From: Clostridium pasteurianum DSM 525 = ATCC 6013
Lineage (GTDB): Bacteria; Bacillota; Clostridia; Clostridiales; Clostridiaceae
Reading direction: 5' to 3'
Length of the DNA stretch: 64,000 nucleotides
NCBI RefSeq assembly: GCF_000807255.1
Contig: NZ_CP009268.1
Span: forward strand, 1,704,384 to 1,768,383
The position numbers were made by a program, and so were the translations under genes. Below the pieces are notes generated by a model. That model was not told the DNA's origin. It did no database searches and saw nothing but the letters and a program-made list of their open reading frames with translations. Shown one piece after another: positions 1 through 64,000 of the stretch (position 1 is its first letter; every line of letters starts with the position of its first letter).

Positions 1-444
1 AGTAATTTAATGTGGAGTTCTACCCTTGCAATGAACCCAATTATGGGATTAAGCAAAACACAAGACTGGGAAGTTCATATGATTGAACATCAGCTTGGTG
101 CTTATACGGATTGTGCACATGGTATGGGACTCGCAGCAATATCACTTCCATATTACCGATATATATATAAGTTTGGTTTAGATAAGTTTGTTCGCTTTGC
201 TAAGGAAGTTTGGAGGGTAGATGAGACTGGAAAGACAAAGGAAGCAGTTGCTTTAGAAGGTATTGCTGCCCTGGAGAGCTTTATTAAAGAATGTGGTATA
301 GTAACAAGCATTAAGGAACTTGGTGCAACAGAAGAAATGCTTCCACTAATTGCAAATTCAACTGTACTGCTTTCAGGCGGATATAAAGCTTTGACAGCGG
401 AAGAAATTTTAGAGATTTTAAAGACGGCATATGCTGCGGTATAA
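1..444 (+). CDS. Iron-containing alcohol dehydrogenase, C-terminal part (5' end outside window)
   Basis: The reading frame is open from base 1, so the gene starts before the window; only about the last 147 residues are present. The fragment matches the C-terminal all-helical domain of the iron-dependent alcohol dehydrogenases of the butanol dehydrogenase/YqhD type, which reduce aldehydes with NAD(P)H in the cytoplasm. Two metal-ligand histidines of this family are visible in EHQLGAYTDCAHGMGLA (the His after Glu and the His before Gly). The end, with a helix and a short TAYAAV tail, is normal for the family. It is the first gene of an accessory redox region that also holds a sugar acetyltransferase, a LysR regulator and an NAD(P)H oxidoreductase. 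Substrate and cofactor preference cannot be read from this part. Confidence 0.9.
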   Translation, partial: SNLMWSSTLAMNPIMGLSKTQDWEVHMIEHQLGAYTDCAHGMGLAAISLPYYRYIYKFGLDKFVRFAKEVWRVDETGKTKEAVALEGIAALESFIKECGIVTSIKELGATEEMLPLIANSTVLLSGGYKALTAEEILEILKTAYAAV

Positions 445-600
445 TTCATGTGTAGTAGTTATTATGACTGTCAGCGTCACGAATGCTGAGCATGCGATGA
501 GCGATTTATCCGATGACTACCCGCCCTAATACTCCCATCGCACGCTGTGAAAGTGATTCGCACAAAATTAAAAAATCTACATTATACAAGGAGGATACTA

Positions 601-1179
601 ATGGACATTCACGAATTCTTAGCACACTTGAACCGAGGTGAAGCGGTTGAGGGCGGCTCTGAAATGTATCGGATGATGCACAAGGTATCGCAGGAAGCAT
701 TGAAGTTAACCGCTGAACTGAACGGAGATTATCATACCCCTGAAGAAATTCAGGAACTGTTTTCCCTGTTGATTGGTAAAACGGTAGATAAAACATTTGC
801 CATGTTCCCTCCTTTTTCTACGGACTGCGGGAAGAATATCTCTGTGGGCAAGAATGTCTTTATCAATTCGGGCTGTCGTTTTCAGGATCAAGGCGGCATT
901 ACAATTGGCGATGGTGTTCTCATTGGGCACAATGTGGTGTTAGCTACCTTAAATCACGACATTGATCCGAGAAAACGAAGTACTTTGCATCCCGCGCCTA
1001 TTGTGATTGGTAAAAATGTTTGGATTGGAGCAAATGCCACTGTGGTATCTGGTGTAACCATTGGTGATGGGGCCATCATCGCCGCTGGTGCAGTTGTGAC
1101 AAAGGATGTACCTGAAAATGTTATTGTAGGCGGTGTACCTGCGAAAATTATCAAGAAAATCGAAGTCGGTCAGGAGTAA
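601..1179 (+). CDS. Sugar O-acetyltransferase (maltose/galactoside acetyltransferase, NodL/LacA family)
   Basis: A 192-residue left-handed beta-helix acetyltransferase that would move acetyl from acetyl-CoA to a sugar hydroxyl. An N-terminal 'mac' helical segment (about residues 1-55) is followed by hexapeptide repeats such as [10 protein letters not shown] and [20 protein letters not shown]. The expected active-site His lies in LNHDID, and the family C-terminal signature [11 protein letters not shown] is present. The frame is open further upstream to 547, but I chose ATG 601 because a strong AAGGAGGATACT ribosome binding site lies just before it and the protein then begins like its family. 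Base composition here and in the 100 bases upstream is clearly richer in G+C than the surroundings, suggesting recent transfer. The natural substrate is unknown. Confidence 0.9.
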
Positions 1180-1263
1180 TTCTGGTATTTCATCTTTTGC
1201 AGTGTAGATTGCTGAAAATGAACAATACAACTCTAACAGATAGAGTAAAGGAGGAGGCTCAAA

Positions 1264-2157
1264 TTGGAAATACGAGTTTTACGATATTTTGTTGCGGTAG
1301 CGGAAGAAGGTAACATTTCGAATGCTGCAAAAATTCTTAATATAACACAGCCTACACTAAGCCGTCAGATAAAAGATCTAGAAAATGAATTGGGAGTAGA
1401 GTTGTTTGCAAGGGGGAATAAACAGATTACCCTTACTGAAGATGGAGTGTTACTTCATCAACGGGCTATGGAGATTATAGAGTTGGCAGATAAAACTGCT
1501 AGTGCATTCCAGGAGCAAAAAGAGAATGTTAGTGGTATTATTTCAATTGGTGCTGTAGAATCTAATGCGGTACCATATCTAATGGATATTTTGAAAGAAT
1601 TTTCAGATAAATATCCGAAAGTTCAATTTTGTATATACAGTGGTTATGTTGATGATATTAAGGATAAAATTGATAAAGGACTGGTTGATATTGGACTATT
1701 AGTAGAACCGGTTGAGATATCAAAGTATGATTCGATGAAGCTTCCTTACGAGGATAGATGGGGAGTTATTGTTCCTAAAAATCATGAAATTGCTGGAAAG
1801 AAGGCTGTAACAATTAAAGATATTGTTAAGTATCCATTGATTATTCCAAGAAGAGCTATGATTGGTGGAGAAATAAAAAGCTGGCTAGATCCTTATAATG
1901 GGAAAATGAGAGTAGTTGCAGCTTATAATTTGTTATCTAGTGCTACTTATTTTGTATCAAATGGAGCTGGTATTGCAATTGCTTTGGATGGAGCCATGGC
2001 GGTAAAGGAAAATAAAGAAAATGTATTTATAGCAGTAGAGCCGAAAAGAAATGTAAGCAGTGTGCTTGTATGGAAAAAAAATCATATTTTTACAACCTCT
2101 TTAACTTTATTGTTAAAAATGATTAGACAAAGGTATTGTGTTAATGAAATATTTTAA
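1264..2157 (+). CDS. LysR-family transcriptional regulator
   Basis: A 297-residue LysR-type regulator with a TTG start, placed by the strong AAAGGAGGAGG site ending about 5 bases upstream. Residues 1-60 form the winged helix-turn-helix (MEIRVLRYFVAVAEEGNISNA, then TQPTLSRQIKDLE). The rest is the periplasmic-binding-like effector domain (ISIGAVESNAVPYLMDIL; DIGLLVEPVE). Such proteins usually act as tetramers on a divergent or adjacent promoter. Here both neighbours run in the same direction, so the NAD(P)H oxidoreductase immediately downstream, after a terminator-like hairpin, is the most likely target along with the gene itself. The effector cannot be inferred. Confidence 0.92.
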   Translation: MEIRVLRYFVAVAEEGNISNAAKILNITQPTLSRQIKDLENELGVELFARGNKQITLTEDGVLLHQRAMEIIELADKTASAFQEQKENVSGIISIGAVESNAVPYLMDILKEFSDKYPKVQFCIYSGYVDDIKDKIDKGLVDIGLLVEPVEISKYDSMKLPYEDRWGVIVPKNHEIAGKKAVTIKDIVKYPLIIPRRAMIGGEIKSWLDPYNGKMRVVAAYNLLSSATYFVSNGAGIAIALDGAMAVKENKENVFIAVEPKRNVSSVLVWKKNHIFTTSLTLLLKMIRQRYCVNEIF

Positions 2158-2213
2158 TATATGCCTTTAAAGCATAGAACCGCATAGAATATAGGCATTA
2201 GACATTGTGTAGA

Positions 2214-2244
2214 ACCTTGAGTAAAATATACTCAAGGTCTTTTG
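2214..2244 (+). terminator. Intrinsic terminator after the LysR gene
   Basis: An 8-bp perfect stem (ACCTTGAG / CTCAAGGT) with a 9-base loop followed by TCTTTT. It lies between the LysR gene and the downstream oxidoreductase and separates their transcripts at least partly. Confidence 0.7.
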
Positions 2245-2277
2245 TGTTAAGACAAAACAAAAATGGAGGAATTAAAT

Positions 2278-2859
2278 ATGAATCATTTAGTAATTTATGC
2301 ACATCCAAATCCAAAGAGTTTTGGAAAGGGGATAGTTGATATTGTAGTTAAAGCGTCTGAAGAAAAAGGGGCTAATGTAAGAGTTAGAGACCTATATGAA
2401 ATAGGATTTGATCCAATACTTAAAGCATCGGATTTTGTAGATCTTCAAAATGGAAGAATCGCAGAAGATATTGCAGTAGAACAGGAGAATATTAAATGGG
2501 CAGATGTTATTACATTTGTTTATCCAGTTTGGTGGGCATCCTTTCCTGCTATCTTAAGAGGATATGTAGATAGAGTATTTTCTAATGGGTTTGCATTTAA
2601 AAGTGAAGGTGGAACTCCTGTGGGGTTATTAAAAGGCAAGAAGGGATTGTTATTTTGCACTACGGGAACTCCGAGTGAATTTTATTCTGCAAGTGGGATG
2701 CATAATTCAATGATACAGACTTCGGATGAAGCTGTATTTAAGTTCACAGGTATAGAAGAAGTAAAACATGCTTTTTTTGGTTCGGTACCTTCTGTTACTG
2801 ACGAAATACGTAATGATTATCTGGAAGAAGTGAAAAAAATAGTAAAGGATACCTTGTAA
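2278..2859 (+). CDS. NAD(P)H dehydrogenase (quinone) / flavodoxin-fold oxidoreductase, MdaB/KefF/YwrO type
   Basis: A 193-residue FMN-dependent flavodoxin-fold reductase. The N-terminal strand and phosphate loop (HLVIYAHPNPKSFGKGIVDIV) bind FMN. VYPVWWASFPAILRGYVDRVF is the characteristic family motif, and a GLLKGKKGLLFCTTGTP segment follows as in quinone reductases. An ATG at 2263 is in frame, but its GGAGG is the ribosome binding site for the ATG at 2278, so 2278 is the start. Such enzymes reduce quinones or electrophiles with two electrons. The position behind a LysR gene suggests inducible expression; this is inference. Confidence 0.88.
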   Translation: MNHLVIYAHPNPKSFGKGIVDIVVKASEEKGANVRVRDLYEIGFDPILKASDFVDLQNGRIAEDIAVEQENIKWADVITFVYPVWWASFPAILRGYVDRVFSNGFAFKSEGGTPVGLLKGKKGLLFCTTGTPSEFYSASGMHNSMIQTSDEAVFKFTGIEEVKHAFFGSVPSVTDEIRNDYLEEVKKIVKDTL

Positions 2860-2901
2860 TAAACTTATCTTTGCCAATAGAAAATAAATAAAAAACTTAG
2901 G

Positions 2902-2937
2902 CTGGCAGTAAGAAAAAAATTTAAACTGCCAGTATTT
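2902..2937 (+). terminator. Intrinsic terminator after the NAD(P)H oxidoreductase
   Basis: CTGGCAGT pairs with ACTGCCAG over 8 bp, with a loop of about 15 A/T bases, followed by a T-rich tail. It lies about 40 bases after the stop codon. Confidence 0.7.
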
Positions 2938-3002
2938 TATATTTATGTAAGTACTTTTTATAATAAGCTTGCTAGAGAGAAAATATGGGAAAGAGGAACA
3001 AC

Positions 3003-3089
3003 ATGAAACATATACTAATCATTTCATCAAGTCCACGAGTAGGTGGCAATTCTGATTTACTTTGCGATGAATTAGGAAAGAAATTGTAA
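3003..3089 (+). pseudogene. Truncated flavodoxin/NADPH-dependent FMN reductase remnant
   Basis: A 28-codon frame with a GAGGAAC ribosome binding site. It encodes MKHILIISSSPRVGGNSDLL followed by a few residues, the FMN phosphate-binding loop of iron-sulfur flavoprotein/NADPH-dependent FMN reductases, which are normally about 180-200 residues. The frame stops at once; a few codons later a shifted frame still reads AGHE, as in the next helix of that family, and then stops again. The rest of the gene is absent, so I read this as the decayed 5' end of a lost flavodoxin-family gene. Confidence 0.7.
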
Positions 3090-3201
3090 TATTGCAGGTC
3101 ATGAATAGAAGGGACCCATAATTAAGATTTATTGCACTTTTAAGTGTTGTTTTTATGTGCATTATCATTGAGTTCTACAAATATTAAATGAATACAAATA
3201 G

Positions 3202-3249
3202 AACCACCTGTATTTCATATATATAGTTATGAAATACAGGTGGTTTTCT
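3202..3249 (+). terminator. Strong hairpin terminator downstream of the flavodoxin remnant
   Basis: A perfect 17-bp stem (AACCACCTGTATTTCAT and its complement at 3229-3245) with a 10-base loop and a TTTT tail. It was presumably the terminator of the gene now reduced to the remnant at 3003. From here to 3443 I see only low-complexity or degenerate sequence; no reading frame there has a ribosome binding site I trust. Confidence 0.75.
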
Positions 3250-3443
3250 GTTATACAGAAACGCAATCCCTTGCTTTTTTGTTTTTATGAATATCTTCTG
3301 TCCCAGCGTCCAATGAAGTTTTGTAATACCAGCATTGCAGAATTAGGGGAAATGCTATATGTTTACCATGCAGCAATGGATTAGCTGAGGGATGCGTAAA
3401 TAAAATAAAAATTATAAAAAGAGTTATGTATTGTATCATGTTT

Positions 3444-3479
3444 ATTATAGAATTTAGAGTTAACTCTAAATTCTATAAT
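3444..3479. repeat. Perfect 36-bp palindrome containing a MerR-type operator core
   Basis: Two 18-base arms pair perfectly with no spacer. The centre is TTTAGAGTTAACTCTAAA, the same core as in the promoters at 3506 and 7568. It is followed by A/T-rich DNA with T-runs, so it could act as a terminator hairpin, a protein-binding site or both. Confidence 0.7.
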
Positions 3480-3505
3480 TTTTTATAATTTTTTCAAATA
3501 AGGTA

Positions 3506-3536
3506 TTGACTTACAGTTAACTCTACCCTTTATGAT
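3506..3536 (+). promoter_or_regulatory. MerR-type promoter with 19-bp spacer for the methyltransferase gene
   Basis: TTGACT (3506-3511) and TATGAT (3531-3536) are separated by 19 bp, two more than the optimum. The spacer holds TACAGTTAACTCTA, a near-palindrome. Overlong spacers with a central dyad are the known hallmark of promoters activated by MerR-family regulators through DNA untwisting. No MerR gene is present in this window. Confidence 0.65.
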
Positions 3537-3606
3537 AAAGTTACCAGCACAGTTAATTATGATTAATAATCACTCAGTTAAGATAGGTAAAGAATAGGGG
3601 GCAAAT

Positions 3607-4164
3607 ATGAATTTTTTATTATTTTTAAAACAATACATTACAAAACCAAGAACTGTAGGGGCGGTACTTCCAAGCTCAAAATATCTTGCAACTAAGATGA
3701 TTGAAAATGTTGATTTTAATTATTCAAGTTGTATTGTAGAGTACGGTCCAGGTACAGGGGTATTTACCGAAAGAATATTAAAGAAAAGAAAGAAAAATAC
3801 TATGGTTTTCCTTTTTGAAACTAACAAAAATTTTTATAACTTAATTAAAGAAAAATATAGAGATGAACCTAATTTTTATATTATTAACAATTCTGCTGAA
3901 TATATTGGAAAGTATTTGAAAAAATACGGAATTTGTAAGGCAGATTATATTGTTTCAGGACTTCCATTTGCAAGTTTACCGAATAATATATCTTCAAACA
4001 TACTAACAGAAACAGAAAAATATTTGAATAAACACGGAAAATTTATTACCTTCCAGTACACCTTGTTGAAGAAAAATTTTATTGAAAAGTATTTCAATGA
4101 AATACACATAAAAAGGGAATTGAGAAATGTACCTCCTGCATATGTGCTTTGCTGCACTAATTAA
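3607..4164 (+). CDS. Class I SAM-dependent methyltransferase (phospholipid N-methyltransferase/rRNA adenine dimethylase-like)
   Basis: A 185-residue protein with a Rossmann methyltransferase fold. The N-terminal LLFLKQYITKPRTVGAVLPSS segment is typical of the PmtA-like 'phospholipid N-methyltransferase' group. Motif I is IVEYGPGTGVFTERIL, an acidic residue closes strand 2 (VFLFETN), and the motif IV region is YIVSGLPFASLP. The last 60 residues are consistent with a substrate-side beta-hairpin. Start ATG 3607 has a GGGGGC site 5 bases before it. Expression is likely set by the MerR-type promoter at 3506. Whether it methylates a lipid, a small molecule or RNA is not decidable from sequence alone. 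Confidence 0.8.
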   Translation: MNFLLFLKQYITKPRTVGAVLPSSKYLATKMIENVDFNYSSCIVEYGPGTGVFTERILKKRKKNTMVFLFETNKNFYNLIKEKYRDEPNFYIINNSAEYIGKYLKKYGICKADYIVSGLPFASLPNNISSNILTETEKYLNKHGKFITFQYTLLKKNFIEKYFNEIHIKRELRNVPPAYVLCCTN

Positions 4165-4250
4165 TATAATTGTAGGCAAATTAATTACAAAGGTAGAGTT
4201 AATGATTAAAAAATTAGCGATTTCGGGCTAGTAATGTCAAGGCCTTGAAA

Positions 4251-4413
4251 TTAGGCATGTGAAAATAAATAGTAAGTCAAAGATGCGACGAATATTTTGA
4301 ATCCAACAAGGAAGCAGGTTCCGAAGATAGTGAGCTATCTGAAGGTTCTGCTGACGCAGTAGGATTCAAAATAGGCTAGCATACTGACTAGTTATTTATT
4401 TGAATATGCCTAA
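4251..4413 (+). mobile_element. MITE-like element, copy 1
   Basis: A 159-bp unit (4253-4411) bounded by AGGCAT ... ATGCCT. Its terminal inverted repeats are imperfect but about 34 bases long and share an AAATAAATA block. The interior forms nested hairpins: ATTTTGAATCC with GGATTCAAAAT, GCAG with CTGC, and AGATAG with CTATCT around TGAG. The same unit, same length and about 94% identical by eye, lies in opposite orientation at 37392-37550. It has no reading frame. It sits between the methyltransferase and the lipoprotein gene and ends 7 bases before the lipoprotein's GGGAGG site, so it forms part of that leader. Confidence 0.75.
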
Positions 4414-4430
4414 AATGGGAGGTAAACAAG

Positions 4431-4997
4431 ATGAAAAGAATATTATTGGTGTTTCTTGCATGTATGATGCTTTTCTCACTTGCGGCCTGTGGACGTAACA
4501 GTAGTTCTAATGAAGGAAATTCTTCTTCGCAATCTGGAAATACTGCAGAAAGTGAAAATGAAATATCTCAAATGCCTGAACAAAAGAACAATACAAATCA
4601 AACAGATAGTAGACAGGGGATAGCTAAGAGGGAGAAAATGATTACTATGAATATCAAAGTTGGTAATAAGACTTTCACTGCAAAGATGTATGATAATGAA
4701 ACGACGCAGGCATTGATTGCACAGTTACCTATGACAGTTACCATGTCTGAGCTCAACGGCAGAGAGAAACACTATAGTTTATCCAGTGATCTGCCTGCTA
4801 AATCAACAGAAAAGCCGGCAACCATTAACGCTGGCGAAATTATGTGTTGGTCATCTAACAATCTGGTGCTTTTCTATAATACGTTTTCCAATTCATACGG
4901 TGGATATGTTAAACTTGGATATATAGAGGACATCTCTGGTTTTGCATCGGCACTTGGTACAGGTAGTGTACAGGTTACATTTTCCGTTAATGGCTGA
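4431..4997 (+). CDS. Lipoprotein with a cyclophilin-like (PF18050-type) domain
   Basis: 188 residues. Residues 1-20 are a lipoprotein signal peptide with lipobox LAAC (Cys20). Residues 21-70 are a Ser/Asn/Glu/Gln-rich linker. From about residue 72 the sequence ITMNIKVGNKTFTAKMYDNETTQALIAQLPMT begins the beta-barrel of the small 'cyclophilin-like fold' family. INAGEIMCWSSNNLVLFYN and LGYIEDISGFASALG match later motifs of that family. The protein would be anchored to the outer face of the membrane. These domains are named for fold only; prolyl isomerase activity is not established. The GGGAGGTAAACAAG site fixes the start. Confidence 0.82.
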   Translation: MKRILLVFLACMMLFSLAACGRNSSSNEGNSSSQSGNTAESENEISQMPEQKNNTNQTDSRQGIAKREKMITMNIKVGNKTFTAKMYDNETTQALIAQLPMTVTMSELNGREKHYSLSSDLPAKSTEKPATINAGEIMCWSSNNLVLFYNTFSNSYGGYVKLGYIEDISGFASALGTGSVQVTFSVNG

Positions 4998-5176
4998 TAT
5001 GCAGGATACGATGATATGCCTTAAAAATGCGTGATTATGTGGCTTTAACTTATGTTACTATAAACACTCTAGTGATAGGTTATTTCAATTTTTAGGATAT
5101 AGTTTTGATATGAATCCAGATTTATAGTAACAAAACAATACATTATTTTTGCTGCTATAATGACCGGGATGTGGAC

Positions 5177-5211
5177 AAAAAATCTTAACTGATAGAGCGT
5201 TAGGATTTTTT
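5177..5211 (+). terminator. Intrinsic terminator between the lipoprotein and larE
   Basis: AAAAAATCTTAAC pairs with GTTAGGATTTTTT over 13 positions with one wobble, ending in a T-run. The rest of 4998-5374 holds no gene that I can support. Confidence 0.65.
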
Positions 5212-5374
5212 GTTTATATTATGTGGCATTAAAAATAACTCATCTTATATGTAAGTGATTTCCATCAACTTTAGCTTTAAGAAAAAAACTCCTAAAAATG
5301 TGTAAAATGAATTAATTTATTTTTAATATCCCTAAAGCAATTAAAGAAAAATAAAATCTGGGAGGCAAAGGAAT

Positions 5375-6208
5375 ATGTTATTACAAGAGAAATTTCAATT
5401 ATTAAAAGATAATATTAAAAGAAGAAGTAGTGCAGCAATCGCTTTTTCAGGTGGAGTTGATAGTACATTCTTAGTTAAGGTTGCACATGAGGTATTAGGA
5501 GATAAAATGATAGCAGTTACAGCTACCTCATCAACTTATCCTGAAAGGGAATTAAAAGAAGCAATTAAGTACGCTGAGGATATGGGAGTAAAGCATTTAA
5601 TTATATCTTCAGAAGAGTTAGATATTGAGGGGTTTGCTAGTAATCCTAAAAATAGATGTTACTATTGTAAAAAAGAACTTTTTACAAAGATAGGTAAAGT
5701 AGCTAAAGAAAATGGCATTGAATATATTTTTGATGGCTCAAACCTTGATGATAATGGTGATTATAGACCAGGAATGCAAGCAGCTAGGGAGTTAGAAGTA
5801 ATAAGCCCACTTAAGGAAGCTAATCTTACTAAAGCAGATATAAGAGAACTTTCAAAAAGCTTGGGACTTCCAACTTGGAACAAACCATCTTTTGCATGTT
5901 TATCCTCCAGATTTCCTTATGGAAAGAAAATAACTATTTCAAAGCTTAAAATGGTAGATGAAGCAGAACAGTTTTTACTTGACATGGGCATAAGACAGGT
6001 AAGAGTAAGACACCATGGAGAAATAGCTAGAATTGAAGTTTCTCCTGAGGAAAGAGTCAAATTCTTTGATACTCAGATAATGGATAAGATAGGAGAGAAG
6101 TTCAAAAAGATCGGATTTACTTATGTTACTCTAGATATATTAGGATACAGAACTGGTAGTATGAATGAGGTACTTTCAGCAGAAGAAAAGACAGTAGAAA
6201 AAAGTTGA
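5375..6208 (+). CDS. larE: ATP-dependent sacrificial sulfur transferase LarE
   Basis: A 277-residue PP-loop ATP pyrophosphatase of the LarE family, which adds sulfur to the adenylated pyridine dicarboxylate precursor of the nickel-pincer nucleotide cofactor of lactate racemase-type enzymes. AFSGGVDSTFL (residues 23-33) is the PP-loop. NRCYYCKKELF (about 94-104) and the conserved PSFACLSSRFPYG with Cys175 follow; that cysteine aligns in position with the sacrificial Cys176 described for the Lactobacillus plantarum enzyme. The C-terminal part (VRVRHHGEIARIEV) completes the family. Length is normal. No larA, larB or larC lies in the window. GGGAGGCAAAGGAAT precedes the ATG. Confidence 0.93.
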   Translation: MLLQEKFQLLKDNIKRRSSAAIAFSGGVDSTFLVKVAHEVLGDKMIAVTATSSTYPERELKEAIKYAEDMGVKHLIISSEELDIEGFASNPKNRCYYCKKELFTKIGKVAKENGIEYIFDGSNLDDNGDYRPGMQAARELEVISPLKEANLTKADIRELSKSLGLPTWNKPSFACLSSRFPYGKKITISKLKMVDEAEQFLLDMGIRQVRVRHHGEIARIEVSPEERVKFFDTQIMDKIGEKFKKIGFTYVTLDILGYRTGSMNEVLSAEEKTVEKS

Positions 6209-6271
6209 TGGATATAATGAGACAAGCAGCTAAACTATTTGCTAATTAAACAAAGGCTTATGTACTAAAAT

Positions 6272-6310
6272 GAAAAAGGCACGCAGGACAAATTCCTGTG
6301 TGCTTTTTTC
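6272..6310. terminator. Bidirectional terminator between larE and the DUF362 gene
   Basis: GAAAAAGGCACGCAGGA pairs with TCCTGTGTGCTTTTTTC over 17 positions with two wobble pairs, with A-runs on one side and T-runs on the other, so it can serve both convergent genes. Confidence 0.8.
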
Positions 6311-6324
6311 ATTTCAAGCTCAAT

Positions 6325-7458
6325 TTATTTAACTATAATCAGTTCGTAGTCACGAGTACCCAAACCAATTTTCTCTGCGTGCTCCAAACAGGTGTGCCAT
6401 TCGGACTCAGGTGTAGAGTTGGTGAAATGATCATGATGATCAATAAAGTTTGCTTTTGCCATGTTGTCAGATAGTTGGCTGTCTGGAAGTGGTGCAGCTT
6501 TCAGACAGGCATCTACACAGGCTTGATCCAGGGCAAGCGGATCAAAGGAAGCGAACATACCTAAATTAGGCAGAATAGGTACGTCGTTTTCTCCGTGGCA
6601 ATCGCAGTTTGGAGATACATCTACTACTAGGGAGATGTGGAAGTTTGGACGGCCATCAACCACCGCTTTTGTATATTCTGCCATACGACAGTTAAGCAGC
6701 TCGTTGGCCGCATCGTTGTTGAACACGATGGCATCAAAATTACATGCGCCCAGACAGCGGCCGCAGCCAACGCAATTATTATGATTAACCGTCATCTTTT
6801 TGCTGGCAGCGTCAAACACAAGACCTTCGTTAGCACATTCCCTCTGACATCTCATGCAGCCTCGGCACGAATCTTGTTCAATATGAGGTTTACCGCTGCT
6901 GTGCTGATCCGTTTTTCCGGCACGAGAGCCGCATCCCATGCCTATGTTTTTAATAGTTCCGCCAAAGCCAGTCATCTCATGTCCCTTGAAATGGGTTAGG
7001 CTTATGAACACGTCAGCATCCATGATAGCCCGACCAATTTTAGCTTCCTTTACGTATTCTCCTCCTACTACAGGTACCACGATATCGTCTGTGCCCTTCA
7101 AACCATCTCCAATCAGAATAGGGCAGCCTACTGTCAGCGGTGTAAACCCATTTTCCCATGCACATTCTAAATGCTCAAGAGCGTTTTTACGACTGCCGGG
7201 ATACATAGTGTTGCAGTCAGTCAGAAAAGGTTTGCCCCCCAGTTCCTTTACCACGTCAGCCACAGCCTTGGAATAATTGGGACGAAGGTAGCTGATGTTA
7301 CCAAGCTCGCCAAAATGCAGCTTAATGGCGACGAATTTACCATCCATGTCAATCTGACCGATATTGGCTGCTTTTATCAGCTTTTTAAGTTTGGCTGGCA
7401 GTCCGTCTCCGAAAGCCACCGTGCGAAAATCCGAAAAATAAACTTTTGCTTTTTCCAT
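6325..7458 (-). CDS. DUF362 domain-containing 4Fe-4S protein
   Basis: 377 residues. The N-terminal 190 residues match DUF362 (VAIKLHFGELGNISYLRP; DADVFISLTHFKGHEMTGFGGTIKNIGMGCGSR). Residues about 190-260 hold two ferredoxin motifs, CRGCMRCQRECANEG and CVGCGRCLGACNFDAI, that would each bind a [4Fe-4S] cluster. The C-terminal part has PNCDCHGENDVPILPNLGMFASFDPLALDQACVDAC. Family members are cytoplasmic electron-transfer-type proteins of unproven role. The gene is visibly richer in G+C than its neighbours and probably acquired. Its promoter at 7568 resembles that of the methyltransferase gene at 3607, suggesting one MerR-type regulon. AGGAGTGAACAAAAA before ATG sets the start. Confidence 0.88.
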   Translation of the reverse strand: MEKAKVYFSDFRTVAFGDGLPAKLKKLIKAANIGQIDMDGKFVAIKLHFGELGNISYLRPNYSKAVADVVKELGGKPFLTDCNTMYPGSRKNALEHLECAWENGFTPLTVGCPILIGDGLKGTDDIVVPVVGGEYVKEAKIGRAIMDADVFISLTHFKGHEMTGFGGTIKNIGMGCGSRAGKTDQHSSGKPHIEQDSCRGCMRCQRECANEGLVFDAASKKMTVNHNNCVGCGRCLGACNFDAIVFNNDAANELLNCRMAEYTKAVVDGRPNFHISLVVDVSPNCDCHGENDVPILPNLGMFASFDPLALDQACVDACLKAAPLPDSQLSDNMAKANFIDHHDHFTNSTPESEWHTCLEHAEKIGLGTRDYELIIVK

Positions 7459-7567
7459 TTTTTGTTCACTCCTGTTTTGAAATTATTATCTATATAGAAA
7501 TGGGTGGTGTGATTCATTGTGATTATCCAAACGTGAATTGTAGGATTCACCACTCCTTCAATATATT

Positions 7568-7598
7568 ATTATACTTGCTAGAGATAACTCTAAGTCAA
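7568..7598 (-). promoter_or_regulatory. MerR-type promoter with 19-bp spacer for the DUF362 gene
   Basis: On the minus strand TTGACT (7598-7593) and TATAAT (7573-7568) are separated by exactly 19 bp. The spacer carries TAGAGTTATCTCTA, a dyad differing by one base from the core of the palindrome at 3444. Same architecture as the promoter at 3506. Confidence 0.7.
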
Positions 7599-7790
7599 TA
7601 TCTCAATAGATATTTCTAGGACAAATACATGAATAAAATTAACTATAAATTGCTTTCTTTTATATACGATAAAAAATATTTTAATTTTAGTAAATATTAA
7701 TTTTTTAGAACATAATTTATTTGTGACAGAACACAGGTTAATTGTATGAAATCATTACTTAATTCTACTGACTGTATATGAAGGGAAATT

Positions 7791-10739
7791 TTAGCTGCAG
7801 CCAGTAGTAGTACCACAATCCATGCAAACAAGGCAGGTACCGTTTCTTGCCATTCTGGTAGAAGAACAGTTAGGGCACACATTATCATAAACTCTTTCTA
7901 AATTACTATCTTGCTTGTCTGCTGCTTCATATTCACCAGGAGCCACTTGACAGCTGGAAAAATCATTTAGTTCTATATCAATTACTTTACTTATAAGGTC
8001 AGAAATAGATGTAACATATTTTATATAAGGATGTTTTTGAACAAAACCATAAGGCTCATATTTTTGACCTTTGAGCATTCTTGATATATCCTTAGGAGGA
8101 ACGTGATACTGAAGCATAACTGAAATTGACTTAGATAGTGAATTTAGAAGCCCTGTGATAATAGTACCTTCTCTATCCGTAGTTATATATATCTCACATA
8201 TTTCTCCGTTTTCATTTCTATTTACTGTAGTATATATTTTTACATCATCTATCTGTGCGGGATGAGTGGTTCCATATCTTATGCCTACAGGTTTAACACG
8301 ATTAGCCTTAGAAGATGCACTTTTAGATCTTAAAAGTTTTACTTTGTCCATAAGGGCATCATAGGTCATATTTTCTAAATTTTCATCGCTGTCATCATTT
8401 AAATTTGTATTTAAAGGCTGGCTGGCTTTGGAAGAATCCCTATAGAGAGTAATTCCCTTTACTCCAAGTTCCCAGGATTTAAAAACTACAGCTTTAAAAT
8501 CTTCAACAGTGGCATCCTTAGGAAGATTTACTGTTTTGGAGATGGAGCCGGAAATAAGAGGAACAATTGAAGCTACCATAAGTACGTGTCCCATAGGCTC
8601 AATATATCTTTTACCGCTGCCGCATTTATTAGCACAATCAAATATAGGCAGGTGTTCTTTTTTTAAATGAGGAGCACCTTCTATTTTGCCATCCATTAAT
8701 TTTTCATATTCAAAATCCCCATCTTTAATGGTTTCTGTTTGTAGTATATAATCCATTATATCTTTTATTTCATTTTCACTATAGCCTAAATTTTTAAGAG
8801 ATATTTTTATCACAGGGTTTATTATAGTCATATATCCTCCACCAGATAATTTTTTGTAGATAACATGACTGAAAAAGGGTTCTATGGAAGTAGAACCGCA
8901 GTCCATAGCAAAGGAAATAGTACCTGTTGGAGCCATTACTGAAACTTGAGCATTTCTGTATCCAAACTCTTCTCCAGATTTAACAGCATTGTCAAAGCTT
9001 TCTTTTAAAAGGTAGCTGATTTTTTCAAGACCTTCGTCGAATAATATTTTATGATTTATTTTAATTGGATTATAACTTAGATTTTCATAATCTGTATTTA
9101 ATACTCCAGCTGCTCTTGCATGGTTTCTTATAACTCTTTTCATATAGATTTTATTTAGTTCATACTTTTCAAAAGCACCAACTTCAGCAGCCATTAATGA
9201 AGAAATATAATAGGAATGAGCTGTAAGTATTCCTATTAAAGAGGATGCAAGAGTTCTTGCTTTATCAGAATCATAAGGGTACCCTTTAACCATAAGCAAG
9301 GAGGCTAAATTGGAAATACCAAGTCCGGTAGTTCTAAACATATAGGTTTTTCTGGCCACATCTTCTGTAGGAAATTGTCCCCAGTGAATAGAGGCTTCCA
9401 ATATGAGCTGAACCAAGCCTATTATGTGAGTATAACCTTCTAAGTCTATGGAATTATTATTAACATCATAGAATTTAAATATATTAATAGATGCAAGATT
9501 GCAGGAAGTATCATTTAAAAAAGCATATTCTCCGCAGGGATTTGTGGAATTAATCCTATTATAAGGTGCATTGTATATACCATCTTCTCCAGCAGGGCAG
9601 GTATGCCAAGCATTTAATCTGTCACCAAAAAGTGGAGCAGGATCAGCGCATTCCCAAGCAGATTTATTGAAGATATCCCATAATTTCTGTACTTTTATAG
9701 AGGAGTTTACTGAAGTATCGACTCTACCCTTTAATTCTAATGTACTTTCTGGATTTTTATCTAAATTTTTGACTTTATTCATAAATTTATCAGAAAACAA
9801 TACGGAATTATTTCCATTTTGACCAGATACAGTTTCATAGGCTTCACTTTCAAAACTGGTATCATAGCCCATTTTTCCAAGGGCTCTTACTTTTTTTTCT
9901 TCTTTTGCTTTCCAGGTAATGTAATCCAATATTTCAGGATGGTCAATATTAAGACATAGCATTTTTGCAGCTCTTCTTGTAGTACCACCAGATTTTATGG
10001 CACCAGCATTTCTATCCAATCCCTTTAAAAAACTCATAAGGCCAGAAGATACACCTCCGCCAGAAAGCTTCTCCCCTTTTGCTCTTATAGTAGAAAAGTT
10101 TGTTCCAGTACCAGAGCCGCCTTTAAATAGTTTTGTTTCTGTAACATATTGATCAGATATGGAATGGGATCCTAAAAGTTTATCTTCTATGGAAATTATA
10201 AAGCAGGCTGATGCTTGAGTTCTAGTATAATTATCTTTTGATACAGCAATTTTTTTTAGTTTTTCGTCATAATAATAATTTTCTTGTTCTTTACCTTTAA
10301 TTCCATAGGAAAGTGCAAGCCCCGTATTAAACCATTGAGGAGAATTAGGAGCAAACATTTGATTTAAAAAAGCATAGACTATTTCGTCATAAAAAATATT
10401 TCTTTCTTCTTCTGTTTCTATTATACCTTCGTCTTTTAAAGCTTCACACCAAAAGTTTACCAATCTGTGGGCTACCATTTTAAGACTATTTTCATAATAT
10501 GGAGCTGTTTTAATTCCAGCTTTTCTAAAATATTTTGAAGCTATTATATCACAGGAATTTTGAGAATAATGTATTGGAAATTCAAGATTTTTCATATCCA
10601 CTAAAACTTTATTTGTCTTATAATCTTTCATAAGTACATCTACTTTTTTCCATTTAAATAGATCGTATACAGTTTTATCTTTATGTATATCCAGTTCTTT
10701 TGTGTAAACTCTTTTAAAAATATTTTTTATACTGTTCAT
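7791..10739 (-). CDS. nrdJ: Vitamin B12-dependent (class II) ribonucleoside-diphosphate reductase
   Basis: A 982-residue adenosylcobalamin-dependent ribonucleotide reductase that makes deoxyribonucleotides without oxygen. Seen in order: an N-terminal region; the GGSGTGTNFS phosphate-binding segment; NPCGEYAF near residue 400 with the radical-site cysteine; the VMAPTGTISFAMDCGSTSIEP segment; KGITLYRDSSKASQPL; and a C-terminal tail with a four-cysteine zinc-ribbon-like motif (CPNCSS ... CLVCMDCG) typical of the long clostridial NrdJ. Length fits the family. It is transcribed alone; CGGAGG precedes the ATG. I see no cobalamin riboswitch in the AT-rich region upstream. Confidence 0.95.
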   Translation of the reverse strand: MNSIKNIFKRVYTKELDIHKDKTVYDLFKWKKVDVLMKDYKTNKVLVDMKNLEFPIHYSQNSCDIIASKYFRKAGIKTAPYYENSLKMVAHRLVNFWCEALKDEGIIETEEERNIFYDEIVYAFLNQMFAPNSPQWFNTGLALSYGIKGKEQENYYYDEKLKKIAVSKDNYTRTQASACFIISIEDKLLGSHSISDQYVTETKLFKGGSGTGTNFSTIRAKGEKLSGGGVSSGLMSFLKGLDRNAGAIKSGGTTRRAAKMLCLNIDHPEILDYITWKAKEEKKVRALGKMGYDTSFESEAYETVSGQNGNNSVLFSDKFMNKVKNLDKNPESTLELKGRVDTSVNSSIKVQKLWDIFNKSAWECADPAPLFGDRLNAWHTCPAGEDGIYNAPYNRINSTNPCGEYAFLNDTSCNLASINIFKFYDVNNNSIDLEGYTHIIGLVQLILEASIHWGQFPTEDVARKTYMFRTTGLGISNLASLLMVKGYPYDSDKARTLASSLIGILTAHSYYISSLMAAEVGAFEKYELNKIYMKRVIRNHARAAGVLNTDYENLSYNPIKINHKILFDEGLEKISYLLKESFDNAVKSGEEFGYRNAQVSVMAPTGTISFAMDCGSTSIEPFFSHVIYKKLSGGGYMTIINPVIKISLKNLGYSENEIKDIMDYILQTETIKDGDFEYEKLMDGKIEGAPHLKKEHLPIFDCANKCGSGKRYIEPMGHVLMVASIVPLISGSISKTVNLPKDATVEDFKAVVFKSWELGVKGITLYRDSSKASQPLNTNLNDDSDENLENMTYDALMDKVKLLRSKSASSKANRVKPVGIRYGTTHPAQIDDVKIYTTVNRNENGEICEIYITTDREGTIITGLLNSLSKSISVMLQYHVPPKDISRMLKGQKYEPYGFVQKHPYIKYVTSISDLISKVIDIELNDFSSCQVAPGEYEAADKQDSNLERVYDNVCPNCSSTRMARNGTCLVCMDCGTTTGCS

Positions 10740-10963
10740 ATATTCCTCCGTATTAAAAGATATAAATAATTAATCATATCTATATATAGTGTTTTATTTG
10801 GTGATTTATAACTACATGTTGTATATTATATGATTGTTTTAGATAAATTTCAAATATAAATAATTAATTCTATAAAAAACTAATTATTTTTATTATAATA
10901 CATTATGATAATTAATGCTTAATAATTGTTATTAAATAATAAGTAATAATTTTCATTAAACTG

Positions 10964-10990
10964 TTGACAAATTTAAATTAATTATATAAT
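10964..10990 (+). promoter_or_regulatory. Candidate promoter for repeat copy A / Rrf2 gene
   Basis: TTGACA (10964-10969) and TATAAT (10985-10990), with a short 15-bp spacer. Transcription would start about 11000, just before repeat copy A, so copy A would be the 5' leader of the Rrf2 gene. The short spacer lowers confidence. The rest of 10740-10960 is plain A/T-rich DNA. Confidence 0.4.
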
Positions 10991-11020
10991 ATATAAACTA
11001 TACTAAAGAAGTGTACTTTC

Positions 11021-11256
11021 GAAGCAAGTTCTTAATTCAGGTGGGGATTCTTTTGCACCATCTGAATTTTAGAACTGCAAGTGCATGGCTTACTTGGCGT
11101 TGAACTCCCATTTGAAGAAAAGCAGGGAACCAAAATCTTGTTTTTGATTTTGTGTGAATCGCTTTCACAGTGTGCAAGCAGACAAAACAAAATTTATTTT
11201 GTATTTGGTCGCTTTCGCAGAGTGCGTTGGAGACTTACGCCAAGTTAGTCAGGTGA
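11021..11256 (+). repeat. Structured repeat element, copy A (236 nt)
   Basis: First of three long copies of one element (others 11840-12011 and 18979-19160). Conserved 5' arm: GAAGCAAGTTCTTAATTCAG, then a GTGGGG ... CACCAT hairpin, CTGAATT and TTAGAACTGC. It then has GCTTACTTGGCG, which pairs with CGCCAAGTTAG at the 3' end. Between these is a variable region, longest in this copy, with extra hairpins (TCGCTTTCACAGTGTGC; CGCTTTCGCAGAGTGCG). It ends 16 bases before the ATG of the Rrf2 gene, whose GTAGGTG site follows directly. Copy A has one change in the first stem relative to copies B and C. No reading frame is conserved among copies, pointing to a structural RNA or DNA element rather than a coding one. 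Confidence 0.7.
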
Positions 11257-11272
11257 AAAGTAGGTGTAAAAA

Positions 11273-11686
11273 ATGAATATCACTCAAGAAAGTGATTATG
11301 CTATAAGAGCAGTACTTATATTATCAAAGAATAAAGAGAAAGATATCTTAGATGCAAAAACTATTTGTGAACTTGGAAGTATACCTTTAAGATTTTTATT
11401 AAAGCTTTTAAGGAAGCTTATAAAAAGTGGAATAGTTAAATCTTATAGAGGTGTAAATGGAGGATATTCTCTTGCAAAAGAGCCAATAGATATAAATTTA
11501 AAAGATATTATAGAAGCTATTGAAGGACCTATAGCTATAAACAGATGCCTATATGACAAAGATAGCTGTTCCGCAGGAAAAGGGGATAATTGTTGTATTC
11601 ATGCAGCTTTATATAGAGTTCAGTCAACAATGATTAATGAACTTGAAAAAATAAATTTTGAAAATTTAAGAAAAGGTAAATGGTAA
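11273..11686 (+). CDS. Rrf2-family transcriptional regulator with Fe-S cluster cysteines
   Basis: 137 residues. Residues 1-75 form the winged helix (MNITQESDYAIRAVLILSK; RFLLKLLRKLIKSGIVKSYRGVNGGYSLAK). The C-terminal half has NRCLYDKDSCSAGKGDNCCIHAAL, the cysteine cluster that binds [2Fe-2S] or [4Fe-4S] in NsrR/IscR-type sensors. It is a cytoplasmic repressor whose DNA binding would respond to cluster status (iron, NO or redox). Repeat copy A forms its leader, and copy B separates it from the BFD-like 2Fe-2S gene downstream. That gene is a plausible target, but this is inference from position. Confidence 0.9.
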   Translation: MNITQESDYAIRAVLILSKNKEKDILDAKTICELGSIPLRFLLKLLRKLIKSGIVKSYRGVNGGYSLAKEPIDINLKDIIEAIEGPIAINRCLYDKDSCSAGKGDNCCIHAALYRVQSTMINELEKINFENLRKGKW

Positions 11687-11839
11687 AGTTTTGGCTATAG
11701 ATTTTATTTTGTAAGAGAAAGTATATCTGATTGATGCACTTTGTCAATATAAGCTTAAATTTCAATGTTTCAACTATGGTTTAAAAGGGTATAAATTGGG
11801 AAAGATTATATAAAAATAAGGGGTTATTTGTATATAATT

Positions 11840-12011
11840 GAAGCAAGTTCTTAATTCGGGTGGGGATTCTTTTACCCCATCTGAATTTTAGAACTGCAAA
11901 TGCATGGCTTACTTGGCGTCGAACTCTCACTTGAAGAAAAGTAGATAGCCCAAATTTTAATTTGGTGCGAGGACTGTACAGAGTTGGAGACTTACGCCAA
12001 GTTAGTCAGGT
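11840..12011 (+). repeat. Structured repeat element, copy B (172 nt)
   Basis: Same element as copies A and C and the same orientation: GAAGCAAGTTCTTAATTC, a GGTGGGG ... CCCCAT hairpin, TTTTAGAACTGC, then GCTTACTTGGCG ... CGCCAAGTTAGTCAGGT. The variable middle is short (a CAAATTTTAATTTG hairpin replaces the AAAATC ... GATTTTG hairpin of A and C). It lies 46 bases before the ATG of the BFD-like gene, in its probable leader. The stretch 11687-11839 is otherwise featureless. Confidence 0.7.
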
Positions 12012-12057
12012 GAAAATATAAAATTAAATAAAACTTATTGAGAGGAGATGACATCTT

Positions 12058-12267
12058 ATGGAAAATAATGCAACTAAGGAAATTATGGATAAACTTACAA
12101 AGACATGTATTTGTAAGAGTATACCAAGAGCTGTTATAAAAGATACAATTAGAAATGGTGCTAAAACTGTAGAGGAAGTGCAGAAATTAACAGGAGCAGG
12201 TTCTGGTGGATGTAAAGGTAGAAGATGTACTCCAAGAATACAAATGCTTTTAGATAATAGAGAATAA
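12058..12267 (+). CDS. BFD-like [2Fe-2S]-binding domain protein
   Basis: A 69-residue stand-alone domain of the bacterioferritin-associated ferredoxin (BFD)/NifU-middle type. Four cysteines sit in the expected pattern, CIC near residues 18-20 and GGCKGRRC near 51-57, and would bind one [2Fe-2S] cluster. The helix-turn-helix-like scaffold AVIKDTIRNGAKTVEEVQKLTGAG is typical of the fold. GAGAGGAGATGACATCTT precedes ATG. It follows the Rrf2 gene with repeat copy B between them. It may carry electrons or clusters; no partner oxidoreductase is fused or adjacent. The 250 bases after it hold nothing I can call. Confidence 0.85.
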   Translation: MENNATKEIMDKLTKTCICKSIPRAVIKDTIRNGAKTVEEVQKLTGAGSGGCKGRRCTPRIQMLLDNRE

Positions 12268-12519
12268 AAGTTTATTTGATGATTATCTAATGTGTAGAAT
12301 TTATATATACTTGTTTTAAGTGCAAAGACTTAAAGTAAGTCTTATTGATATTACTTAAGATGTCTTAGGGTATGAATTTTATAGAGTTTAAATTATTCTA
12401 TGAAATTTTACGTAAGGCATCATTTTTATTTTAAGCACTTTTATAAAGCTTTACAATAAATCTTCTTTGTGATATAAAGATGATAAATTTATATTTTTAT
12501 AGAAAGGTAGGAAATATTT

Positions 12520-13020
12520 ATGATATATAATTTTAAAGAATTCAAACCTAAAATAGCAAAAGATACATTTATTGCAAAAAGTGCAGATATAATAGGAAAT
12601 GTAACTATAGAAAAGAATTGCAGTGTTTGGTTTGGGGCAGTAATACGAGGCGATGTGAATGAAATATATATAGATGAAGGAAGTAATATACAAGATAATT
12701 GTGTACTTCACATAAGTAAAGAAGGTAACCCTATTAAAATTGGTAAATTTACCACTGTAGGCCATGGAGCAATACTGCATGGATGTAAAATAGGAAATAA
12801 TTCACTGATTGGAATGGGATCTACCATATTAGATAACAGTGAAATTGGAGATTGTACTATTATTGGGGCAGGAAGTTTAATTACACAAAATAAAAAAATA
12901 CCTGGTGGTGTTTTATGTATGGGAAGGCCTGCAAAAGTTATAAGAGAATTGACAGATGAAGAAAAAGAAAGTATAAAGTCAAACACTGAAGAATATATAG
13001 AGCTTAGTAAAATTTATTAA
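12520..13020 (+). CDS. Gamma-class carbonic anhydrase family protein (YrdA/PaaY-like hexapeptide protein)
   Basis: A 166-residue left-handed beta-helix protein. Hexapeptide repeats run through most of the sequence (IIGNVTIEKNCSVWFGAVIRGD; IKIGKFTTVGHGAILHGCKIG). The three zinc-ligand histidines of the gamma carbonic anhydrases are present (His64 in VLHIS, His82 and His87 in GHGAILHGC), as is RGD near residue 43. It ends in the usual helix (TDEEKESIKSNTEEYIELSKIY). Many members bind metal but lack proven hydratase activity, so the enzymatic role is uncertain. AGGTAGGAAATATTT precedes ATG. It appears monocistronic. Confidence 0.88.
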   Translation: MIYNFKEFKPKIAKDTFIAKSADIIGNVTIEKNCSVWFGAVIRGDVNEIYIDEGSNIQDNCVLHISKEGNPIKIGKFTTVGHGAILHGCKIGNNSLIGMGSTILDNSEIGDCTIIGAGSLITQNKKIPGGVLCMGRPAKVIRELTDEEKESIKSNTEEYIELSKIY

Positions 13021-13185
13021 AATGTAAAGTATGTCTTAAAGAGGTAATATTAATTAAAATTGAAAATGTTCTCTATTATTTGTTAAAAATCGGATTTTTG
13101 GTCAAATGTGCTGAATTCTTCAATCTTCTATAGGTTGGAGATGAATAACACTTACCGATAGGCAACTAGTTGTTTATAATAATAT

Positions 13186-13237
13186 AATATTAAAAATCTG
13201 CATAATGGATATATCCATTATGCAGATTTTTAATATT
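13186..13237. terminator. Bidirectional terminator: perfect 52-bp palindrome
   Basis: Twenty-six bases on each side pair without mismatch or loop around GGATATATCC. It lies one base beyond the stop codon of the P-type ATPase gene and serves it on the minus strand; on the plus strand it can end the carbonic anhydrase transcript. Confidence 0.75.
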
Positions 13238-13238
13238 T

Positions 13239-15869
13239 TTAACTGTTTTTTGATTTTGCTCTTATGAAGATCTTTGCAACTTCATTGAATACTAAAGTTA
13301 ATACAGAAACAAGTATAACAAAAGTCCAATCAAACAAACTTAAGTTAAATAAATTAAATAAGTTTGATAGAAAAGGTATAGTTATAACTAAATATTGAAG
13401 TAAAATACCTATAATTATAGAGCCTACTAAATATTTATTACTAAATATACCAACTTGAAATATGGATTTTCTAGGGTGTCTCATATTAAGAGAATGAAAG
13501 AGTTGTGAAACACTTAAAACTACAAAGGCCATAGTTTGAGCATGCACTCCTTCTGTTCCATATACTTTTTCTCCGTACCTGAAAGCTATTAGTGTCAGGA
13601 TACCTATAAGTAATCCATTCAATATAAGAAATATGCCTGAACCATGAGAAAATAAACTTTCTTTAGTATTCCTAGGAGGATTATCCATAACATTTTCATC
13701 TCCTGGATCTACACCTAGAGAAAGGGCTGGCAATGTATCTGTAATCAAATTTACCCATAATATATGGATTGGTTTTAGCGGCGTATCCCAATTTAAAAGT
13801 ATAGCAATAAATAGAGTTATAATTTCACCTAAATTACAGGAAAGAAGAAATATTATAGACTTTTTTATATTGTTAAATATATTTCTACCTTCTTTTATAG
13901 CGGATACTATAGTTGAAAAATTGTCGTCAGTGAGAATCATATCAGAAGCACCTTTTGATACATCAGTACCTGTAATACCCATGGCTACGCCTATATCAGC
14001 TATTTTTAGAGAAGGGGCATCATTAACTCCATCACCGGTCATAGATACTATGTTTCCTTTAGATTTAAAGGCTTTTACAATATTTACTTTGTGTTCTGGC
14101 GATACTCTCGCAAAAACTCTTAGAGAATCTATTTTGTTATTTAGTTCTTCCTGAGACAATTTATCTAGTTCTACTCCTGAAATAGTCTCATTCTCATTTT
14201 CAGCTATTCCAAGTTCCTTAGCTATAGCAAAGGCAGTATTTCTGTGATCTCCAGTTATCATTATAGTTTTAATACCGGAATTTTTACAAGTAGATATTGA
14301 ATCTTTAACCTCTAGTCTTGGAGGATCAATCATACCAACTAAACCTATAAATATTAAATCTTTTTCAATGCTGTCAATTGGTATATCTGGAGAAGTTAAT
14401 TCCTTATAAGCAGCTCCTAGTACTCTTAATGCATCATCAGACATGGTATTGGATGCCTTTATGATTTTGGCTTTCAAATCTTCTGTAAGATCTTGTATAT
14501 TACCGTTGATATTTATTTTAGTGGCTATTTTAAGTAAATTGTCAGTGGCACCTTTTGTATAGACAATGTAATTTTTATCCTGCTTATTTATAGTAGACAT
14601 AAGTTTCCTATCTGAATCAAAAGGTACCTCATTAACTCTTGGAGAAGAAGTTTGAAGATCTGCTTTTAGTATATTAAATTTTACACCCATTTCCAAGAGA
14701 GCAACTTCTGTAGGGTCACCAGTCTGAGATGTTTCTGTATAAGTAGCATCATTACATAGCATAAGATTTTTTAATAATAGATTGTCGTCAATATTATTAA
14801 TATCTAGTTCATCAACAGCTTTTAATTCATCAGGACCAGCTGTATAGAATTTTTTTACTGTCATTTTATTTTGTGTAAGTGTACCGGTTTTATCGGAACA
14901 TATTATATTTACAGCCCCTAAAGTTTCAACAGCAGGAAGCTTTCTTATAATGGCATGATTTTTTACCATTCTCTGTACCCCCATAGCAAGTACTATAGAG
15001 ACAATTGCAGGAAGTCCTTCTGGTATTGCTGCCACTGCAAGACTGATAGCTGTCAGAAACATTTCAAATAAATCTCTTCCCTGAATTACAGATATTATAA
15101 AAATTAGAGTACAAATTGCTACAGCGGCAATTCCTAAAATTTTACTTAGCTCTGCCAGCTTTTTTTGAAGGGGTGTCATTTCAGTTTCAGATTCATCCAG
15201 CATTTTAGCTATTTTACCAATTTCAGTATTCATACCGGTTCCAGTAACTACGCCAATACCTCTTCCATAAGTGGCTAAAGTTGAAGCAAAAGCCATATTT
15301 TTTTGATCTCCCAGTGGGATATTACCATTGTCAAAATTCACATTAGCATCTTTGCTTGAGGGTACAGATTCACCGGTGAGGGCGGATTCCTCTATTTTTA
15401 GATTTGCACTTTCTATTAATCTTAAGTCAGCAGGAGTGAACCTTCCAGCATCTAAAATTACTATATCACCTGGAACTACTTCTTCTGAGGGAATTTCCTT
15501 TAAATCACCATCTCTTTTTACTATAGCTTTAGGTGTAGAAAGTTGCTTTAAAGCTTCCATGGCCTTCTCAGATTTAAATTCCTGAATTGTACCCACCATT
15601 CCATTTATAAGTATTACTACCAAAATTATTATGGAGTCACTTAATTCTTTCATGAAGGCAGATATTACAGCTGCTATTAACAATATAAATATCATTGGAT
15701 CTTTTAGTTGAGAGATAAAAATCTGAAATAAGGTCTTTTGAGTTTTTGATGTAAGTTTGTTCTCACCATATTCCTCCAATCTTCTTTTTGATTCATCAGA
15801 AGATAGACCTTCTTTTGGGTCTACTTTTAATTCTTTGATAACTTCTTCTGTAGTTTTACCAAACCACAT
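13239..15869 (-). CDS. Cation-translocating P-type ATPase (P2A; probable Mn2+/Ca2+ exporter)
   Basis: 876 residues with the full P2-type ATPase architecture. Present are an N-terminal cation-ATPase domain, the actuator TGES (165-168), a PEGLP ion-site motif in M4 (283-287), the phosphorylation site CSDKTGTLTQNK with Asp326, the hinge MTGDGVNDAPSL, and six C-terminal membrane helices. It belongs to the SERCA/PMR1-like group usually annotated as calcium-transporting. The leader carries a yybP-ykoY-type Mn2+ riboswitch (16051-16184), so the physiological substrate is more likely Mn2+, as for other riboswitch-controlled exporters such as lactococcal YoaB. AAGGAGATTTGAATT precedes ATG. Confidence 0.93.
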   Translation of the reverse strand: MWFGKTTEEVIKELKVDPKEGLSSDESKRRLEEYGENKLTSKTQKTLFQIFISQLKDPMIFILLIAAVISAFMKELSDSIIILVVILINGMVGTIQEFKSEKAMEALKQLSTPKAIVKRDGDLKEIPSEEVVPGDIVILDAGRFTPADLRLIESANLKIEESALTGESVPSSKDANVNFDNGNIPLGDQKNMAFASTLATYGRGIGVVTGTGMNTEIGKIAKMLDESETEMTPLQKKLAELSKILGIAAVAICTLIFIISVIQGRDLFEMFLTAISLAVAAIPEGLPAIVSIVLAMGVQRMVKNHAIIRKLPAVETLGAVNIICSDKTGTLTQNKMTVKKFYTAGPDELKAVDELDINNIDDNLLLKNLMLCNDATYTETSQTGDPTEVALLEMGVKFNILKADLQTSSPRVNEVPFDSDRKLMSTINKQDKNYIVYTKGATDNLLKIATKININGNIQDLTEDLKAKIIKASNTMSDDALRVLGAAYKELTSPDIPIDSIEKDLIFIGLVGMIDPPRLEVKDSISTCKNSGIKTIMITGDHRNTAFAIAKELGIAENENETISGVELDKLSQEELNNKIDSLRVFARVSPEHKVNIVKAFKSKGNIVSMTGDGVNDAPSLKIADIGVAMGITGTDVSKGASDMILTDDNFSTIVSAIKEGRNIFNNIKKSIIFLLSCNLGEIITLFIAILLNWDTPLKPIHILWVNLITDTLPALSLGVDPGDENVMDNPPRNTKESLFSHGSGIFLILNGLLIGILTLIAFRYGEKVYGTEGVHAQTMAFVVLSVSQLFHSLNMRHPRKSIFQVGIFSNKYLVGSIIIGILLQYLVITIPFLSNLFNLFNLSLFDWTFVILVSVLTLVFNEVAKIFIRAKSKNS

Positions 15870-16050
15870 AATTCAAATCTCCTTTCTGTGTTTGAAATAA
15901 AAACAAATAACATTATTATCCTTTGATCAATCATCTAACTATGTAATAAAAATAAATAAAATTAATAATTCATAAATAGTATAACCTATAAGTGTAGATA
16001 TAATTAAGGATTTTAAAAGAAATTAACATAGTAAAAAATACTTGGTAAAT

Positions 16051-16184
16051 AAAAAAGACCTATGTATAACCAATATTTGCGTTACACATAAGTCTTACTA
16101 TTTAATACAAAGCCAGATGAAATCATCGGATGTTGACCTTGCAGCAGATAGAACAAGATGAAATCTGCTAGTTACTCCCTTATG
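16051..16184 (-). promoter_or_regulatory. yybP-ykoY family Mn2+ riboswitch with terminator
   Basis: Reading the minus strand from 16184: CATAAGGGAGTAAC, a hairpin (AGCAGATTTCATCTTGTTCTATCTGCT), then GGTCAACATCCGATGATTTCATCTGGC and finally AAGACTTATG. GGGAGTA, GTCAACA and AAGAC are hallmark conserved blocks of this riboswitch class. CATAAG and CTTATG form the closing stem P1. The same CTTATG is part of a terminator arm (AAGACTTATGTGTAAC with GTTATACATAGGTCTT, then T-run), so P1 and the terminator exclude each other. This predicts that metal binding turns the P-type ATPase gene on. Confidence 0.85.
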
Positions 16185-16204
16185 TTTATTAAAAACATAC
16201 ATAA

Positions 16205-16233
16205 ATTATACATAAAATATTAATTTATGTCAA
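16205..16233 (-). promoter_or_regulatory. Consensus promoter for the Mn riboswitch / P-type ATPase transcript
   Basis: On the minus strand TTGACA (16233-16228) and TATAAT (16210-16205) with a 17-bp spacer, both perfect consensus. Transcription would begin about 16198, just ahead of the riboswitch. Confidence 0.85.
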
Positions 16234-16334
16234 ATAAAAAGTTGAACTTAATTTCCAATATATATTTGAATTTTATATAAATACAAATAAAATAATGCTA
16301 TAATTTAAGTAACATATTTTATGGGGATGATTTA

Positions 16335-16757
16335 ATGGAAGTTTCAAGAATTAGTAACAGAACCACTGTAGCTCATGAAAGAAAAAAAATAGATCTTAAA
16401 AAAGATTTTTCTCAAAGCTTTAATTTTGCAAGAGACAGAAGAAATGAAGAGGAAATGAAACAACTTCTAGATGATATAAAAAAAAGAGGAAACAGGCTTG
16501 TAATAAGTAAATGCTATGGAGATGTTAAGGCATATAAAAATTTAATTAAAGAATATTTACAGAGTGTTTTAAATCATATGTATAAACTCAAAAATGAGAC
16601 TAGCTTTTGGCAAACTCAGTATTATATAACCGTAGAAGTAATAGATAATAAATTAGAAGAAATAACAAAATCTGTTTTAGGAGAAGAAAAGGGTAAGCTG
16701 GATATAGCGGCTACTATTGATGAGATTCAAGGACTTATTGTGGATATTTATAGGTAA
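16335..16757 (+). CDS. YaaR family protein (DUF327)
   Basis: A 140-residue mostly helical cytoplasmic protein of the YaaR family found across Firmicutes, often near recombination or DNA-replication genes; the function is not established. The visible family signature is the central RGNRLVISKCYGDVKAYKNLIKEYLQSVLNH and the C-terminal YYITVEVIDNKLEEITKSVLGEEKGKLDIAATIDEIQGLIVDIYR. GGGGATGATTTA precedes the ATG. Its stop codon abuts the terminator-like repeat at 16756. Confidence 0.85.
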   Translation: MEVSRISNRTTVAHERKKIDLKKDFSQSFNFARDRRNEEEMKQLLDDIKKRGNRLVISKCYGDVKAYKNLIKEYLQSVLNHMYKLKNETSFWQTQYYITVEVIDNKLEEITKSVLGEEKGKLDIAATIDEIQGLIVDIYR

Positions 16758-16830
16758 AAGGAGAAAAGTGCAAAGCTTTTCCCCTTTTGATATTTGTTCT
16801 TTGGACTTTATACTTTGCTTTTTAATTCGT
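16756..16830 (-). repeat. Terminator-associated repeat, copy Z (includes an intrinsic terminator)
   Basis: Bases 16756-16788 form a 13-position stem (AAAAGGAGAAAAG / CTTTTCCCCTTTT) between convergent yaaR and nadE. The adjoining 16789-16820 is the reverse complement of the repeat at 38643-38672 (GCAAAGTATAAAGT, CAAAGAACAAATATCA). Copy X at 38621 and copy Y at 61918 are the other members. Confidence 0.65.
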
Positions 16831-16842
16831 CTTTTCTAACTA

Positions 16843-18768
16843 TTATTCCTTAATTTCATCTATCCACACATTAAAGCTGGCATCAGAAGGCATTCTCCAG
16901 TCTCCTCTTGGAGATAAGCTTACAGTTCCTACCTTTGGCCCATCGGGTACAGCAGAACGTTTAAATTGCTGTGTAAAGAATCTTGTAAGAAATTTTTTTA
17001 GCCATTTTTTTATAGTTTTTTCATCATAGACATCTTTAAAGGCGATATTTGACAGATATAGTATTTTTTCGGGAGAAGCTCCTTGTCTGATAAAATAGTA
17101 TAAAAAGAAGTCATGAAGTTCGTAAGGTCCAACTAAATCCTCAGTTTTTTGTGATATATTACCTTCTTTATCTTTAGGTAGAAGTTCCGGACTTACTGGT
17201 GTATTCAATATATCCAGTAATATTTCAGAAGTAGCTTTGTCAACTTCTTTTTCTGCTACATATTTAACCAGATATCTTACTAAAGTTTTAGGTATAGAAC
17301 AATTTACCGAATACATAGACATATGATCACCATTGTAAGTACACCAGCCAAGGGCAAGTTCTGATAAATCTCCAGTTCCAATTAGAAGACCAGCTTCTTT
17401 ATTGGCAATGTCCATCAATATTTGAGTTCTTTCCCTTGCCTGAACATTTTCATAGGTCACATCATGATTTTCCACAGGATGACCTATGTCTTTAAAGTGT
17501 AGCAGACATGCGTCAACTATATTTATTTCTCTAAGATCTGTATTAGAATTCTTACATAAGTTAATGGCATTGCCATAGGTTCTATCAGTGGTACCAAAGC
17601 CTGGCATAGTTATAGTAAGTATATTTTTCCTTGGCAATTTAAGCATATCGAAAGTTTTTATAACTACTAATAGTGCTAAAGTGGAATCAAGACCGCCAGA
17701 TATACCTATAACGGCTTTTTTTAGACCTGTATGTTCTATTCTCTTTGCAAGAGCAGCAGTTTGTATATTGAATATTTCTTTGCATCTAATGTGACGCAGG
17801 GATTCGTTAGCAGGTACAAAAGGATATTTATCAATAGGTCTATTGAATTCTCCAAGACTTATATCCGTATATTTAAAATCAATGATTTTAGGAGTAAAAG
17901 TGCAAAGTTTAACACTATCACGAAAACTTACATTTTTTATTCTATCCATGTTAAGTTTATCTAAATCTATTATGGAAGTTATAACTTCATTTTCTCTTTG
18001 AAATCTTTCATTGGATTTAAGTATTGACCCATTTTCACTTATTATAAGATCTCCACTGAAGAGTAAATCTGTAGATGACTCATATACTCCACTGGAAGAA
18101 TATATGTAGGCAGACATACATCGTGCACTTTGATTGGAAACTAGAGATCTTCTGTAATCGGCCTTGCTTACTACTTCATTTGAGGCAGAAAGATTTCCAA
18201 TTACATTGGCTCCTAAAAGACTTAAATAGGAACTAGGGGGAATTGTAACCCAAAGATCTTCACAAATTTCAATTCCAAGTTGCAGCTTGTTCGAACTGAA
18301 AATTAGGTTTGTTCCAAAAGGTATGTCTGATTGAAAAGGTAAATCTATGGATTTATCTATGATACCTAAACCTTCAGTAAACCATCTCTTTTCATAAAAT
18401 TCTGTATAGTTAGGTATATAGCTCTTAGGCACAATACCTAGTATCTTTCCATTAAATATTACAAAGGCACAATTATATGTACAATATCTATAAATTAATA
18501 TGGAACCAACTACTATCAATATATCCTTTTCATAAGAGAAGGAACAAAGTTCCTCTATAGCATTATAGGATTTATCGATAAGTTGCTGCTGATAAAATAA
18601 ATCACTGCAGGTATAAGAAGTTATAGATAATTCAGGAAATATTATAACTTTTGAATGGTCTTCTAGAGCTTTCATTATGCATATTTTTATATTTTCTATA
18701 TTGAAATCTATATCTGATACTTTAGTTTTTGGGCAAGCAGATGATACTTTTATAAAAGAATTTACCAT
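16843..18768 (-). CDS. nadE: Glutamine-dependent NAD+ synthetase
   Basis: A 641-residue two-domain enzyme that amidates nicotinate adenine dinucleotide to NAD+ using ammonia released from glutamine. The N-terminal nitrilase-type glutaminase has its Glu in FPELSI, its Lys in VPKSYIPNY and its nucleophile Cys in IEICEDLW. The C-terminal synthetase has the PP-loop ISGGLDSTLAL near residue 355 and IGTGDLSELALGW. It ends in the family KRSAVPDGPKVGTVSLSPRGDWRMPSD. The frame extends to a GTG at 18777, but GGAG sits directly against that codon and 8 bases before ATG 18768, so 18768 is the start. Confidence 0.95.
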   Translation of the reverse strand: MVNSFIKVSSACPKTKVSDIDFNIENIKICIMKALEDHSKVIIFPELSITSYTCSDLFYQQQLIDKSYNAIEELCSFSYEKDILIVVGSILIYRYCTYNCAFVIFNGKILGIVPKSYIPNYTEFYEKRWFTEGLGIIDKSIDLPFQSDIPFGTNLIFSSNKLQLGIEICEDLWVTIPPSSYLSLLGANVIGNLSASNEVVSKADYRRSLVSNQSARCMSAYIYSSSGVYESSTDLLFSGDLIISENGSILKSNERFQRENEVITSIIDLDKLNMDRIKNVSFRDSVKLCTFTPKIIDFKYTDISLGEFNRPIDKYPFVPANESLRHIRCKEIFNIQTAALAKRIEHTGLKKAVIGISGGLDSTLALLVVIKTFDMLKLPRKNILTITMPGFGTTDRTYGNAINLCKNSNTDLREINIVDACLLHFKDIGHPVENHDVTYENVQARERTQILMDIANKEAGLLIGTGDLSELALGWCTYNGDHMSMYSVNCSIPKTLVRYLVKYVAEKEVDKATSEILLDILNTPVSPELLPKDKEGNISQKTEDLVGPYELHDFFLYYFIRQGASPEKILYLSNIAFKDVYDEKTIKKWLKKFLTRFFTQQFKRSAVPDGPKVGTVSLSPRGDWRMPSDASFNVWIDEIKE

Positions 18769-18978
18769 TATTTTCACTCCATTTCCATAGTAAAATATGT
18801 TAATATATTTATGTCATATATAATAGATTAACATATTGTATATTTTATATTCAATATAATAAAATTAATTTCTCTAGCATTACTATAAAGTGATTTATTT
18901 TTATTATAAGGTTGAAATATTTTGTGGAATAAATATATATAAATGTAAAAAAATTTAACAATTATGTTATAGTAAGTT

Positions 18979-19160
18979 GAGGCAAGTTCTTAATTCAGGT
19001 GGGGATTCTTTTACCCCATCTGAATTTTAGAACCGGAAATGCATGGCTTACTTGGCGTCGAACTCCCACTTGAAGAAAAGCAGAGAACCAAAATCTTTTT
19101 TTTGATTTTGTGTGAGGGCTGTACAGAGTGCGTGGGAGACTTACGCCAAGTTAGTCAGGT
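18979..19160 (+). repeat. Structured repeat element, copy C (182 nt)
   Basis: The best-paired copy. The 5' hairpin AGTTCT-AATTCAG-GTGGGG closes with CCCCAT-CTGAATT-AGAAC. The second long stem is GCTTACTTGGCG and CTCCCAC with GTGGGAG and CGCCAAGTTAG; here the CTCCCAC/GTGGGAG stem is perfect. A hairpin AAAATC ... GATTTT lies inside. It lies in the 666-bp gap between nadE and nfeD, ending 274 bases before nfeD, in the same direction. The other 480 bases of that gap are A/T-rich with no gene that I can support. Confidence 0.7.
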
Positions 19161-19434
19161 TAAATCTAAGTAAATGGTAGAAATTTGACGCTACGGAGAG
19201 TGTTTATAGTTAAATATCGGCATAACCATTAAAAGAGGTTAATGATACTATATAAAAAGCATTTATAAAACTTTATTTAATTATATTTATACTGTATTAT
19301 AATATTATGAAGATTATTATGATTTTTAAAATTTTATAAATATATATTTATGTATTATATTATAGATAAATATATATTTATAAAATTAAATAAAGCTTCT
19401 TTAAAATATATTTTTATTAAGGGGGGGGATTTCA

Positions 19435-19875
19435 TTGAAGGGAATATTGGTACTTTGGATAATTGTAGCAATGGGTTGCTTAGTGCTTGATTTTGTTACT
19501 GCAGGCTTTCTATTTGTATGGTTTACAATTGGGGGAATAGCAGCCATAATTGCACTGGCTTTAGGATATTCTTTTAGTGTACAGGTAATTGCATTTATTC
19601 TGTTTACAGGAATATCTTTTATTGCAGGATATCCTATGGCTAAAAAGTTTTTAAAAAAGACTATTCCAAAGACACCTACTATGGAAGAAAATTTTATAGG
19701 CAGAATTATTACTGCAGATAAAGATATTAAAGAAAGAGAAAGAATAAAGCTTGACGGAATATATTGGACTGTGGAAAATAAAGGACCCTATATATTGAAA
19801 AATGAAAAATTTAAAATTATAGGTTTAGATGGAAATAAACTTATTGTTAAAAAAGAAGAAGGAGATGGTTTATAA
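19435..19875 (+). CDS. NfeD family membrane protein
   Basis: 146 residues. Three to four hydrophobic helices fill residues 1-75 (GILVLWIIVAMGCLVLDFVTAGFLFVWF is the family signature). A short soluble beta-barrel OB-fold (about 85-140: NFIGRIITADKDIKERERIKLDGIYWTVEN) faces the cytoplasm. NfeD proteins partner with SPFH proteins, and this gene overlaps the slipin gene by one base (TAATG). The start is a TTG preceded by a run of eight G and ATTTCA, an unusually G-rich ribosome binding site. Probable role: membrane microdomain or membrane-quality function together with the slipin. Confidence 0.88.
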   Translation: MKGILVLWIIVAMGCLVLDFVTAGFLFVWFTIGGIAAIIALALGYSFSVQVIAFILFTGISFIAGYPMAKKFLKKTIPKTPTMEENFIGRIITADKDIKERERIKLDGIYWTVENKGPYILKNEKFKIIGLDGNKLIVKKEEGDGL

Positions 19876-20813
19876 TGGCTTTTATAGCAGTAATAATTAT
19901 AATTATTCTTGTTGTAGCTATTTTATTGAGTTCACTTAAGGTTGTTACTACAGGATATTTATTTATAGTTGAAAGATTGGGGCAATATCACAGAACGCTA
20001 CAGCCAGGATGGAATTTTGTAATACCTTTTGTGGATTTTGTAAGGGGAAAGGTTTCAACTAAACAGCAGATACTTGATATAGAGCCTCAGAGTGTTATTA
20101 CTAAAGATAATGTTAAAATTTCTATTGATAATGTTATATTCTTCAAGGTTATGGAGGCAAGAGATGCTATCTACAATATTGAAAATTTCAGATCAGGTAT
20201 TATATATTCTACAATTACAAATATGAGAAACATAGTGGGAGATATGACATTAGATGAAGTCTTATCAGGAAGAGATAGAATAAATTCTAAATTATTAGAA
20301 GTAGTAGATGAAATAACTGATGCTTATGGAATAAAGATACTTTCAGTAGAAATAAAAAATATTATACCACCGGTAGAAATTCAACAAGCTATGGAAAAAC
20401 AAATGAGAGCAGAAAGAGATAAAAGAGCAGTCATATTGGAAGCAGAGGGTAGAAGACAAAGCGATATTTCTATTGCAGAAGGAGAAAAACAATCAAAAAT
20501 TCTTCAGGCAGAGGCTGCAAAAGAAGCTGAAATAAGAAAAGCAGAAGGACTTAAGCAAAGTCAGGAATTGGAAGCAGAAGGTAAAGCAAGAGCTATTGAA
20601 ATAGTTGCTAGTGCACAGTCAGAGGCTATACTAAAGGTCAATAAAGCAATATTAGAATCTGGAACCAATGAAACTGTAATAGCATTAAAACAAGTTGAGG
20701 CGTTACAGGAAATGGCTAAAAATCCTGCTAATAAACTTATACTTCCAAATGAGACCTTATCATCTCTTGGCAGTATAGCTGCAGTTGGAGAATTATTGAA
20801 AAATAATAAATAG
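19875..20813 (+). CDS. SPFH/band 7 domain protein (stomatin/slipin, QmcA-like)
   Basis: 312 residues: one N-terminal membrane helix (about 2-22), the SPFH domain (about 25-180: VVTTGYLFIVERLGQYHRTLQPGWNFVIPF; SVEIKNIIPPVEIQQAMEKQMRAERDKRAVILEAEGRRQ), and a charged Ala/Glu-rich coiled-coil (about 185-260) for oligomerisation. The C-terminus is hydrophobic. It forms a translationally coupled pair with NfeD. Family members build large membrane-bound oligomers and help control membrane proteases and fluidity; the exact role is unknown. Confidence 0.92.
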   Translation: MAFIAVIIIIILVVAILLSSLKVVTTGYLFIVERLGQYHRTLQPGWNFVIPFVDFVRGKVSTKQQILDIEPQSVITKDNVKISIDNVIFFKVMEARDAIYNIENFRSGIIYSTITNMRNIVGDMTLDEVLSGRDRINSKLLEVVDEITDAYGIKILSVEIKNIIPPVEIQQAMEKQMRAERDKRAVILEAEGRRQSDISIAEGEKQSKILQAEAAKEAEIRKAEGLKQSQELEAEGKARAIEIVASAQSEAILKVNKAILESGTNETVIALKQVEALQEMAKNPANKLILPNETLSSLGSIAAVGELLKNNK

Positions 20814-20829
20814 TATAATTTAAATATTA

Positions 20830-20878
20830 ATAGAGTGATGTACTAAGGATTAAAATTTTAGTGCATCACTCTATTTTA
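20830..20878 (+). terminator. Intrinsic terminator of the nfeD-slipin operon
   Basis: A 17-position stem from ATAGAGTGATGTACTAA with its complement (one wobble), 11-base loop and TTTT tail. The following stretch to 21242 is A/T-rich with no gene that I can support. Confidence 0.8.
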
Positions 20879-21242
20879 ATATGACTTAGTATAATTAGTT
20901 TATATTTATCTATGTAACTTGTATTTTTGTTTATTATTTGGATAAATAGAAAAAAATATAAATTATTTATTTACCTATGTAAATGTTTATAGTATTATAA
21001 TATCAATAAGTATTATAGTTATTTAAAACTTGAACGTTTTAGGTAGAAACATGATTAAAAAAATTCTGCTAAATTTTTTAATAAAATTAAGTGGAAAAAA
21101 ACTCTAAAACCGTAAAAGTTTAAAGATGAAAATACAAGAATGAAAGGAGAAGCTTCTCATCAAAATATCCAAGACAATCAATGTAATATTAAAATTTTTA
21201 GTGGATAGTTTTGACTATATATTGAGCGGCATAAAGTTAATT

Positions 21243-22430
21243 ATGATAGTAAAACCACGGTTTAGGGATTTTATATGTGTTACTGCACATGCAGAGGGAT
21301 GCAGGAGAAATGTGTTAGAGCAAATAAAGTATATTGAGAAGTTTAAATTGAGGAATAAATTTAAAAGAGTACTTGTAATTGGAGCCTCTACCGGTTATGG
21401 ATTATCTTCCAGAATAGTTTCCACTTTCGGTTGTAGGGCCCATACTATTGGAATAATATTTGAAAAAAATGCATCTAGAAATAAAACAGCTACTGCAGGA
21501 TGGTATAATACTGCAGCTTTTGAACAGGCAGCTCTAGATAAAGGTTACTATTCAAAGACTATTAATGGAGATGCTTTTTCTAAGGAGATTAAAGATAAAA
21601 CTGTAGAATTAATAAAAAAAGATTTTGGGAAGTTAGATTTGGTTATATACAGCATATCCGCACCTAGAAGAAGAGATCCTTTTTCAGGTGAAATTTATTA
21701 TTCGGCTTTAAAGCCCATAGGGAATGTTTATAAAAATAAAACTGTTAATTTTCATACTTTTGAAGTATCAAATATAGAAATTGAGCCTGCTAATCAAGAT
21801 GAGATAGATGGAACCATAAAAGTAATGGGTGGACAAGATTGGGAACTCTGGATTGACAGATTAATGGAGGAGAACTTGTTGGAGAAAGGAGCTAATACTA
21901 TTGCCTATTCTTATATAGGCCCTGAAATTACTCATCCTATATATAGACATGGAACCATTGGTAAGGCTAAAGAGGATTTAGAAGATACTTCTTTAAGGAT
22001 TGACTATAAATTGAAAGCTGTGGATGGAAAAGCATTTATTTCAATAAACAAAGCTTTAGTTACTCAATCAAGTTCTGCCATACCAGTAGTGCCATTATAT
22101 ATTTCTGTTCTAGATAAAGTTGTGAAAGAAAAAAATATACAAGAAGACTCTATTGAACAGATATACAGATTATTTTCAAAAATAAGTAATGAAAACCTGA
22201 ATTTAGATGAAAAAAATAGAATAAGATTAGATGATAGAGAAATGAGAAAAGATGTCCAAGATGAAGTAAAATATATATGGGATAGAATAACTACAGAAAA
22301 TATATTGGAATTGACTAATATAAAAGAATTCAGAGAAGATTTTTTTAAGTTATTTGGATTTGGGTATAAAGATATTGATTATGAAAAAGATATTGATATT
22401 TCTGTAAATATAGAAAATATTATATTGTAA
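21243..22430 (+). CDS. fabV: Trans-2-enoyl-CoA/ACP reductase (NADH), FabV/TER family
   Basis: A 395-residue single-chain reductase that saturates trans-2-enoyl-CoA or -ACP in fatty acid synthesis or butyrate-type metabolism. The protein begins MIVKPRFRDFICVTAHAEGC like the family. VLVIGASTGYGLSSRI is the nucleotide-binding loop, and FEKNASRNKTATAGWYNTAAFE is typical. The catalytic Tyr-x8-Lys is visible in IYRHGTIGKAK. I placed the start at ATG 21243 from homology. The frame stays open upstream (GTG 21201 and beyond) and no good ribosome binding site precedes 21243, so the exact start is less certain than usual. Monocistronic. Confidence 0.92.
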   Translation: MIVKPRFRDFICVTAHAEGCRRNVLEQIKYIEKFKLRNKFKRVLVIGASTGYGLSSRIVSTFGCRAHTIGIIFEKNASRNKTATAGWYNTAAFEQAALDKGYYSKTINGDAFSKEIKDKTVELIKKDFGKLDLVIYSISAPRRRDPFSGEIYYSALKPIGNVYKNKTVNFHTFEVSNIEIEPANQDEIDGTIKVMGGQDWELWIDRLMEENLLEKGANTIAYSYIGPEITHPIYRHGTIGKAKEDLEDTSLRIDYKLKAVDGKAFISINKALVTQSSSAIPVVPLYISVLDKVVKEKNIQEDSIEQIYRLFSKISNENLNLDEKNRIRLDDREMRKDVQDEVKYIWDRITTENILELTNIKEFREDFFKLFGFGYKDIDYEKDIDISVNIENIIL

Positions 22431-22647
22431 TTATTATAGTTATTATTCATAAAAATTCATTAATAGATATATATTTTTTTATGAATTTATTTATACAAAT
22501 ATTATTTACTTGTAAAGGAATTTATAAAGATTTATTATTGTATTATAGATAGGTAAGATACAAAATATAAATATAATTTATATTTATATTTGTTATTATT
22601 AAGGGGATTCAAGATAATTAAAACTATTTTTAAAGGGGAGTTGTTTA

Positions 22648-24348
22648 ATGAAGATATTAATGCTTTCTTGGGAATATCCACCTAAAAATATAGGAGGATT
22701 ATCTAATCATGTACATAATCTTTCTAAGGCATTAACTTTATTGGGACATGAAATACATGTGGTTACTTGTGAAGAAGGTGTGTCACCAGTGGAGGAAAAT
22801 GATGAGGGGATTATTGTTCATAGAGTTACACCGTATAAAATAGATACAGAAGACTTTACAAAATGGATTATGCATCTTAATTTTTCAATGATTGAGGAAT
22901 GCATTAGAATTATAAGAAAAATAGGCAAAGTTGATATTATACACGCTCATGACTGGCTTTCAGCCTATAGTGCAAAAACATTGAAATGGGCATTTAGTAT
23001 CCCAATGGTTTCTACTATACATGCTACTGAAGAAGGCAGAAATAATGGTATAAGAACGGATATGCAAAAATATATTTCTTCGGCAGAGTGGCTTTTGGCT
23101 TATGAATCATGGAAAGTGATATGCTGCAGTAACTACATGAAAAGCGAAATTATTAAGTCTTTTAAAGTATCAGAAGATAAAATTTGGATAATTCCAAATG
23201 GTGTAGATTTAAATGGTTTCAATTTTAAATTTGATGCTGTAAAATTCAGAAGAAATTATGCATTAGATGAGGAGAAAATTGTGTTTTTCATAGGAAGACA
23301 TGTTTTTGAAAAGGGAATTCAATTATTAGTAGATGCAGCTCCTCAAATAATAGAACAATATGCTGCAGCAAAGTTTGTAATAGCAGGGACAGGACCTATG
23401 ACAGAAGAATTAAAATATAAAGTTAGGCAGATGGGACTTGATAACAAGATTTTATTTACTGGATATATGAATAATGAAACTAAAAGTAAACTATATAGGG
23501 TAGCGGATGTAGCCGTTTTCCCATCCTTATATGAACCTTTTGGGATAGTGGCTATTGAAGCCATGATATCAGGCTGTCCTGTAGTAGTTTCTGATACTGG
23601 TGGTTTGTCGGAATTAGTAGAACATAAGGTCAATGGAATGAAAATGATAAATGGACTTGTAAACAGTCTCAAAGATAATGTATTAGCACTGTTAAAAGAT
23701 GATAAATTAAGTCAAGCTATAAAGAAAAATGCTGAAAAAAGTGTAAAAGAGAAATATAATTGGCAAGAGGTGGCTAAGTTAACTGTTGAAATGTACGCTT
23801 TAGTTAAAGAGGAAGCATCAGGTACTGATTGGGATGTTGATAAAAGAATTTTTACAGAAACTGATTTAACTACTGTAAAAAAGAGACAGAGAAAAAGAAG
23901 TACTGTAAAGAAGGAAAATTCGGGAGATAATAGTGAAGAAGTTAAAGAAATTAAAACAAGAAGAAGTACTAAATCTGCTGCAAATAGCAGGAATAATACA
24001 TCAAAAATAATAGATTTAGATGATGAGGAAAAGACAAAAAGTAAAACTACTGCATCAAAAACGGCTAAGAGGAGAACTACTAGGAAAACAGCAACTAAAT
24101 CAAAAGTGTCAGAAGAAAATTTGAAAATAAATACAGAAAGTACAGATGCAGCATCATCTTTAGAAAATAAAAGTTCTGAAGACAAAATAAAAACAACAGT
24201 TAAAAGACGGACTAGAAAAACCGCTGTAAAATCTGATGTAGAGGATAAGGCTGATAACAAGTTTAAAACTACTAAAGGTACATCAAAACGAACAAGGCGT
24301 ACTAAGAAGGCTGAAGATGAAAATAAAACTGTAGGTGAAAATAAATAA
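22648..24348 (+). CDS. Glycosyltransferase family 4 protein with Lys/Thr-rich histone-H1-like tail
   Basis: 566 residues. Residues 1-385 form a GT-B glycosyltransferase of the GT4/glycogen-synthase-like type: MKILMLSWEYPPKNIGGLSNHV at the start, IIHAHDWLSAY, and the donor-site E-x7-E in EPFGIVAIE (296-304). From about 411 to the end the protein is low-complexity: dense Lys/Arg, Thr, Ser and Glu with repeats of KRRTTRKTA type, like histone H1 or AlgP tails and very likely disordered. The enzyme core would extend an alpha-glucan or cell polysaccharide. The GH57/DUF4912 pair at 42 kb, which often accompanies such enzymes, is separate here. AAAGGGGAG precedes ATG. Confidence 0.88.
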   Translation: MKILMLSWEYPPKNIGGLSNHVHNLSKALTLLGHEIHVVTCEEGVSPVEENDEGIIVHRVTPYKIDTEDFTKWIMHLNFSMIEECIRIIRKIGKVDIIHAHDWLSAYSAKTLKWAFSIPMVSTIHATEEGRNNGIRTDMQKYISSAEWLLAYESWKVICCSNYMKSEIIKSFKVSEDKIWIIPNGVDLNGFNFKFDAVKFRRNYALDEEKIVFFIGRHVFEKGIQLLVDAAPQIIEQYAAAKFVIAGTGPMTEELKYKVRQMGLDNKILFTGYMNNETKSKLYRVADVAVFPSLYEPFGIVAIEAMISGCPVVVSDTGGLSELVEHKVNGMKMINGLVNSLKDNVLALLKDDKLSQAIKKNAEKSVKEKYNWQEVAKLTVEMYALVKEEASGTDWDVDKRIFTETDLTTVKKRQRKRSTVKKENSGDNSEEVKEIKTRRSTKSAANSRNNTSKIIDLDDEEKTKSKTTASKTAKRRTTRKTATKSKVSEENLKINTESTDAASSLENKSSEDKIKTTVKRRTRKTAVKSDVEDKADNKFKTTKGTSKRTRRTKKAEDENKTVGENK

Positions 24349-24426
24349 ATTAGAGGTTCTATAAAATTTATAAAAGTAGATGTTGAAACTATTATTTAAA
24401 TTTATAGTGAACGTATATAAATTGAA

Positions 24427-24501
24427 TAAAAAGAACGTACGGGAACGTACATAGATTTGTGTAAAACAAATCTAAGTACGTTCCCATGTTCTTTTTATTT
24501 A
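24427..24501. terminator. Bidirectional terminator between the glycosyltransferase and flavin reductase genes
   Basis: Nested stems: AAAAAGAAC with GTTCTTTTT outside, GGGAACGTAC with GTACGTTCCC inside, then AGATTTG with CAAATCT. A- and T-runs flank both sides. Confidence 0.75.
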
Positions 24502-24530
24502 TGTATTAAGCAGAATATTGATTTAATGTA

Positions 24531-25109
24531 TTATTTTCTTTTGCTTTTCTTTTTAATTGAGTAACCAAAAGAACCAAGGGATTTTGATGTTAATCCATAA
24601 TATTCACCATGACTATAGCATATGAGATTGGCTTTATCAAAACATATCTTATTCTTGGAATCTAATAAATTTTCATCTATTTTAACATTTAATACTTTGA
24701 AAAGGAATAAGTCATGAGTCCCAAGGGGTGTAATGGATTGTACTTTACATTCTAGAGCTATTGGAGACTTTTCAAGGGAAGGAGTGTCTACCTTTACTCC
24801 TTTATTTAACTCTAAATTAAAATGTTTAATTTTATCTTCTTTTTTTCCAGATACAACTCCACAGTAATCTACAATTTTCACCATACTTGTTGTGGGAAGG
24901 TTTATTACACATTCATTACTTTCTGTAATATATTTATAGGAGAGTCTTTCTGGTCGTATACCCATTGCAATTATAGGTTCTTTTGTACATACGGTACTAA
25001 TCCATGCAACAGTAAATATATTTATTTTGCCAGACAGACTTTTAGATGTGACAAGAACTACTGGAGCAGGATTTAACATTACACTGCCCTTAAAATTTAA
25101 TTTACTCAT
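24531..25109 (-). CDS. Flavin reductase family protein (FMN-binding split barrel)
   Basis: A 192-residue protein of the flavoredoxin/flavin-reductase-like family, which binds FMN and passes electrons from NAD(P)H or ferredoxin-type partners. Family motifs: NPAPVVLVTSKSLSGKINIFTVAWISTVCTKEP near the N-terminus, MGIRPERLSYKYITESNECVINLPT, and LGTHDLFLFKVLNVKID later. The open frame starts at 25193, but AGGAGC lies 10 bases before ATG 25109, where the family normally begins. The last residues are very basic (IKKKSKRK). Confidence 0.88.
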   Translation of the reverse strand: MSKLNFKGSVMLNPAPVVLVTSKSLSGKINIFTVAWISTVCTKEPIIAMGIRPERLSYKYITESNECVINLPTTSMVKIVDYCGVVSGKKEDKIKHFNLELNKGVKVDTPSLEKSPIALECKVQSITPLGTHDLFLFKVLNVKIDENLLDSKNKICFDKANLICYSHGEYYGLTSKSLGSFGYSIKKKSKRK

Positions 25110-25323
25110 TTGAATATTGCTCCTAACTAATATATTGTTAATCTGTATGTTGTAAAACAATATAATTATAAGTTTATAATTGTATAATTGCAATATTTAT
25201 TGTAAATGTGCCTTATTAGTGTGAAATGTTTAAATTTAATAATATGTTTAAATTATGGTACAACTATTTGCATTATAATATAACTATGACTTATTAAAAT
25301 AGCTAATCTATAGAGGTGAGAAT

Positions 25324-26457
25324 ATGGTTAAAAATAGACGAAATGTAATTATAGGTATTGTTATAGTTTTAATGGCAGTAGTTTTTTTGTGTTTTAAAAA
25401 TATTGCTGAAAATAATAATGATAATGCACCGGTGCATGGTAAAGTCATATCTGAAAGTTCAGAGGATGGAAATTCTGAGCAAAAAAGTAATAATACCAGC
25501 GGAGTTCAGCATGGTAAAGTTCAGGTAAAAATAACTTCTGGAAGCCATAAAGGAGAGGTAGTTACTTTAGACAATCTGGTTAACGATAAAACTTTCCATG
25601 AAAGTATAGCCTATAAAGGATCAGAGGTTCTTATAAATCTTGATGAAAATGATGATGGAAGTATAAAAAGTGCATATATATATGAGATAGTAAGATACAA
25701 ATATATATACATATTATTGGCTGTTTTTATTATATTACTTGCAATTATAGGTGGTAAAAAAGGGATAAAGTCCATAGTTGCATTGGTATTAACCTGTATA
25801 GTTATATTAAAAATTCTTATTCCACTGATTATAAAGGGATATAATCCTGTAACAGTATCAATTGTATTATGTATAGGTGTAAGTATTTTAAGTCTGCTTA
25901 TTATAAGCGGAAAGAATAAAAAAACTATGGCGGCAATTATTGGAACCATAGGTGGAGTACTTATAGCAGCAATTATTGGAATATTAATGAGTACATTTTT
26001 AAGACTTACGGGACTCAGTGATGAAGAATTACAAATGTTAGTTTACATATCTCAAAATACTTCTTTTGATTTTAGAGGATTATTATTTTCAAGTATATTG
26101 ATGGGGGCCTTGGGAGCAGTTATGGATGTTAGTATGTCTATTGCTTCTTCCATTAATGAAATTAGAGAGAAAAGTGAAAATATATCTACAATAGAACTTA
26201 TAAAGTCTGGAATGAATGTGGGAAGAGATATTATGGGTACTATGGCTAATACATTAATATTGGCTTATGTAGGAGGATCCATGTACATTTTAATGCTTAT
26301 ATCTTCTTATAATTTACCTATGTTTAGGATTTTAAATCAAGATGTTATAGCTTCAGAAATTTTAAAATCTATGGCTGGAAGTATAGGATTAACTTTGACT
26401 ATACCAATTACAGCGGCAGCAGCTGCTTGGCTATACAGAAAAAAATATAATGATTAG
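25324..26457 (+). CDS. YibE/F family multi-pass membrane protein
   Basis: 377 residues. A first membrane helix (about 8-27) is followed by a roughly 100-residue extracellular segment containing a beta-barrel-like region (HGKVQVKITSGSHKGEVVTLDNLVND). Seven or so further membrane helices come after it (IYILLAVFIILLAIIGGKKGIKSIVALV ... SILMGALGAVMDVSMSIASSI ... GRDIMGTMANTLILAYVGGSMYI). This matches YibE/F, a Firmicute family of probable transporters without a proven substrate. GAGGTGAGAAT precedes ATG. Monocistronic by position. Confidence 0.87.
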   Translation: MVKNRRNVIIGIVIVLMAVVFLCFKNIAENNNDNAPVHGKVISESSEDGNSEQKSNNTSGVQHGKVQVKITSGSHKGEVVTLDNLVNDKTFHESIAYKGSEVLINLDENDDGSIKSAYIYEIVRYKYIYILLAVFIILLAIIGGKKGIKSIVALVLTCIVILKILIPLIIKGYNPVTVSIVLCIGVSILSLLIISGKNKKTMAAIIGTIGGVLIAAIIGILMSTFLRLTGLSDEELQMLVYISQNTSFDFRGLLFSSILMGALGAVMDVSMSIASSINEIREKSENISTIELIKSGMNVGRDIMGTMANTLILAYVGGSMYILMLISSYNLPMFRILNQDVIASEILKSMAGSIGLTLTIPITAAAAAWLYRKKYND

Positions 26458-26500
26458 TATATTAAGTATATTATTGTCAATAATTTAAATATACATTTTA

Positions 26501-26529
26501 TTGACAATTGAATAGAATAGTAATATAAT
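26501..26529 (+). promoter_or_regulatory. Consensus promoter of the iscR-cysK-iscS-mnmA operon, with inverted repeat
   Basis: TTGACA (26501-26506) and TATAAT (26524-26529) with a 17-bp spacer, both perfect. An 11-bp inverted repeat (ATTGTCAATAA at 26473-26483, TTATTGACAAT at 26498-26508) overlaps the -35 box and is a candidate operator for the Rrf2 regulator encoded next. Confidence 0.8.
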
Positions 26530-26610
26530 CATAGTAAATATATAGAAATACTAAGCAATAAATATGCTATTTAATAATTTTATTATAATATTAAAATGAG
26601 AGGTGTGCAA

Positions 26611-27048
26611 ATGAAAATTTCTACAAAAGGAAGATACGGCTTAAAGGCTATGATTGACTTATCTATAAATTCAGTAAATGATAGTGTTACTTTAAAGAGC
26701 ATAAGCGAGAGACAAAATATATCTGAGGGATATTTAGAACAGATTTTTGCAGCTCTTAGAAAAAAAGGGCTTATTCAAGGTAAAAAGGGTTCACAAGGAG
26801 GATATATATTAGGCCAATCACCTAGCGATATTACTGTTGGTGATATTCTAAGAGCCTTGGAGGGTGAATTAAATTTAGTAGAAATTGATGAAACTAAAAC
26901 TGATGATAGAGTGGAGCAATGTATTAACTACAATGTTTGGAGTAAGCTCAATAAAAGTATAAATGATATAGTGGATTCAATTACTTTGGAAGACCTAGTT
27001 ATGAAGTATAATACACTTGCTAATGACACATTTATGTATTATATTTAA
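26611..27048 (+). CDS. Rrf2-family regulator, IscR/CymR-like
   Basis: 145 residues. MKISTKGRYGLKAMIDLSIN and the helix-turn-helix (LKSISERQNISEGYLEQIFAALRKKGLIQGKKGSQGGYILG) are diagnostic of Rrf2. Unlike the regulator at 11273 it has only one cysteine (EQCINYNVW), so it probably does not hold a cluster in the NsrR/IscR way. It more likely acts like CymR, the cysteine-metabolism repressor that works with CysK. The cysK gene follows by 18 bases, which supports that reading. An in-frame ATG at 26596 is rejected because GAGAGGTG lies between it and 26611. Confidence 0.88.
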   Translation: MKISTKGRYGLKAMIDLSINSVNDSVTLKSISERQNISEGYLEQIFAALRKKGLIQGKKGSQGGYILGQSPSDITVGDILRALEGELNLVEIDETKTDDRVEQCINYNVWSKLNKSINDIVDSITLEDLVMKYNTLANDTFMYYI

Positions 27049-27066
27049 TAATAAGAGGTGATTTTC

Positions 27067-27996
27067 ATGTCAAGAATTTTTAAAAATGTTACTGAGTTAA
27101 TAGGAAATACTCCTTTAGTAGAGTTATCTAAATATGAAGATTCAGAAAAGCTCCAAGGAAAAATATTGGCTAAAGTTGAATATTTTAATCCAGCAGGAAG
27201 TGTAAAAGATAGAATAGGATATTCAATGATAACTGATGCAGAGGAAAAAGGACTCATAAATAAAGATACAGTTATAATAGAGCCAACAAGTGGCAACACT
27301 GGTGTAGGTTTGGCACTTGTATGTTCAGCAAAAGGATATAAGTTGATTTTAACTATGCCAGAAACCATGAGTATTGAAAGAAGAAAACTATTAAAAGCCT
27401 ATGGGGCAGATTTAGTTTTAACACCGGGACCAGATGGAATGAAAGGTGCAATAAAAAAAGCAGAAGAGCTTGCAGTTGAGTATAAAAATGCTTTTATACC
27501 TCAGCAGTTTAAAAATCCTGCTAATCCTGCTTATCATGAAAAAACTACTGCGGAAGAGATATGGAAGGATACCGATGGTAAAGTGGATGTATTTATTTCT
27601 GGAGTAGGTACTGGTGGTACTCTTACTGGAGTAGCAAAGGTACTTAAGGAGAGAAATCCTAAAGTAAAAATAATAGCAGTTGAACCTTATGATTCACCTG
27701 TACTTGAAGGAGGAAAGCCAGGTCCTCATAAACTTCAGGGAATAGGTGCTGGATTTGTGCCAGATGTTTTAAAATTAGATTTAGTAGATGAAATAATAGC
27801 AGTTAAAAATGAAGAGGCTTTTGCTATCACTAAAGAATTAGCTACAGTAGAAGGTCTTTTAGTTGGTATTTCATCAGGAGCAGCTGTGTCTGCTGCATTG
27901 CAAGTTGCAAAAAGACCTGAATTTAAAGATAAAAATATAGTTGTAATACTTCCTGATACAGGTCAAAGATATCTGTCAATGGGAGTTTTCGATTAA
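27067..27996 (+). CDS. cysK: Cysteine synthase A (O-acetylserine sulfhydrylase)
   Basis: A 309-residue PLP enzyme that makes cysteine from O-acetylserine and sulfide. [14 protein letters not shown] carries the PLP lysine, [12 protein letters not shown] the substrate loop, and [16 protein letters not shown] the phosphate-binding loop; the end is [21 protein letters not shown] 27067 is placed by AAGAGGTGATTTTC; a GTG at 27058 lies inside that site. It is the second gene of an operon whose first gene is Rrf2-type. In Bacillus, CysK is the co-regulator of CymR, so the pair may be a sensor as well as an enzyme-regulator couple. Confidence 0.95.
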
Positions 27997-28009
27997 ATAC
28001 AGATAAATG

Positions 28010-28040
28010 TATATGGCACAAATTTTATTTGTGCCATATA
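28010..28040 (+). terminator. Hairpin between cysK and iscS (partial terminator or processing site)
   Basis: A perfect 13-bp stem (TATATGGCACAAA / TTTGTGCCATATA) with a 5-base loop, but no long T-run after it. It sits in the 76-bp gap and could lower downstream expression or protect the upstream message. Confidence 0.55.
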
Positions 28041-28072
28041 TATTTATACTTTTAAGAAAAGGTAGTGATAAA

Positions 28073-29227
28073 ATGAAGTATGATAAAAAATTAGTATATT
28101 TGGACTATGGTGCCTCTACTCCTATGAATAAAGAAGTTTTTAAGGAGATAGAGCCTTATTTTTATACTTTTTACGGTAATCCTTCATCAGTATCTTCTTT
28201 CTCTGAAAGATCAAAAATGGCTATATTTAATGCTAGGGAAAGAATAGCTAAGGCCATAAATTGTCAAAGAAATGAAATCTATTTTACCAGTGGTGGTACA
28301 GAAAGTGATAACTGGGCAATAAAAGGGATAGCCCTCAAAAATAGAGACAAGGGCAATCATATAATAACTACCTCCATAGAACATCCAGCCGTGCTCAATA
28401 CTTGCAAATATTTAGAAGAATTAGGATTTAAAATTACATATGTTCCAGTTGACAAATATGGTATAGTAAATTTAGAATATATAAAAAATGCTATTACTGA
28501 AAGTACTATTTTAGTGTCAATTATGTTTGCAAACAATGAAGTTGGCTCAATACAGCCAATTAAAGAAATAGGAGAAGTTTGCAGACAAAAGAATATAATT
28601 TTTCATACTGATGCAGTTCAAGCAGCTGGTCATATTCCAATAGATGTAGAGAAAATGAATATAGATATGCTTTCTATGTCTGCACATAAATTTTATGGAC
28701 CTAAAGGCATAGGGATTTTATATATAAAACGTGGAATTAAGATAGATAATTTTGTTCACGGAGGACATCAAGAAAGGGGAAGAAGGGCAGGGACAGAGAA
28801 TACTCCGGGTATTGTTGGTTTAGGCAAAGCCCTTGAATTATGTAATTCAAACATAATTGAAGAATCAAATAGAACAAAATATTTAAGAGATAAATTGGCA
28901 AAGGAAATTTTAGAAATACCAGGAACTGAAATCAATGGCCCTGATTATGAAAGAAGGCTTCCAGGCAATTTAAATATATGCTTTAATGGTATAGATGCAG
29001 AAATATTACTTATGTCTTTGGATTTAAAAGGAATTTGTGCATCTGCAGGAAGTGCATGTTCAGCAGGTTCTATAAGACCATCTCATGTACTCTCTGCCAT
29101 GGGTATTAGTCCAGAAAAGTGTAAAAGCTCACTAAGGTTCAGCCTTGGAGAGGGAATATCAGAAGAAGATATTGATTATACTATTAGTACACTAAAAGAA
29201 ATAATTGGCAGTATTAGAACTACTTAA
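28073..29227 (+). CDS. Cysteine desulfurase, NifS/IscS type
   Basis: A 384-residue PLP enzyme that removes sulfur from cysteine for Fe-S clusters and tRNA thiolation. The sequence begins VYLDYGASTPMNKEVFKEIEPYF. SMSAHKFYGPKG holds the PLP lysine, and ICASAGSACSAGSIRPSHVL holds the persulfide-forming cysteine. The open frame extends to 28007, but AAAAGGTAGTGATAA places the start at 28073. It lies 15 bases before mnmA, the standard sulfur acceptor route for tRNA. An IscU scaffold gene, usually next to such genes in clostridia, is missing here. Confidence 0.93.
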   Translation: MKYDKKLVYLDYGASTPMNKEVFKEIEPYFYTFYGNPSSVSSFSERSKMAIFNARERIAKAINCQRNEIYFTSGGTESDNWAIKGIALKNRDKGNHIITTSIEHPAVLNTCKYLEELGFKITYVPVDKYGIVNLEYIKNAITESTILVSIMFANNEVGSIQPIKEIGEVCRQKNIIFHTDAVQAAGHIPIDVEKMNIDMLSMSAHKFYGPKGIGILYIKRGIKIDNFVHGGHQERGRRAGTENTPGIVGLGKALELCNSNIIEESNRTKYLRDKLAKEILEIPGTEINGPDYERRLPGNLNICFNGIDAEILLMSLDLKGICASAGSACSAGSIRPSHVLSAMGISPEKCKSSLRFSLGEGISEEDIDYTISTLKEIIGSIRTT

Positions 29228-29242
29228 AGAAGAGGTGTATTT

Positions 29243-30322
29243 ATGAATAATAGAGTTGTAGTTGGTATGAGCGGAGGAGTAGACAGCTCAGTAACTGCAT
29301 ATCTTTTAAAAGAACAAGGGTATGAAGTAATTGGAGTAACCATGCAGGTATGGCCTGAGGATAAAGAATATGAAGAAAGGGAAGGGGGATGCTGCTCTCT
29401 TTCTTCTGTGGAAGATGCCAGAAGAGTAGCACATAAACTTGGAATACCATTTTATGTGATGAATTTTAAAGATATATTTGATGAAAAAGTTATTCAGCCT
29501 TTCATACAGGAATACTTATCAGGCAGAACTCCAAATCCATGCATAGCTTGCAATAAATTTATAAAATTTGATGCTTTTTTAGAAAAGGCAAAATCCTTAG
29601 GTGCAGATTATGTAGCTACAGGGCATTATGCAAAAATATATAAAAATGATAAAGGCAGATATTTAATAGAAAGATCGAAAGATGATAAAAAAGATCAAAC
29701 TTATGTATTGTATAATATGACGCAGCATCAGCTCGAACATACATTAATGCCTTGTGGAGATTATAGTAAGGATAGAATACGAGAAATTGCAAAAGAAATA
29801 GGATTAAGTGTTCATAATAAAAAAGATAGTGAAGAGATTTGCTTTATTCCAGATAATGATCATGGTGCCTATATAAAAAGACAAAGACCTGAACAGGTTA
29901 AAGAGGGAAATTTTGTAGACAGCAATGGTAACATATTAGGACGACATAAGGGTATAGTATATTATACTATAGGTCAGAGAAAAGGACTTGGAATTTCACT
30001 AGGTAAGCCTGTGTTTGTAAAAGATATAAATATTTTAAAAAACGAGGTTGTACTTGGCAGTGAAGAGGATATATTCAAAAAATCACTTATAGCAAATGAA
30101 GTTAATTTTATTTCCTTTGATAAACTTGATTCACCCATGAAGGTTCAAGCAAAAATAAGGTATGCCTCTAAAGCCACAGAGGCAACTATATATCCACTTG
30201 AAGACTCAAAGATAAAGGTGACTTTTGAAAAACCTGTTAGAGCTATAACTAAAGGTCAATCTGTAGTTTTTTATGATGGTGATTTACTTCTAGGTGGTGG
30301 CATTATAGAAAAACTTAATTGA
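29243..30322 (+). CDS. mnmA: tRNA-specific 2-thiouridylase MnmA
   Basis: 359 residues. It activates U34 of Lys/Glu/Gln tRNAs with ATP and inserts sulfur supplied by the cysteine desulfurase. The PP-loop is [10 protein letters not shown] at residues about 8-17. The first catalytic cysteine lies in [12 protein letters not shown] and the second in [14 protein letters not shown]-type central and C-terminal beta-barrel domains follow ([35 protein letters not shown]). Length is normal. AGAAGAGGTGTATTT precedes ATG. It is the last gene of the iscR-cysK-iscS-mnmA operon. Confidence 0.96.
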
Positions 30323-30532
30323 TTAATATATATAGGAAGTTAAGATAGAGACAATAAAAAATATATTAGTAACAAAATTATGTGTATGTTTATTGCATTT
30401 TAGCATTATGAATGATATAATGCCTATATGCAAGAGATTTAATATCATGAACCGAACATTCTCCTTTTCTATTCGGAAGTGTAATTTTATGAATTGTTAG
30501 ATCCCTAATTCTGAAAAAGGAGGTATGTTTAA

Positions 30533-30697
30533 ATGGCTGATAAGACTATTGTATGTAAAGATTGTAGTAAGGATTTTATCTTCACTGAAGGTGAACAAGA
30601 ATTTTACAAAGAAAAAGGTTTTGAAAATGATCCTGTTAGATGTCCTGAATGTAGAAAAGCAAGAAAGGCACAAAACAACAGAGGTTTCAGAAGATAG
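30533..30697 (+). CDS. Small zinc-ribbon protein
   Basis: 54 residues: MADKTIVCKDCSKDFIFTEG, then EQEFYKEKGF and PVRCPECRKARKAQ. The two CxxC pairs (CKDC and CPEC) form a stand-alone zinc ribbon of the family often called 'zinc-ribbon domain containing protein' or probable zinc finger (zf-trcl type), with a basic C-terminus. The function is unknown; the size and basic tail suggest nucleic-acid or ribosome association. A strong AAAAAGGAGG site lies upstream of ATG 30533. Confidence 0.85.
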   Translation: MADKTIVCKDCSKDFIFTEGEQEFYKEKGFENDPVRCPECRKARKAQNNRGFRR

Positions 30698-30717
30698 TTT
30701 GATTTTATGATTATATT

Positions 30718-30749
30718 TAGCCACTGATTTTATCAGTGGCTATTTTTAT
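30718..30749. terminator. Terminator between the zinc-ribbon gene and the convergent deacetylase gene
   Basis: An 11-bp perfect stem (TAGCCACTGAT / ATCAGTGGCTA), 3-base loop, T-run on the plus strand. Confidence 0.85.
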
Positions 30750-31484
30750 CTATTTTTTAATTTTATAATGATATTCTGGAGTCATGTTGGTAATTGGTTC
30801 TATTTTATATCCGTTGTTTCTATAATAACTTATAATTTGAGGTAATGCCTTTATGGTATTAATATTATTTGAATTACAATGCATGAGAATTATTACTTTA
30901 TCATCTTCAAGTTTGCATTTTTTCGCTTTCTTTACTAATTGATTTACAGGTAGATGAGGATTTACTCCATCATCTATACATACATTCCAATCATAAACTT
31001 TCAAATTATTTTTATGAAGCTTTTCAAGCATTTCAGTATTAAGGTGTTTAGAACTTCCGCCTGGAAATCTTATTAAATTTGTATTTATTCCTGTAACTTC
31101 TTTAATTTTATTTTGAGTATGAAGCATTTCCTGAAGAAATGTATCTTCATCTTTATATATTTTTTTGAAATTATGAGAAAAAGTATGAAGACCAATGCTG
31201 TGACCTTCTTTATATATTCTTTTTAACAAATCCTCTCTTTCATCTATTTCCTTACCTACTACAAAAAAGGTAGCTTTTACATTATATTTTTTTAAAGTAT
31301 CTAGTAGTTTACCAGTTATTATAGTGGGACCATCATCAAAAGTTAGATATACAATTTTTTTATTAGAAATTTCATCTGGAGAATCCATGTATTTTGCCTT
31401 TGGAATACTTATATAAATAGATTGAATTATTAATAATGATATTAAAAAAAATAAATTAAATTTATACTTTTTGAATTTAAACAT
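30750..31484 (-). CDS. Polysaccharide deacetylase (NodB domain), membrane-anchored
   Basis: 244 residues. A short basic start and one hydrophobic helix (about 10-27) anchor or export the protein. The NodB domain begins at about residue 43: VYLTFDDGPT (metal Asp and catalytic Asp), HSIGLHTFSHN (two metal histidines), IRFPGGSSKH, and VIILMHCNS near the end. This is the carbohydrate esterase 4 family, which removes N-acetyl groups from peptidoglycan or related glycans outside the cell. AAAGGAAGATGAGTT precedes ATG. The 335-bp gap before the next gene (31485-31819) is A/T-rich and holds the divergent promoters; nothing else is clear there. Confidence 0.9.
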   Translation of the reverse strand: MFKFKKYKFNLFFLISLLIIQSIYISIPKAKYMDSPDEISNKKIVYLTFDDGPTIITGKLLDTLKKYNVKATFFVVGKEIDEREDLLKRIYKEGHSIGLHTFSHNFKKIYKDEDTFLQEMLHTQNKIKEVTGINTNLIRFPGGSSKHLNTEMLEKLHKNNLKVYDWNVCIDDGVNPHLPVNQLVKKAKKCKLEDDKVIILMHCNSNNINTIKALPQIISYYRNNGYKIEPITNMTPEYHYKIKK

Positions 31485-31819
31485 AACTCATCTTCCTTTT
31501 TATTTCTTAGTGTCATTTTAGTATTTCCAAAAAACGCATTAAAAAATACTGGGATAAATTTTAACAATTTCATGAAATTTACTATTAAAATTCTAAAAGT
31601 TAAATATATATAGATTCCTAATTTATTGGAGAAAAAATATTTGCACTTCAATGGAGTTATTGATGGAATAATGATATTTATTTTGCTAAAAAAGAAATTA
31701 TATATTAATATCAAATCTAATATGCTTAATATGTTATAATATATAAAGATTAAAATATAGTTGTAGATAATAAATTTATAAGTATTATCTCAAAAGACTA
31801 TTTAGGAGAAATAATAATT

Positions 31820-32494
31820 ATGGAAGAAAATATTTTAATTGTAGAAGACGAAGAGAGAATGAGAAAACTTATAAGTGCATATTTAAAAAAAGATGGATAC
31901 AATACTTTAGAAGCAAAAAATGGATCGGAAGCTATAAAGATTTTTAATTCTAATGAAACAATTCTTATAGTTCTTGATATAATGATGCCTTTAATAGATG
32001 GATTTGATGTGTGTAGATACATAAGGAAGAATTCAGATGTACCAATAATTATATTGACCGCTAAGGCAGAAGAAGATGATAAGCTTTTAGGATATGAATT
32101 AGGGGCGGATGATTATATAACTAAACCTTTTAGTCCTAAAATATTAGTAGCCAAAACAAAGGCACTTTTAAAACGCTATCATGGGGAGAATGAGTCAAAT
32201 AATATAGATTTTCATGGCATCAGTATTAATGAATTGAGTCATGAGGTTAAAATTGATAATAAGGAGATATATTTATCTCCAAAAGAATTTGATCTTTTAT
32301 TATATTTTATAAAAAATAAAGGAATAGTGTTAAGCAGAAATAAAATACTGGATGGAGTATGGGGAATGGATTATTATGGTGATCTTAGGACGGTAGATAC
32401 CCATATAAAAAGATTAAGAGAAAAACTCATGGATAAGGCTCATCTAATATCTACAGTTAGGGGGAGCGGTTATAAATTAGAGGTGAAAAAATGA
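31820..32494 (+). CDS. OmpR/PhoB-family response regulator
   Basis: 224 residues: a receiver domain with acidic pair Glu9-Asp10, phospho-acceptor Asp53 (VLDIMMP), Thr in ILTAKA and Lys in YITKPFSP, then a winged-helix DNA-binding domain (about 128-222, LSPKEFDLLLYFIKNKGIVLSR ... GDLRTVDTHIKRLREKL ... STVRGSGYKLE). AGGAGAAATAATAATT precedes ATG. It overlaps the histidine kinase gene by 4 bases, and the pair forms one two-component system. It may regulate the convergent htrA gene; that is inference. Confidence 0.95.
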   Translation: MEENILIVEDEERMRKLISAYLKKDGYNTLEAKNGSEAIKIFNSNETILIVLDIMMPLIDGFDVCRYIRKNSDVPIIILTAKAEEDDKLLGYELGADDYITKPFSPKILVAKTKALLKRYHGENESNNIDFHGISINELSHEVKIDNKEIYLSPKEFDLLLYFIKNKGIVLSRNKILDGVWGMDYYGDLRTVDTHIKRLREKLMDKAHLISTVRGSGYKLEVKK

Positions 32495-33987
32495 ATTTCA
32501 ATAGAGGAATAGCTGTAAAATTATTCTTTATAACATTGGCTTTTTTTACGTTATTTATAAGCAGTATACTTATTTTTCAGTCTTTATTTTTTGAAAAATT
32601 CTATATTAGTAGAAAAATGGACACTTTGCAGAGAAATGTAGAAAAATTTAAAAAAGATTATAATAATACTTCTAATACTAATGATATTTCACAATTAGCA
32701 AGAGATTTTGAAGATTCAAATAATAGTAAAGTGGCTATTTTAGATAAATATGGATTTTTAAATTTTGTAGCAGGATATGATAACAGAGAAGCAGAATCAG
32801 CTAGTGTAAAGGTTATAAAAGAAGTGATTAATAACTGGAACTCAAATCCTGGATTATCTATAAATATCCTGAAAAGTGGAAAAAGCAGCACTTACATATT
32901 TGACAATAAGGTTTATAATATAAAAAATATAGTTTGTGTGGTTCCCGATAGTGAAAAACAAGAGGTAGTATTTGCTGTTTCTTCATTACAACCCGTTAAT
33001 GAGGCCTCATCTGTTATTAAAGAATTTTATATATACATATATATATCTGCATTGATATTTATTATAATACTATCACTTATATATTCAAACATGATTTCCA
33101 AACCATTGATAAGTTTAAATAAGACTGCATCTAAAATGGTAAATTTGGATTTTTCAGAAAAGTGTATTGTTAAGACCAATGATGAAATTGGAAATTTGGG
33201 AAATACTTTAAATTTTCTATCTGAAAGTTTGAATAATGCAATGGATTCTTTAAAAAAGGCCAATGAAAAACTAAAAAATGATATTGAACAGGAAAGAAAA
33301 TTAGAAAAAATGCGTAAAGAATTCGTTGGTGGTGTATCCCATGAATTGAAAACTCCTATAAGTCTTATAGAGGGATATGCAGAAGGAATTAAGGATAACA
33401 TTTTTGAAGAAGATAAAAATTATTATATAGATGTAATTATAGATGAAGCAAAGAAAATGGGAGCTCTAGTTAAGGATATGCTGGATTTATCCCAACTTGA
33501 AAGTGGTAATTTTAAGCTGAAGTATAATAATTTTTATATTGATAAACTCATTAGTGCTACCATAAGAAAGTATTATAATATGCTTAATAATAGAGAAATT
33601 GATGTAAATTTGAATTTAATTAGCAGTGTTTTAACTGAAGGTGACTCTATGAGAATTGAACAGGTGTTGACAAATTTCATTACCAATGCTATAGATCATA
33701 CAGAAAATAAAAGTAAAATCAGTATAGATATGTGTGAACATGAAGATAAAGTATATGTATATATAAAAAACTGGGGAAAAAATATTGAAAAAGATGAATT
33801 ATCAAAAATTTGGGATAAATTTTATAAAATAGATAAGTCAAGAAATAGGAGTATTGGAGGAACTGGTCTTGGCCTTGCCATAACTAAAAATATACTTATG
33901 CTGCATAAAAGTGATTTTGGAGTAGAAAATTTTAAGGGTGGTGTAGCTTTCTATTTTTCGTTATTTAAAGCAGATAGCTCTGATTGA
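32491..33987 (+). CDS. Sensor histidine kinase
   Basis: 498 residues. TM1 is about residues 9-32 and TM2 about 172-195, with a 140-residue extracellular sensor domain between. A HAMP domain (SKPLISLNKTASKMVNLDFSEK) and a short coiled coil follow. Then come the dimerisation/phospho-acceptor helix FVGGVSHELKTPISLIEGYAEG and the ATP-binding domain with N box (NFITNAIDHTENK), a G1-region and GGTGLGLAITKNI. It is coupled to the upstream response regulator by an ATGA overlap. The extracellular domain has no recognisable ligand signature. Confidence 0.95.
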   Translation: MNFNRGIAVKLFFITLAFFTLFISSILIFQSLFFEKFYISRKMDTLQRNVEKFKKDYNNTSNTNDISQLARDFEDSNNSKVAILDKYGFLNFVAGYDNREAESASVKVIKEVINNWNSNPGLSINILKSGKSSTYIFDNKVYNIKNIVCVVPDSEKQEVVFAVSSLQPVNEASSVIKEFYIYIYISALIFIIILSLIYSNMISKPLISLNKTASKMVNLDFSEKCIVKTNDEIGNLGNTLNFLSESLNNAMDSLKKANEKLKNDIEQERKLEKMRKEFVGGVSHELKTPISLIEGYAEGIKDNIFEEDKNYYIDVIIDEAKKMGALVKDMLDLSQLESGNFKLKYNNFYIDKLISATIRKYYNMLNNREIDVNLNLISSVLTEGDSMRIEQVLTNFITNAIDHTENKSKISIDMCEHEDKVYVYIKNWGKNIEKDELSKIWDKFYKIDKSRNRSIGGTGLGLAITKNILMLHKSDFGVENFKGGVAFYFSLFKADSSD

Positions 33988-33995
33988 AGCAAGTA

Positions 33996-34032
33996 AAATA
34001 GGAATTTGAACTTTTAATTCAAATTCCTATTT
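33996..34032. terminator. Bidirectional terminator between the kinase and htrA genes
   Basis: A 15-bp perfect stem (AAATAGGAATTTGAA and its complement), 7-base loop, with A and T runs on both sides. Confidence 0.8.
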
Positions 34033-34041
34033 GTCAATTGG

Positions 34042-35361
34042 TTATTCTGATAAGGTTAAAGTAAGAGATTTAGTTTCTCCGTTTCTATAAATTTCAATTT
34101 TTATTTTATCTCCGGCATTATGAGTGGCTTTTATACTATTTAATTCATCTGTTGTCTTTACAGTTTTACCATCAAATTTTGTAATTATATCACGTGCCTG
34201 CAAACCTGCTTTTTGAGCTGGACTAGAGGAGTTTACCTGAATAACAGCTACTCCTTGAGGTACATTGTTCTGCTTGGCATCTTCGCTGGATACATCAGTA
34301 CAAGTTATGCCAAGCATTAATATAGGTTTAGAAAGTGAGCTTATTTTTGGTTTAACTAAATCTATAGGTATTGCAAATCCTATTCCCTCAACACCATTAC
34401 CACCTATTTTTGAACTGTTTATTCCAATTACCTGACCTTGGGAATTAACTAGTGGTCCACCGCTGTTACCAGGATTTATTGCTGCATCTGTCTGAATGAG
34501 AGTTTGGGTATTATTGTCTTCAATTTCAACTTCTCTGTTTAAAGCACTGACAATCCCAGAGGTAACGGAACCTAAAAATTCTTTTCCTAAAGGATTACCG
34601 ATAGCTACTACTTGATCACCAACTTGAAGATTACTTGAGTTACCTAACTCTGCTATGCCTGGAAGTGTAACTTTTTCATTTATCTTTATTACAGCTATAT
34701 CCATGGAAGCATCGTAATTTACCACTTTAGCAGATACTTCTTTTTTATTGCTAAGTATTACACTTATTTTCTGTGCACCGCTTATAACATGATAATTTGT
34801 CAATATATAACCATCATTATTGAATATTATACCTGAACCCATGCCCTCTGATTCCTGAGATTGTCCTAGGAAATTATTGGTAGTGGTACTGGTAGTAGAA
34901 ACTCCAACTACAGCGGGACTAACTTTTTTAGCAATTTCAGCTATAGTAAGGCCATTAGTAGTAGAAACAATTGATGAAGGCTTATAATTGCTGTTATTAT
35001 TAGTATTAGAAGAAGATTGCTGCATTAAATTTTCATACAAGGGACTAGATTTAAAAAAGTCTGTTTTTGGAAGAATGTATAGTGATACAACACCGGAAGC
35101 AGTACCGCCAAGTATTGTGCAAATAATTGCTAAAGCTATATAAGAGACTATTCTCTTACCTCTTTTAGGTTGTTTATTTACAGAAGTAACTTTATAATCA
35201 CTATCAGTAAAGTTATTATCAGAATATTTATTATCTTTACTGTTGTAATTTGTACCATTTGATACATTGTAGGCTGAATAGTTGGATGTTGGTAATTCAC
35301 TTGTAGAATCTATAGGGTTATTGATATTTTTATTATTTGAATCTTTTTCATATTCATTCAT
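34042..35361 (-). CDS. htrA: HtrA/DegP-family serine protease with PDZ domain
   Basis: 439 residues. A disordered Asn/Ser-rich cytoplasmic segment (1-65) is followed by one membrane helix (about 71-97), an extracellular trypsin-like domain with catalytic His191, Asp221 and Ser300 (TNYHVISG, SMDIAVIKI, GNSGGPL), and a C-terminal PDZ domain (about 345-435: GVAVIQVNSSSPAQKAGLQARDIITKFDG). It is a typical membrane-tethered Firmicute HtrA degrading misfolded exported proteins. AAAGGAGGTCTTAAAA precedes ATG. Its neighbour is a two-component system read toward it, a setting reminiscent of secretion-stress control by CssRS in Bacillus. Confidence 0.94.
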   Translation of the reverse strand: MNEYEKDSNNKNINNPIDSTSELPTSNYSAYNVSNGTNYNSKDNKYSDNNFTDSDYKVTSVNKQPKRGKRIVSYIALAIICTILGGTASGVVSLYILPKTDFFKSSPLYENLMQQSSSNTNNNSNYKPSSIVSTTNGLTIAEIAKKVSPAVVGVSTTSTTTNNFLGQSQESEGMGSGIIFNNDGYILTNYHVISGAQKISVILSNKKEVSAKVVNYDASMDIAVIKINEKVTLPGIAELGNSSNLQVGDQVVAIGNPLGKEFLGSVTSGIVSALNREVEIEDNNTQTLIQTDAAINPGNSGGPLVNSQGQVIGINSSKIGGNGVEGIGFAIPIDLVKPKISSLSKPILMLGITCTDVSSEDAKQNNVPQGVAVIQVNSSSPAQKAGLQARDIITKFDGKTVKTTDELNSIKATHNAGDKIKIEIYRNGETKSLTLTLSE

Positions 35362-35622
35362 TTTTAAGACCTCCTTTATAAGTTTAATTTCTATACTTAT
35401 ATAATAGACTCGTACTGTGACAACTTTATGACAGCTTTGTTAAAGGGGTATAAATTGCAAAAGTGTCTGCAATTTATTTTACATAAATAATATGTGTTTA
35501 AATATAATATTATATTTAATAATTAAAAAGAATTAATTTCAATTAAAATATTTATATTTATGTATTTCTGACTAATTAAATATTATAATGTAAATAATGT
35601 TACTTATAAAGGAGTTGATATT

Positions 35623-37392
35623 ATGGAGCATAGATGGAGTTTAAAAGAATTATATGATTCCTTTGAATCAAAGGAATTCAAGGAAGATCTAATTCGATGT
35701 GATAAATTTATAGATAAAATAAAAGAAATATCTGAAACTTTTGCAGACTCTAAAGAAGAAAACATAAAGAAATTAGAAAATTATATAAGTGTTGATAATG
35801 AATTTTTTCATTTATCCTTTAAATTATTATCTTTTTGTCAGTTGAGTTTAAGTGTAGAAACTACAAATGTAGAAGCTTTAAAGTATCTGGAAGTGATTGA
35901 AGAAAAAATCACTGAATTGGCGGAACCAAATACAAAAGTTGCAAAATGGATTGGAAAACTGCAAAATTTAGATGATATCATTGGTTCATCCACCATATTA
36001 AAAGAACATAATTTTTATCTAAAAGAAATACAGCAAAATAATAAATATGTACTAAGTGAAAAAGAAGAAACTATTATCTCTAAAATGAGAAATACTGGTT
36101 CAAGTGCTTGGAGCAAATTACAGGATTTAACCCTTTCCAATCTCTTAGTTAAGATTAATATTAATGGAAAGGAAGAAAAACTTCCTTTAACAGTGGTCAG
36201 AAATATGGCTTATGATGCTAATGACAATATTAGAAAAACAGCTTATATAGCAGAACTAGCAGCTTATAGTGAAATTGAAGATGTATCTGCTGCCTGTCTT
36301 AATGGGATTAAAGGAGAAGTTATAACGGTAGATAAGCTTAGAGGATATAAATCACCTTTGGAAGAAAGCCTTATCAGCTCCAAAATGGATCAAAAAACTT
36401 TAGATTCTATGTTTAGTGCTATTTCTGAATATTTACCAGTATTTAGAAAATATTTCAGAAAAAAGGCACAAATACTTTCATATAAAGGAGGACTGCCCTT
36501 TTATGAGATGTTTGCTCCTATAGGAAAAAGCAGTAGAAAATATACTTTTGAAGAAGCTAGAGATTTTATTGTAGAGAATTTTAAAACTTTTAGTGATAAA
36601 CTGGCAGATTATGCACTAAAGGCCTTTAACAATAAATGGATCGATGCCGAACCAAGAGAGGGAAAAGTTGGAGGGGCCTTTTGTGAAAATCTACATGTTA
36701 TTGGAGAAAGTAGAATAATGAGTAATTTTACTGGAAATTTCAATGATGTGGTGACTCTTGCTCATGAATTAGGTCATGGATATCATGGAGCATGTCTTTT
36801 AAAGGAATCTGCAATTAATAGTGAATATCCAATGCCTATTGCAGAAACAGCCTCTACATTTTGTGAAACTATTATAAAGAAAGCGGCTACGGATAAGGTA
36901 GATAAAGAGGAATCTATCTCTATATTGGAAACGGAGATAAGCGATTGTGCACAGGTAATAGTAGATATATATAGCAGATTTCTATTTGAAAGTGAAGTAT
37001 TTAAAAAAAGAGAAAAGGGATCTATAAGTGTAGAAGAACTTAAAAGTATAATGTTAGAAGCGCAAAAGAAAGCCTATGGAGATGGATTGGATTCAAATTA
37101 TCTTCATCCCTATATGTGGATATGTAAACCTCATTATTACTCTGCTGATTTCAATTTTTACAATTATCCCTATGCTTTTGGTTTGTTATTTTCAAAAGGA
37201 TTATATTCAATATATTTAAAAGATAAAGAGAAATTCGTAAAGGAATATGATAAATTACTTGCTTTAACAGGAAAAAATAAAATTTTTGATATAGCTAAAT
37301 TTATGAATATAGATATTAATTCTGTAAGTTTTTGGAAAGAATCTTTGGAACTTATAAAAGAAGACATAGATAAATTTATAACATTAGCATAA
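35623..37392 (+). CDS. M3-family oligoendopeptidase (PepF-like)
   Basis: A 589-residue zinc endopeptidase that cleaves short peptides in the cytoplasm. The zinc site HELGHGYHG lies about residues 381-389, with the third ligand Glu in PIAETASTFCE. The C-terminal CKPHYYSADFNFYNYPYAFGLLFSKGLY signature is typical of the PepF/M3 clade. Length fits. AAAGGAGTTGATATT precedes ATG. It ends directly against MITE-like copy 2; the AI-2E-family transporter follows in the same direction. Confidence 0.93.
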   Translation: MEHRWSLKELYDSFESKEFKEDLIRCDKFIDKIKEISETFADSKEENIKKLENYISVDNEFFHLSFKLLSFCQLSLSVETTNVEALKYLEVIEEKITELAEPNTKVAKWIGKLQNLDDIIGSSTILKEHNFYLKEIQQNNKYVLSEKEETIISKMRNTGSSAWSKLQDLTLSNLLVKININGKEEKLPLTVVRNMAYDANDNIRKTAYIAELAAYSEIEDVSAACLNGIKGEVITVDKLRGYKSPLEESLISSKMDQKTLDSMFSAISEYLPVFRKYFRKKAQILSYKGGLPFYEMFAPIGKSSRKYTFEEARDFIVENFKTFSDKLADYALKAFNNKWIDAEPREGKVGGAFCENLHVIGESRIMSNFTGNFNDVVTLAHELGHGYHGACLLKESAINSEYPMPIAETASTFCETIIKKAATDKVDKEESISILETEISDCAQVIVDIYSRFLFESEVFKKREKGSISVEELKSIMLEAQKKAYGDGLDSNYLHPYMWICKPHYYSADFNFYNYPYAFGLLFSKGLYSIYLKDKEKFVKEYDKLLALTGKNKIFDIAKFMNIDINSVSFWKESLELIKEDIDKFITLA

Positions 37393-37550
37393 GGCATATT
37401 CAAATAAATAACTAGTCAGTATGCTAGCCTATTTTGAATCCTACTACGTCAACAGAACCCTCAGATAGCTCACTATCATCAGAACCTGTTTCCTTGTATG
37501 ATTCAAAATATTCGTCGCATCTTTGACTTACTATTTATTTTCACATGCCT
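37392..37550 (-). mobile_element. MITE-like element, copy 2
   Basis: The reverse complement of this segment matches 4253-4411 over its full 159 bp, with about ten substitutions. One inner stem changes from GCAG/CTGC in copy 1 to ACAG/CTGT here, keeping the pairing. It starts at the stop codon of pepF and ends about 14 bases before the ribosome binding site of the AI-2E transporter gene, so it fills the whole gap. No clear target-site duplication is visible. Confidence 0.75.
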
Positions 37551-37576
37551 AATTTGTTAACATGAGGTGAATGGGG

Positions 37577-38611
37577 TTGGATTTTTTTAGACAAATAGTA
37601 AAAAAAGATTTACTGAAGAGTTTAGTATTTTTGGGATGTATATGTGTATTTTTATATCTTATAAAAAGTATACTTAATTTGGTTTTGCTGATATTTCTAT
37701 TTACGTATTTAATTAACAGTTTGGAAAATTTTGTGGTAAATAGACTTAAGAGATATGTACCTGTTAAAAAGGGAATAGTTACAATAATATTATATGTATT
37801 TATTTTTGCACTGATAATAGTAGTGTTATATAAATATGTACCTATAATAATATTGGAAAGCATAAGTAGTATAAAGCAGGCGGAAGATTTTTATGTAGAG
37901 ATTAGTAAATATAATATGCCTAGTGGTTTAAGTAAACTTATACTGCCAATGATGGCCAAGATAGATATAAAGAATTATACTCAATCTGGAATTGACATGG
38001 TAGTTCATACTGCTGCCAGCATTGGGAAGTGGAGTGGATATTCATTTATAGCATTGCTGTTAAGTTTATTTTTTATACTGGAAAAACAAGAAGTAATTAA
38101 TTTTTTAAAAAAATTTGAAAACAGTAAAATTAGTGGCGTATATAGATATTGTGTGTATTTTGGAAATAATTTTTTAAATTCCTTTGGTAAAGTAATAACA
38201 GCACAGGTGGTAATAGCTACAGTAAATACAATTATATCCGTAATTTTGCTTACTATAATGGGATTTCCACAATTATTGGCCTTAGGTTTTATGATTTTTT
38301 TACTGAGTTTAATTCCTGTAGCAGGAGTCATAATATCTCTTGTTCCCTTATGCTTAATTGCCTTTAAAATAGGGGGAATTGTAAAAGTGGTTTATGTTTT
38401 GATAATGGTAGCAATAATACATTTAGTTGAAAGTTATATATTGAATCCTAAACTTATGTCGGAAAAAACCAAACTCCCTATATTTTTTACCTTTGTGATA
38501 CTTATTGTATCTGAACATTTCATGGGTATATGGGGATTACTTCTTGGTATACCTCTGTTTATGTTTGTAATTGAGATATTAGGAGTGAGCTTGTCGGAAA
38601 AATCTAAGTAA
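37577..38611 (+). CDS. AI-2E family transporter (PerM/YdiK-like)
   Basis: A 344-residue polytopic membrane protein with about 7-8 helices. VLLIFLFTYLINSLE and the C-terminal FMIFLLSLIPVAGVIISLVPL and ILNPKLMSEKTKLPIFFTFVILIVSEHFMGIWGLLLGIPLF are family signatures. The family includes the TqsA AI-2 exporter and Na+/H+ antiporters, so the substrate is open. An ATG at 37571 lies only one base after GAGGTG, too close. TTG 37577 has the normal 7-base spacing, so I take TTG as start. Confidence 0.88.
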   Translation: MDFFRQIVKKDLLKSLVFLGCICVFLYLIKSILNLVLLIFLFTYLINSLENFVVNRLKRYVPVKKGIVTIILYVFIFALIIVVLYKYVPIIILESISSIKQAEDFYVEISKYNMPSGLSKLILPMMAKIDIKNYTQSGIDMVVHTAASIGKWSGYSFIALLLSLFFILEKQEVINFLKKFENSKISGVYRYCVYFGNNFLNSFGKVITAQVVIATVNTIISVILLTIMGFPQLLALGFMIFLLSLIPVAGVIISLVPLCLIAFKIGGIVKVVYVLIMVAIIHLVESYILNPKLMSEKTKLPIFFTFVILIVSEHFMGIWGLLLGIPLFMFVIEILGVSLSEKSK

Positions 38612-38620
38612 ATCATAATA

Positions 38621-38704
38621 GTGGGAAAGGACGAAGGTCAAGGCAAAGTATAAAGTTCAAAGAACAAATATCAAATGTGGAAAAGCTTCGTCCTTTTCTC
38701 CCAT
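38621..38704. repeat. Terminator-associated repeat, copy X
   Basis: TGGGAAAGGACGAAG at the left pairs with CTTCGTCCTTTTCTCCCA at the right (3-base bulge). The 50-base inside carries GCAAAGTATAAAGTTCAAAG and AACAAATATCA, shared with copies at 16789 and 61950. It lies between convergent genes and probably acts as a terminator in both directions. Confidence 0.7.
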
Positions 38705-38732
38705 TTTACACTTATTTTATGTAGACATAATT

Positions 38733-39377
38733 TTAACCACCTAGAGTGATATCCTGCTCACTATACCAATTTAATGCATCATTAAATTGATCCTTTGAAA
38801 AATCTGGCCACATGTCATTGACTACGTAAAAATCAGAGTAAACACTTTGAACTGGTAAAAAACCACTAAGTCTTCTTCGACCACCCCATCTAATTATTAA
38901 GTCAACTCTACTTATATCATGAGATCTTATAGTGTTATATATACTATTTCTAGAATGACCTTGATTATCTTTAAGATTCATTAGATCCCATTCCCATCCA
39001 TAATTAACTAGAAAATTTACTTTCATGCCTCCTTTACCAAAATCTTTTCTTGTAGTAAAAGGAAGGAGTTCTTTGGGAAATATAGGAGAATCATAGTTTC
39101 CAATTACTAATAGAGAAGCATTTTCTTTTGATAACATTTCTACTGCTTTTACACAGGCTTTTATAAAAGCATTTTTTTGAATACTAGGTCGTTTAGTATT
39201 ATCAACGGTAAATCCATAAAAAGTAAGTTCTTTTATTCCTATTTCTTTACAACATTTAAATAATTCAACTCCGGGAAGTAAGCCTTTATCGTAGCCCATT
39301 TCTTTTGTAAGACCATTTTTTACTGCCCATCTTCTGTTACCATCTGGAATAATACCAATGTGATTTGGAATTCTCAT
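38733..39377 (-). CDS. Short undecaprenyl diphosphate synthase-like cis-prenyltransferase
   Basis: 214 residues with cis-prenyltransferase features: HIGIIPDGNRRWAVKNG near the N-terminus (catalytic Asp of the DGN motif), a KELTFYGFTVDNTKRP segment, and VDLIIRWGGRRRLSGFLPVQSVYSDFYV near the end. Differences from housekeeping UppS are clear: GIIPDGNRRWA instead of GIIMDGNGRWA, IIRWGGRRRLSGF where UppS has IRTSGE-type sequence, and a shorter chain. It may make a different chain length or use an unusual acceptor. GGAGGCAATTT precedes ATG. Confidence 0.8.
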   Translation of the reverse strand: MRIPNHIGIIPDGNRRWAVKNGLTKEMGYDKGLLPGVELFKCCKEIGIKELTFYGFTVDNTKRPSIQKNAFIKACVKAVEMLSKENASLLVIGNYDSPIFPKELLPFTTRKDFGKGGMKVNFLVNYGWEWDLMNLKDNQGHSRNSIYNTIRSHDISRVDLIIRWGGRRRLSGFLPVQSVYSDFYVVNDMWPDFSKDQFNDALNWYSEQDITLGG

Positions 39378-39501
39378 AAATTGCCTCCATTATAATAAAT
39401 TATTAATTATTAACAATATATTGAAAGTACACTATAAAAATATTCTAATATTATACATATCATATTACAAGTCATATTAATTACTTAATAACAAAAAAAT
39501 A

Positions 39502-39521
39502 GATGTACAAATCTGTACATC
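39502..39521 (-). terminator. Terminator hairpin downstream of the 53-aa gene
   Basis: GATGTACA pairs with TGTACATC around AATC. On the minus strand a run of seven T follows, matching a minus-strand transcript such as that of the small gene at 39694-39855. Confidence 0.6.
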
Positions 39522-39693
39522 CTAAGTTTTAAAGACAGTTGGGTAAAATAAATTACAATAATATTATATTGTAAATGTTTTCATATTTCAATACAATTTA
39601 CAAAAAAATAAGATATAATTATTACCCATGTGGATGAATATACAAAAATTCAATTAAAGGCTTTATTTTTAGCTATCCCTGAACAATAAAATT

Positions 39694-39855
39694 TTAATCA
39701 GAAATATCCTTCATGTTATTTATAGTGGAAATAATTAGATCAGATTCAGAATAGGTAATAGCCCCTATAGTTAATAATTCCTTAGCTAATAATTTCATTA
39801 AAACCCTATTTTTTTTACTTATAGTTATACTTGTATTTACAGTAGCCTCTTCCAT
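39694..39855 (-). CDS. Small hypothetical protein (53 aa)
   Basis: A short gene with a perfect TGGAGG ribosome binding site 8 bases before ATG 39855 and a minus-strand terminator about 170 bases beyond its stop. The product begins MEEATVNTSITISKKNRVLM, is mixed-charge and helical (KLLAKELLTIGAITYSESDL), and ends NNMKDISD. I do not recognise the family. The size and helical middle would suit a small regulatory or sporulation-type protein, but nothing specific shows this. Confidence 0.6.
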   Translation of the reverse strand: MEEATVNTSITISKKNRVLMKLLAKELLTIGAITYSESDLIISTINNMKDISD

Positions 39856-39959
39856 AAAAAACCTCCATACATCAATTAGTTATTAAAATTATTTACTAAT
39901 ATTAATATTTTATACATTAATAGTTTTATATTATCAATTTGAAAGCACTAAATGATGGA

Positions 39960-39988
39960 TTGATTTTTAAGAGTTTATAACATATAAT
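39960..39988 (+). promoter_or_regulatory. Candidate promoter of the dehydratase-like operon leader
   Basis: TTGATT (39960-39965) and TATAAT (39983-39988) with a 17-bp spacer. Transcription would start near 39995, giving a leader of about 190 bases before ATG 40186. Confidence 0.65.
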
Positions 39989-39994
39989 AGTAAA

Positions 39995-40175
39995 TAATAG
40001 AATAGCCAAGACAGTTCGAAATCCAATCCTGTCTATAAACAAAACTATGGAAAGCAATTCAAATAGATTATAGAAGTTTAACATGAGTTTATAGAGACAG
40101 AAAATGTCTCTTTTTTATTTGAATATATTTTTTACAGTTTAATTTTATAGAGCAGAATATATGCTCTATTTTTTT
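39995..40175 (+). promoter_or_regulatory. Attenuator-like leader with two intrinsic terminators
   Basis: Segments can pair in exclusive ways. AGACAG (40009-40014) pairs with CTGTCT (40029-40034). CTGTCTATAAAC (40029-40040) can instead pair with GTTTATAGAGACAG (40087-40100). The last part, GAGACA, is also the 5' arm of terminator 1 (40093-40117, with TGTCTC and six T). Terminator 2 (40147-40175: ATAGAGCA with TGCTCTAT and a T-run) ends directly at the GAGGTG site of the next gene. With no plus-strand gene for 1.5 kb upstream, these terminators most likely attenuate the operon. I recognise no known riboswitch class. Confidence 0.55.
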
Positions 40176-40185
40176 GAGGTGAATT

Positions 40186-41187
40186 ATGAAAAAGATAGGA
40201 ATAACTACTACAGTACCAATTGAAATATTGATTGCAGCTGGATATGAAGTAAAAGATTTAAATAATATTTTTATTACAGATGATAATTATGATAAATATA
40301 TAGATTATGCAGAAAGAGATGGATTTCCTAAGAGTTCCTGTGCCTTTAAAAAAGGAGTCTATGGAGCAGCTCTTAAAGAAGGATTTAAAGAGATAATAGG
40401 GGTTACTGAGGGAGATTGTTCAAATACTAAAGCTTTAGAAGAGGTACTTAGGATGAAGGGGATAAAAGTGTATCCTTTTGCCTATCCTCAAAGTCATGAT
40501 TTAAAGGATTTAAAAAAATCTTTAGATAATTTTATGAATATCTTTAATGTAAGTTTTGAACAGGTTGAGAAGGTAAGAAGAAGACTTATTGATATTAGAA
40601 AACTTATAAAGAAATTGGATAAGTTGACTTATATAGAAAATAAAGCAACTTCTGTGGAAAATCATATATATCAGGTAAGTGCTTCAGATTTTGATGGAGA
40701 TTATGAAATTTTTCAAAAGAATTTAATTGATAAAATAAGAGAAATTGAAAATAGGAAGCCAATTAAAAAGAAACTGAGATTAGGATATATAGGTACTCCG
40801 CCTATGACATTAGATTTATATGATTATGTAGAAAAATTTGATGCACGGTTTGTATATAATGAAATTCAAAGAGAATTTTCTTTTCCAAGAGCTATAGATT
40901 GTCAGAATATATATGAACAGTATCACAACTATACTTATCCCTATGATATTAATTTTAGATTAAAAGAAATAAAAAAACAAATAAGTGAAAGAAAGATAGA
41001 TGCAATTATACATTATACTCAGGCCTTTTGCTACAGACAAATAGAACATATAGTAATAAAAGATTGTATCAATATACCTGTACTTAATATTGAAGGGGAT
41101 AAATTGAATGTTTTAGATGCAAGAACAAAATTGAGAATAGAGGCATTTTTAGATATGATAATTGATTTGAAGGAGATGAAAAGGTGA
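40186..41187 (+). CDS. 2-hydroxyacyl-CoA dehydratase D-component/double-cubane-type Fe-S protein
   Basis: A 333-residue member of the HgdB/FldB/HadC superfamily. Three cysteines are placed as in the cluster ligands of that family: Cys52 (FPKSSCAF), Cys78 (VTEGDCSN) and Cys282 (YTQAFCYRQ); Cys239 and Cys294 are extra. The final strand NIPVLNIEGD is typical. The chain is shorter than dehydratase subunits (about 370-430) and only one such gene is present. It therefore resembles the single-subunit double-cubane cluster proteins (DCCP) paired with an ATPase more than a two-subunit dehydratase. It overlaps its activator gene by 4 bases and sits behind an attenuator-like leader. Exact chemistry unknown. 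Confidence 0.75.
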   Translation: MKKIGITTTVPIEILIAAGYEVKDLNNIFITDDNYDKYIDYAERDGFPKSSCAFKKGVYGAALKEGFKEIIGVTEGDCSNTKALEEVLRMKGIKVYPFAYPQSHDLKDLKKSLDNFMNIFNVSFEQVEKVRRRLIDIRKLIKKLDKLTYIENKATSVENHIYQVSASDFDGDYEIFQKNLIDKIREIENRKPIKKKLRLGYIGTPPMTLDLYDYVEKFDARFVYNEIQREFSFPRAIDCQNIYEQYHNYTYPYDINFRLKEIKKQISERKIDAIIHYTQAFCYRQIEHIVIKDCINIPVLNIEGDKLNVLDARTKLRIEAFLDMIIDLKEMKR

Positions 41188-41957
41188 GAATATTAGGAAT
41201 AGATCTGGGAAGCAGACAAGTGAAAATTGTACTAATGGTGGATAATAAAATAATAAAAAAGTTTATGGTAAGTACAATGTCTTTTTATAAAAACTATTGT
41301 ACTTATAATGATAAATTAACTGCAGATTTAACTAAGTTAGATATTAGAGATGTAGATATAGCTGTATCTACAGGGTACGGAAGAAATAATACAGATATTA
41401 AATTTTTTAAACCTATAAGTGAAATTAAAGCTCATGCCTATGGAGCAATATATAGCACAAATATTAGAGATTTTATATTATTAGATGTAGGTGGTCAGGA
41501 TGTAAAGCTCATAAAAATTGAAAAGGGAGTTATAACGGATTTAGAGCTCAATGATAAATGTGCGGCTTCCTGTGGAAGATATTTGGAGAATATGGCAAAT
41601 GTATTAGAGGTTTCTATAGATGATATGTTTAAGTATTATGAAAATCCTGTAGAATTAAATTCAACCTGTGCAGTATTTTCAGAGTCAGAACTGATAGGTA
41701 AAATTGCTCAAGGTACTTCTTTAGATAGATTATGTGCAGGAGTAAATTATTCTCTATATAAAAGATTAAGACCACTTTTGACTAAATTTAGAGGAAAAAC
41801 TCTTGTAATATCTGGAGGAGTGGCTAAAAATGAGGCTCTTAAAAGTTATCTGTCAGAGAACTATGAAAGAATAATAACCTTAAAGGATGCACAGTATAAT
41901 GGAGCTTTAGGGTGCTGTTATTATGGAGAAAGATTTAAAGAGAAATTGGCATTATAA
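41184..41957 (+). CDS. BadF/HgdC-type ATPase, activator of the dehydratase-like protein
   Basis: 257 residues of the ASKHA ATPase fold that drives low-potential electrons into 2-hydroxyacyl-CoA dehydratases. Phosphate 1 motif ILGIDLGSRQVKIV, phosphate 2 LLDVGGQDVKLI and adenosine motif VISGGVAKNEALKSYL are present. Cys126 (KCAASCGRYLE) and Cys162 (NSTCAVFSESE) are the ligands that let a homodimer hold one bridging [4Fe-4S] cluster. The start is GTG within the stop of the upstream gene (GTGA overlap) behind AAGGAGATGAAAA, so the two proteins are translationally coupled and surely work together. Confidence 0.88.
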   Translation: MRILGIDLGSRQVKIVLMVDNKIIKKFMVSTMSFYKNYCTYNDKLTADLTKLDIRDVDIAVSTGYGRNNTDIKFFKPISEIKAHAYGAIYSTNIRDFILLDVGGQDVKLIKIEKGVITDLELNDKCAASCGRYLENMANVLEVSIDDMFKYYENPVELNSTCAVFSESELIGKIAQGTSLDRLCAGVNYSLYKRLRPLLTKFRGKTLVISGGVAKNEALKSYLSENYERIITLKDAQYNGALGCCYYGERFKEKLAL

Positions 41958-41985
41958 AATATAACAAATTTTAGAAAATTATTTG

Positions 41986-42014
41986 ATGACATTAATGTAA
42001 TATTAAGGTATAAT
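41986..42014 (+). promoter_or_regulatory. Promoter of the DUF4912-GH57 pair
   Basis: ATGACA (41986-41991, 5 of 6 bases of consensus) and TATAAT (42009-42014) with a 17-bp spacer, 38 bases before the DUF4912 start. Confidence 0.65.
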
Positions 42015-42051
42015 ATACTATAGCATCTAAGATGAATATAGAGGTGATTAT

Positions 42052-42537
42052 ATGGTAAATGATGATAAATTTGCATTAACTTTGTTGGTGCAGAATGCTA
42101 GAACTGTATTTTGTTATTTCAATATTTCTCCAGTAATAATAAAGATTTTCCAAGATAGATATGGGGAAGATTTTTGGAAAAATTCGAAACAGGTTTTAAA
42201 GGTATATGATTCAACTAATAATTCCTTAAAGGAGTTACAGACAATAAATTTAGATCCTTTAGCAAATAATTGGTTTATAAATTTAGATAGAAGTGGAATC
42301 GATGTATTTGTGAAACTGGGAAGAATACTGCCTGATGGGAAATTTATTCCAATTTTTGTATCTAACACTGTAACCACACCAAGAGATGATCAATCTAATA
42401 ATTCTAATGTATACTATATTGATGTTTCTGAAAATTTTAATTTAGAAAATAATTTATCTTCAGAAGATAATATAAGCAATGCTGAAAACGATAAAAAAGA
42501 ATCACCTTATTCATTTTTTGATGAAAAAAAAAATTAG
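42052..42537 (+). CDS. DUF4912 domain protein
   Basis: 161 residues. Residues about 5-125 match DUF4912, a small beta-sandwich domain seen next to GH57 and glycosyltransferase genes in Firmicutes and other bacteria (FALTLLVQNARTVFCYFNIS; GIDVFVKLGRILPDGKFIPIFVSNTVTTPRD). The tail is acidic and Asn/Ser-rich. The frame ends in GATGAA, ten A, TTAG; loss of one A would carry it on for about 47 further codons to 42673. AGAGGTGATTAT precedes ATG. Probable partner of the next gene in alpha-glucan handling; function unproven. Confidence 0.8.
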   Translation: MVNDDKFALTLLVQNARTVFCYFNISPVIIKIFQDRYGEDFWKNSKQVLKVYDSTNNSLKELQTINLDPLANNWFINLDRSGIDVFVKLGRILPDGKFIPIFVSNTVTTPRDDQSNNSNVYYIDVSENFNLENNLSSEDNISNAENDKKESPYSFFDEKKN

Positions 42538-42673
42538 TAATTACCCAAATATAATAATATGTTCCAATTCATCCCAAAATAATTTTATCAGGGAATATAT
42601 AGAGAAGTGTTTAGCTGAATATTATAGCTTTTCAAGTTTTACCAATAAAGATAATCTTTTTAAGGAGGAATAA
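42521..42673 (+). CDS. Possible small ORF or frameshifted 3' extension of the DUF4912 gene
   Basis: An open frame of 50 codons starting ATG AAA inside the A10 run and reading KKKISNYPNIIICSNSSQNN, then FIREYIEKCLAEYYSF. Its end overlaps the ribosome binding site of the GH57 gene. It lacks its own ribosome binding site. It looks more like the displaced C-terminus of the DUF4912 protein than a separate gene. Confidence 0.35.
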   Translation: MKKKISNYPNIIICSNSSQNNFIREYIEKCLAEYYSFSSFTNKDNLFKEE

Positions 42674-42675
42674 AT

Positions 42676-44265
42676 GTGCAAAAGGGGTATAAGGGATATG
42701 TGTCTATAGTTCTGCACAGTCATATGCCTTTTATAAGGCATCCAGAGATTGCAGATTCACTTGAAGAAAGATGGTTATTTGAAGCTATGAGTGAGTGTTA
42801 TATACCATTAATTCAGGTGTATGATGGATTAATCAGAGATAATATAAATTTTAAAATTACAATGTCTATAACTCCTCCGCTTATGTGTATGTTGCAGGAT
42901 AAGTATCTTAATGAAAGATATATTGAATATTTAGACAAGTCTATAGAACTTACAGAAAAAGAATTAGTAAGAACAAAAGAGGATAAAGAATTAAATGAAT
43001 TAGCTAAATTTTATAACGATAGATTCAATAATCTTCTTAAGACCTATAAGGAATATGATTGTAATTTAATGAATGCATTTAAAAAGTTTGACAAGCTAGG
43101 TTATCTAGAGGTGATAACTTGTTCTGCTACTCATGCATTACTTCCTTTAATTTCAATAAATCCAGAGGCTGTAAAAGCCCAGCTAGCTACAGGAGTTCAA
43201 TCTTATATTGATACTATGGGACATAGCCCAAAGGGTATATGGCTGCCAGAATGTGCCTATACTTATTCATTAGATGCAATACTTAAAGAAGTTGATATAA
43301 AATATTTTATTGCAGAAAGTAAAGCTTTACTATATGCAGATCCTAAACCCTTATATGGCACAGCAGCTCCTATAGCTACTCCAAATGGTATATGTGCTTT
43401 TGGAAGAGATATGGATTCCTCTTATCAGGTTTGGAGTGATTTTATTGGATATCCGGGAGATGAAAATTACAGGGAATTTTATAGAGATATAGGATTTGAA
43501 TTACCTATGGAGTATATTAAACCTTATATCAATCCAATGGGCATAAGATTGGATACAGGGATAAAGTATTATAGAATAACCGGTAAGACAGAAAATAAAC
43601 AATATTATAATAGAAAAAGAGCTATTGAAAAGACAAAAGAGCATGCAGCGCATTTTGCCAGATGCAGGCAGGATCAAATTAGTGGATTAAGTGAACATAT
43701 GGAAGTTCCACCTATGATAACATGTCCTTATGATACAGAATTATTTGGACATTGGTGGTTTGAAGGCCCTGATTTTATAGATGCATTTATAAGAGAAAGC
43801 TCTAAAGATGGTTATTGTTATGGATTTACTACTCCATCTGAATATTTAATAAATAATTCAAAAGTTCAATGTTGTAGTCCTAACCCATCAAGCTGGGGGG
43901 AAAATAGTGATTATTCAGTATGGATAAATGGTTCAAATCAATGGATATATAGGGATTTGCATAAATGTGAAGAAATAATGATAAGACTTGCAAATACTTA
44001 TAAAACTCCAAATGATCTGCAAAGTAGAGCGCTAAATCAAGCTGCCAAGGAGCTTATGTTAGCTGAAGCTTCTGATTGGCCTTTTATTATAAAAAATAAT
44101 ACAACAGTAGAATATGCTGTTAAGAGAATAAATACTCACCTAGATAGATTCACTAAATTGTATGAAAATATAAGTAAAAATAGCATTGATATAAAGTTTT
44201 TGAGGGAAATAGAATCTTTAGATAATATATTTCCAAATATAAATTATAAAATTTATGAAACATAA
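42676..44265 (+). CDS. Glycoside hydrolase family 57, 1,4-alpha-glucan branching enzyme-like (DUF1957)
   Basis: 529 residues. The N-terminal GH57 (beta/alpha)7 barrel begins GYVSIVLHSHMPFIRHPEI; PKGIWLPECAYTYSLDAIL holds the likely catalytic Glu, and CPYDTELFGHWWFEGPDFIDAFI the catalytic Asp. The C-terminal helical DUF1957 domain is RALNQAAKELMLAEASDWPFIIKN. This is the arrangement of Thermotoga AmyC/Thermococcus branching enzymes, which form alpha-1,6 branches in glycogen. The start is GTG 42676, 7 bases after AAGGAGG; the ATG at 42674 is out of frame. Likely works with the GT4 enzyme at 22.6 kb. Confidence 0.92.
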   Translation: MQKGYKGYVSIVLHSHMPFIRHPEIADSLEERWLFEAMSECYIPLIQVYDGLIRDNINFKITMSITPPLMCMLQDKYLNERYIEYLDKSIELTEKELVRTKEDKELNELAKFYNDRFNNLLKTYKEYDCNLMNAFKKFDKLGYLEVITCSATHALLPLISINPEAVKAQLATGVQSYIDTMGHSPKGIWLPECAYTYSLDAILKEVDIKYFIAESKALLYADPKPLYGTAAPIATPNGICAFGRDMDSSYQVWSDFIGYPGDENYREFYRDIGFELPMEYIKPYINPMGIRLDTGIKYYRITGKTENKQYYNRKRAIEKTKEHAAHFARCRQDQISGLSEHMEVPPMITCPYDTELFGHWWFEGPDFIDAFIRESSKDGYCYGFTTPSEYLINNSKVQCCSPNPSSWGENSDYSVWINGSNQWIYRDLHKCEEIMIRLANTYKTPNDLQSRALNQAAKELMLAEASDWPFIIKNNTTVEYAVKRINTHLDRFTKLYENISKNSIDIKFLREIESLDNIFPNINYKIYET

Positions 44266-44278
44266 TAAAATAATAAAA

Positions 44279-44326
44279 ACACTATCAAAACTGAGAAATT
44301 TAATAATTTGATAGTGTAATTTTTTA
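44279..44326 (+). terminator. Terminator after the GH57 gene
   Basis: An 11-bp stem (ACACTATCAAA / TTTGATAGTGT) with a long loop and an AATTTTTTATT tail. Confidence 0.75.
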
Positions 44327-44388
44327 TTGAGAAGAATTTCATTTAAGCTCAGATAAAGCCTATTTTCATATACACTTATATAAAAATA

Positions 44389-45957
44389 CTAATTTTTATT
44401 TTTAGCTACTTCAATATTAACTCTTCTATTATTAAATTTTTTGCCATCAGTATTTTTAATTACTAATGATACTTTCTTTTCATTTACATCTACAAAAGAA
44501 AATTTATCCAATATATCAATACTTCCTATATAATTTGAATTGACAGTGGAAGTAGTATCTATAAATTCTAAAAGTGATTTTATATTTATTCCATCTCTAC
44601 GACCTATAGACATAAATAATCTCACTGAATTTTCTTGATTAAATAAATCATCATTGTATTCTGTGGATATTTCTTTATCAAGTGCATTCTTCAATAGAGC
44701 TGCTGCAATTTGATTTAATGAATATTCTTTACCTAAGTTTTCTATAATTGGTTCGAATTTTTTGTATTCTTCTGTACTAAGAATATTTGAAACTTTACTT
44801 ACAATATTTTTTGACTTAATGTTTATTATTTCCTGCATAGTAGGTATCTTTTGTTTAGTAATTTTGCTCTTTATATCTTTTTCTATCTGCTTTAGTTTTG
44901 TAAAATCTTTTCTAGTTATAAGGCTTATTGCTGTACCAGATCTATTAGCTCTTCCAGTTCTTCCGATTCTGTGAACATAGGATTCAGTATCCTGTGGAAG
45001 TTCATAGTTAATTACATGGGTTATATTCTCTACATCAATTCCCCTTGCAGCTACATCCGTTGCGGCAAGAAAGGTTAAATTGCCATTTTTAAATTTATTT
45101 AAAGTAGAAAGTCTATTCTTTTGTTTCATATCACCATGCATTCCCTCTATATTGTATCCTTTGGAACTCATGGTACTTACTAATTCATCAACACTTTTTT
45201 TTGTTCTGCAAAAGATAATAGCACTTTCCGGTTCTGATATATCTAAAATTCTGCATAGAGACTCAAGTCTTGTATTATTATGGACTTCATAATAATATTG
45301 ATCTATTTTTGATACTGTTAAAGATTTTTTTAATATTTGAATATGTTTCACATCTTTTTTTAGATAGTTTTCAGATAGTTTTTTTATTGGTTTTGGCATA
45401 GTTGCAGAAAACAGCAAAGTTTGTCTTTCGCTATTAGTATTTTTTATGATTTCTTCAATATCATCAATAAATCCCATATTGAGCATTTCATCTGCTTCAT
45501 CTAGTACTAAATAGTTAAGATTATTCAGTTTTAATGTTTTTCGTCTTATATGATCTAGAACCCTTCCAGGGGTACCAACTATTATGGAAACATCTTTTTT
45601 TATACTGGATATTTGTCTATCCATAGATTGACCTCCATAGACTGGTAATGAACGAACCTTGTCGTATTTAGAAAGTCTTCTTAATTCTTCATATATTTGA
45701 ATTGCAAGTTCTCTTGTAGGAGTTAATATTAATGCTTGAATAAAGCGTTTTGAGGTGTCTATTTTACTAATAATAGGAGCACCGAAAGCACAGGTTTTTC
45801 CAGTACCTGTTTGTGCTTGACCGATAATATCAAAGCCTTCCATTATAACAGGAATACTTGCACTTTGTATTTCAGAAGGATTTTCAAATCCCATATCATC
45901 TATGGCTTTTAAAACCGTATCCTTCAATTCAAGTTCAGTAAATTTAATGTTTTTCAT
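44389..45957 (-). CDS. DEAD-box RNA helicase (CshA/DbpA-like)
   Basis: 522 residues. Domain 1 has the Q motif (FENPSEIQSASIPVIMEG), AQTGTGKT, PTRELAIQI, DEAD (VLDEADEMLNMGF) and SAT. Domain 2 has ARGIDVENITHVINYELP and HRIGRTGRA. The C-terminal part ends in a DbpA-type RNA-binding domain (LFMSIGRRDGINIKSLLEFI; FVDVNEKKVSLVIK). It would act in ribosome assembly, mRNA turnover or cold adaptation in the cytoplasm. AAGAGGATAACGG precedes ATG. Monocistronic. Confidence 0.94.
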   Translation of the reverse strand: MKNIKFTELELKDTVLKAIDDMGFENPSEIQSASIPVIMEGFDIIGQAQTGTGKTCAFGAPIISKIDTSKRFIQALILTPTRELAIQIYEELRRLSKYDKVRSLPVYGGQSMDRQISSIKKDVSIIVGTPGRVLDHIRRKTLKLNNLNYLVLDEADEMLNMGFIDDIEEIIKNTNSERQTLLFSATMPKPIKKLSENYLKKDVKHIQILKKSLTVSKIDQYYYEVHNNTRLESLCRILDISEPESAIIFCRTKKSVDELVSTMSSKGYNIEGMHGDMKQKNRLSTLNKFKNGNLTFLAATDVAARGIDVENITHVINYELPQDTESYVHRIGRTGRANRSGTAISLITRKDFTKLKQIEKDIKSKITKQKIPTMQEIINIKSKNIVSKVSNILSTEEYKKFEPIIENLGKEYSLNQIAAALLKNALDKEISTEYNDDLFNQENSVRLFMSIGRRDGINIKSLLEFIDTTSTVNSNYIGSIDILDKFSFVDVNEKKVSLVIKNTDGKKFNNRRVNIEVAKNKN

Positions 45958-46056
45958 CCGTTATCCTCTTTCTTTAATTAATTTAACAACTCATGATATC
46001 ACATAATAATAAAATTATCAAATTAAGTTTCAGATTATTTTATGTAAAGTTTTAAA

Positions 46057-46857
46057 TTATTTTATTGAATTTAAGTTATTGGTATTCAAATCCAAACTAT
46101 AAGTTTCACCAGTAGTTGCATTCACAAAATACCATCCCAAGGTATTACTGTGATTTTCTGCAGAAGAAGAGTTACTGACGCTGGTAAAGCTTTGGAATAC
46201 GTAATACTTAGAATTATCCTTTTTCTGTAGATGATCATAATTTATGGTCACTTTAGAATTATTATCAATTTTGCTTTTTAATATACCCAAAGCTTTTTCT
46301 ACAGATATAGTATTTCCGTTAGAATCACTGGAGGAAGTATCTAAAGCCTTAGAGGATTCTATATTAGAGGTTTTAGAAGAAGATGTACTGTCAGCTGCAG
46401 TATTGTCTTTATTATTTACATTTGGAGTACTATTAACTTCTGAAATACTATTTGTATTATTTTCAATTTTACTATCTGATGAATTATTTTCTTGCTGGAT
46501 AGGTTGATTAGTATCAGCATTATTAGATTCATTAGCAGTATTGTTTACATCAGTCTGAGAATTTTTATTATCGGCAAGAGCTATTTCAGTTTCAATATTT
46601 TCACTTGTATTTTTATCATTAGCTGCATTTGTATTGTTCTGAGAAATACTTGAAGTTGAGTTTGAAGCATTATTTGTATTGGATTGATTTGCAGTATTTT
46701 TAATATTTTCCTCATTTGAATTATAAGAATAACTCTTTAGAGTTTTAAAAGAGAATTTAGATATAGTAAAAATTGATACTATACATAATACTATTAATAT
46801 TGCAATAAAAGGAAAAATTTTTTTTGATTTTTTTTTATGTCTTTTTATTCGATTCAT
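46057..46857 (-). CDS. Membrane-anchored protein with Ser/Asn-rich linker and PepSY-like C-terminal domain
   Basis: 266 residues. A basic N-terminus (NRIKRHKKKSKK) is followed by one membrane helix (about 14-34). A long low-complexity segment rich in Asn, Ser, Thr and Asp (about 40-185) is surely disordered. A folded C-terminal domain of about 80 residues (VEKALGILKSKIDNNSKVTINYDHL ... NTLGWYFVNATTGETYSLDL) resembles small PepSY/lipoprotein-type modules. It is most likely exposed outside the membrane as a spacer-plus-domain protein. Function unknown. GGAGGGATATAT precedes ATG. Confidence 0.7.
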   Translation of the reverse strand: MNRIKRHKKKSKKIFPFIAILIVLCIVSIFTISKFSFKTLKSYSYNSNEENIKNTANQSNTNNASNSTSSISQNNTNAANDKNTSENIETEIALADNKNSQTDVNNTANESNNADTNQPIQQENNSSDSKIENNTNSISEVNSTPNVNNKDNTAADSTSSSKTSNIESSKALDTSSSDSNGNTISVEKALGILKSKIDNNSKVTINYDHLQKKDNSKYYVFQSFTSVSNSSSAENHSNTLGWYFVNATTGETYSLDLNTNNLNSIK

Positions 46858-47062
46858 ATATATCCCTCCATAAAAGTTTATAATAATCTACATTAAGCTT
46901 ATATTAAAAATTATACTACTAATTTTACTATATTTTTATAAAAAATCGTAAAAATTTTGTAATATTAAAAATATGTTCAGATGTATGTAAATAATATGAA
47001 ATATGATATAATTAATTTTCAGCTGAATAAGATTCATTAATTGATAGGATTAAGGAGAATTT

Positions 47063-48322
47063 ATGGATAAAGATATTATTGATTATAAAGAAACAAAATT
47101 TATTAATGGACTAAGAATTATAACTATAAAAAAATCTACTAATTTGTTTTCCATTCATGCTGGGATAAAAATAGGTTCTATATATGAGGAAAAAAATAAG
47201 AAGGGAATATCTCATTTTGTTGAACATATGCTTTTTAAGGGCACTAAAAGCAGAAGTAATGAGGAACTGAATAATGAACTTGAAAGTATAGGCGGGGAAT
47301 ATAATGCCTATACTGATTATAATTGTACAGTCGTACATGTATCCGGATTAATAGAAGAAATGAAAAAAGCATTGAGTTTAATAGAAGATATGCTTGTTAA
47401 TTGCAATTTTCCTGAAAAAGAAATTGAAAGGGAGAAAAAAGTGATACTAGCAGAAATAAAGACAAGTGTAGATGATGTAGAAGATTACAGTTTTAAAAAA
47501 GCCCATGAGATTGCATATAAAAACAGTCCTATAAAATATGAAACTATTGGAAACGAAAACACAGTGAAAAATTTTTCAAGAAAAGATATCTGTGGTTTTT
47601 ATAATAAATATTATGTGCCTAATAATTGTTATATTTCTATAGTATCTTCTATGGAACATGATGATATAATTAATATGGTTAAAGAATATTTTGAAAGATG
47701 GACAGGTAGGAACTTTAAATTAAGAGATATAATTATTGAAAATAATATTCCCATTAAAAAAACAACTTTTAAAAAAAATATAGAGCAGAGCAGTATTATA
47801 TATATATTTACATTTCATAATTTGGATAAGAGGCTAGAGTTAGCTCTTAAAATACTTAACAATAAATTTGGTGAAAGTGCAAATTCAATTCTCTTTAGAG
47901 AGTTAAGAGAAAAACGAGGATTAGCTTATGATGTTTATTCCGAATTAGATACTAGTAGTTTTGTTAAAAGTTTATATATATATACTGCAGTAGGAAAAGA
48001 AAATATAGAAAAAACTATAAATTGTATAGATAATTGTATAGAAAAGATTAAAAATGAAGAGATTTTATTTGATATTGAATCTATAAATTTGATGAAAAAA
48101 ATATTAAAAACAGCTATTATTCTAACTTTAGAGGATACTTCTGAATTGTGCAATTATGCACTGCATCAGATGATAGAAAATGAAGATATATATAGTTTTT
48201 TATCAGATATGAATAATTTAAAAAATATAAAAAAAGAAGAGATATATGAAGCTGCTAGAGAGGTTTTAAAAGATCCTACCATTCACATATTATTGCCAAA
48301 AGAGAGTGATATATTTGAATAA
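47063..48322 (+). CDS. M16-family zinc peptidase (processing peptidase-like)
   Basis: 419 residues. The inverted zinc motif HFVEH (His51, Glu54, His55) lies in KGISHFVEHMLFKGT, with the third ligand Glu in the following helix (KEIEREKKVILAEI). The C-terminal half repeats the fold without the motif (GESANSILFRELREKRGLAYDVYSELDTSSF). This is the bacterial YmxG/MPP-like group. AAGGAGAATTT precedes ATG. The downstream recX start overlaps its end by 8-17 bases, indicating one transcript. Confidence 0.92.
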   Translation: MDKDIIDYKETKFINGLRIITIKKSTNLFSIHAGIKIGSIYEEKNKKGISHFVEHMLFKGTKSRSNEELNNELESIGGEYNAYTDYNCTVVHVSGLIEEMKKALSLIEDMLVNCNFPEKEIEREKKVILAEIKTSVDDVEDYSFKKAHEIAYKNSPIKYETIGNENTVKNFSRKDICGFYNKYYVPNNCYISIVSSMEHDDIINMVKEYFERWTGRNFKLRDIIIENNIPIKKTTFKKNIEQSSIIYIFTFHNLDKRLELALKILNNKFGESANSILFRELREKRGLAYDVYSELDTSSFVKSLYIYTAVGKENIEKTINCIDNCIEKIKNEEILFDIESINLMKKILKTAIILTLEDTSELCNYALHQMIENEDIYSFLSDMNNLKNIKKEEIYEAAREVLKDPTIHILLPKESDIFE

Positions 48323-49151
48323 AATAACAAAAATAGAAGTGCAGAAGAAAAGAAAAGATAGAGTTAATATATATGTAAATAATGAATATAGATTTTCCTG
48401 CAGCAGTGAATTAGTTTTTTTACATTCTTTAAAAAGTGGGATGAGTATAGATGTTGATTATATAGAGAAAATAGTAGAGGAAGAAAATTATATAAAATGC
48501 AAGAATGATGCCCTTAAAGCTATAGAAAAAAGCTATAAAACTGAAAGAGAAATATCTGTAAAACTTCTCCAAAAAGATCATAGTGAAAAAAATATAAACA
48601 GAGCTATAAAATTTTTAAAGCAGTACAATTTTATTGATGATTGTAAATATGCAGATTTGTATATAAAGGAAAAGATTAAGAAACAGGGAAAAAAGAAAAT
48701 AAAATATGAATTATTGAAAAAAGGTATTGAAGAAAATATTATAGATGATAAGCTTAATAATGTTAGTTATGAGTACGAAGTGTCTATTATAAATGAATTA
48801 GCTAGAAAGAAGTATAATATATTTATGAAAAGTGAGAACAATTCTTTTAAGATATATAGTAAATTATTTAATTACCTTTCTAGATTGGGATATAGCAGTA
48901 ATATAATAAAAGATACTTTGAAAAAAATTATTGGAGATATAACTGAAGATAATAATTTTATAGGAAATATGAAGATAACTCATGAGAAAAATTATGAAGA
49001 ACTTCATAGGATTGCAGAGAAAAAATATAATTTAGTGATAAAGAATGAGAGTAATTCTATGAAGGTATACGCTAAGCTCTGGAGATTTTTAATATCCAAA
49101 GGTTATAGTAGTGAAGATGTAAAACAAGAGTTAAAAAACTTAATGGAATAG
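48315..49151 (+). CDS. recX: RecX family regulatory protein
   Basis: 278 residues made of repeated three-helix RecX modules. Clear examples are ALKAIEKSYKTEREISVKLLQKDHSEKNINRAIKFLKQYNFIDD and the last repeat LWRFLISKGYSSEDVKQELKNLME. RecX binds RecA filaments and limits recombination. This clostridial form is longer than the enterobacterial one (about 165 residues) and begins with an extra beta-rich domain (ITKIEVQKKRKDRVNIYVNNEYRFSCSSE). The frame begins at GTG 48306, but the AAAAGAGAG site has better spacing to TTG 48315. Overlap with the M16 gene indicates coupling. Confidence 0.88.
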   Translation: MNKITKIEVQKKRKDRVNIYVNNEYRFSCSSELVFLHSLKSGMSIDVDYIEKIVEEENYIKCKNDALKAIEKSYKTEREISVKLLQKDHSEKNINRAIKFLKQYNFIDDCKYADLYIKEKIKKQGKKKIKYELLKKGIEENIIDDKLNNVSYEYEVSIINELARKKYNIFMKSENNSFKIYSKLFNYLSRLGYSSNIIKDTLKKIIGDITEDNNFIGNMKITHEKNYEELHRIAEKKYNLVIKNESNSMKVYAKLWRFLISKGYSSEDVKQELKNLME

Positions 49152-49225
49152 ATAGAGTGTAGTATATTATAGGATGAAGAAATAGAATACAATAAGATTT
49201 TTAAATATATTTTAGAGGTGATTTT

Positions 49226-50407
49226 GTGAAGATCAATCCTGTAACTTTAATTATAATAATTAGCTTTTTTTATCCAATATTAAAAGGGCTTTTAGTTGGG
49301 TTTTCATCTTATAGTGCTAAAAGGGATTTAGAAAATGTTATTGGAAGTGTATCATTTATACTTGCTATATATGTGGGTATTAAATATATAAGAAATATAT
49401 TTATAGGAAATGAAAATAGTATATTTAATAAGATAATTAGCCATTTACCAGATAATATGGCCTATTATTTTCAAAGTAAACCTATAGTAATATATCTAAT
49501 TGTTATTCCTTTAGCAGTATATATAATCTATAAGATTATATATACAATATTATTATTTATAAGCAATATTACTCTATATCATTTAATTGATGGAATTGAG
49601 AAGCTAGTTAAAAATAAAAATTATGTGTTTAGAAAAATAATGGGGGCAGTAGTTCAGATACCTAGAGCGGTATGCTATATTCTAGTGGTGCTATTGGCAC
49701 TGAATTTTGCATCGATATTTACTACTAACAGTGATTTTAATAGGTATCTGAGTAATTCAAATATCTACAGGTATTTATGTCAGCAATTTGTAATACCTGT
49801 TACTAATTCTAGTGTTGCCAAAAAACTTCCGCAAATAATTGATGATTCTGTAAGTATTGTAGTTAAACAAAATAATTTAGAAAAACTTCCTAATGGAAAA
49901 ATAAATGATACTTCACCTGGCAGAACTATTGTATATTATAATGGAGTTACTTTAGATGAAGGTATAAAATCAAATCAGCAGATAAATAATTTTGCAAAAA
50001 ATTTAACTGCTGGTGAAACAGATACTATAAGTAAATCAAAGAAATTATACGATTGGATAGGTAGAAATATAGATTATGATTATAATAAAGCCAATTTAGT
50101 CTTAAATAATAATTTTAATGTACAGTCAGGTGCTATACCAACTTTTGAATCCAGAAAGGGGATTTGTTTTGACTATGCCTGCTTATATGTGGCTATGGCT
50201 AGAGCAAATAATATTAAAGTAAGACTTGTTACAGGTGATGGATTTAATGGAGTAAGCTGGGTAAGTCATGCTTGGAATATGGTTTATATACCTGAAACAG
50301 GCAAATGGATTAATGTAGATACTACCTTTTCTAAGGGAGGAAACTACTTTAATAGTAGAATTTTTGATTTAGATCATAAAAATGCAAAGATCATTGGTGA
50401 ATGGTAA
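49226..50407 (+). CDS. Transglutaminase-like domain membrane protein
   Basis: 393 residues. Four or five hydrophobic helices fill residues 1-175 (VTLIIIISFFYPILKGLLVGF; VIYLIVIPLAVYIIYKIIYTILLF). A C-terminal extracytoplasmic or cytoplasmic transglutaminase-like domain follows. Its Cys-His-Asp triad is visible in KGICFDYACLYVAMARA, SHAWNMVYI and WINVDTTF. Such domains in bacteria often act as peptidases or peptidoglycan cross-link enzymes. The start is GTG with AGAGGTGATTTT before it. It ends at a strong bidirectional terminator. Confidence 0.88.
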   Translation: MKINPVTLIIIISFFYPILKGLLVGFSSYSAKRDLENVIGSVSFILAIYVGIKYIRNIFIGNENSIFNKIISHLPDNMAYYFQSKPIVIYLIVIPLAVYIIYKIIYTILLFISNITLYHLIDGIEKLVKNKNYVFRKIMGAVVQIPRAVCYILVVLLALNFASIFTTNSDFNRYLSNSNIYRYLCQQFVIPVTNSSVAKKLPQIIDDSVSIVVKQNNLEKLPNGKINDTSPGRTIVYYNGVTLDEGIKSNQQINNFAKNLTAGETDTISKSKKLYDWIGRNIDYDYNKANLVLNNNFNVQSGAIPTFESRKGICFDYACLYVAMARANNIKVRLVTGDGFNGVSWVSHAWNMVYIPETGKWINVDTTFSKGGNYFNSRIFDLDHKNAKIIGEW

Positions 50408-50448
50408 AAAAAGAAAGATTTCCGCTATGCGGCAATCTTTCTTTTTTT
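50406..50448. terminator. Bidirectional terminator
   Basis: A 15-bp stem of AAAAAAAGAAAGATT and its complement, capped by CCGC/GCGG; long A and T runs on both sides serve the convergent transglutaminase and TPR genes. Confidence 0.85.
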
Positions 50449-50807
50449 CATATTGTATCTTTTTTATAGGATTTTATGATCATATTAATAGCTTTCTCAC
50501 AATCTTTATCATCATTATTTAATGACCAGGCTTTATTAAAATAGATTAAAGCCTTTCTTTTATCTTTCAGCATAGTATAGCAGTAAGCTAAATTAAAAAA
50601 ATATCTACTATCATGTTTTAGAATTAAAGCTTTTTTTAATAGAGGTATTGCTTTTTTATAGGATTTAAGTTTTATTAAGCAAACAGCCCAATTATAGAAA
50701 GAAGCGGCTTCATTTTGTTTAACTTCCACAGATTTTTGATATAGACTTAGTGCATTTATGTAATCTTTTCTATTATAGAAATTATTTGCTTCTTTAAAGT
50801 AGTTCAT
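50448..50807 (-). CDS. Small tetratricopeptide repeat protein
   Basis: 119 residues forming about three TPR units: KEANNFYNRKDYINALSLYQKSVEVK, then AASFYNWAVCLIKLKSYKKAIPLLKKALILK, then RYFFNLAYCYTMLKDKRKALIYFNKAWSLN, with a capping helix. No signal peptide. It would be a cytoplasmic protein-protein adaptor; partners are unknown. GAGGAGGAGTTAAAC precedes ATG. The 470-bp gap beyond its start holds repeat fragment D at 50836 and otherwise A/T-rich sequence. Confidence 0.85.
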   Translation of the reverse strand: MNYFKEANNFYNRKDYINALSLYQKSVEVKQNEAASFYNWAVCLIKLKSYKKAIPLLKKALILKHDSRYFFNLAYCYTMLKDKRKALIYFNKAWSLNNDDKDCEKAINMIIKSYKKDTI

Positions 50808-50835
50808 GTTTAACTCCTCCTCATCTAATCCGTTT

Positions 50836-50857
50836 GAAGCAAGTTCTTAATTCAGGT
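50836..50857 (+). repeat. Structured repeat element, 22-nt remnant (copy D)
   Basis: GAAGCAAGTTCTTAATTCAG plus GT, identical to the first 22 bases of copy A, then TAAAAT, which resembles the right flank seen after copies A-C. All internal sequence is absent. The 5' arm (CAAGTTCTTAATTCAGGT) and the 3' end (CAAGTTAGTCAGGT) of full copies are near-direct repeats, so this could be a deletion or excision scar. Confidence 0.6.
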
Positions 50858-51277
50858 TAAAATATCTACTTAAATTTATATCCATAATATACAAGAAATA
50901 TTCTCTATAATTTATTTTTTAACTTAATTATCAAAAAAATCTAATAATTAACATATAAATATGATTATATAGATAATATAAATCTATTAGATTTTCAAAG
51001 CAAAATCTGATATACTATAAATAAAGTTACAATATATTGTAGTTATTATTTAATAAAAACCAATATATTGTGGATGAAAGTATATTATATGGATTCCTTG
51101 CTATAATTTATAGTAATTAAAATTTATTTAATATTAAAGATTTTATGCTATAATAATCATTAGTCTTAACAATTATCTGTTATATGTGTATTGATAATTA
51201 GTACTTGCTTTAGATGATTTAATTGTTAATAGGCCCAATAGAGGGGTAATACTATACTATGAAATGGGAAGGTAATT

Positions 51278-54200
51278 ATGAAAGAAATATTGCATTTAGG
51301 TTTAGATGTAGGTTCTACTACAGTTAAATTAGTTGTTTTAAATAATAATGGTAAAATACTTTATAGTAAATATGAAAGGCATTTTTCAGATATAAAAAAC
51401 ACTATAGTAAAACTTTTGGATGAAGCCTATAGCATATATAAAGATGTTGAAATTACAATTATGGTAACAGGATCAGGTGGCTTGTCAGTATCAAAATGGC
51501 TTGATATAACATTTATACAGGAAGTAATTTCATGTACAAATGCCATAGAAAAGTTAATTCCTGAGACAGATGTAGCTATAGAGCTTGGAGGAGAAGATGC
51601 CAAGATAACATATTTTGTCGGAAGTATAGATCAAAGAATGAATGGAACCTGCGCAGGGGGAACAGGAGCTTTTATTGACCAAATGGCTACATTATTAAAA
51701 ACTGATGCTAAAGGTTTAAATGAATTGGCTTCTAAATATAAAAATATATATCCTATAGCAGCACGATGCGGAGTGTTTGCAAAAACTGATGTGCAGCCAT
51801 TGCTTAATGAAGGTGCTGCTAAAGAGGATATTGCAGCATCTATATTTCAGGCTGTGGTAAATCAGACTATAGGTGGTCTTGCTTGCGGAAAACCAATTAA
51901 AGGTAATATTGCTTTCCTGGGAGGGCCTTTGTACTTTCTTTCAGAGCTTAGAAAAAGATTTATTGAAACTTTAAAGCTTAGAGAAGATGAAATAATATTT
52001 CCTGAAAATTCACAGCTTTTTGTAGCTTTAGGTGCAGCTTTAGCTTCAGAAAAAGAAAAAACTTTAAAATTTAATATTCTTAAAGACAAACTGTCTGTAT
52101 TAAAGGATGATTCAGTAAATGAAATTGACAGATTAAGACCTTTATTTTTAGATGATAGAGAACTTAATGAATTTAGGAAAAGACATGAGGGACACAATAT
52201 AAAGAGAAGAGAGTTAAGTAACTATAGCGGAAATTGTTTCTTGGGAATTGATGCAGGATCAACTACTACAAAAGCAGCTCTTATTTCAGAAAAGGGTGAA
52301 CTTTTATATTCTTTTTATGGAAGCAATGAAGGGAGCCCCCTTAAGCTTACTGTAAAAATATTAAAAGATATATATTCAAAGATGCCTGAATCTGCCAAAA
52401 TAGTTAATTCCGCTGTTACAGGTTATGGTGAAGGATTAATAAAGGCAGCTTTACAGGTGGATATTGGTGAGGTTGAAACAGTTGCCCACTATAAAGCTTC
52501 TGAATTTTTCTTACCCGGGGTAGATTTTATACTGGATATAGGTGGACAGGATATGAAATGTCTTAGGGTAAAGGATGGGGTAATAAACAGTATATTACTT
52601 AATGAAGCTTGTTCATCTGGCTGTGGATCTTTTATTGAAACCTTTGCAAAATCTCTCAATATGGATGTTAAAGATTTTGCAGCAGCAGCCCTTAAGGCTG
52701 AAAATCCCGTAGACCTTGGATCAAGGTGTACAGTATTTATGAATTCTAAGGTTAAACAATCACAAAAAGAAGGGGCAAAAGTAGGAGATATTTCAGCAGG
52801 ACTTTCCTATTCAGTGATAAAAAATGCTCTTTTAAAAGTTATTAAGATAAGAAATCCTAAAGATTTAGGAGAAAAGATAATTGTACAAGGTGGTACTTTT
52901 TATAATGATGCAGTGCTTAGAAGTTTTGAACTTATATCTGAGAGAGAGGCTGTAAGACCAGATATTGCTGGACTTATGGGGGCTTTTGGATGTGCCATCA
53001 TTGCAAAAGAAAGATATGAAGAAGATTATATTTCTACTTTGCTAAGCTTAGACAAAATCGATAATTTTAATAGTGATGTAGACATGAGAAGATGCGGACT
53101 TTGTGGAAATAACTGCATGTTAACTATAAATAAATTTTCAGATGGAAGACAGTATATAACTGGTAACAGATGTGAAAGAGGTGCCGGCCACGCTGAAAAG
53201 AGGACAGATATACCTGATTTATATGATTATAAATATAGGAAAACCTTTGGTTATAAATCTCTGACTAAAGAAGAAGCTAAAAGAGGAGTAGTTGGTATTC
53301 CAAGGGTATTAAATATCTATGAGAATTATCCGTTTTGGCATACTTTTTTCACTAATTTGGGATTTAGAGTAGAATTATCACCACGATCATCAAAGAATAT
53401 CTACGAAATGGGTATAGATACTATACCATCAGAATCAGTTTGCTATCCAGCTAAGCTTACACATGGACATATAATCAGCCTTATAAATAAGGGAATAAAA
53501 TTTATATTTTATCCATGTCTTCCTTATGAGCAGAAGGAGCAGCCAGAAGCTGATAATCATTATAATTGCCCTATAGTTACTTCTTATGCAGAAGTACTTA
53601 AAAACAATATAGATATACTTAGAGGTGGAGATATATTATTTAAAAATCCATTTTTACCTTTTGATAATATGAATAGATTAAAAAAGAGACTTTATGAAGA
53701 ATTGATAGAATTTAATATATCAAAAATTGAAATAAATAAAGCTGTGGATGCAGCTAATAGTGAATTCTTAAAATATAAAGAGGACATAAAAAATAAGGGT
53801 AATGAAGTGCTTCAATATTTACAGGACACAGGGATAAAGGGTGTAGTTCTAGGGGGAAGACCTTATCATATAGATCCTGAAATTAACCATGGTATTCCAA
53901 ATCTTATAACAAGTTATGGTATGGCAGTACTTACAGAGGATGCTATAGCACATCTTGGAAAAGTGGAGAGACCTTTAAGAGTAGTTGATCAATGGGTATA
54001 TCATTCTAGACTATATGCTTCTGCAAGTTTTGTGGCAAAGCAGAGCAATCTTGAATTAATTCAGCTTAATTCCTTTGGATGCGGTCTTGATGCAGTAACT
54101 ACAGATCAAGTGGAAGAAATATTGGAAGAATACAAAAAAATATATACAACTATAAAAATAGATGAGGGAAATAATTTAGGTGCAGTGAGGATAAGAATTC

Positions 54201-55579
54201 GTTCTTTAAAAGCTGCAATGGAGGAAAGAAGTAAAAATGGAATAAATCCAGAATGTATTGGAGAGGTTCAGAAAAAAGTCTTATTTACAGAAGAAATGAA
54301 GGATACTCATACAATACTTTGTCCTCAAATGTCACCTATCCATTTTCAATTTTTAGAAGCTGCAATGAATGCATCAGGATATAATATGGTTATGTTGTCT
54401 GATGGAGATAAAAAAGTAGTAGATGAAGGATTAAAATATGTTAATAATGATGCCTGCTATCCATCTATAATTGTGGTTGGACAGATAATAGCAGCATTGA
54501 AATCTGGAAAATATGATTTAAGTAAAACTTCTGCACTAATTTCACAAACAGGTGGAGGCTGCAGAGCTACAAATTATATTGGATTTATTAGAAAGGCACT
54601 TAAAGATGCAGGATATGCAAACATACCAGTTATAGCTGTAAGTGCACAGGGACTTGAATCTAATCCTGGATTTAAGTATTCTCTATCCATGTTAAATAAA
54701 TGTGCCATAGCTCTTGTATATGGAGATTTACTCATGAGGGTATTATATAGAGTAAGACCTTATGAAAAAATCAAAGGTTCTGCAAATGAGCTATATAATA
54801 AATGGGTGAAAAAATGCAAGGAATCAACTAGATCTGGAAATCATAGAATATTTAAAAACAATATAAGAAATATAGTTAAAGATTTTGATAACTTAGAAAT
54901 AGAGGATGTTAGAAAGCCTAAGGTTGGACTTGTAGGAGAAATACTTGTTAAATTTTTACCTGGTGCAAATAATAATATAGTTGATATTGTTGAGGGTGAA
55001 GGTGGAGAAGCTGTAATGCCGGATTTGATAGATTTTTTATTATATTGTGCTTATGATGAGAACTATAAATACAGGTATTTATCAGGTACAAGAAAAGCCA
55101 AGCTTATAGGAAATGTAGTAATAAATGCTATTGAATTTTATAGAAAAGAGATGAAAAAAGTCTTAAGAAATAGTAAAAGATTTGAGCCGCCAAAGTCTAT
55201 AAGTGAACTTGCCGCAGGTGTTAATGGTATTGTATCTATTGGTAACCAAACTGGAGAAGGTTGGTTTTTAACAGCTGAAATGGTAGAGCTTATAGAAAGT
55301 GGTACAGAAAATATTGTGTGTATGCAGCCTTTTGCCTGCCTTCCAAATCATGTAACAGGAAAGGGCATGATTAAAGAACTTAAAAAGAGATATGCTTATG
55401 CCAATATAGCGGCTATTGATTATGATCCTGGTGCCAGTGAAGTAAATCAGTTAAATAGAATTAAATTGATGTTGTCTACAGCTTTTAAAAATATGGAGAA
55501 AAAGTATGAGTTTGATAAGATGACAGAAATAGTAGAGATAAAAAAACATCATTCTGAGAATAGACCTATTAAGGCTTAA
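51278..55579 (+). CDS. Giant 2-hydroxyacyl-CoA dehydratase activase-family protein (two BadF ATPase domains + DUF2229 + HgdB-like)
   Basis: 1433 residues. Domain 1 (about 1-270) and domain 2 (about 320-590) are both ASKHA activators, each with the cluster cysteines ([11 protein letters not shown] / AARCGVFAK, and [10 protein letters not shown] / [10 protein letters not shown]). Next, near 605-640, comes a four-cysteine motif (RCGLCGNNC ... GNRCERG). A DUF2229 region follows ([22 protein letters not shown]), then a C-terminal HgdB-like domain ([40 protein letters not shown]). It is a single-chain combination of ATPase reductase and Fe-S acceptor, widespread in clostridia and annotated only as 'acyl-CoA dehydratase activase-related'. 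The substrate is unknown. GGGAAGGTAATT precedes ATG. Confidence 0.9.
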
Positions 55580-55627
55580 TAAATATGGACCATAAGAGAA
55601 TATATTCTCTTATGGTCCATATTTATT
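55578..55627. terminator. Bidirectional terminator: perfect 50-bp palindrome
   Basis: Twenty-five bases per arm pair without a mismatch. It begins within the stop codon of the giant activase gene and ends 5 bases before the stop of the convergent kinase-like gene. Confidence 0.8.
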
Positions 55628-55632
55628 CACAA

Positions 55633-56187
55633 TTATACTAACTTTGTCCATTTATTATATAAAACTTTGTTGTATTTTTTTAATTCATCTAGAAATAATT
55701 CTAAAGTATTGAGATCTTTTAAAGATTTTAATATTCTAATTAAACTATTTTCTTTGAAATCACTATTAACTATGTCAATTAGTATAACATCATTATTCTT
55801 TTTTATAAAAATATCTTTAAGTTTTATATTTAAATGTAAAAGATTGTTTATAGACAATTTTTCTAAAAATTTTATCAAATGTAAAGCAATTTGATGATTA
55901 AATCTATTTTCATTTATATATTTTACTATGCTTATTCCTTCAATATATTCTCTTATTGTATAATGACCACAGAAATTATATATTTTGGGAAAAAAATTAC
56001 ATGCAGGAGACCCTTTTACTAGATTATATTCTTTTCTGCATTCTGAAGGATCTTTATAAATTTTTGCTACTCTATTATTTTTCATAAGATATATTGAGGC
56101 ATTATAGTTTCCTCCAATATATTTACACTCATCTAATCTTAGTATTATTGATTTATTATCTTTTTGTAAACCTCTTTTTTTTCTCAT
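55633..56187 (-). CDS. Small protein kinase-fold protein, probably a pseudokinase
   Basis: 184 residues that read like a minimal kinase fold. A glycine-poor loop (YIGGNYNASIYLM) is followed by an ATP-anchoring Lys42 (RVAKIYKD), a hinge (YTIREYIEG), a catalytic-loop equivalent LLHLNIKLKDIFIKK (about 116-130) and a metal-site LIDIVNSD (about 136-143). The catalytic Asp of HxD is Asn120 and the following Asn is Asp125, so normal phosphotransfer looks unlikely. Comparable short kinase-like genes occur in clostridia. The role is unknown and could be regulatory. GAAGAAGGTGTCATA precedes ATG. Confidence 0.65.
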   Translation of the reverse strand: MRKKRGLQKDNKSIILRLDECKYIGGNYNASIYLMKNNRVAKIYKDPSECRKEYNLVKGSPACNFFPKIYNFCGHYTIREYIEGISIVKYINENRFNHQIALHLIKFLEKLSINNLLHLNIKLKDIFIKKNNDVILIDIVNSDFKENSLIRILKSLKDLNTLELFLDELKKYNKVLYNKWTKLV

Positions 56188-56300
56188 TATGACACCTTCT
56201 TCTAAACAATTAAAGTGAGTAGTGTAAGTTTTAAATAGCTGCTGTTTTATATATTGCGTCTATACATTATATTAAATATACAATAAATTGTTGAATTTTC

Positions 56301-56328
56301 TTGACATATTACAGGTTTTATTTATAAT
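56301..56328 (+). promoter_or_regulatory. Promoter of the valS T-box transcript
   Basis: TTGACA (56301-56306) and TATAAT (56323-56328) with a 16-bp spacer, about 10 bases before the start of the T-box leader. Confidence 0.8.
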
Positions 56329-56335
56329 ATAATAT

Positions 56336-56707
56336 TAGTTAATAATATATTTAGATGTTGATGAAGAGGAGTAAAAGATAAAGAGTTATTAGAGAGGAAA
56401 ATTCACAGGCTGAAAGATTTTCTTTACTTTTTACTTTGAAAGTAGCTTCGGAGTTTCTTTACTGAAATGTGTTCATATAGAGACAGAAGGGAGTCAGGTA
56501 TATACGGATGTATCTTTTTTGTTAAAATGCATAAGTAAGTAAAGACGGTAATCTTAACCGATATTCATTAAGAGCCTGTATAGGTCTGTAGCAGACTGAT
56601 GTTATAGATTGTATTGTGAGATTTTAGTAGTTTTTGCTAAAATTTTATTGTCAGGAAAAAAGGTGGTAACGCGCACAGTCGTCCTTTATGGATTTCTGTG
56701 CTTTTTT
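56336..56707 (+). promoter_or_regulatory. T-box riboswitch of valS
   Basis: Stem I features (GAGAGGAAAATTCACAGGCTGAAAGATTTTC pattern: AG bulge and distal loop) run from 56390. The diagnostic T-box sequence AAAAGGTGGTAACGCG is at 56658-56673, and the terminator GCACAG ... CTGTGC with T6 is at 56672-56707. It senses uncharged tRNA and opens valS. A GUA triplet at 56442-56444 may be the valine specifier, but I could not fold the RNA to prove it. Confidence 0.9.
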
Positions 56708-56750
56708 GATTTTATAAAATATAATACAAGATTAGTAAGGAGATTAGAAA

Positions 56751-59402
56751 ATGGATAATTCAAAAAATATAGCAAAAACTTATGATCCAAAAGAATTTGA
56801 AGATAGATTATATAAATGGTGGGAAGAAGAGGGCTTTTTTACACCAAAGATTGATAAGAACAAAAAGCCATATACAATAATAATGCCTCCTCCTAATATT
56901 ACAGGACAGCTTCATTTAGGTCATGCTTTAGATAATGCACTGCAGGACTTTTTAATAAGGGCAAAGAGAATGCAGGGTTATTGTACTCTATGGCTTCCAG
57001 GGCAGGATCATGCAAGTATTGCTACAGAAGTAAAGGTTGAAAAAGAGCTTTTAAAGGAAGATATAAAGAAAAAAGAAATAGGTAGAGATGCTTTTCTTGA
57101 GAAGGTGTGGGAATGGACTGACACCTATAGATCTAAAATAAGAGGTCAGTTAAAGAAAATGGGAGTATCTGCTGATTTTACAAGAGAGAGTTTTACTATG
57201 GATGAAAATTTAAGTAAAGCCGTAAGAGAAGTATTTGTAAGATTGTATAATGAAGGACTCATATATCAAGGCAATAGAATTACCAATTGGTGCCCTAATT
57301 GTCAGACTGCTCTTTCTGACGCTGAAATAGAATATGTAGAGCAGAATGGTCACTTTTGGCATATAAAATATCCTGTAGTTAACAGTGAAGAATTTTTAGA
57401 AATAGCTACTACAAGACCTGAAACTCTTTTAGGCGATACAGCTGTGGCTGTAAATCCAAAAGACCAAAGATATGCTCATCTTGTGGGAAAAACTCTTATG
57501 CTTCCCTTAGTGAATAGGGAAATTCCAATAGTTGCAGATGAATATGTAGATATGGAATTTGGTACAGGGGCAGTTAAGATTACCCCAGCTCATGATCCAA
57601 ATGATTATCAGGTTGGAAAGAGACACAACTTACCTGAGATAATTATCTTAAATAACGATGGAACTATTGCTAAGGGGTATGGAAAATATTCGGGACTAGA
57701 CAGATATGAAGCAAGAAAAGAGATAGTTAAGGACTTAAAGGAACAGGAATTTCTTGTAAAGATAAAAGAACATACTCATAATGTAAGTACCCATGACAGA
57801 TGTGGAAATACTATTGAACCAATGATATCAAAGCAATGGTATGTAAAGATGGAATCTCTTGCAAAACCAGCAATTGAGGCTGTTAAAAATGGAGATACGA
57901 AATTCGTTCCTGAACGTTTTGATAAAACTTATTTTAATTGGATGGAAAATATCCAGGATTGGTGTATATCAAGACAGCTTTGGTGGGGACACAGAATTCC
58001 TGTTTGGTATTGTGAAGATTGTGGTGAGGTAATTGTAGCTTCAAAAGATCCAGATAAATGTACAAAATGCGGCAGCAGTAATTTAAAGCAGGACGAAGAT
58101 GTACTTGATACATGGTTTAGTTCAGCTCTTTGGCCTTTTTCTACTCTTGGGTGGCCTGATAAAACTGAAGATCTTGAATATTTTTATCCAACAAATACCT
58201 TGGTAACAGGTTACGATATAATATTCTTTTGGGTTGCACGAATGGTTTTCTCTGGTATTCATAATATGGGAGAAACACCTTTTGAACATGTATTAATACA
58301 TGGATTGGTAAGGGACGCAGAAGGACGAAAGATGTCTAAGTCTTTGGGAAATGGAGTAGATCCTTTAGAAGTAATTGATAGTTTTGGAGCAGATGCCTTA
58401 AGATTTACTCTTATAACTGGTAATGCACCGGGAAATGATTTGAGATATAAAACAGAAAAGGTAGAAGCTGCAAGAAATTTTGCCAATAAAATATGGAATG
58501 CTTCACGATTTGTACTTATGAATTTGGATAAAGATGTAATGAAAAAATATCAGGATTGTGAAGAGTATACTTTGGGAGATAAATGGATACTATCTAGAGC
58601 TAATACTGTAGCCAAAGAAATTACAGAGAATATAGAAAAGTTTGAACTGGGAATTGCATCACAAAAAGTTTATGATTTTATGTGGACTGAATTCTGTGAT
58701 TGGTATATTGAAATTGTGAAGCCTGTTATGTATGGAGAAGATGAAAAAGCTAAGGGAGTAGCTTTTAACGTGCTTAATAGAGTATTAACTATTGGGCTCC
58801 AACTTCTTCATCCTATAATGCCTTATATAACTGAAGAAATATATCAACATTTAGATGGTAAATATAAATCAATATCTATATCTAAATGGCCGGAATATAG
58901 TGAAAAGGCTTATGATGTAAAAGCAGAGGAGGATATGAGTTATATAATAGAAGCTATAAAATCCCTTAGAAATGTAAGGGCAGAGATGAATGTACCACCT
59001 TCACGAAAGGCAAAACTAATCATATTAGCTAATGATGAAAGCAAAGATGCCTTTGAAGCAGGAAGAGTATATTTTGAAAAATTGGCTTCTGCCAGCAGTA
59101 TAGAATTTATCTCTTCCAAAGATAAGGTAGATAGTAATGCTGTTTCAGTTATAACAAAAGGTGGAGAAATATTTATGCCGCTGCTTGATCTTATAGATTT
59201 AGATAAAGAACTTGAAAGATTAAATAAGGAAAACAACAGACTTAAAAAGGAAATAGAAAGGGTAGATAAAAAACTTTCTAATAAAGGTTTTGTTTCCAAG
59301 GCACCTTCTGCTGTAATAGAAGAAGAAAGGGACAAAGGAGAAAAATATAGAGAAATGTTAGAAGCCGTAGTTGAAAGAATTAATAATTTAAAAAATAATT
59401 AA
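56751..59402 (+). CDS. valS: Valyl-tRNA synthetase
   Basis: 883 residues, a class I aminoacyl-tRNA synthetase. The HIGH motif is in [19 protein letters not shown] and KMSKS in [18 protein letters not shown]. An editing (CP1) domain is in the middle ([40 protein letters not shown]). The valine-type C-terminal coiled coil comes at the end ([32 protein letters not shown]). Zinc-ribbon cysteines sit in WYCEDCGEV and CTKCGSS. Regulated by the T-box just upstream. AAGGAGATTAGAAA precedes ATG. Confidence 0.98.
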
Positions 59403-59411
59403 AATTAATAT

Positions 59412-59461
59412 CAGTAAAAGAGATATGGCCTGGGTAATCCTAAAGCATATCTTTTTTACTG
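59412..59461 (+). terminator. Terminator of valS
   Basis: A 16-position stem (CAGTAAAAGAGATATG with its complement, one wobble) ending in T6-containing sequence. Confidence 0.8.
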
Positions 59462-59568
59462 TAAAATATATTTTGCACTTTTAATACAATTGACGCTAAT
59501 AGGCGATATTGGTAAACTATAATGAGACATAAGTAGAACTATTTTTTAAAACAAAGGAGCTCCTAGGA

Positions 59569-60888
59569 ATGAACTATAGAGAAACTATGCATTATATAAA
59601 GGATACTGCTAAATTTGGAAGTAATTATGGATTATCCAGAACAAAAAAGATATTAGAATTTTTGGGAAATCCTGAAAAAAAACTAAAGTGTATTCATATT
59701 GCAGGTACTAATGGTAAAGGTTCTGTTACAGCCATGGTATCTAAAATTCTTGTAGAAACGGGATATAGCGTTGGTATGTACACCTCGCCCTTTATAGAAG
59801 AGTTTGAAGAAAGAATCCAGATAAGTGGTAAAAATATACCTAAGAATGATTTGTGTAAAGTAGTTACCGAATTATCTACGGCTGTAGATAAAGTTATAGA
59901 AATGGGGTATGAACATCCTACAGAATTTGAAATAATAACCTGTGCAGCTCTCTTATATTTTTATAAAAAAGAAGTAGATTACGCAGTTATAGAGGTTGGA
60001 CTTGGTGGAAGATTGGATTCCACTAATGTGATTACGCCTTTAATAAGTGTTATAACTTCAATAAGTTATGATCATATGAATATATTAGGAAATACACTAA
60101 CTGAAATAGCTCATGAAAAAGCTGGAATAATTAAAGATAATATTCCCGTAATATTGTATCCTCAGAAGGAAGAGTCCGAAATTGTTATAGAGGAAACCTG
60201 TGAGAAGCACAATTCTAAGCTCATAAAGGTATCAAGAGAATCTGTAGAATTTATAGATACCTTCAAGTCACAGGAAGATTTAAAATATTATCAGCATATT
60301 AAAGTAACAACTAAAGATAAAATTTATAATATAAAATTATCACTTCTAGGAAAATATCAGCTTTTAAATTGCAGTACTGCTATCCATTGTATAGAAGAAT
60401 TGAGAGCTATGGGTATCAATATAAAAGATGAACATATTGAGAGAGCTTTGGAAAAGGTTGTTTGGAGGGGCAGGCTAGAAGTGCTGTCAGATTATCCTCT
60501 TATAGTGCTTGATGGAGCTCATAATATAGATGGAATAAAAAATCTAAGCGAAAGTATTGATAGTTATTTTACATATGATAATATTGTGCTTATTTTGGGA
60601 ATACTCGCGGATAAAGAAGTAGAATCTATGGTAAAGATTATTACTCCTAAGGCTAAAAATATTATAACGGTAACTCCTCATAGTGATAGAGCAGAAATAG
60701 CTAAAGATCTATGTGATATTGTAAAAAAATTCAATAGTAATTGTGAAAGTTTTGATGATTACAGGAAGGCATTTATTAAGGCTAAAAAGTATTGCAATAA
60801 TAATGATTTACTTTTAATCTCTGGATCTCTTTACATGATAGGAGATATGAGAAAAATAATTAATAGCTCAATAGAATTTGTACAATAA
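59569..60888 (+). CDS. folC: Bifunctional folylpolyglutamate synthase / dihydrofolate synthase
   Basis: A 439-residue Mur-ligase-fold enzyme that adds glutamate to folates. The ATP-binding loop is HIAGTNGKGSVTAMVS. TSPFIEEFEERIQISGKNIP, IEVGLGGRLDSTNVI, SYDHMNILGNTLTEIAHEKAGIIK and VLDGAHNIDGIKNL are all present in order. Length is normal. AAAGGAGCTCCTAGGA precedes ATG. It probably forms its own unit after valS; the 86-bp gap to the next gene holds no clear terminator, so the next gene may be cotranscribed. Confidence 0.95.
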   Translation: MNYRETMHYIKDTAKFGSNYGLSRTKKILEFLGNPEKKLKCIHIAGTNGKGSVTAMVSKILVETGYSVGMYTSPFIEEFEERIQISGKNIPKNDLCKVVTELSTAVDKVIEMGYEHPTEFEIITCAALLYFYKKEVDYAVIEVGLGGRLDSTNVITPLISVITSISYDHMNILGNTLTEIAHEKAGIIKDNIPVILYPQKEESEIVIEETCEKHNSKLIKVSRESVEFIDTFKSQEDLKYYQHIKVTTKDKIYNIKLSLLGKYQLLNCSTAIHCIEELRAMGINIKDEHIERALEKVVWRGRLEVLSDYPLIVLDGAHNIDGIKNLSESIDSYFTYDNIVLILGILADKEVESMVKIITPKAKNIITVTPHSDRAEIAKDLCDIVKKFNSNCESFDDYRKAFIKAKKYCNNNDLLLISGSLYMIGDMRKIINSSIEFVQ

Positions 60889-60983
60889 ATTAATTTCAAA
60901 CAATTAACATATATAACATTCTATAGAGTTTAAAATATAATTTCAACTAGATAAAATTCTTTGATAAACGGGAGATGAAGCTT

Positions 60984-61919
60984 ATGAGAGAAGTAGGTAT
61001 AATTAAATGGTTTGGTGGATTCAATCCTAAAATTCATAAATTGAATGATTTTGGATACATACTAAGGGAAAATCAACCAGACTTATATGTGAATAGAAAT
61101 CATTTGCATTGCAAGGCTAAATTACTTACTCCTGGTACAGCAGTATCTTTTGAAGTTGGAGTTAATTATAAAAATAATATGGAGCAAGCTTTTAAAGTAA
61201 AATTATTAAAAAGTGAAAATGATATTCTACTTATTAAAAAATGTGTATTTAGCAATAAAGAGGAGTACTATGTGCCACTTATGGCAAAATTTTTTCAAAT
61301 AGGATATTCCTCGGATATAGAGTTGGTATTTCCTAAAGTTATGAACCTGAATAAAGAGGAACAGAAAAAGATCATCGATTCCATGGATCTAAATTTAAAA
61401 ATGAGAAAAGACATATTTAAATTTTTAGACATAGAGGAGCAGATAGATATGCTCCTTCAATTAACGCTTAATGATTTTATAGACAAATGGGAGAATTTGA
61501 GTCTCACTACCAAAATATTTTTAATATATAGGCTTTGTCATGATAAATATGATCTTACCATACTTGAAAAAACCCGTGAAAAAAATTTGTTTATAAGGGC
61601 TTTGATTATAATTGCCTGGGTAAGTAATAATCAAGATAAAAAAAGTATAACATATAAAAAAGCTTGTGAGTATATGTATAAATACAGTTCTGAGCTCAGT
61701 CATACAGATAGCGATTATGAAGAATTAAAAATTATTTTTCCCATAGGTAAGTATAATTTTAAAGTTGATATAAATAAACCCTGGTATCAGTGGAGTATTT
61801 TGGAATTCATTCAGTATTGTAATTGTACAAGCATTTTAGAAGATATGGATAGGGGAGATAAAGCAGTAATTATGCTTATTACTGCTTTAAATAGTTTTAT
61901 GAAAAGACTTAGTTTATAA
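60984..61919 (+). CDS. Protein with N-terminal cold-shock/OB-like domain and unknown helical C-terminal region
   Basis: 311 residues. The first 70 residues echo a cold-shock domain: REVGIIKWFGGFNPKIHKLNDFGYI, then PDLYVNRNHL, then PGTAVSFEVGV and QAFKVKLL, matching the five strands of the OB fold with its aromatic RNA-binding patch. The remaining 230 residues are helical (KKIIDSMDLNLKMRKDIFKFLDIEEQIDMLLQ; FIRALIIIAWVSNN) and match no family I recognise. It may be an RNA-binding protein with a new effector part. ATG 60975 lies against GGGAG, so 60984 (9-base spacing) is the start. Confidence 0.6.
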   Translation: MREVGIIKWFGGFNPKIHKLNDFGYILRENQPDLYVNRNHLHCKAKLLTPGTAVSFEVGVNYKNNMEQAFKVKLLKSENDILLIKKCVFSNKEEYYVPLMAKFFQIGYSSDIELVFPKVMNLNKEEQKKIIDSMDLNLKMRKDIFKFLDIEEQIDMLLQLTLNDFIDKWENLSLTTKIFLIYRLCHDKYDLTILEKTREKNLFIRALIIIAWVSNNQDKKSITYKKACEYMYKYSSELSHTDSDYEELKIIFPIGKYNFKVDINKPWYQWSILEFIQYCNCTSILEDMDRGDKAVIMLITALNSFMKRLSL

Positions 61920-62820
61920 TAGTGGGAAAGGACAAAACAAACGTCACAGTGCAAAGTTCAAAGAACAAATATCAGATTTAGAAAAGTGATAGGAGTAAAG
62001 TTACCTATTAAGTTAAGAGTTAAGAGTTGAAAGTTGAGAGTGATGGATATTTTTCTTCCGTTACACTACAGAAAAATTTAGAATTAATAAATACAAACTT
62101 AAAAAAGGAGATTGGTTTATAAAAGGTTTTTGGGCGGTTAGCCCGGTGGTTTAGCAGTGATATTACATTAATATGATGAATCTACGTTGACTGAGTATTA
62201 GCATTTAGATAGTTGTTTTTATAGTCCGAAGGACTATAGGATTAATACCTACAATTTTGTATAGTTAAAAATATTTATTTGGTGGCTACTAGACTCGATT
62301 TTTCAATCATATTAAGTATAGAAAATATCGATGTTTAGATAGTTATTTGAAAGCTAAGAGCTGTAATACTTCATTTCTAACAAGGTGAAGATAACAGCTT
62401 CAACTTCTTCATGTAATTCATCTAAACTTATATTGTATATAGCTCTTGTTAAGGGGTATTTTATTAATAACATGGTCCTACGGACAGGTCAACAGAATTA
62501 ACGAATGTTTAGTTATATTTTGAAAAATTTTATTACCTAAGTTAGTTGGCACAGCCGACCTACCGGTCTAAAAACCTATATTGCCATTTAAAATGTTAAA
62601 TTATTAGTTCTAAAGCTTTTTTCGCAGTACAGCGAAGAAAAAGCATCAGTAACTCTTAATTCTTAATTTTTAACTCTTAACTAATTGTCAATTTTGTTGT
62701 AAAAGACAAAATCACCTTATTTGTTTTTTGGACTTTGATATTTGAACTTTTTTAAACTCTCCACTTTCTACTCTCCACTTTCAACTGAGAAAAGGATTGT
62801 TTCGTCCTTTTCTCCTATTG
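61918..62820. repeat. Terminator-associated repeat, copy Y, expanded by a ~800-bp non-coding island
   Basis: The left end (TGGGAAAGGACAAA, then CAAAGTTCAAAGAACAAATA) and right end (TTCGTCCTTTTCTCCTA, preceded by TTTGATATTTGAAC) are the two arms of the repeat seen as a compact 80-bp unit at 38621. Between them lie 800 bases with no gene of normal size. The interior has many short hairpins (AGTCC-GAA-GGACT; CTTTTTTCGC ... GCGAAGAAAAAG), runs of GTTAAGAGTT/AACTCTTAA inverted repeats, and GC-rich blocks (GGGCGGTTAGCCCGG; GGCACAGCCGACCTACCGG) unlike local DNA. Confidence 0.5.
62354..62473 (-). CDS. Possible 39-aa small protein inside the 62-kb island
   Basis: An ATG-initiated frame reading MLLIKYPLTRAIYNISLDEL, then HEEVEAVIFTLLEMKYYSS. 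The composition is protein-like and amphipathic. There is only a weak AGGA close to the ATG. It could be a fragment of a lost gene. I do not recognise it. Confidence 0.3.
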   Translation of the reverse strand: MLLIKYPLTRAIYNISLDELHEEVEAVIFTLLEMKYYSS

Positions 62821-62827
62821 GAAATCT

Positions 62828-64000
62828 CTAGCTTCTATAAGATCCATTTATCTTAACATAATCATAGGTTAAATCACAGCCCCAGGCAGTGGCATTATAT
62901 TCTCCATCATTTAAGTCAATAATAACAGTTATTTTTTCCTGCTCTAATATTTTTTTTGCCAGGTCTTCACTAAAATCTATATTTCCACCATTTTTACATA
63001 TATCAATGGTTCCAATGGAATTGGTAAAGGATATATTGATTGTATTTACATTAAGATCAGCACCACTATAGCCTAAAGCACATATAATTCTTCCCCAATT
63101 GGCATCAGCTCCAAAAAAAGCAGCTTTTACAAGGCTTGAAGTTATAACAGCTTTTGCACAAATTTTTGCATCTTTTAAAGAGTGAGCATGATATATTTTT
63201 GTTTCAATCAGTTTGGTAGCACCTTCACCGTCTCCGGCAATCATCTTTGCAATTTCCACATTTACAAAATGCAGAGCTTCTTTAAATAGTTTGTAATTTT
63301 CATCTTCGGTGTCAATTATAGTATTTTCACAGGAACCATTTGCAAGAATTACTACCATGTCATTAGTACTGGTATCTCCATCTACAGATACCATATTGTA
63401 AGAATCTTCAACACTATCTTTTAACGCTTTGGTCAGCATTGCCTTGGATATGTTTACGTCTGTAGCTAAAAAACCAAGCATAGTACCCATATTAGGATGT
63501 ATCATACCAGAACCTTTTGCCATGGCACTAATTGTAGCTTTTTTAGAGCCTATATTAAATTCTACAGTTATTATTTTTTCCTTTGTGTCTGTAGTCATTA
63601 TAGCTTTGGCAGCATCTTTTCCGCCGTCATAGGAGAGACTTTTACAAGCCATATCAATACCTGAAAATATTTTGCTCATAGGCATTGGAACTCCAATTAC
63701 GCCAGTAGAAGCTACAATAACTTCTTCAAGCTTTAATCCTAAAGCTTCTGAGGTTACTTTAGCCATGGAAAGTGCATCATTATATCCTTCATCACCAGTG
63801 CAGGCATTGGCATTGCCGCTGTTAACTACAATGGCTTGAGTATTTTCATTTTCTATAGATTTCATATTTAAAAGTATTGGTGCGGCCTTTACTTTATTTT
63901 TAGTAAAGGTTGCTGCAGCTACAGCCTTTTTTTCACTATATATTACACAAAGATCTTTTTTTACTTTTTTTAGTCCACAATGAATACCAGATGCTTTAAA
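62828..64000 (-). CDS. argJ: Bifunctional ornithine acetyltransferase / N-acetylglutamate synthase (N-terminus outside window)
   Basis: The frame is open to the right edge, so the first few residues are missing; about 390 of roughly 405 residues are present. The window-edge part reads FKASGIHCGLKKVKKDLCVI as in ArgJ. IVVNSGNANACTGDEGYNDA and VIVASTGVIGVPMPMSKI follow. KGSGMIHPNMGTMLGFLATDV contains the Ala-Thr self-cleavage site that makes the alpha and beta chains, and VSVDGDTSTNDMV is also typical. It moves acetyl from acetylornithine to glutamate in arginine synthesis. Other arg genes presumably lie beyond the window. Confidence 0.95.
   Translation of the reverse strand, partial: FKASGIHCGLKKVKKDLCVIYSEKKAVAAATFTKNKVKAAPILLNMKSIENENTQAIVVNSGNANACTGDEGYNDALSMAKVTSEALGLKLEEVIVASTGVIGVPMPMSKIFSGIDMACKSLSYDGGKDAAKAIMTTDTKEKIITVEFNIGSKKATISAMAKGSGMIHPNMGTMLGFLATDVNISKAMLTKALKDSVEDSYNMVSVDGDTSTNDMVVILANGSCENTIIDTEDENYKLFKEALHFVNVEIAKMIAGDGEGATKLIETKIYHAHSLKDAKICAKAVITSSLVKAAFFGADANWGRIICALGYSGADLNVNTINISFTNSIGTIDICKNGGNIDFSEDLAKKILEQEKITVIIDLNDGEYNATAWGCDLTYDYVKINGSYRS

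Follow-up and report, generated by a model that had tools for sequence, protein, structure and literature searches.

Three copies of a folded repeat lie in the window, by which we mean the whole 64,000-nt stretch of the Clostridium pasteurianum genome that was analyzed. We consider this element to be a non-autonomous mobile DNA unit of BOX-like plan rather than a conserved working RNA, a reading to which we assign a probability of about 70%. The original prediction had named both a structured RNA and a mobile unit as options. The second is now supported by empty orthologous sites, high copy number and a patchy species range, while an RNA function for the dispersed copies is less probable because they are evenly oriented relative to genes, broken base pairs show no excess of G-T over A-C, and no Rfam family matches. 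With up to 3 mismatches allowed, a search with the core pattern gave 123 matches in the 4.35-Mb genome, 61 on the plus and 62 on the minus strand, so that the single orientation ascribed to the copies holds inside the window and not genome-wide. The reversed control pattern gave 0 matches on either strand, which excludes chance. At roughly 130-340 nt each, the 123 matches amount to about 20 kb, a notable share of the genome's non-coding DNA.

Architecture and gene context of the copies

The element consists of a 5′ hairpin (hairpin I) and a long second stem (stem II). Between 0 and 4 hairpin units of ~54 nt each are arranged in tandem within the loop of stem II. Element lengths cluster near 130, 180, 235, 290 and 340 nt, and 0, 1, 2, 3 and 4 units were found in 38, 21, 39, 4 and 2 copies, respectively (n = 104). 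The two ends (GAAGC.. and ..CAGGTK) do not form an inverted repeat.

All three window copies lie on the plus strand. Copy A (11021..11255), delimited by alignment and by an empty orthologous site in a related genome (G148), has hairpin I at 11028..11075 by fold and alignment, stem II arms at 11083..11099 and 11238..11253 by fold and, by sequence reading, two units, one of the AAAATC/GATTTT type (11120..11175) and one of the ACAAAATTTATTTTGT type (11176..11225). Copies B (11840..12012) and C (18979..19161), placed by fold and alignment, have one unit each. The folds put hairpin I at 11847..11894 in B and 18986..19033 in C, the 5′ arm of stem II at 11902..11918 and 19041..19057, and its 3′ arm at 11995..12010 and 19144..19159. 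Sequence reading assigns the unit of B to the CAAATT/AATTTG type, with a shortened 3′ end (11939..11983), and that of C to the AAAATC/GATTTT type (19078..19131), as had been proposed for these hairpins. The three copies and their helices are thus present where they had been predicted, and their folds are better than those of shuffled sequences (z-scores of -4.67, -7.20 and -6.29 for A, B and C, 200 shuffles each). The starts of the copies agree with the 5′ edge that we infer from empty sites, and the ends had to be corrected to 11255, 12012 and 19161.

The element can insert into gene leaders. Copy A precedes an Rrf2-type regulator gene (Pfam Rrf2), presumably within the 5′ leader of that gene, and a gene for a BFD-like [2Fe-2S] protein lies downstream of copy B. 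That the genes 3′ of both copies have the same direction as the copies, and that a promoter-like site (TTGACA-17-TAATAT) precedes copy A, would suit a working structured RNA, either trans-acting or cis-regulatory in leaders, duplicated many times and with its fold kept by its function. Promoter-like sites in the region of copy A are not above chance, however (15, compared to 11.9 ± 3.8 in shuffles), no terminator-like site was found in 10740-12520 (with only 0.4 expected), and the same leader lacks copy A in G148. Genome-wide, the copies have no preferred orientation relative to their neighbors: among 104 copies, 33 run with both flanking genes and 37 against both, 16 lie between divergent and 13 between convergent genes, and 5 overlap an ORF. 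Of the base-pair evidence discussed below, the strong covariation speaks for a working RNA and the kinds of broken pairs speak against it. We judge this explanation unlikely.

Insertion sites

Eight copies of the genome, outside the nesting repeat described below, match stretches of G148 on both sides. Five of these were read for empty sites (copy A and those at 1615992, 1684058, 1485695 and 1723360, the last being copy C of the window), and those at 1468392, 1553107 and 2912421 were left out. The orthologous empty sites were clean for copy A and for the one at 1615992, and less so for the one at 1684058. All three place the insertion between TT and AAA, with no base duplicated and none lost at the sites read. 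The copies at 1485695 and 1723360 gave no clean empty-site alignment with G148, and no empty sites were found for 17 E2/E3 elements of G148. Conserved bases are present on both flanks of the insertion site, and in the AAA of the right flank each base is A in 99-100% of copies. Some copies of the window lineage (E1) are nested in another repeat; at the joint, most of the empty relatives of this repeat have TTCAAAATA, which is one base away from TTAAA, and only one (L003) has TTAAAAATAT, a point against the preferred reading.

If the element moves as DNA, hairpin I and stem II, which make up its constant part, would fold on one strand and be recognized by the mobilizing enzyme, and a transposase acting in trans may move the element in the form of a folded single strand. 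Copies would gain units by tandem duplication, lose them by deletion and swap them by recombining with one another, and single copies would be neutral passengers, some of which come to lie in transcribed leaders.

Conservation of the fold and relatives in other clostridia

The covariation signal, which had been proposed as a check, is strong. Changes on both sides were found in 21 of 49 pairs, and the number of both-side-changed cells (62) was reached in 0 of 500 shuffles (20.1 ± 4.0). This reveals that a strand folds, not which nucleic acid does so. The broken pairs of the 104 E1 copies comprise 75 G-T, 87 A-C and 124 others, so that E1 has no bias toward keeping G-U over A-C, which argues against a working RNA; the corresponding numbers in A2 are 38 G-U and 35 A-C. 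A covarying, stable fold is a feature shared with the structured RNAs of Rfam (HEARO, raiA and others), but a match to Rfam is absent here: none was obtained in the window at gathering scores, nor around copies A and B at E ≤ 1. The relatives gave three weak, off-target matches. Two were to microRNA models, on a different hairpin of one locus (L286), and the third was to a Rhizobiales sRNA model that overlaps the 3′ arm of the element at L061 with 24.8 bits, compared to a gathering score of 50.

The E1 lineage is present in 5 of 206 family genomes, and the wider superfamily motif in 42 of the 206, with up to 158 matches in one genome. In seven of the 42 there is a single match, and the reversed control likewise gave a single match in six genomes. 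Among 30 superfamily loci examined, four lacked the end motif, and one of these four (L310) evidently lies within a gene. The same hairpin units occur in related elements with different ends, with the fold unchanged. The unit pattern was listed in 27 genomes, but at least seven of the loci examined resemble ribosomal protein L33 genes, so that this number does not tell how many genomes have units. A covariance model built from E3-type rows alone found 14 of the 15 unit-less E1 loci tried, at full length and with E of 1.4e-3 or better. With filters off, the window's AT-rich hairpins score up to 22.3 bits and outrank copies A-C (16-17 bits), and this model is therefore weak for unit-bearing copies. 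Viral contigs contained 23 pattern matches, and in six of seven inspected no element surrounded the match; the covariance model had weak matches in two viral contigs (L388 and L401). Phage records had no match to one E3 element, and plasmid records none to copy B.

Candidate enzymes and comparison with known repeats

No mobilizing enzyme or autonomous copy was found at the loci examined in a few genomes, and no long-spaced autonomous copies were found among the loci examined in the element's own genome. Five rows of the latter search that had the 3′ end only were the reverse strands of ordinary copies. One form of the mobile-DNA reading is that the element derives from an IS200/IS605-type (Y1 HUH) transposon, with hairpin ends and TnpA acting in trans. 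It has a hairpin near each end, inserts without target duplication at the sites read and shares its genome with Y1-type transposase genes, and 61 of 104 copies have the lagging sense (p-value 0.095), a weak bias. The genome's IS200 copies were rejected as partners, since the ends of the three similar copies compared differ from those of the element, and at 35 loci the element model had no match up to about 1.5 kb from genes of the TnpB or Y1/RAYT type. For TnpB genes as identified by PF07282, 20 loci were without a match. There is thus no direct support for the TnpB-less IS200/IS605 derivative that had been put forward, and likewise none for a HEARO/omega RNA, given the lack of model matches at TnpB loci and of an Rfam match. 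Target conservation in IS200/IS605 elements is confined to the left flank, unlike the two conserved flanks observed here. We regard an IS200/IS605-type origin as possible but doubtful. Miniature derivatives of these elements have asymmetric hairpin ends and no target duplication (see also PMC6006769). The clostridial element resembles them in both respects and differs in its site and in that no transposase gene with its ends was found.

A further explanation is spread by RAYT transposases, as for REP/BIME repeats. REP/REPIN repeats are likewise folded and present in high copy number (see also PMC6006769). RAYT homologues (E ≤ 1e-10) are present in 103 of the 206 family genomes, namely in 14 of the 17 with at least 10 superfamily matches and in 89 of the other 189 (Fisher p-value 0.009, uncorrected for kinship), and of 25 RAYT-type loci, two (L373 and L380) have an element nearby. 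However, three genomes with high match counts (G129, G153 and G178) had no RAYT match, and at six of the 12 RAYT loci read, the palindromes beside the gene are of a different kind (CCCCTGGGG or alike). The clostridial element also differs from REP/REPIN in being longer and in having a unit array. A RAYT partner thus has no direct support, and we find this explanation slightly less credible than a working RNA.

The preferred reading, a mobile unit of BOX-like plan, rests its comparison on PMC3049150, where BOX of Streptococcus pneumoniae and S. suis is described as A-(B)n-C modules with terminal inverted repeats and target duplications, and S. suis BOX as having two end families around one common inner module. 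On that description the clostridial element is similarly dispersed and folded, has end modules on either side of inner modules that are repeated in tandem a variable number of times, and shares inner units among different end families. Unlike BOX, it lacks inverted ends and, at the sites read, target duplication. It also has an additional hairpin on the 5′ side of the stem that encloses the array, its units are of several types, and its target is TT^AAA. While the common plan and the unlike ends around one inner module could suggest true homology, these differences, judged by description rather than by sequence, make homology with streptococcal BOX highly improbable. Repeated stem-loop families are also described for C. 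tetani and C. perfringens in PMC2267715, and these may overlap with the superfamily. No description of the element was seen in the literature consulted (including PMC4022347, PMC2267715, PMC6006769 and PMC3049150), which covered few subscription papers.

A tentative proposal, a little less probable than an IS200/IS605-type origin, is that the element represents a class of its own among bacterial mobile elements. It would be a folded single strand whose left end is hairpin I and whose right end is stem II, inserted between TT and AAA without duplication, and its loops would dock exchangeable hairpin units. If so, one set of units would circulate among unlike end families in clostridia. The element offers a second case of BOX-like modularity, and its readable empty sites and covariance model make both the movement of the repeat and the swapping of units between unlike ends testable.

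Modular structure and conserved fold

We found that copies A, B and C (11021..11255, 11840..12012 and 18979..19161, all on the forward strand) belong to a real, abundant and modular clostridial repeat with a conserved fold, a superfamily best read as non-autonomous mobile DNA. The three copies lie where the original prediction had placed a recurrent structured element, and their RNA folds fall far below those of shuffled sequences (z = -4.67, -7.20 and -6.29, respectively). In the host genome, a single contig of 4,352,101 bases (window at 1704384-1768383), the core of their lineage, E1 (TGCATGGCTTACTTGGCGTNGAACTC, allowing up to 3 mismatches), is matched 61 times on the forward and 62 times on the reverse strand, with 0 matches on either strand for the reversed-pattern control. 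Listed places cover 100 of these 123 matches, the other 23 carrying 2 or 3 mismatches; 2-mismatch places among the matches listed stop at 1.24 Mb. We extracted 104 full E1 copies from fetched loci, every one at a separate place. Both ends were required, and the core matches thereby excluded were mainly the same stem read on its opposite strand, together with some diverged or cut copies.

E1 is composed of a hairpin I (GTTCTTAATTCAGG..), a stem II (GCATGGCTTACTTGGCG with CGCCAAGTTAGTCAGG) and tandem units in the loop of stem II, with 0, 1, 2, 3 and 4 units in 38, 21, 39, 4 and 2 of the 104 copies, respectively. Each unit (AAGCAG...GAGTGC, about 50-56 nt) contains a hairpin belonging to one of three main kinds, although counts per kind are rough because our parser merges two of them. 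The hairpins originally described as differing between copies A, B and C proved to be unit hairpins of these kinds. Hairpin I also seems to accept inserts, like the stem II loop, as in C. magnum and relatives (L093, L096, L109, L286, L299) its own loop carries an extra module, about GTCTACGACCCGGGGCTTTGCCCGTTAAATGCCATTTAGGCATTTAAC.

Covariation was assessed in 19 natural unit-less elements of a related lineage, E3, using the fold of one alignment row (L297) as the structure. In this alignment 91.4% of cells pair, compared to at most 46.1% in slid versions, a comparison that favours the L297 fold because the structure was taken from a row of the alignment. Changes on both sides occur at 21 of 49 pairs, and 62 cells carry them versus 20.1 ± 4.0 after shuffling. 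None of the five measures was reached by any of 500 shuffles, which ignore the relatedness of the rows. A covariance model built from E3 rows and no E1 sequence (R1) recovered 14 of 15 unit-less E1 loci at full length with 27-42 bits, missing L043. Across the whole window with filters off, R1 gave copies A-C 16-17 bits, as their units break the model, versus 22.3 bits for the best unrelated match.

Insertion site

Copy A lies in the presumed 5′ leader of an Rrf2 regulator gene. The relative G148 keeps this leader without copy A and reads ACTTTT|AAAAGTAGG, the host joints being ACTTTC|GAAGC...CAGGTG|AAAAGTAGG. For the copy at 1615992, the empty G148 joint is ATT|AAAATTT when read by eye, the aligner having placed ATT elsewhere; at 1684058 the alignment is similar but less clean, G148 carrying GATC ahead of the As and, farther downstream, ~35 additional bases. 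These alignments place E1 as GAAGC...CAGGTK between TT and AAA, with neither duplication nor loss at the sites read. The terminal K is read as G in 48 of the 104 copies and as T in the other 56, and A occupies each of the three positions 3′ of E1 in 99-100%. An A precedes the left TT in 74%; TT belonged to the anchor and L028, which does not begin with TT, was omitted, so the 100% occurrence of TT is not independent.

Three E1 copies (L049, L052, L055) are nested at one point of a 163-bp dispersed repeat; a diverged relative of this repeat harbours a fourth (L150). The repeat, MITE-like with TAAGGCAT-type inverted ends, turned up in 7 of the 8 genomes queried and occurs in the window at 37392-37554 (+) and 4249-4414 (-), the nesting being outside these sites. 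At the nesting point, the empty relative L003 has TTAAAAATAT, which fits the E1 site, five others in the host genome have TTCAAAATA, and two in C. magnum have different letters ahead of the As. Most empty relatives are thus at least one base off the E1 site.

Relatives and known mobile systems

E1 was found in 5 of 206 family genomes (123 in the host, 37 in C. magnum DSM 2767, 2 each in G098 and G148, 1 in G093). G148 carries E1-type units within elements having other ends, E2 and E3, and C. magnum a fourth kind, E4; E2-E4 each combine a hairpin I with a stem II, at the foot of which TATCC (AATCC in E4) pairs with GGATAA. The pattern TATCCAGGGACGTAGC (up to 1 mismatch) occurs in 42 of 206 family genomes, with a maximum of 158 in G173 and 11 in the host; 7 of the 42 have a single match, as does the reversed control in six genomes. 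The end motif follows it in 26 of 30 fetched loci. An even draw of the class gave matches in 16 of 391 genomes, most of the ones outside the family having a single match. The clear exception is another family, f25 (G230, 36; G316, 2; G289, 1), where the element model confirms one locus per genome (L361, L359 and L360, respectively). Units were also seen outside any element, in two cases where they lie at the 3′ end of a reading frame (L266 near 1430-1560, L268 near 1440-1560).

Rfam yielded no match to the superfamily, and no description of it was seen in the literature examined. The nearest published plan found is BOX, which comprises boxA, a variable number of boxB and boxC, with two end-module pairs around one boxB in S. 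suis (PMC3049150). The likeness consists of end modules around a variable inner array; however, BOX as described there has inverted ends and duplicates its target (PMC3049150), and the element does neither. We regard the element as BOX-like in plan and do not class it as BOX. In having subterminal hairpins and no target duplication it recalls IS200/IS605 (PMC6006769), but neither a partner, in the fetched loci of a few genomes, nor a one-sided target was found.

No enzyme moving the element was identified among the IS200, TnpB and Y1/RAYT candidates examined: IS200 copies of the host genome have ends unlike the element's, and none of 35 loci carrying TnpB- or Y1/RAYT-type genes gave a match to the element model. 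RAYT homologues are present in 103 of 206 family genomes and in 14 of the 17 having at least 10 superfamily matches. In a further set, whose genes partly overlap those 35 loci, the element adjoins 2 of 25 RAYT-type loci (L373, L380). CCCCTGGGG-like palindromes of their own adjoin the clostridial RAYT genes at 6 of 12 loci read (L374, L375, L376, L378, L382, L384). Three copies of an IS200-type element with a Y1 transposase (L176, L182, L188) have left flanks ending in TAAA, read by eye.

Genomic context and transcription

Selection on RNA of the element strand should favour G-T among broken pairs; the 104 E1 copies have 75 G-T, 87 A-C and 124 other. Neighbouring genes, from mechanical ORF calls, are both in the same sense for 33 copies, both against for 37, divergent for 16 and convergent for 13, with ORF overlap in 5. 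GC skew changes sign near 2.0 Mb, and 61 of 104 copies are in the lagging sense (p = 0.095). The first 2.0 Mb holds 77 of the 104 (p = 3e-8 versus the 2.05-Mb share), the copies being drawn from among the matches listed, which favour low coordinates, so that part of this excess is due to sampling.

Promoter-like and terminator-like counts in the copy A region did not differ from shuffles. Copy A is probably transcribed as a leader, since a promoter-like site precedes it and the start of the gene follows, but G148 has the same leader without it. Elsewhere in the window, a nearly perfect AT-rich hairpin of 50 nt is located at 55578-55627.
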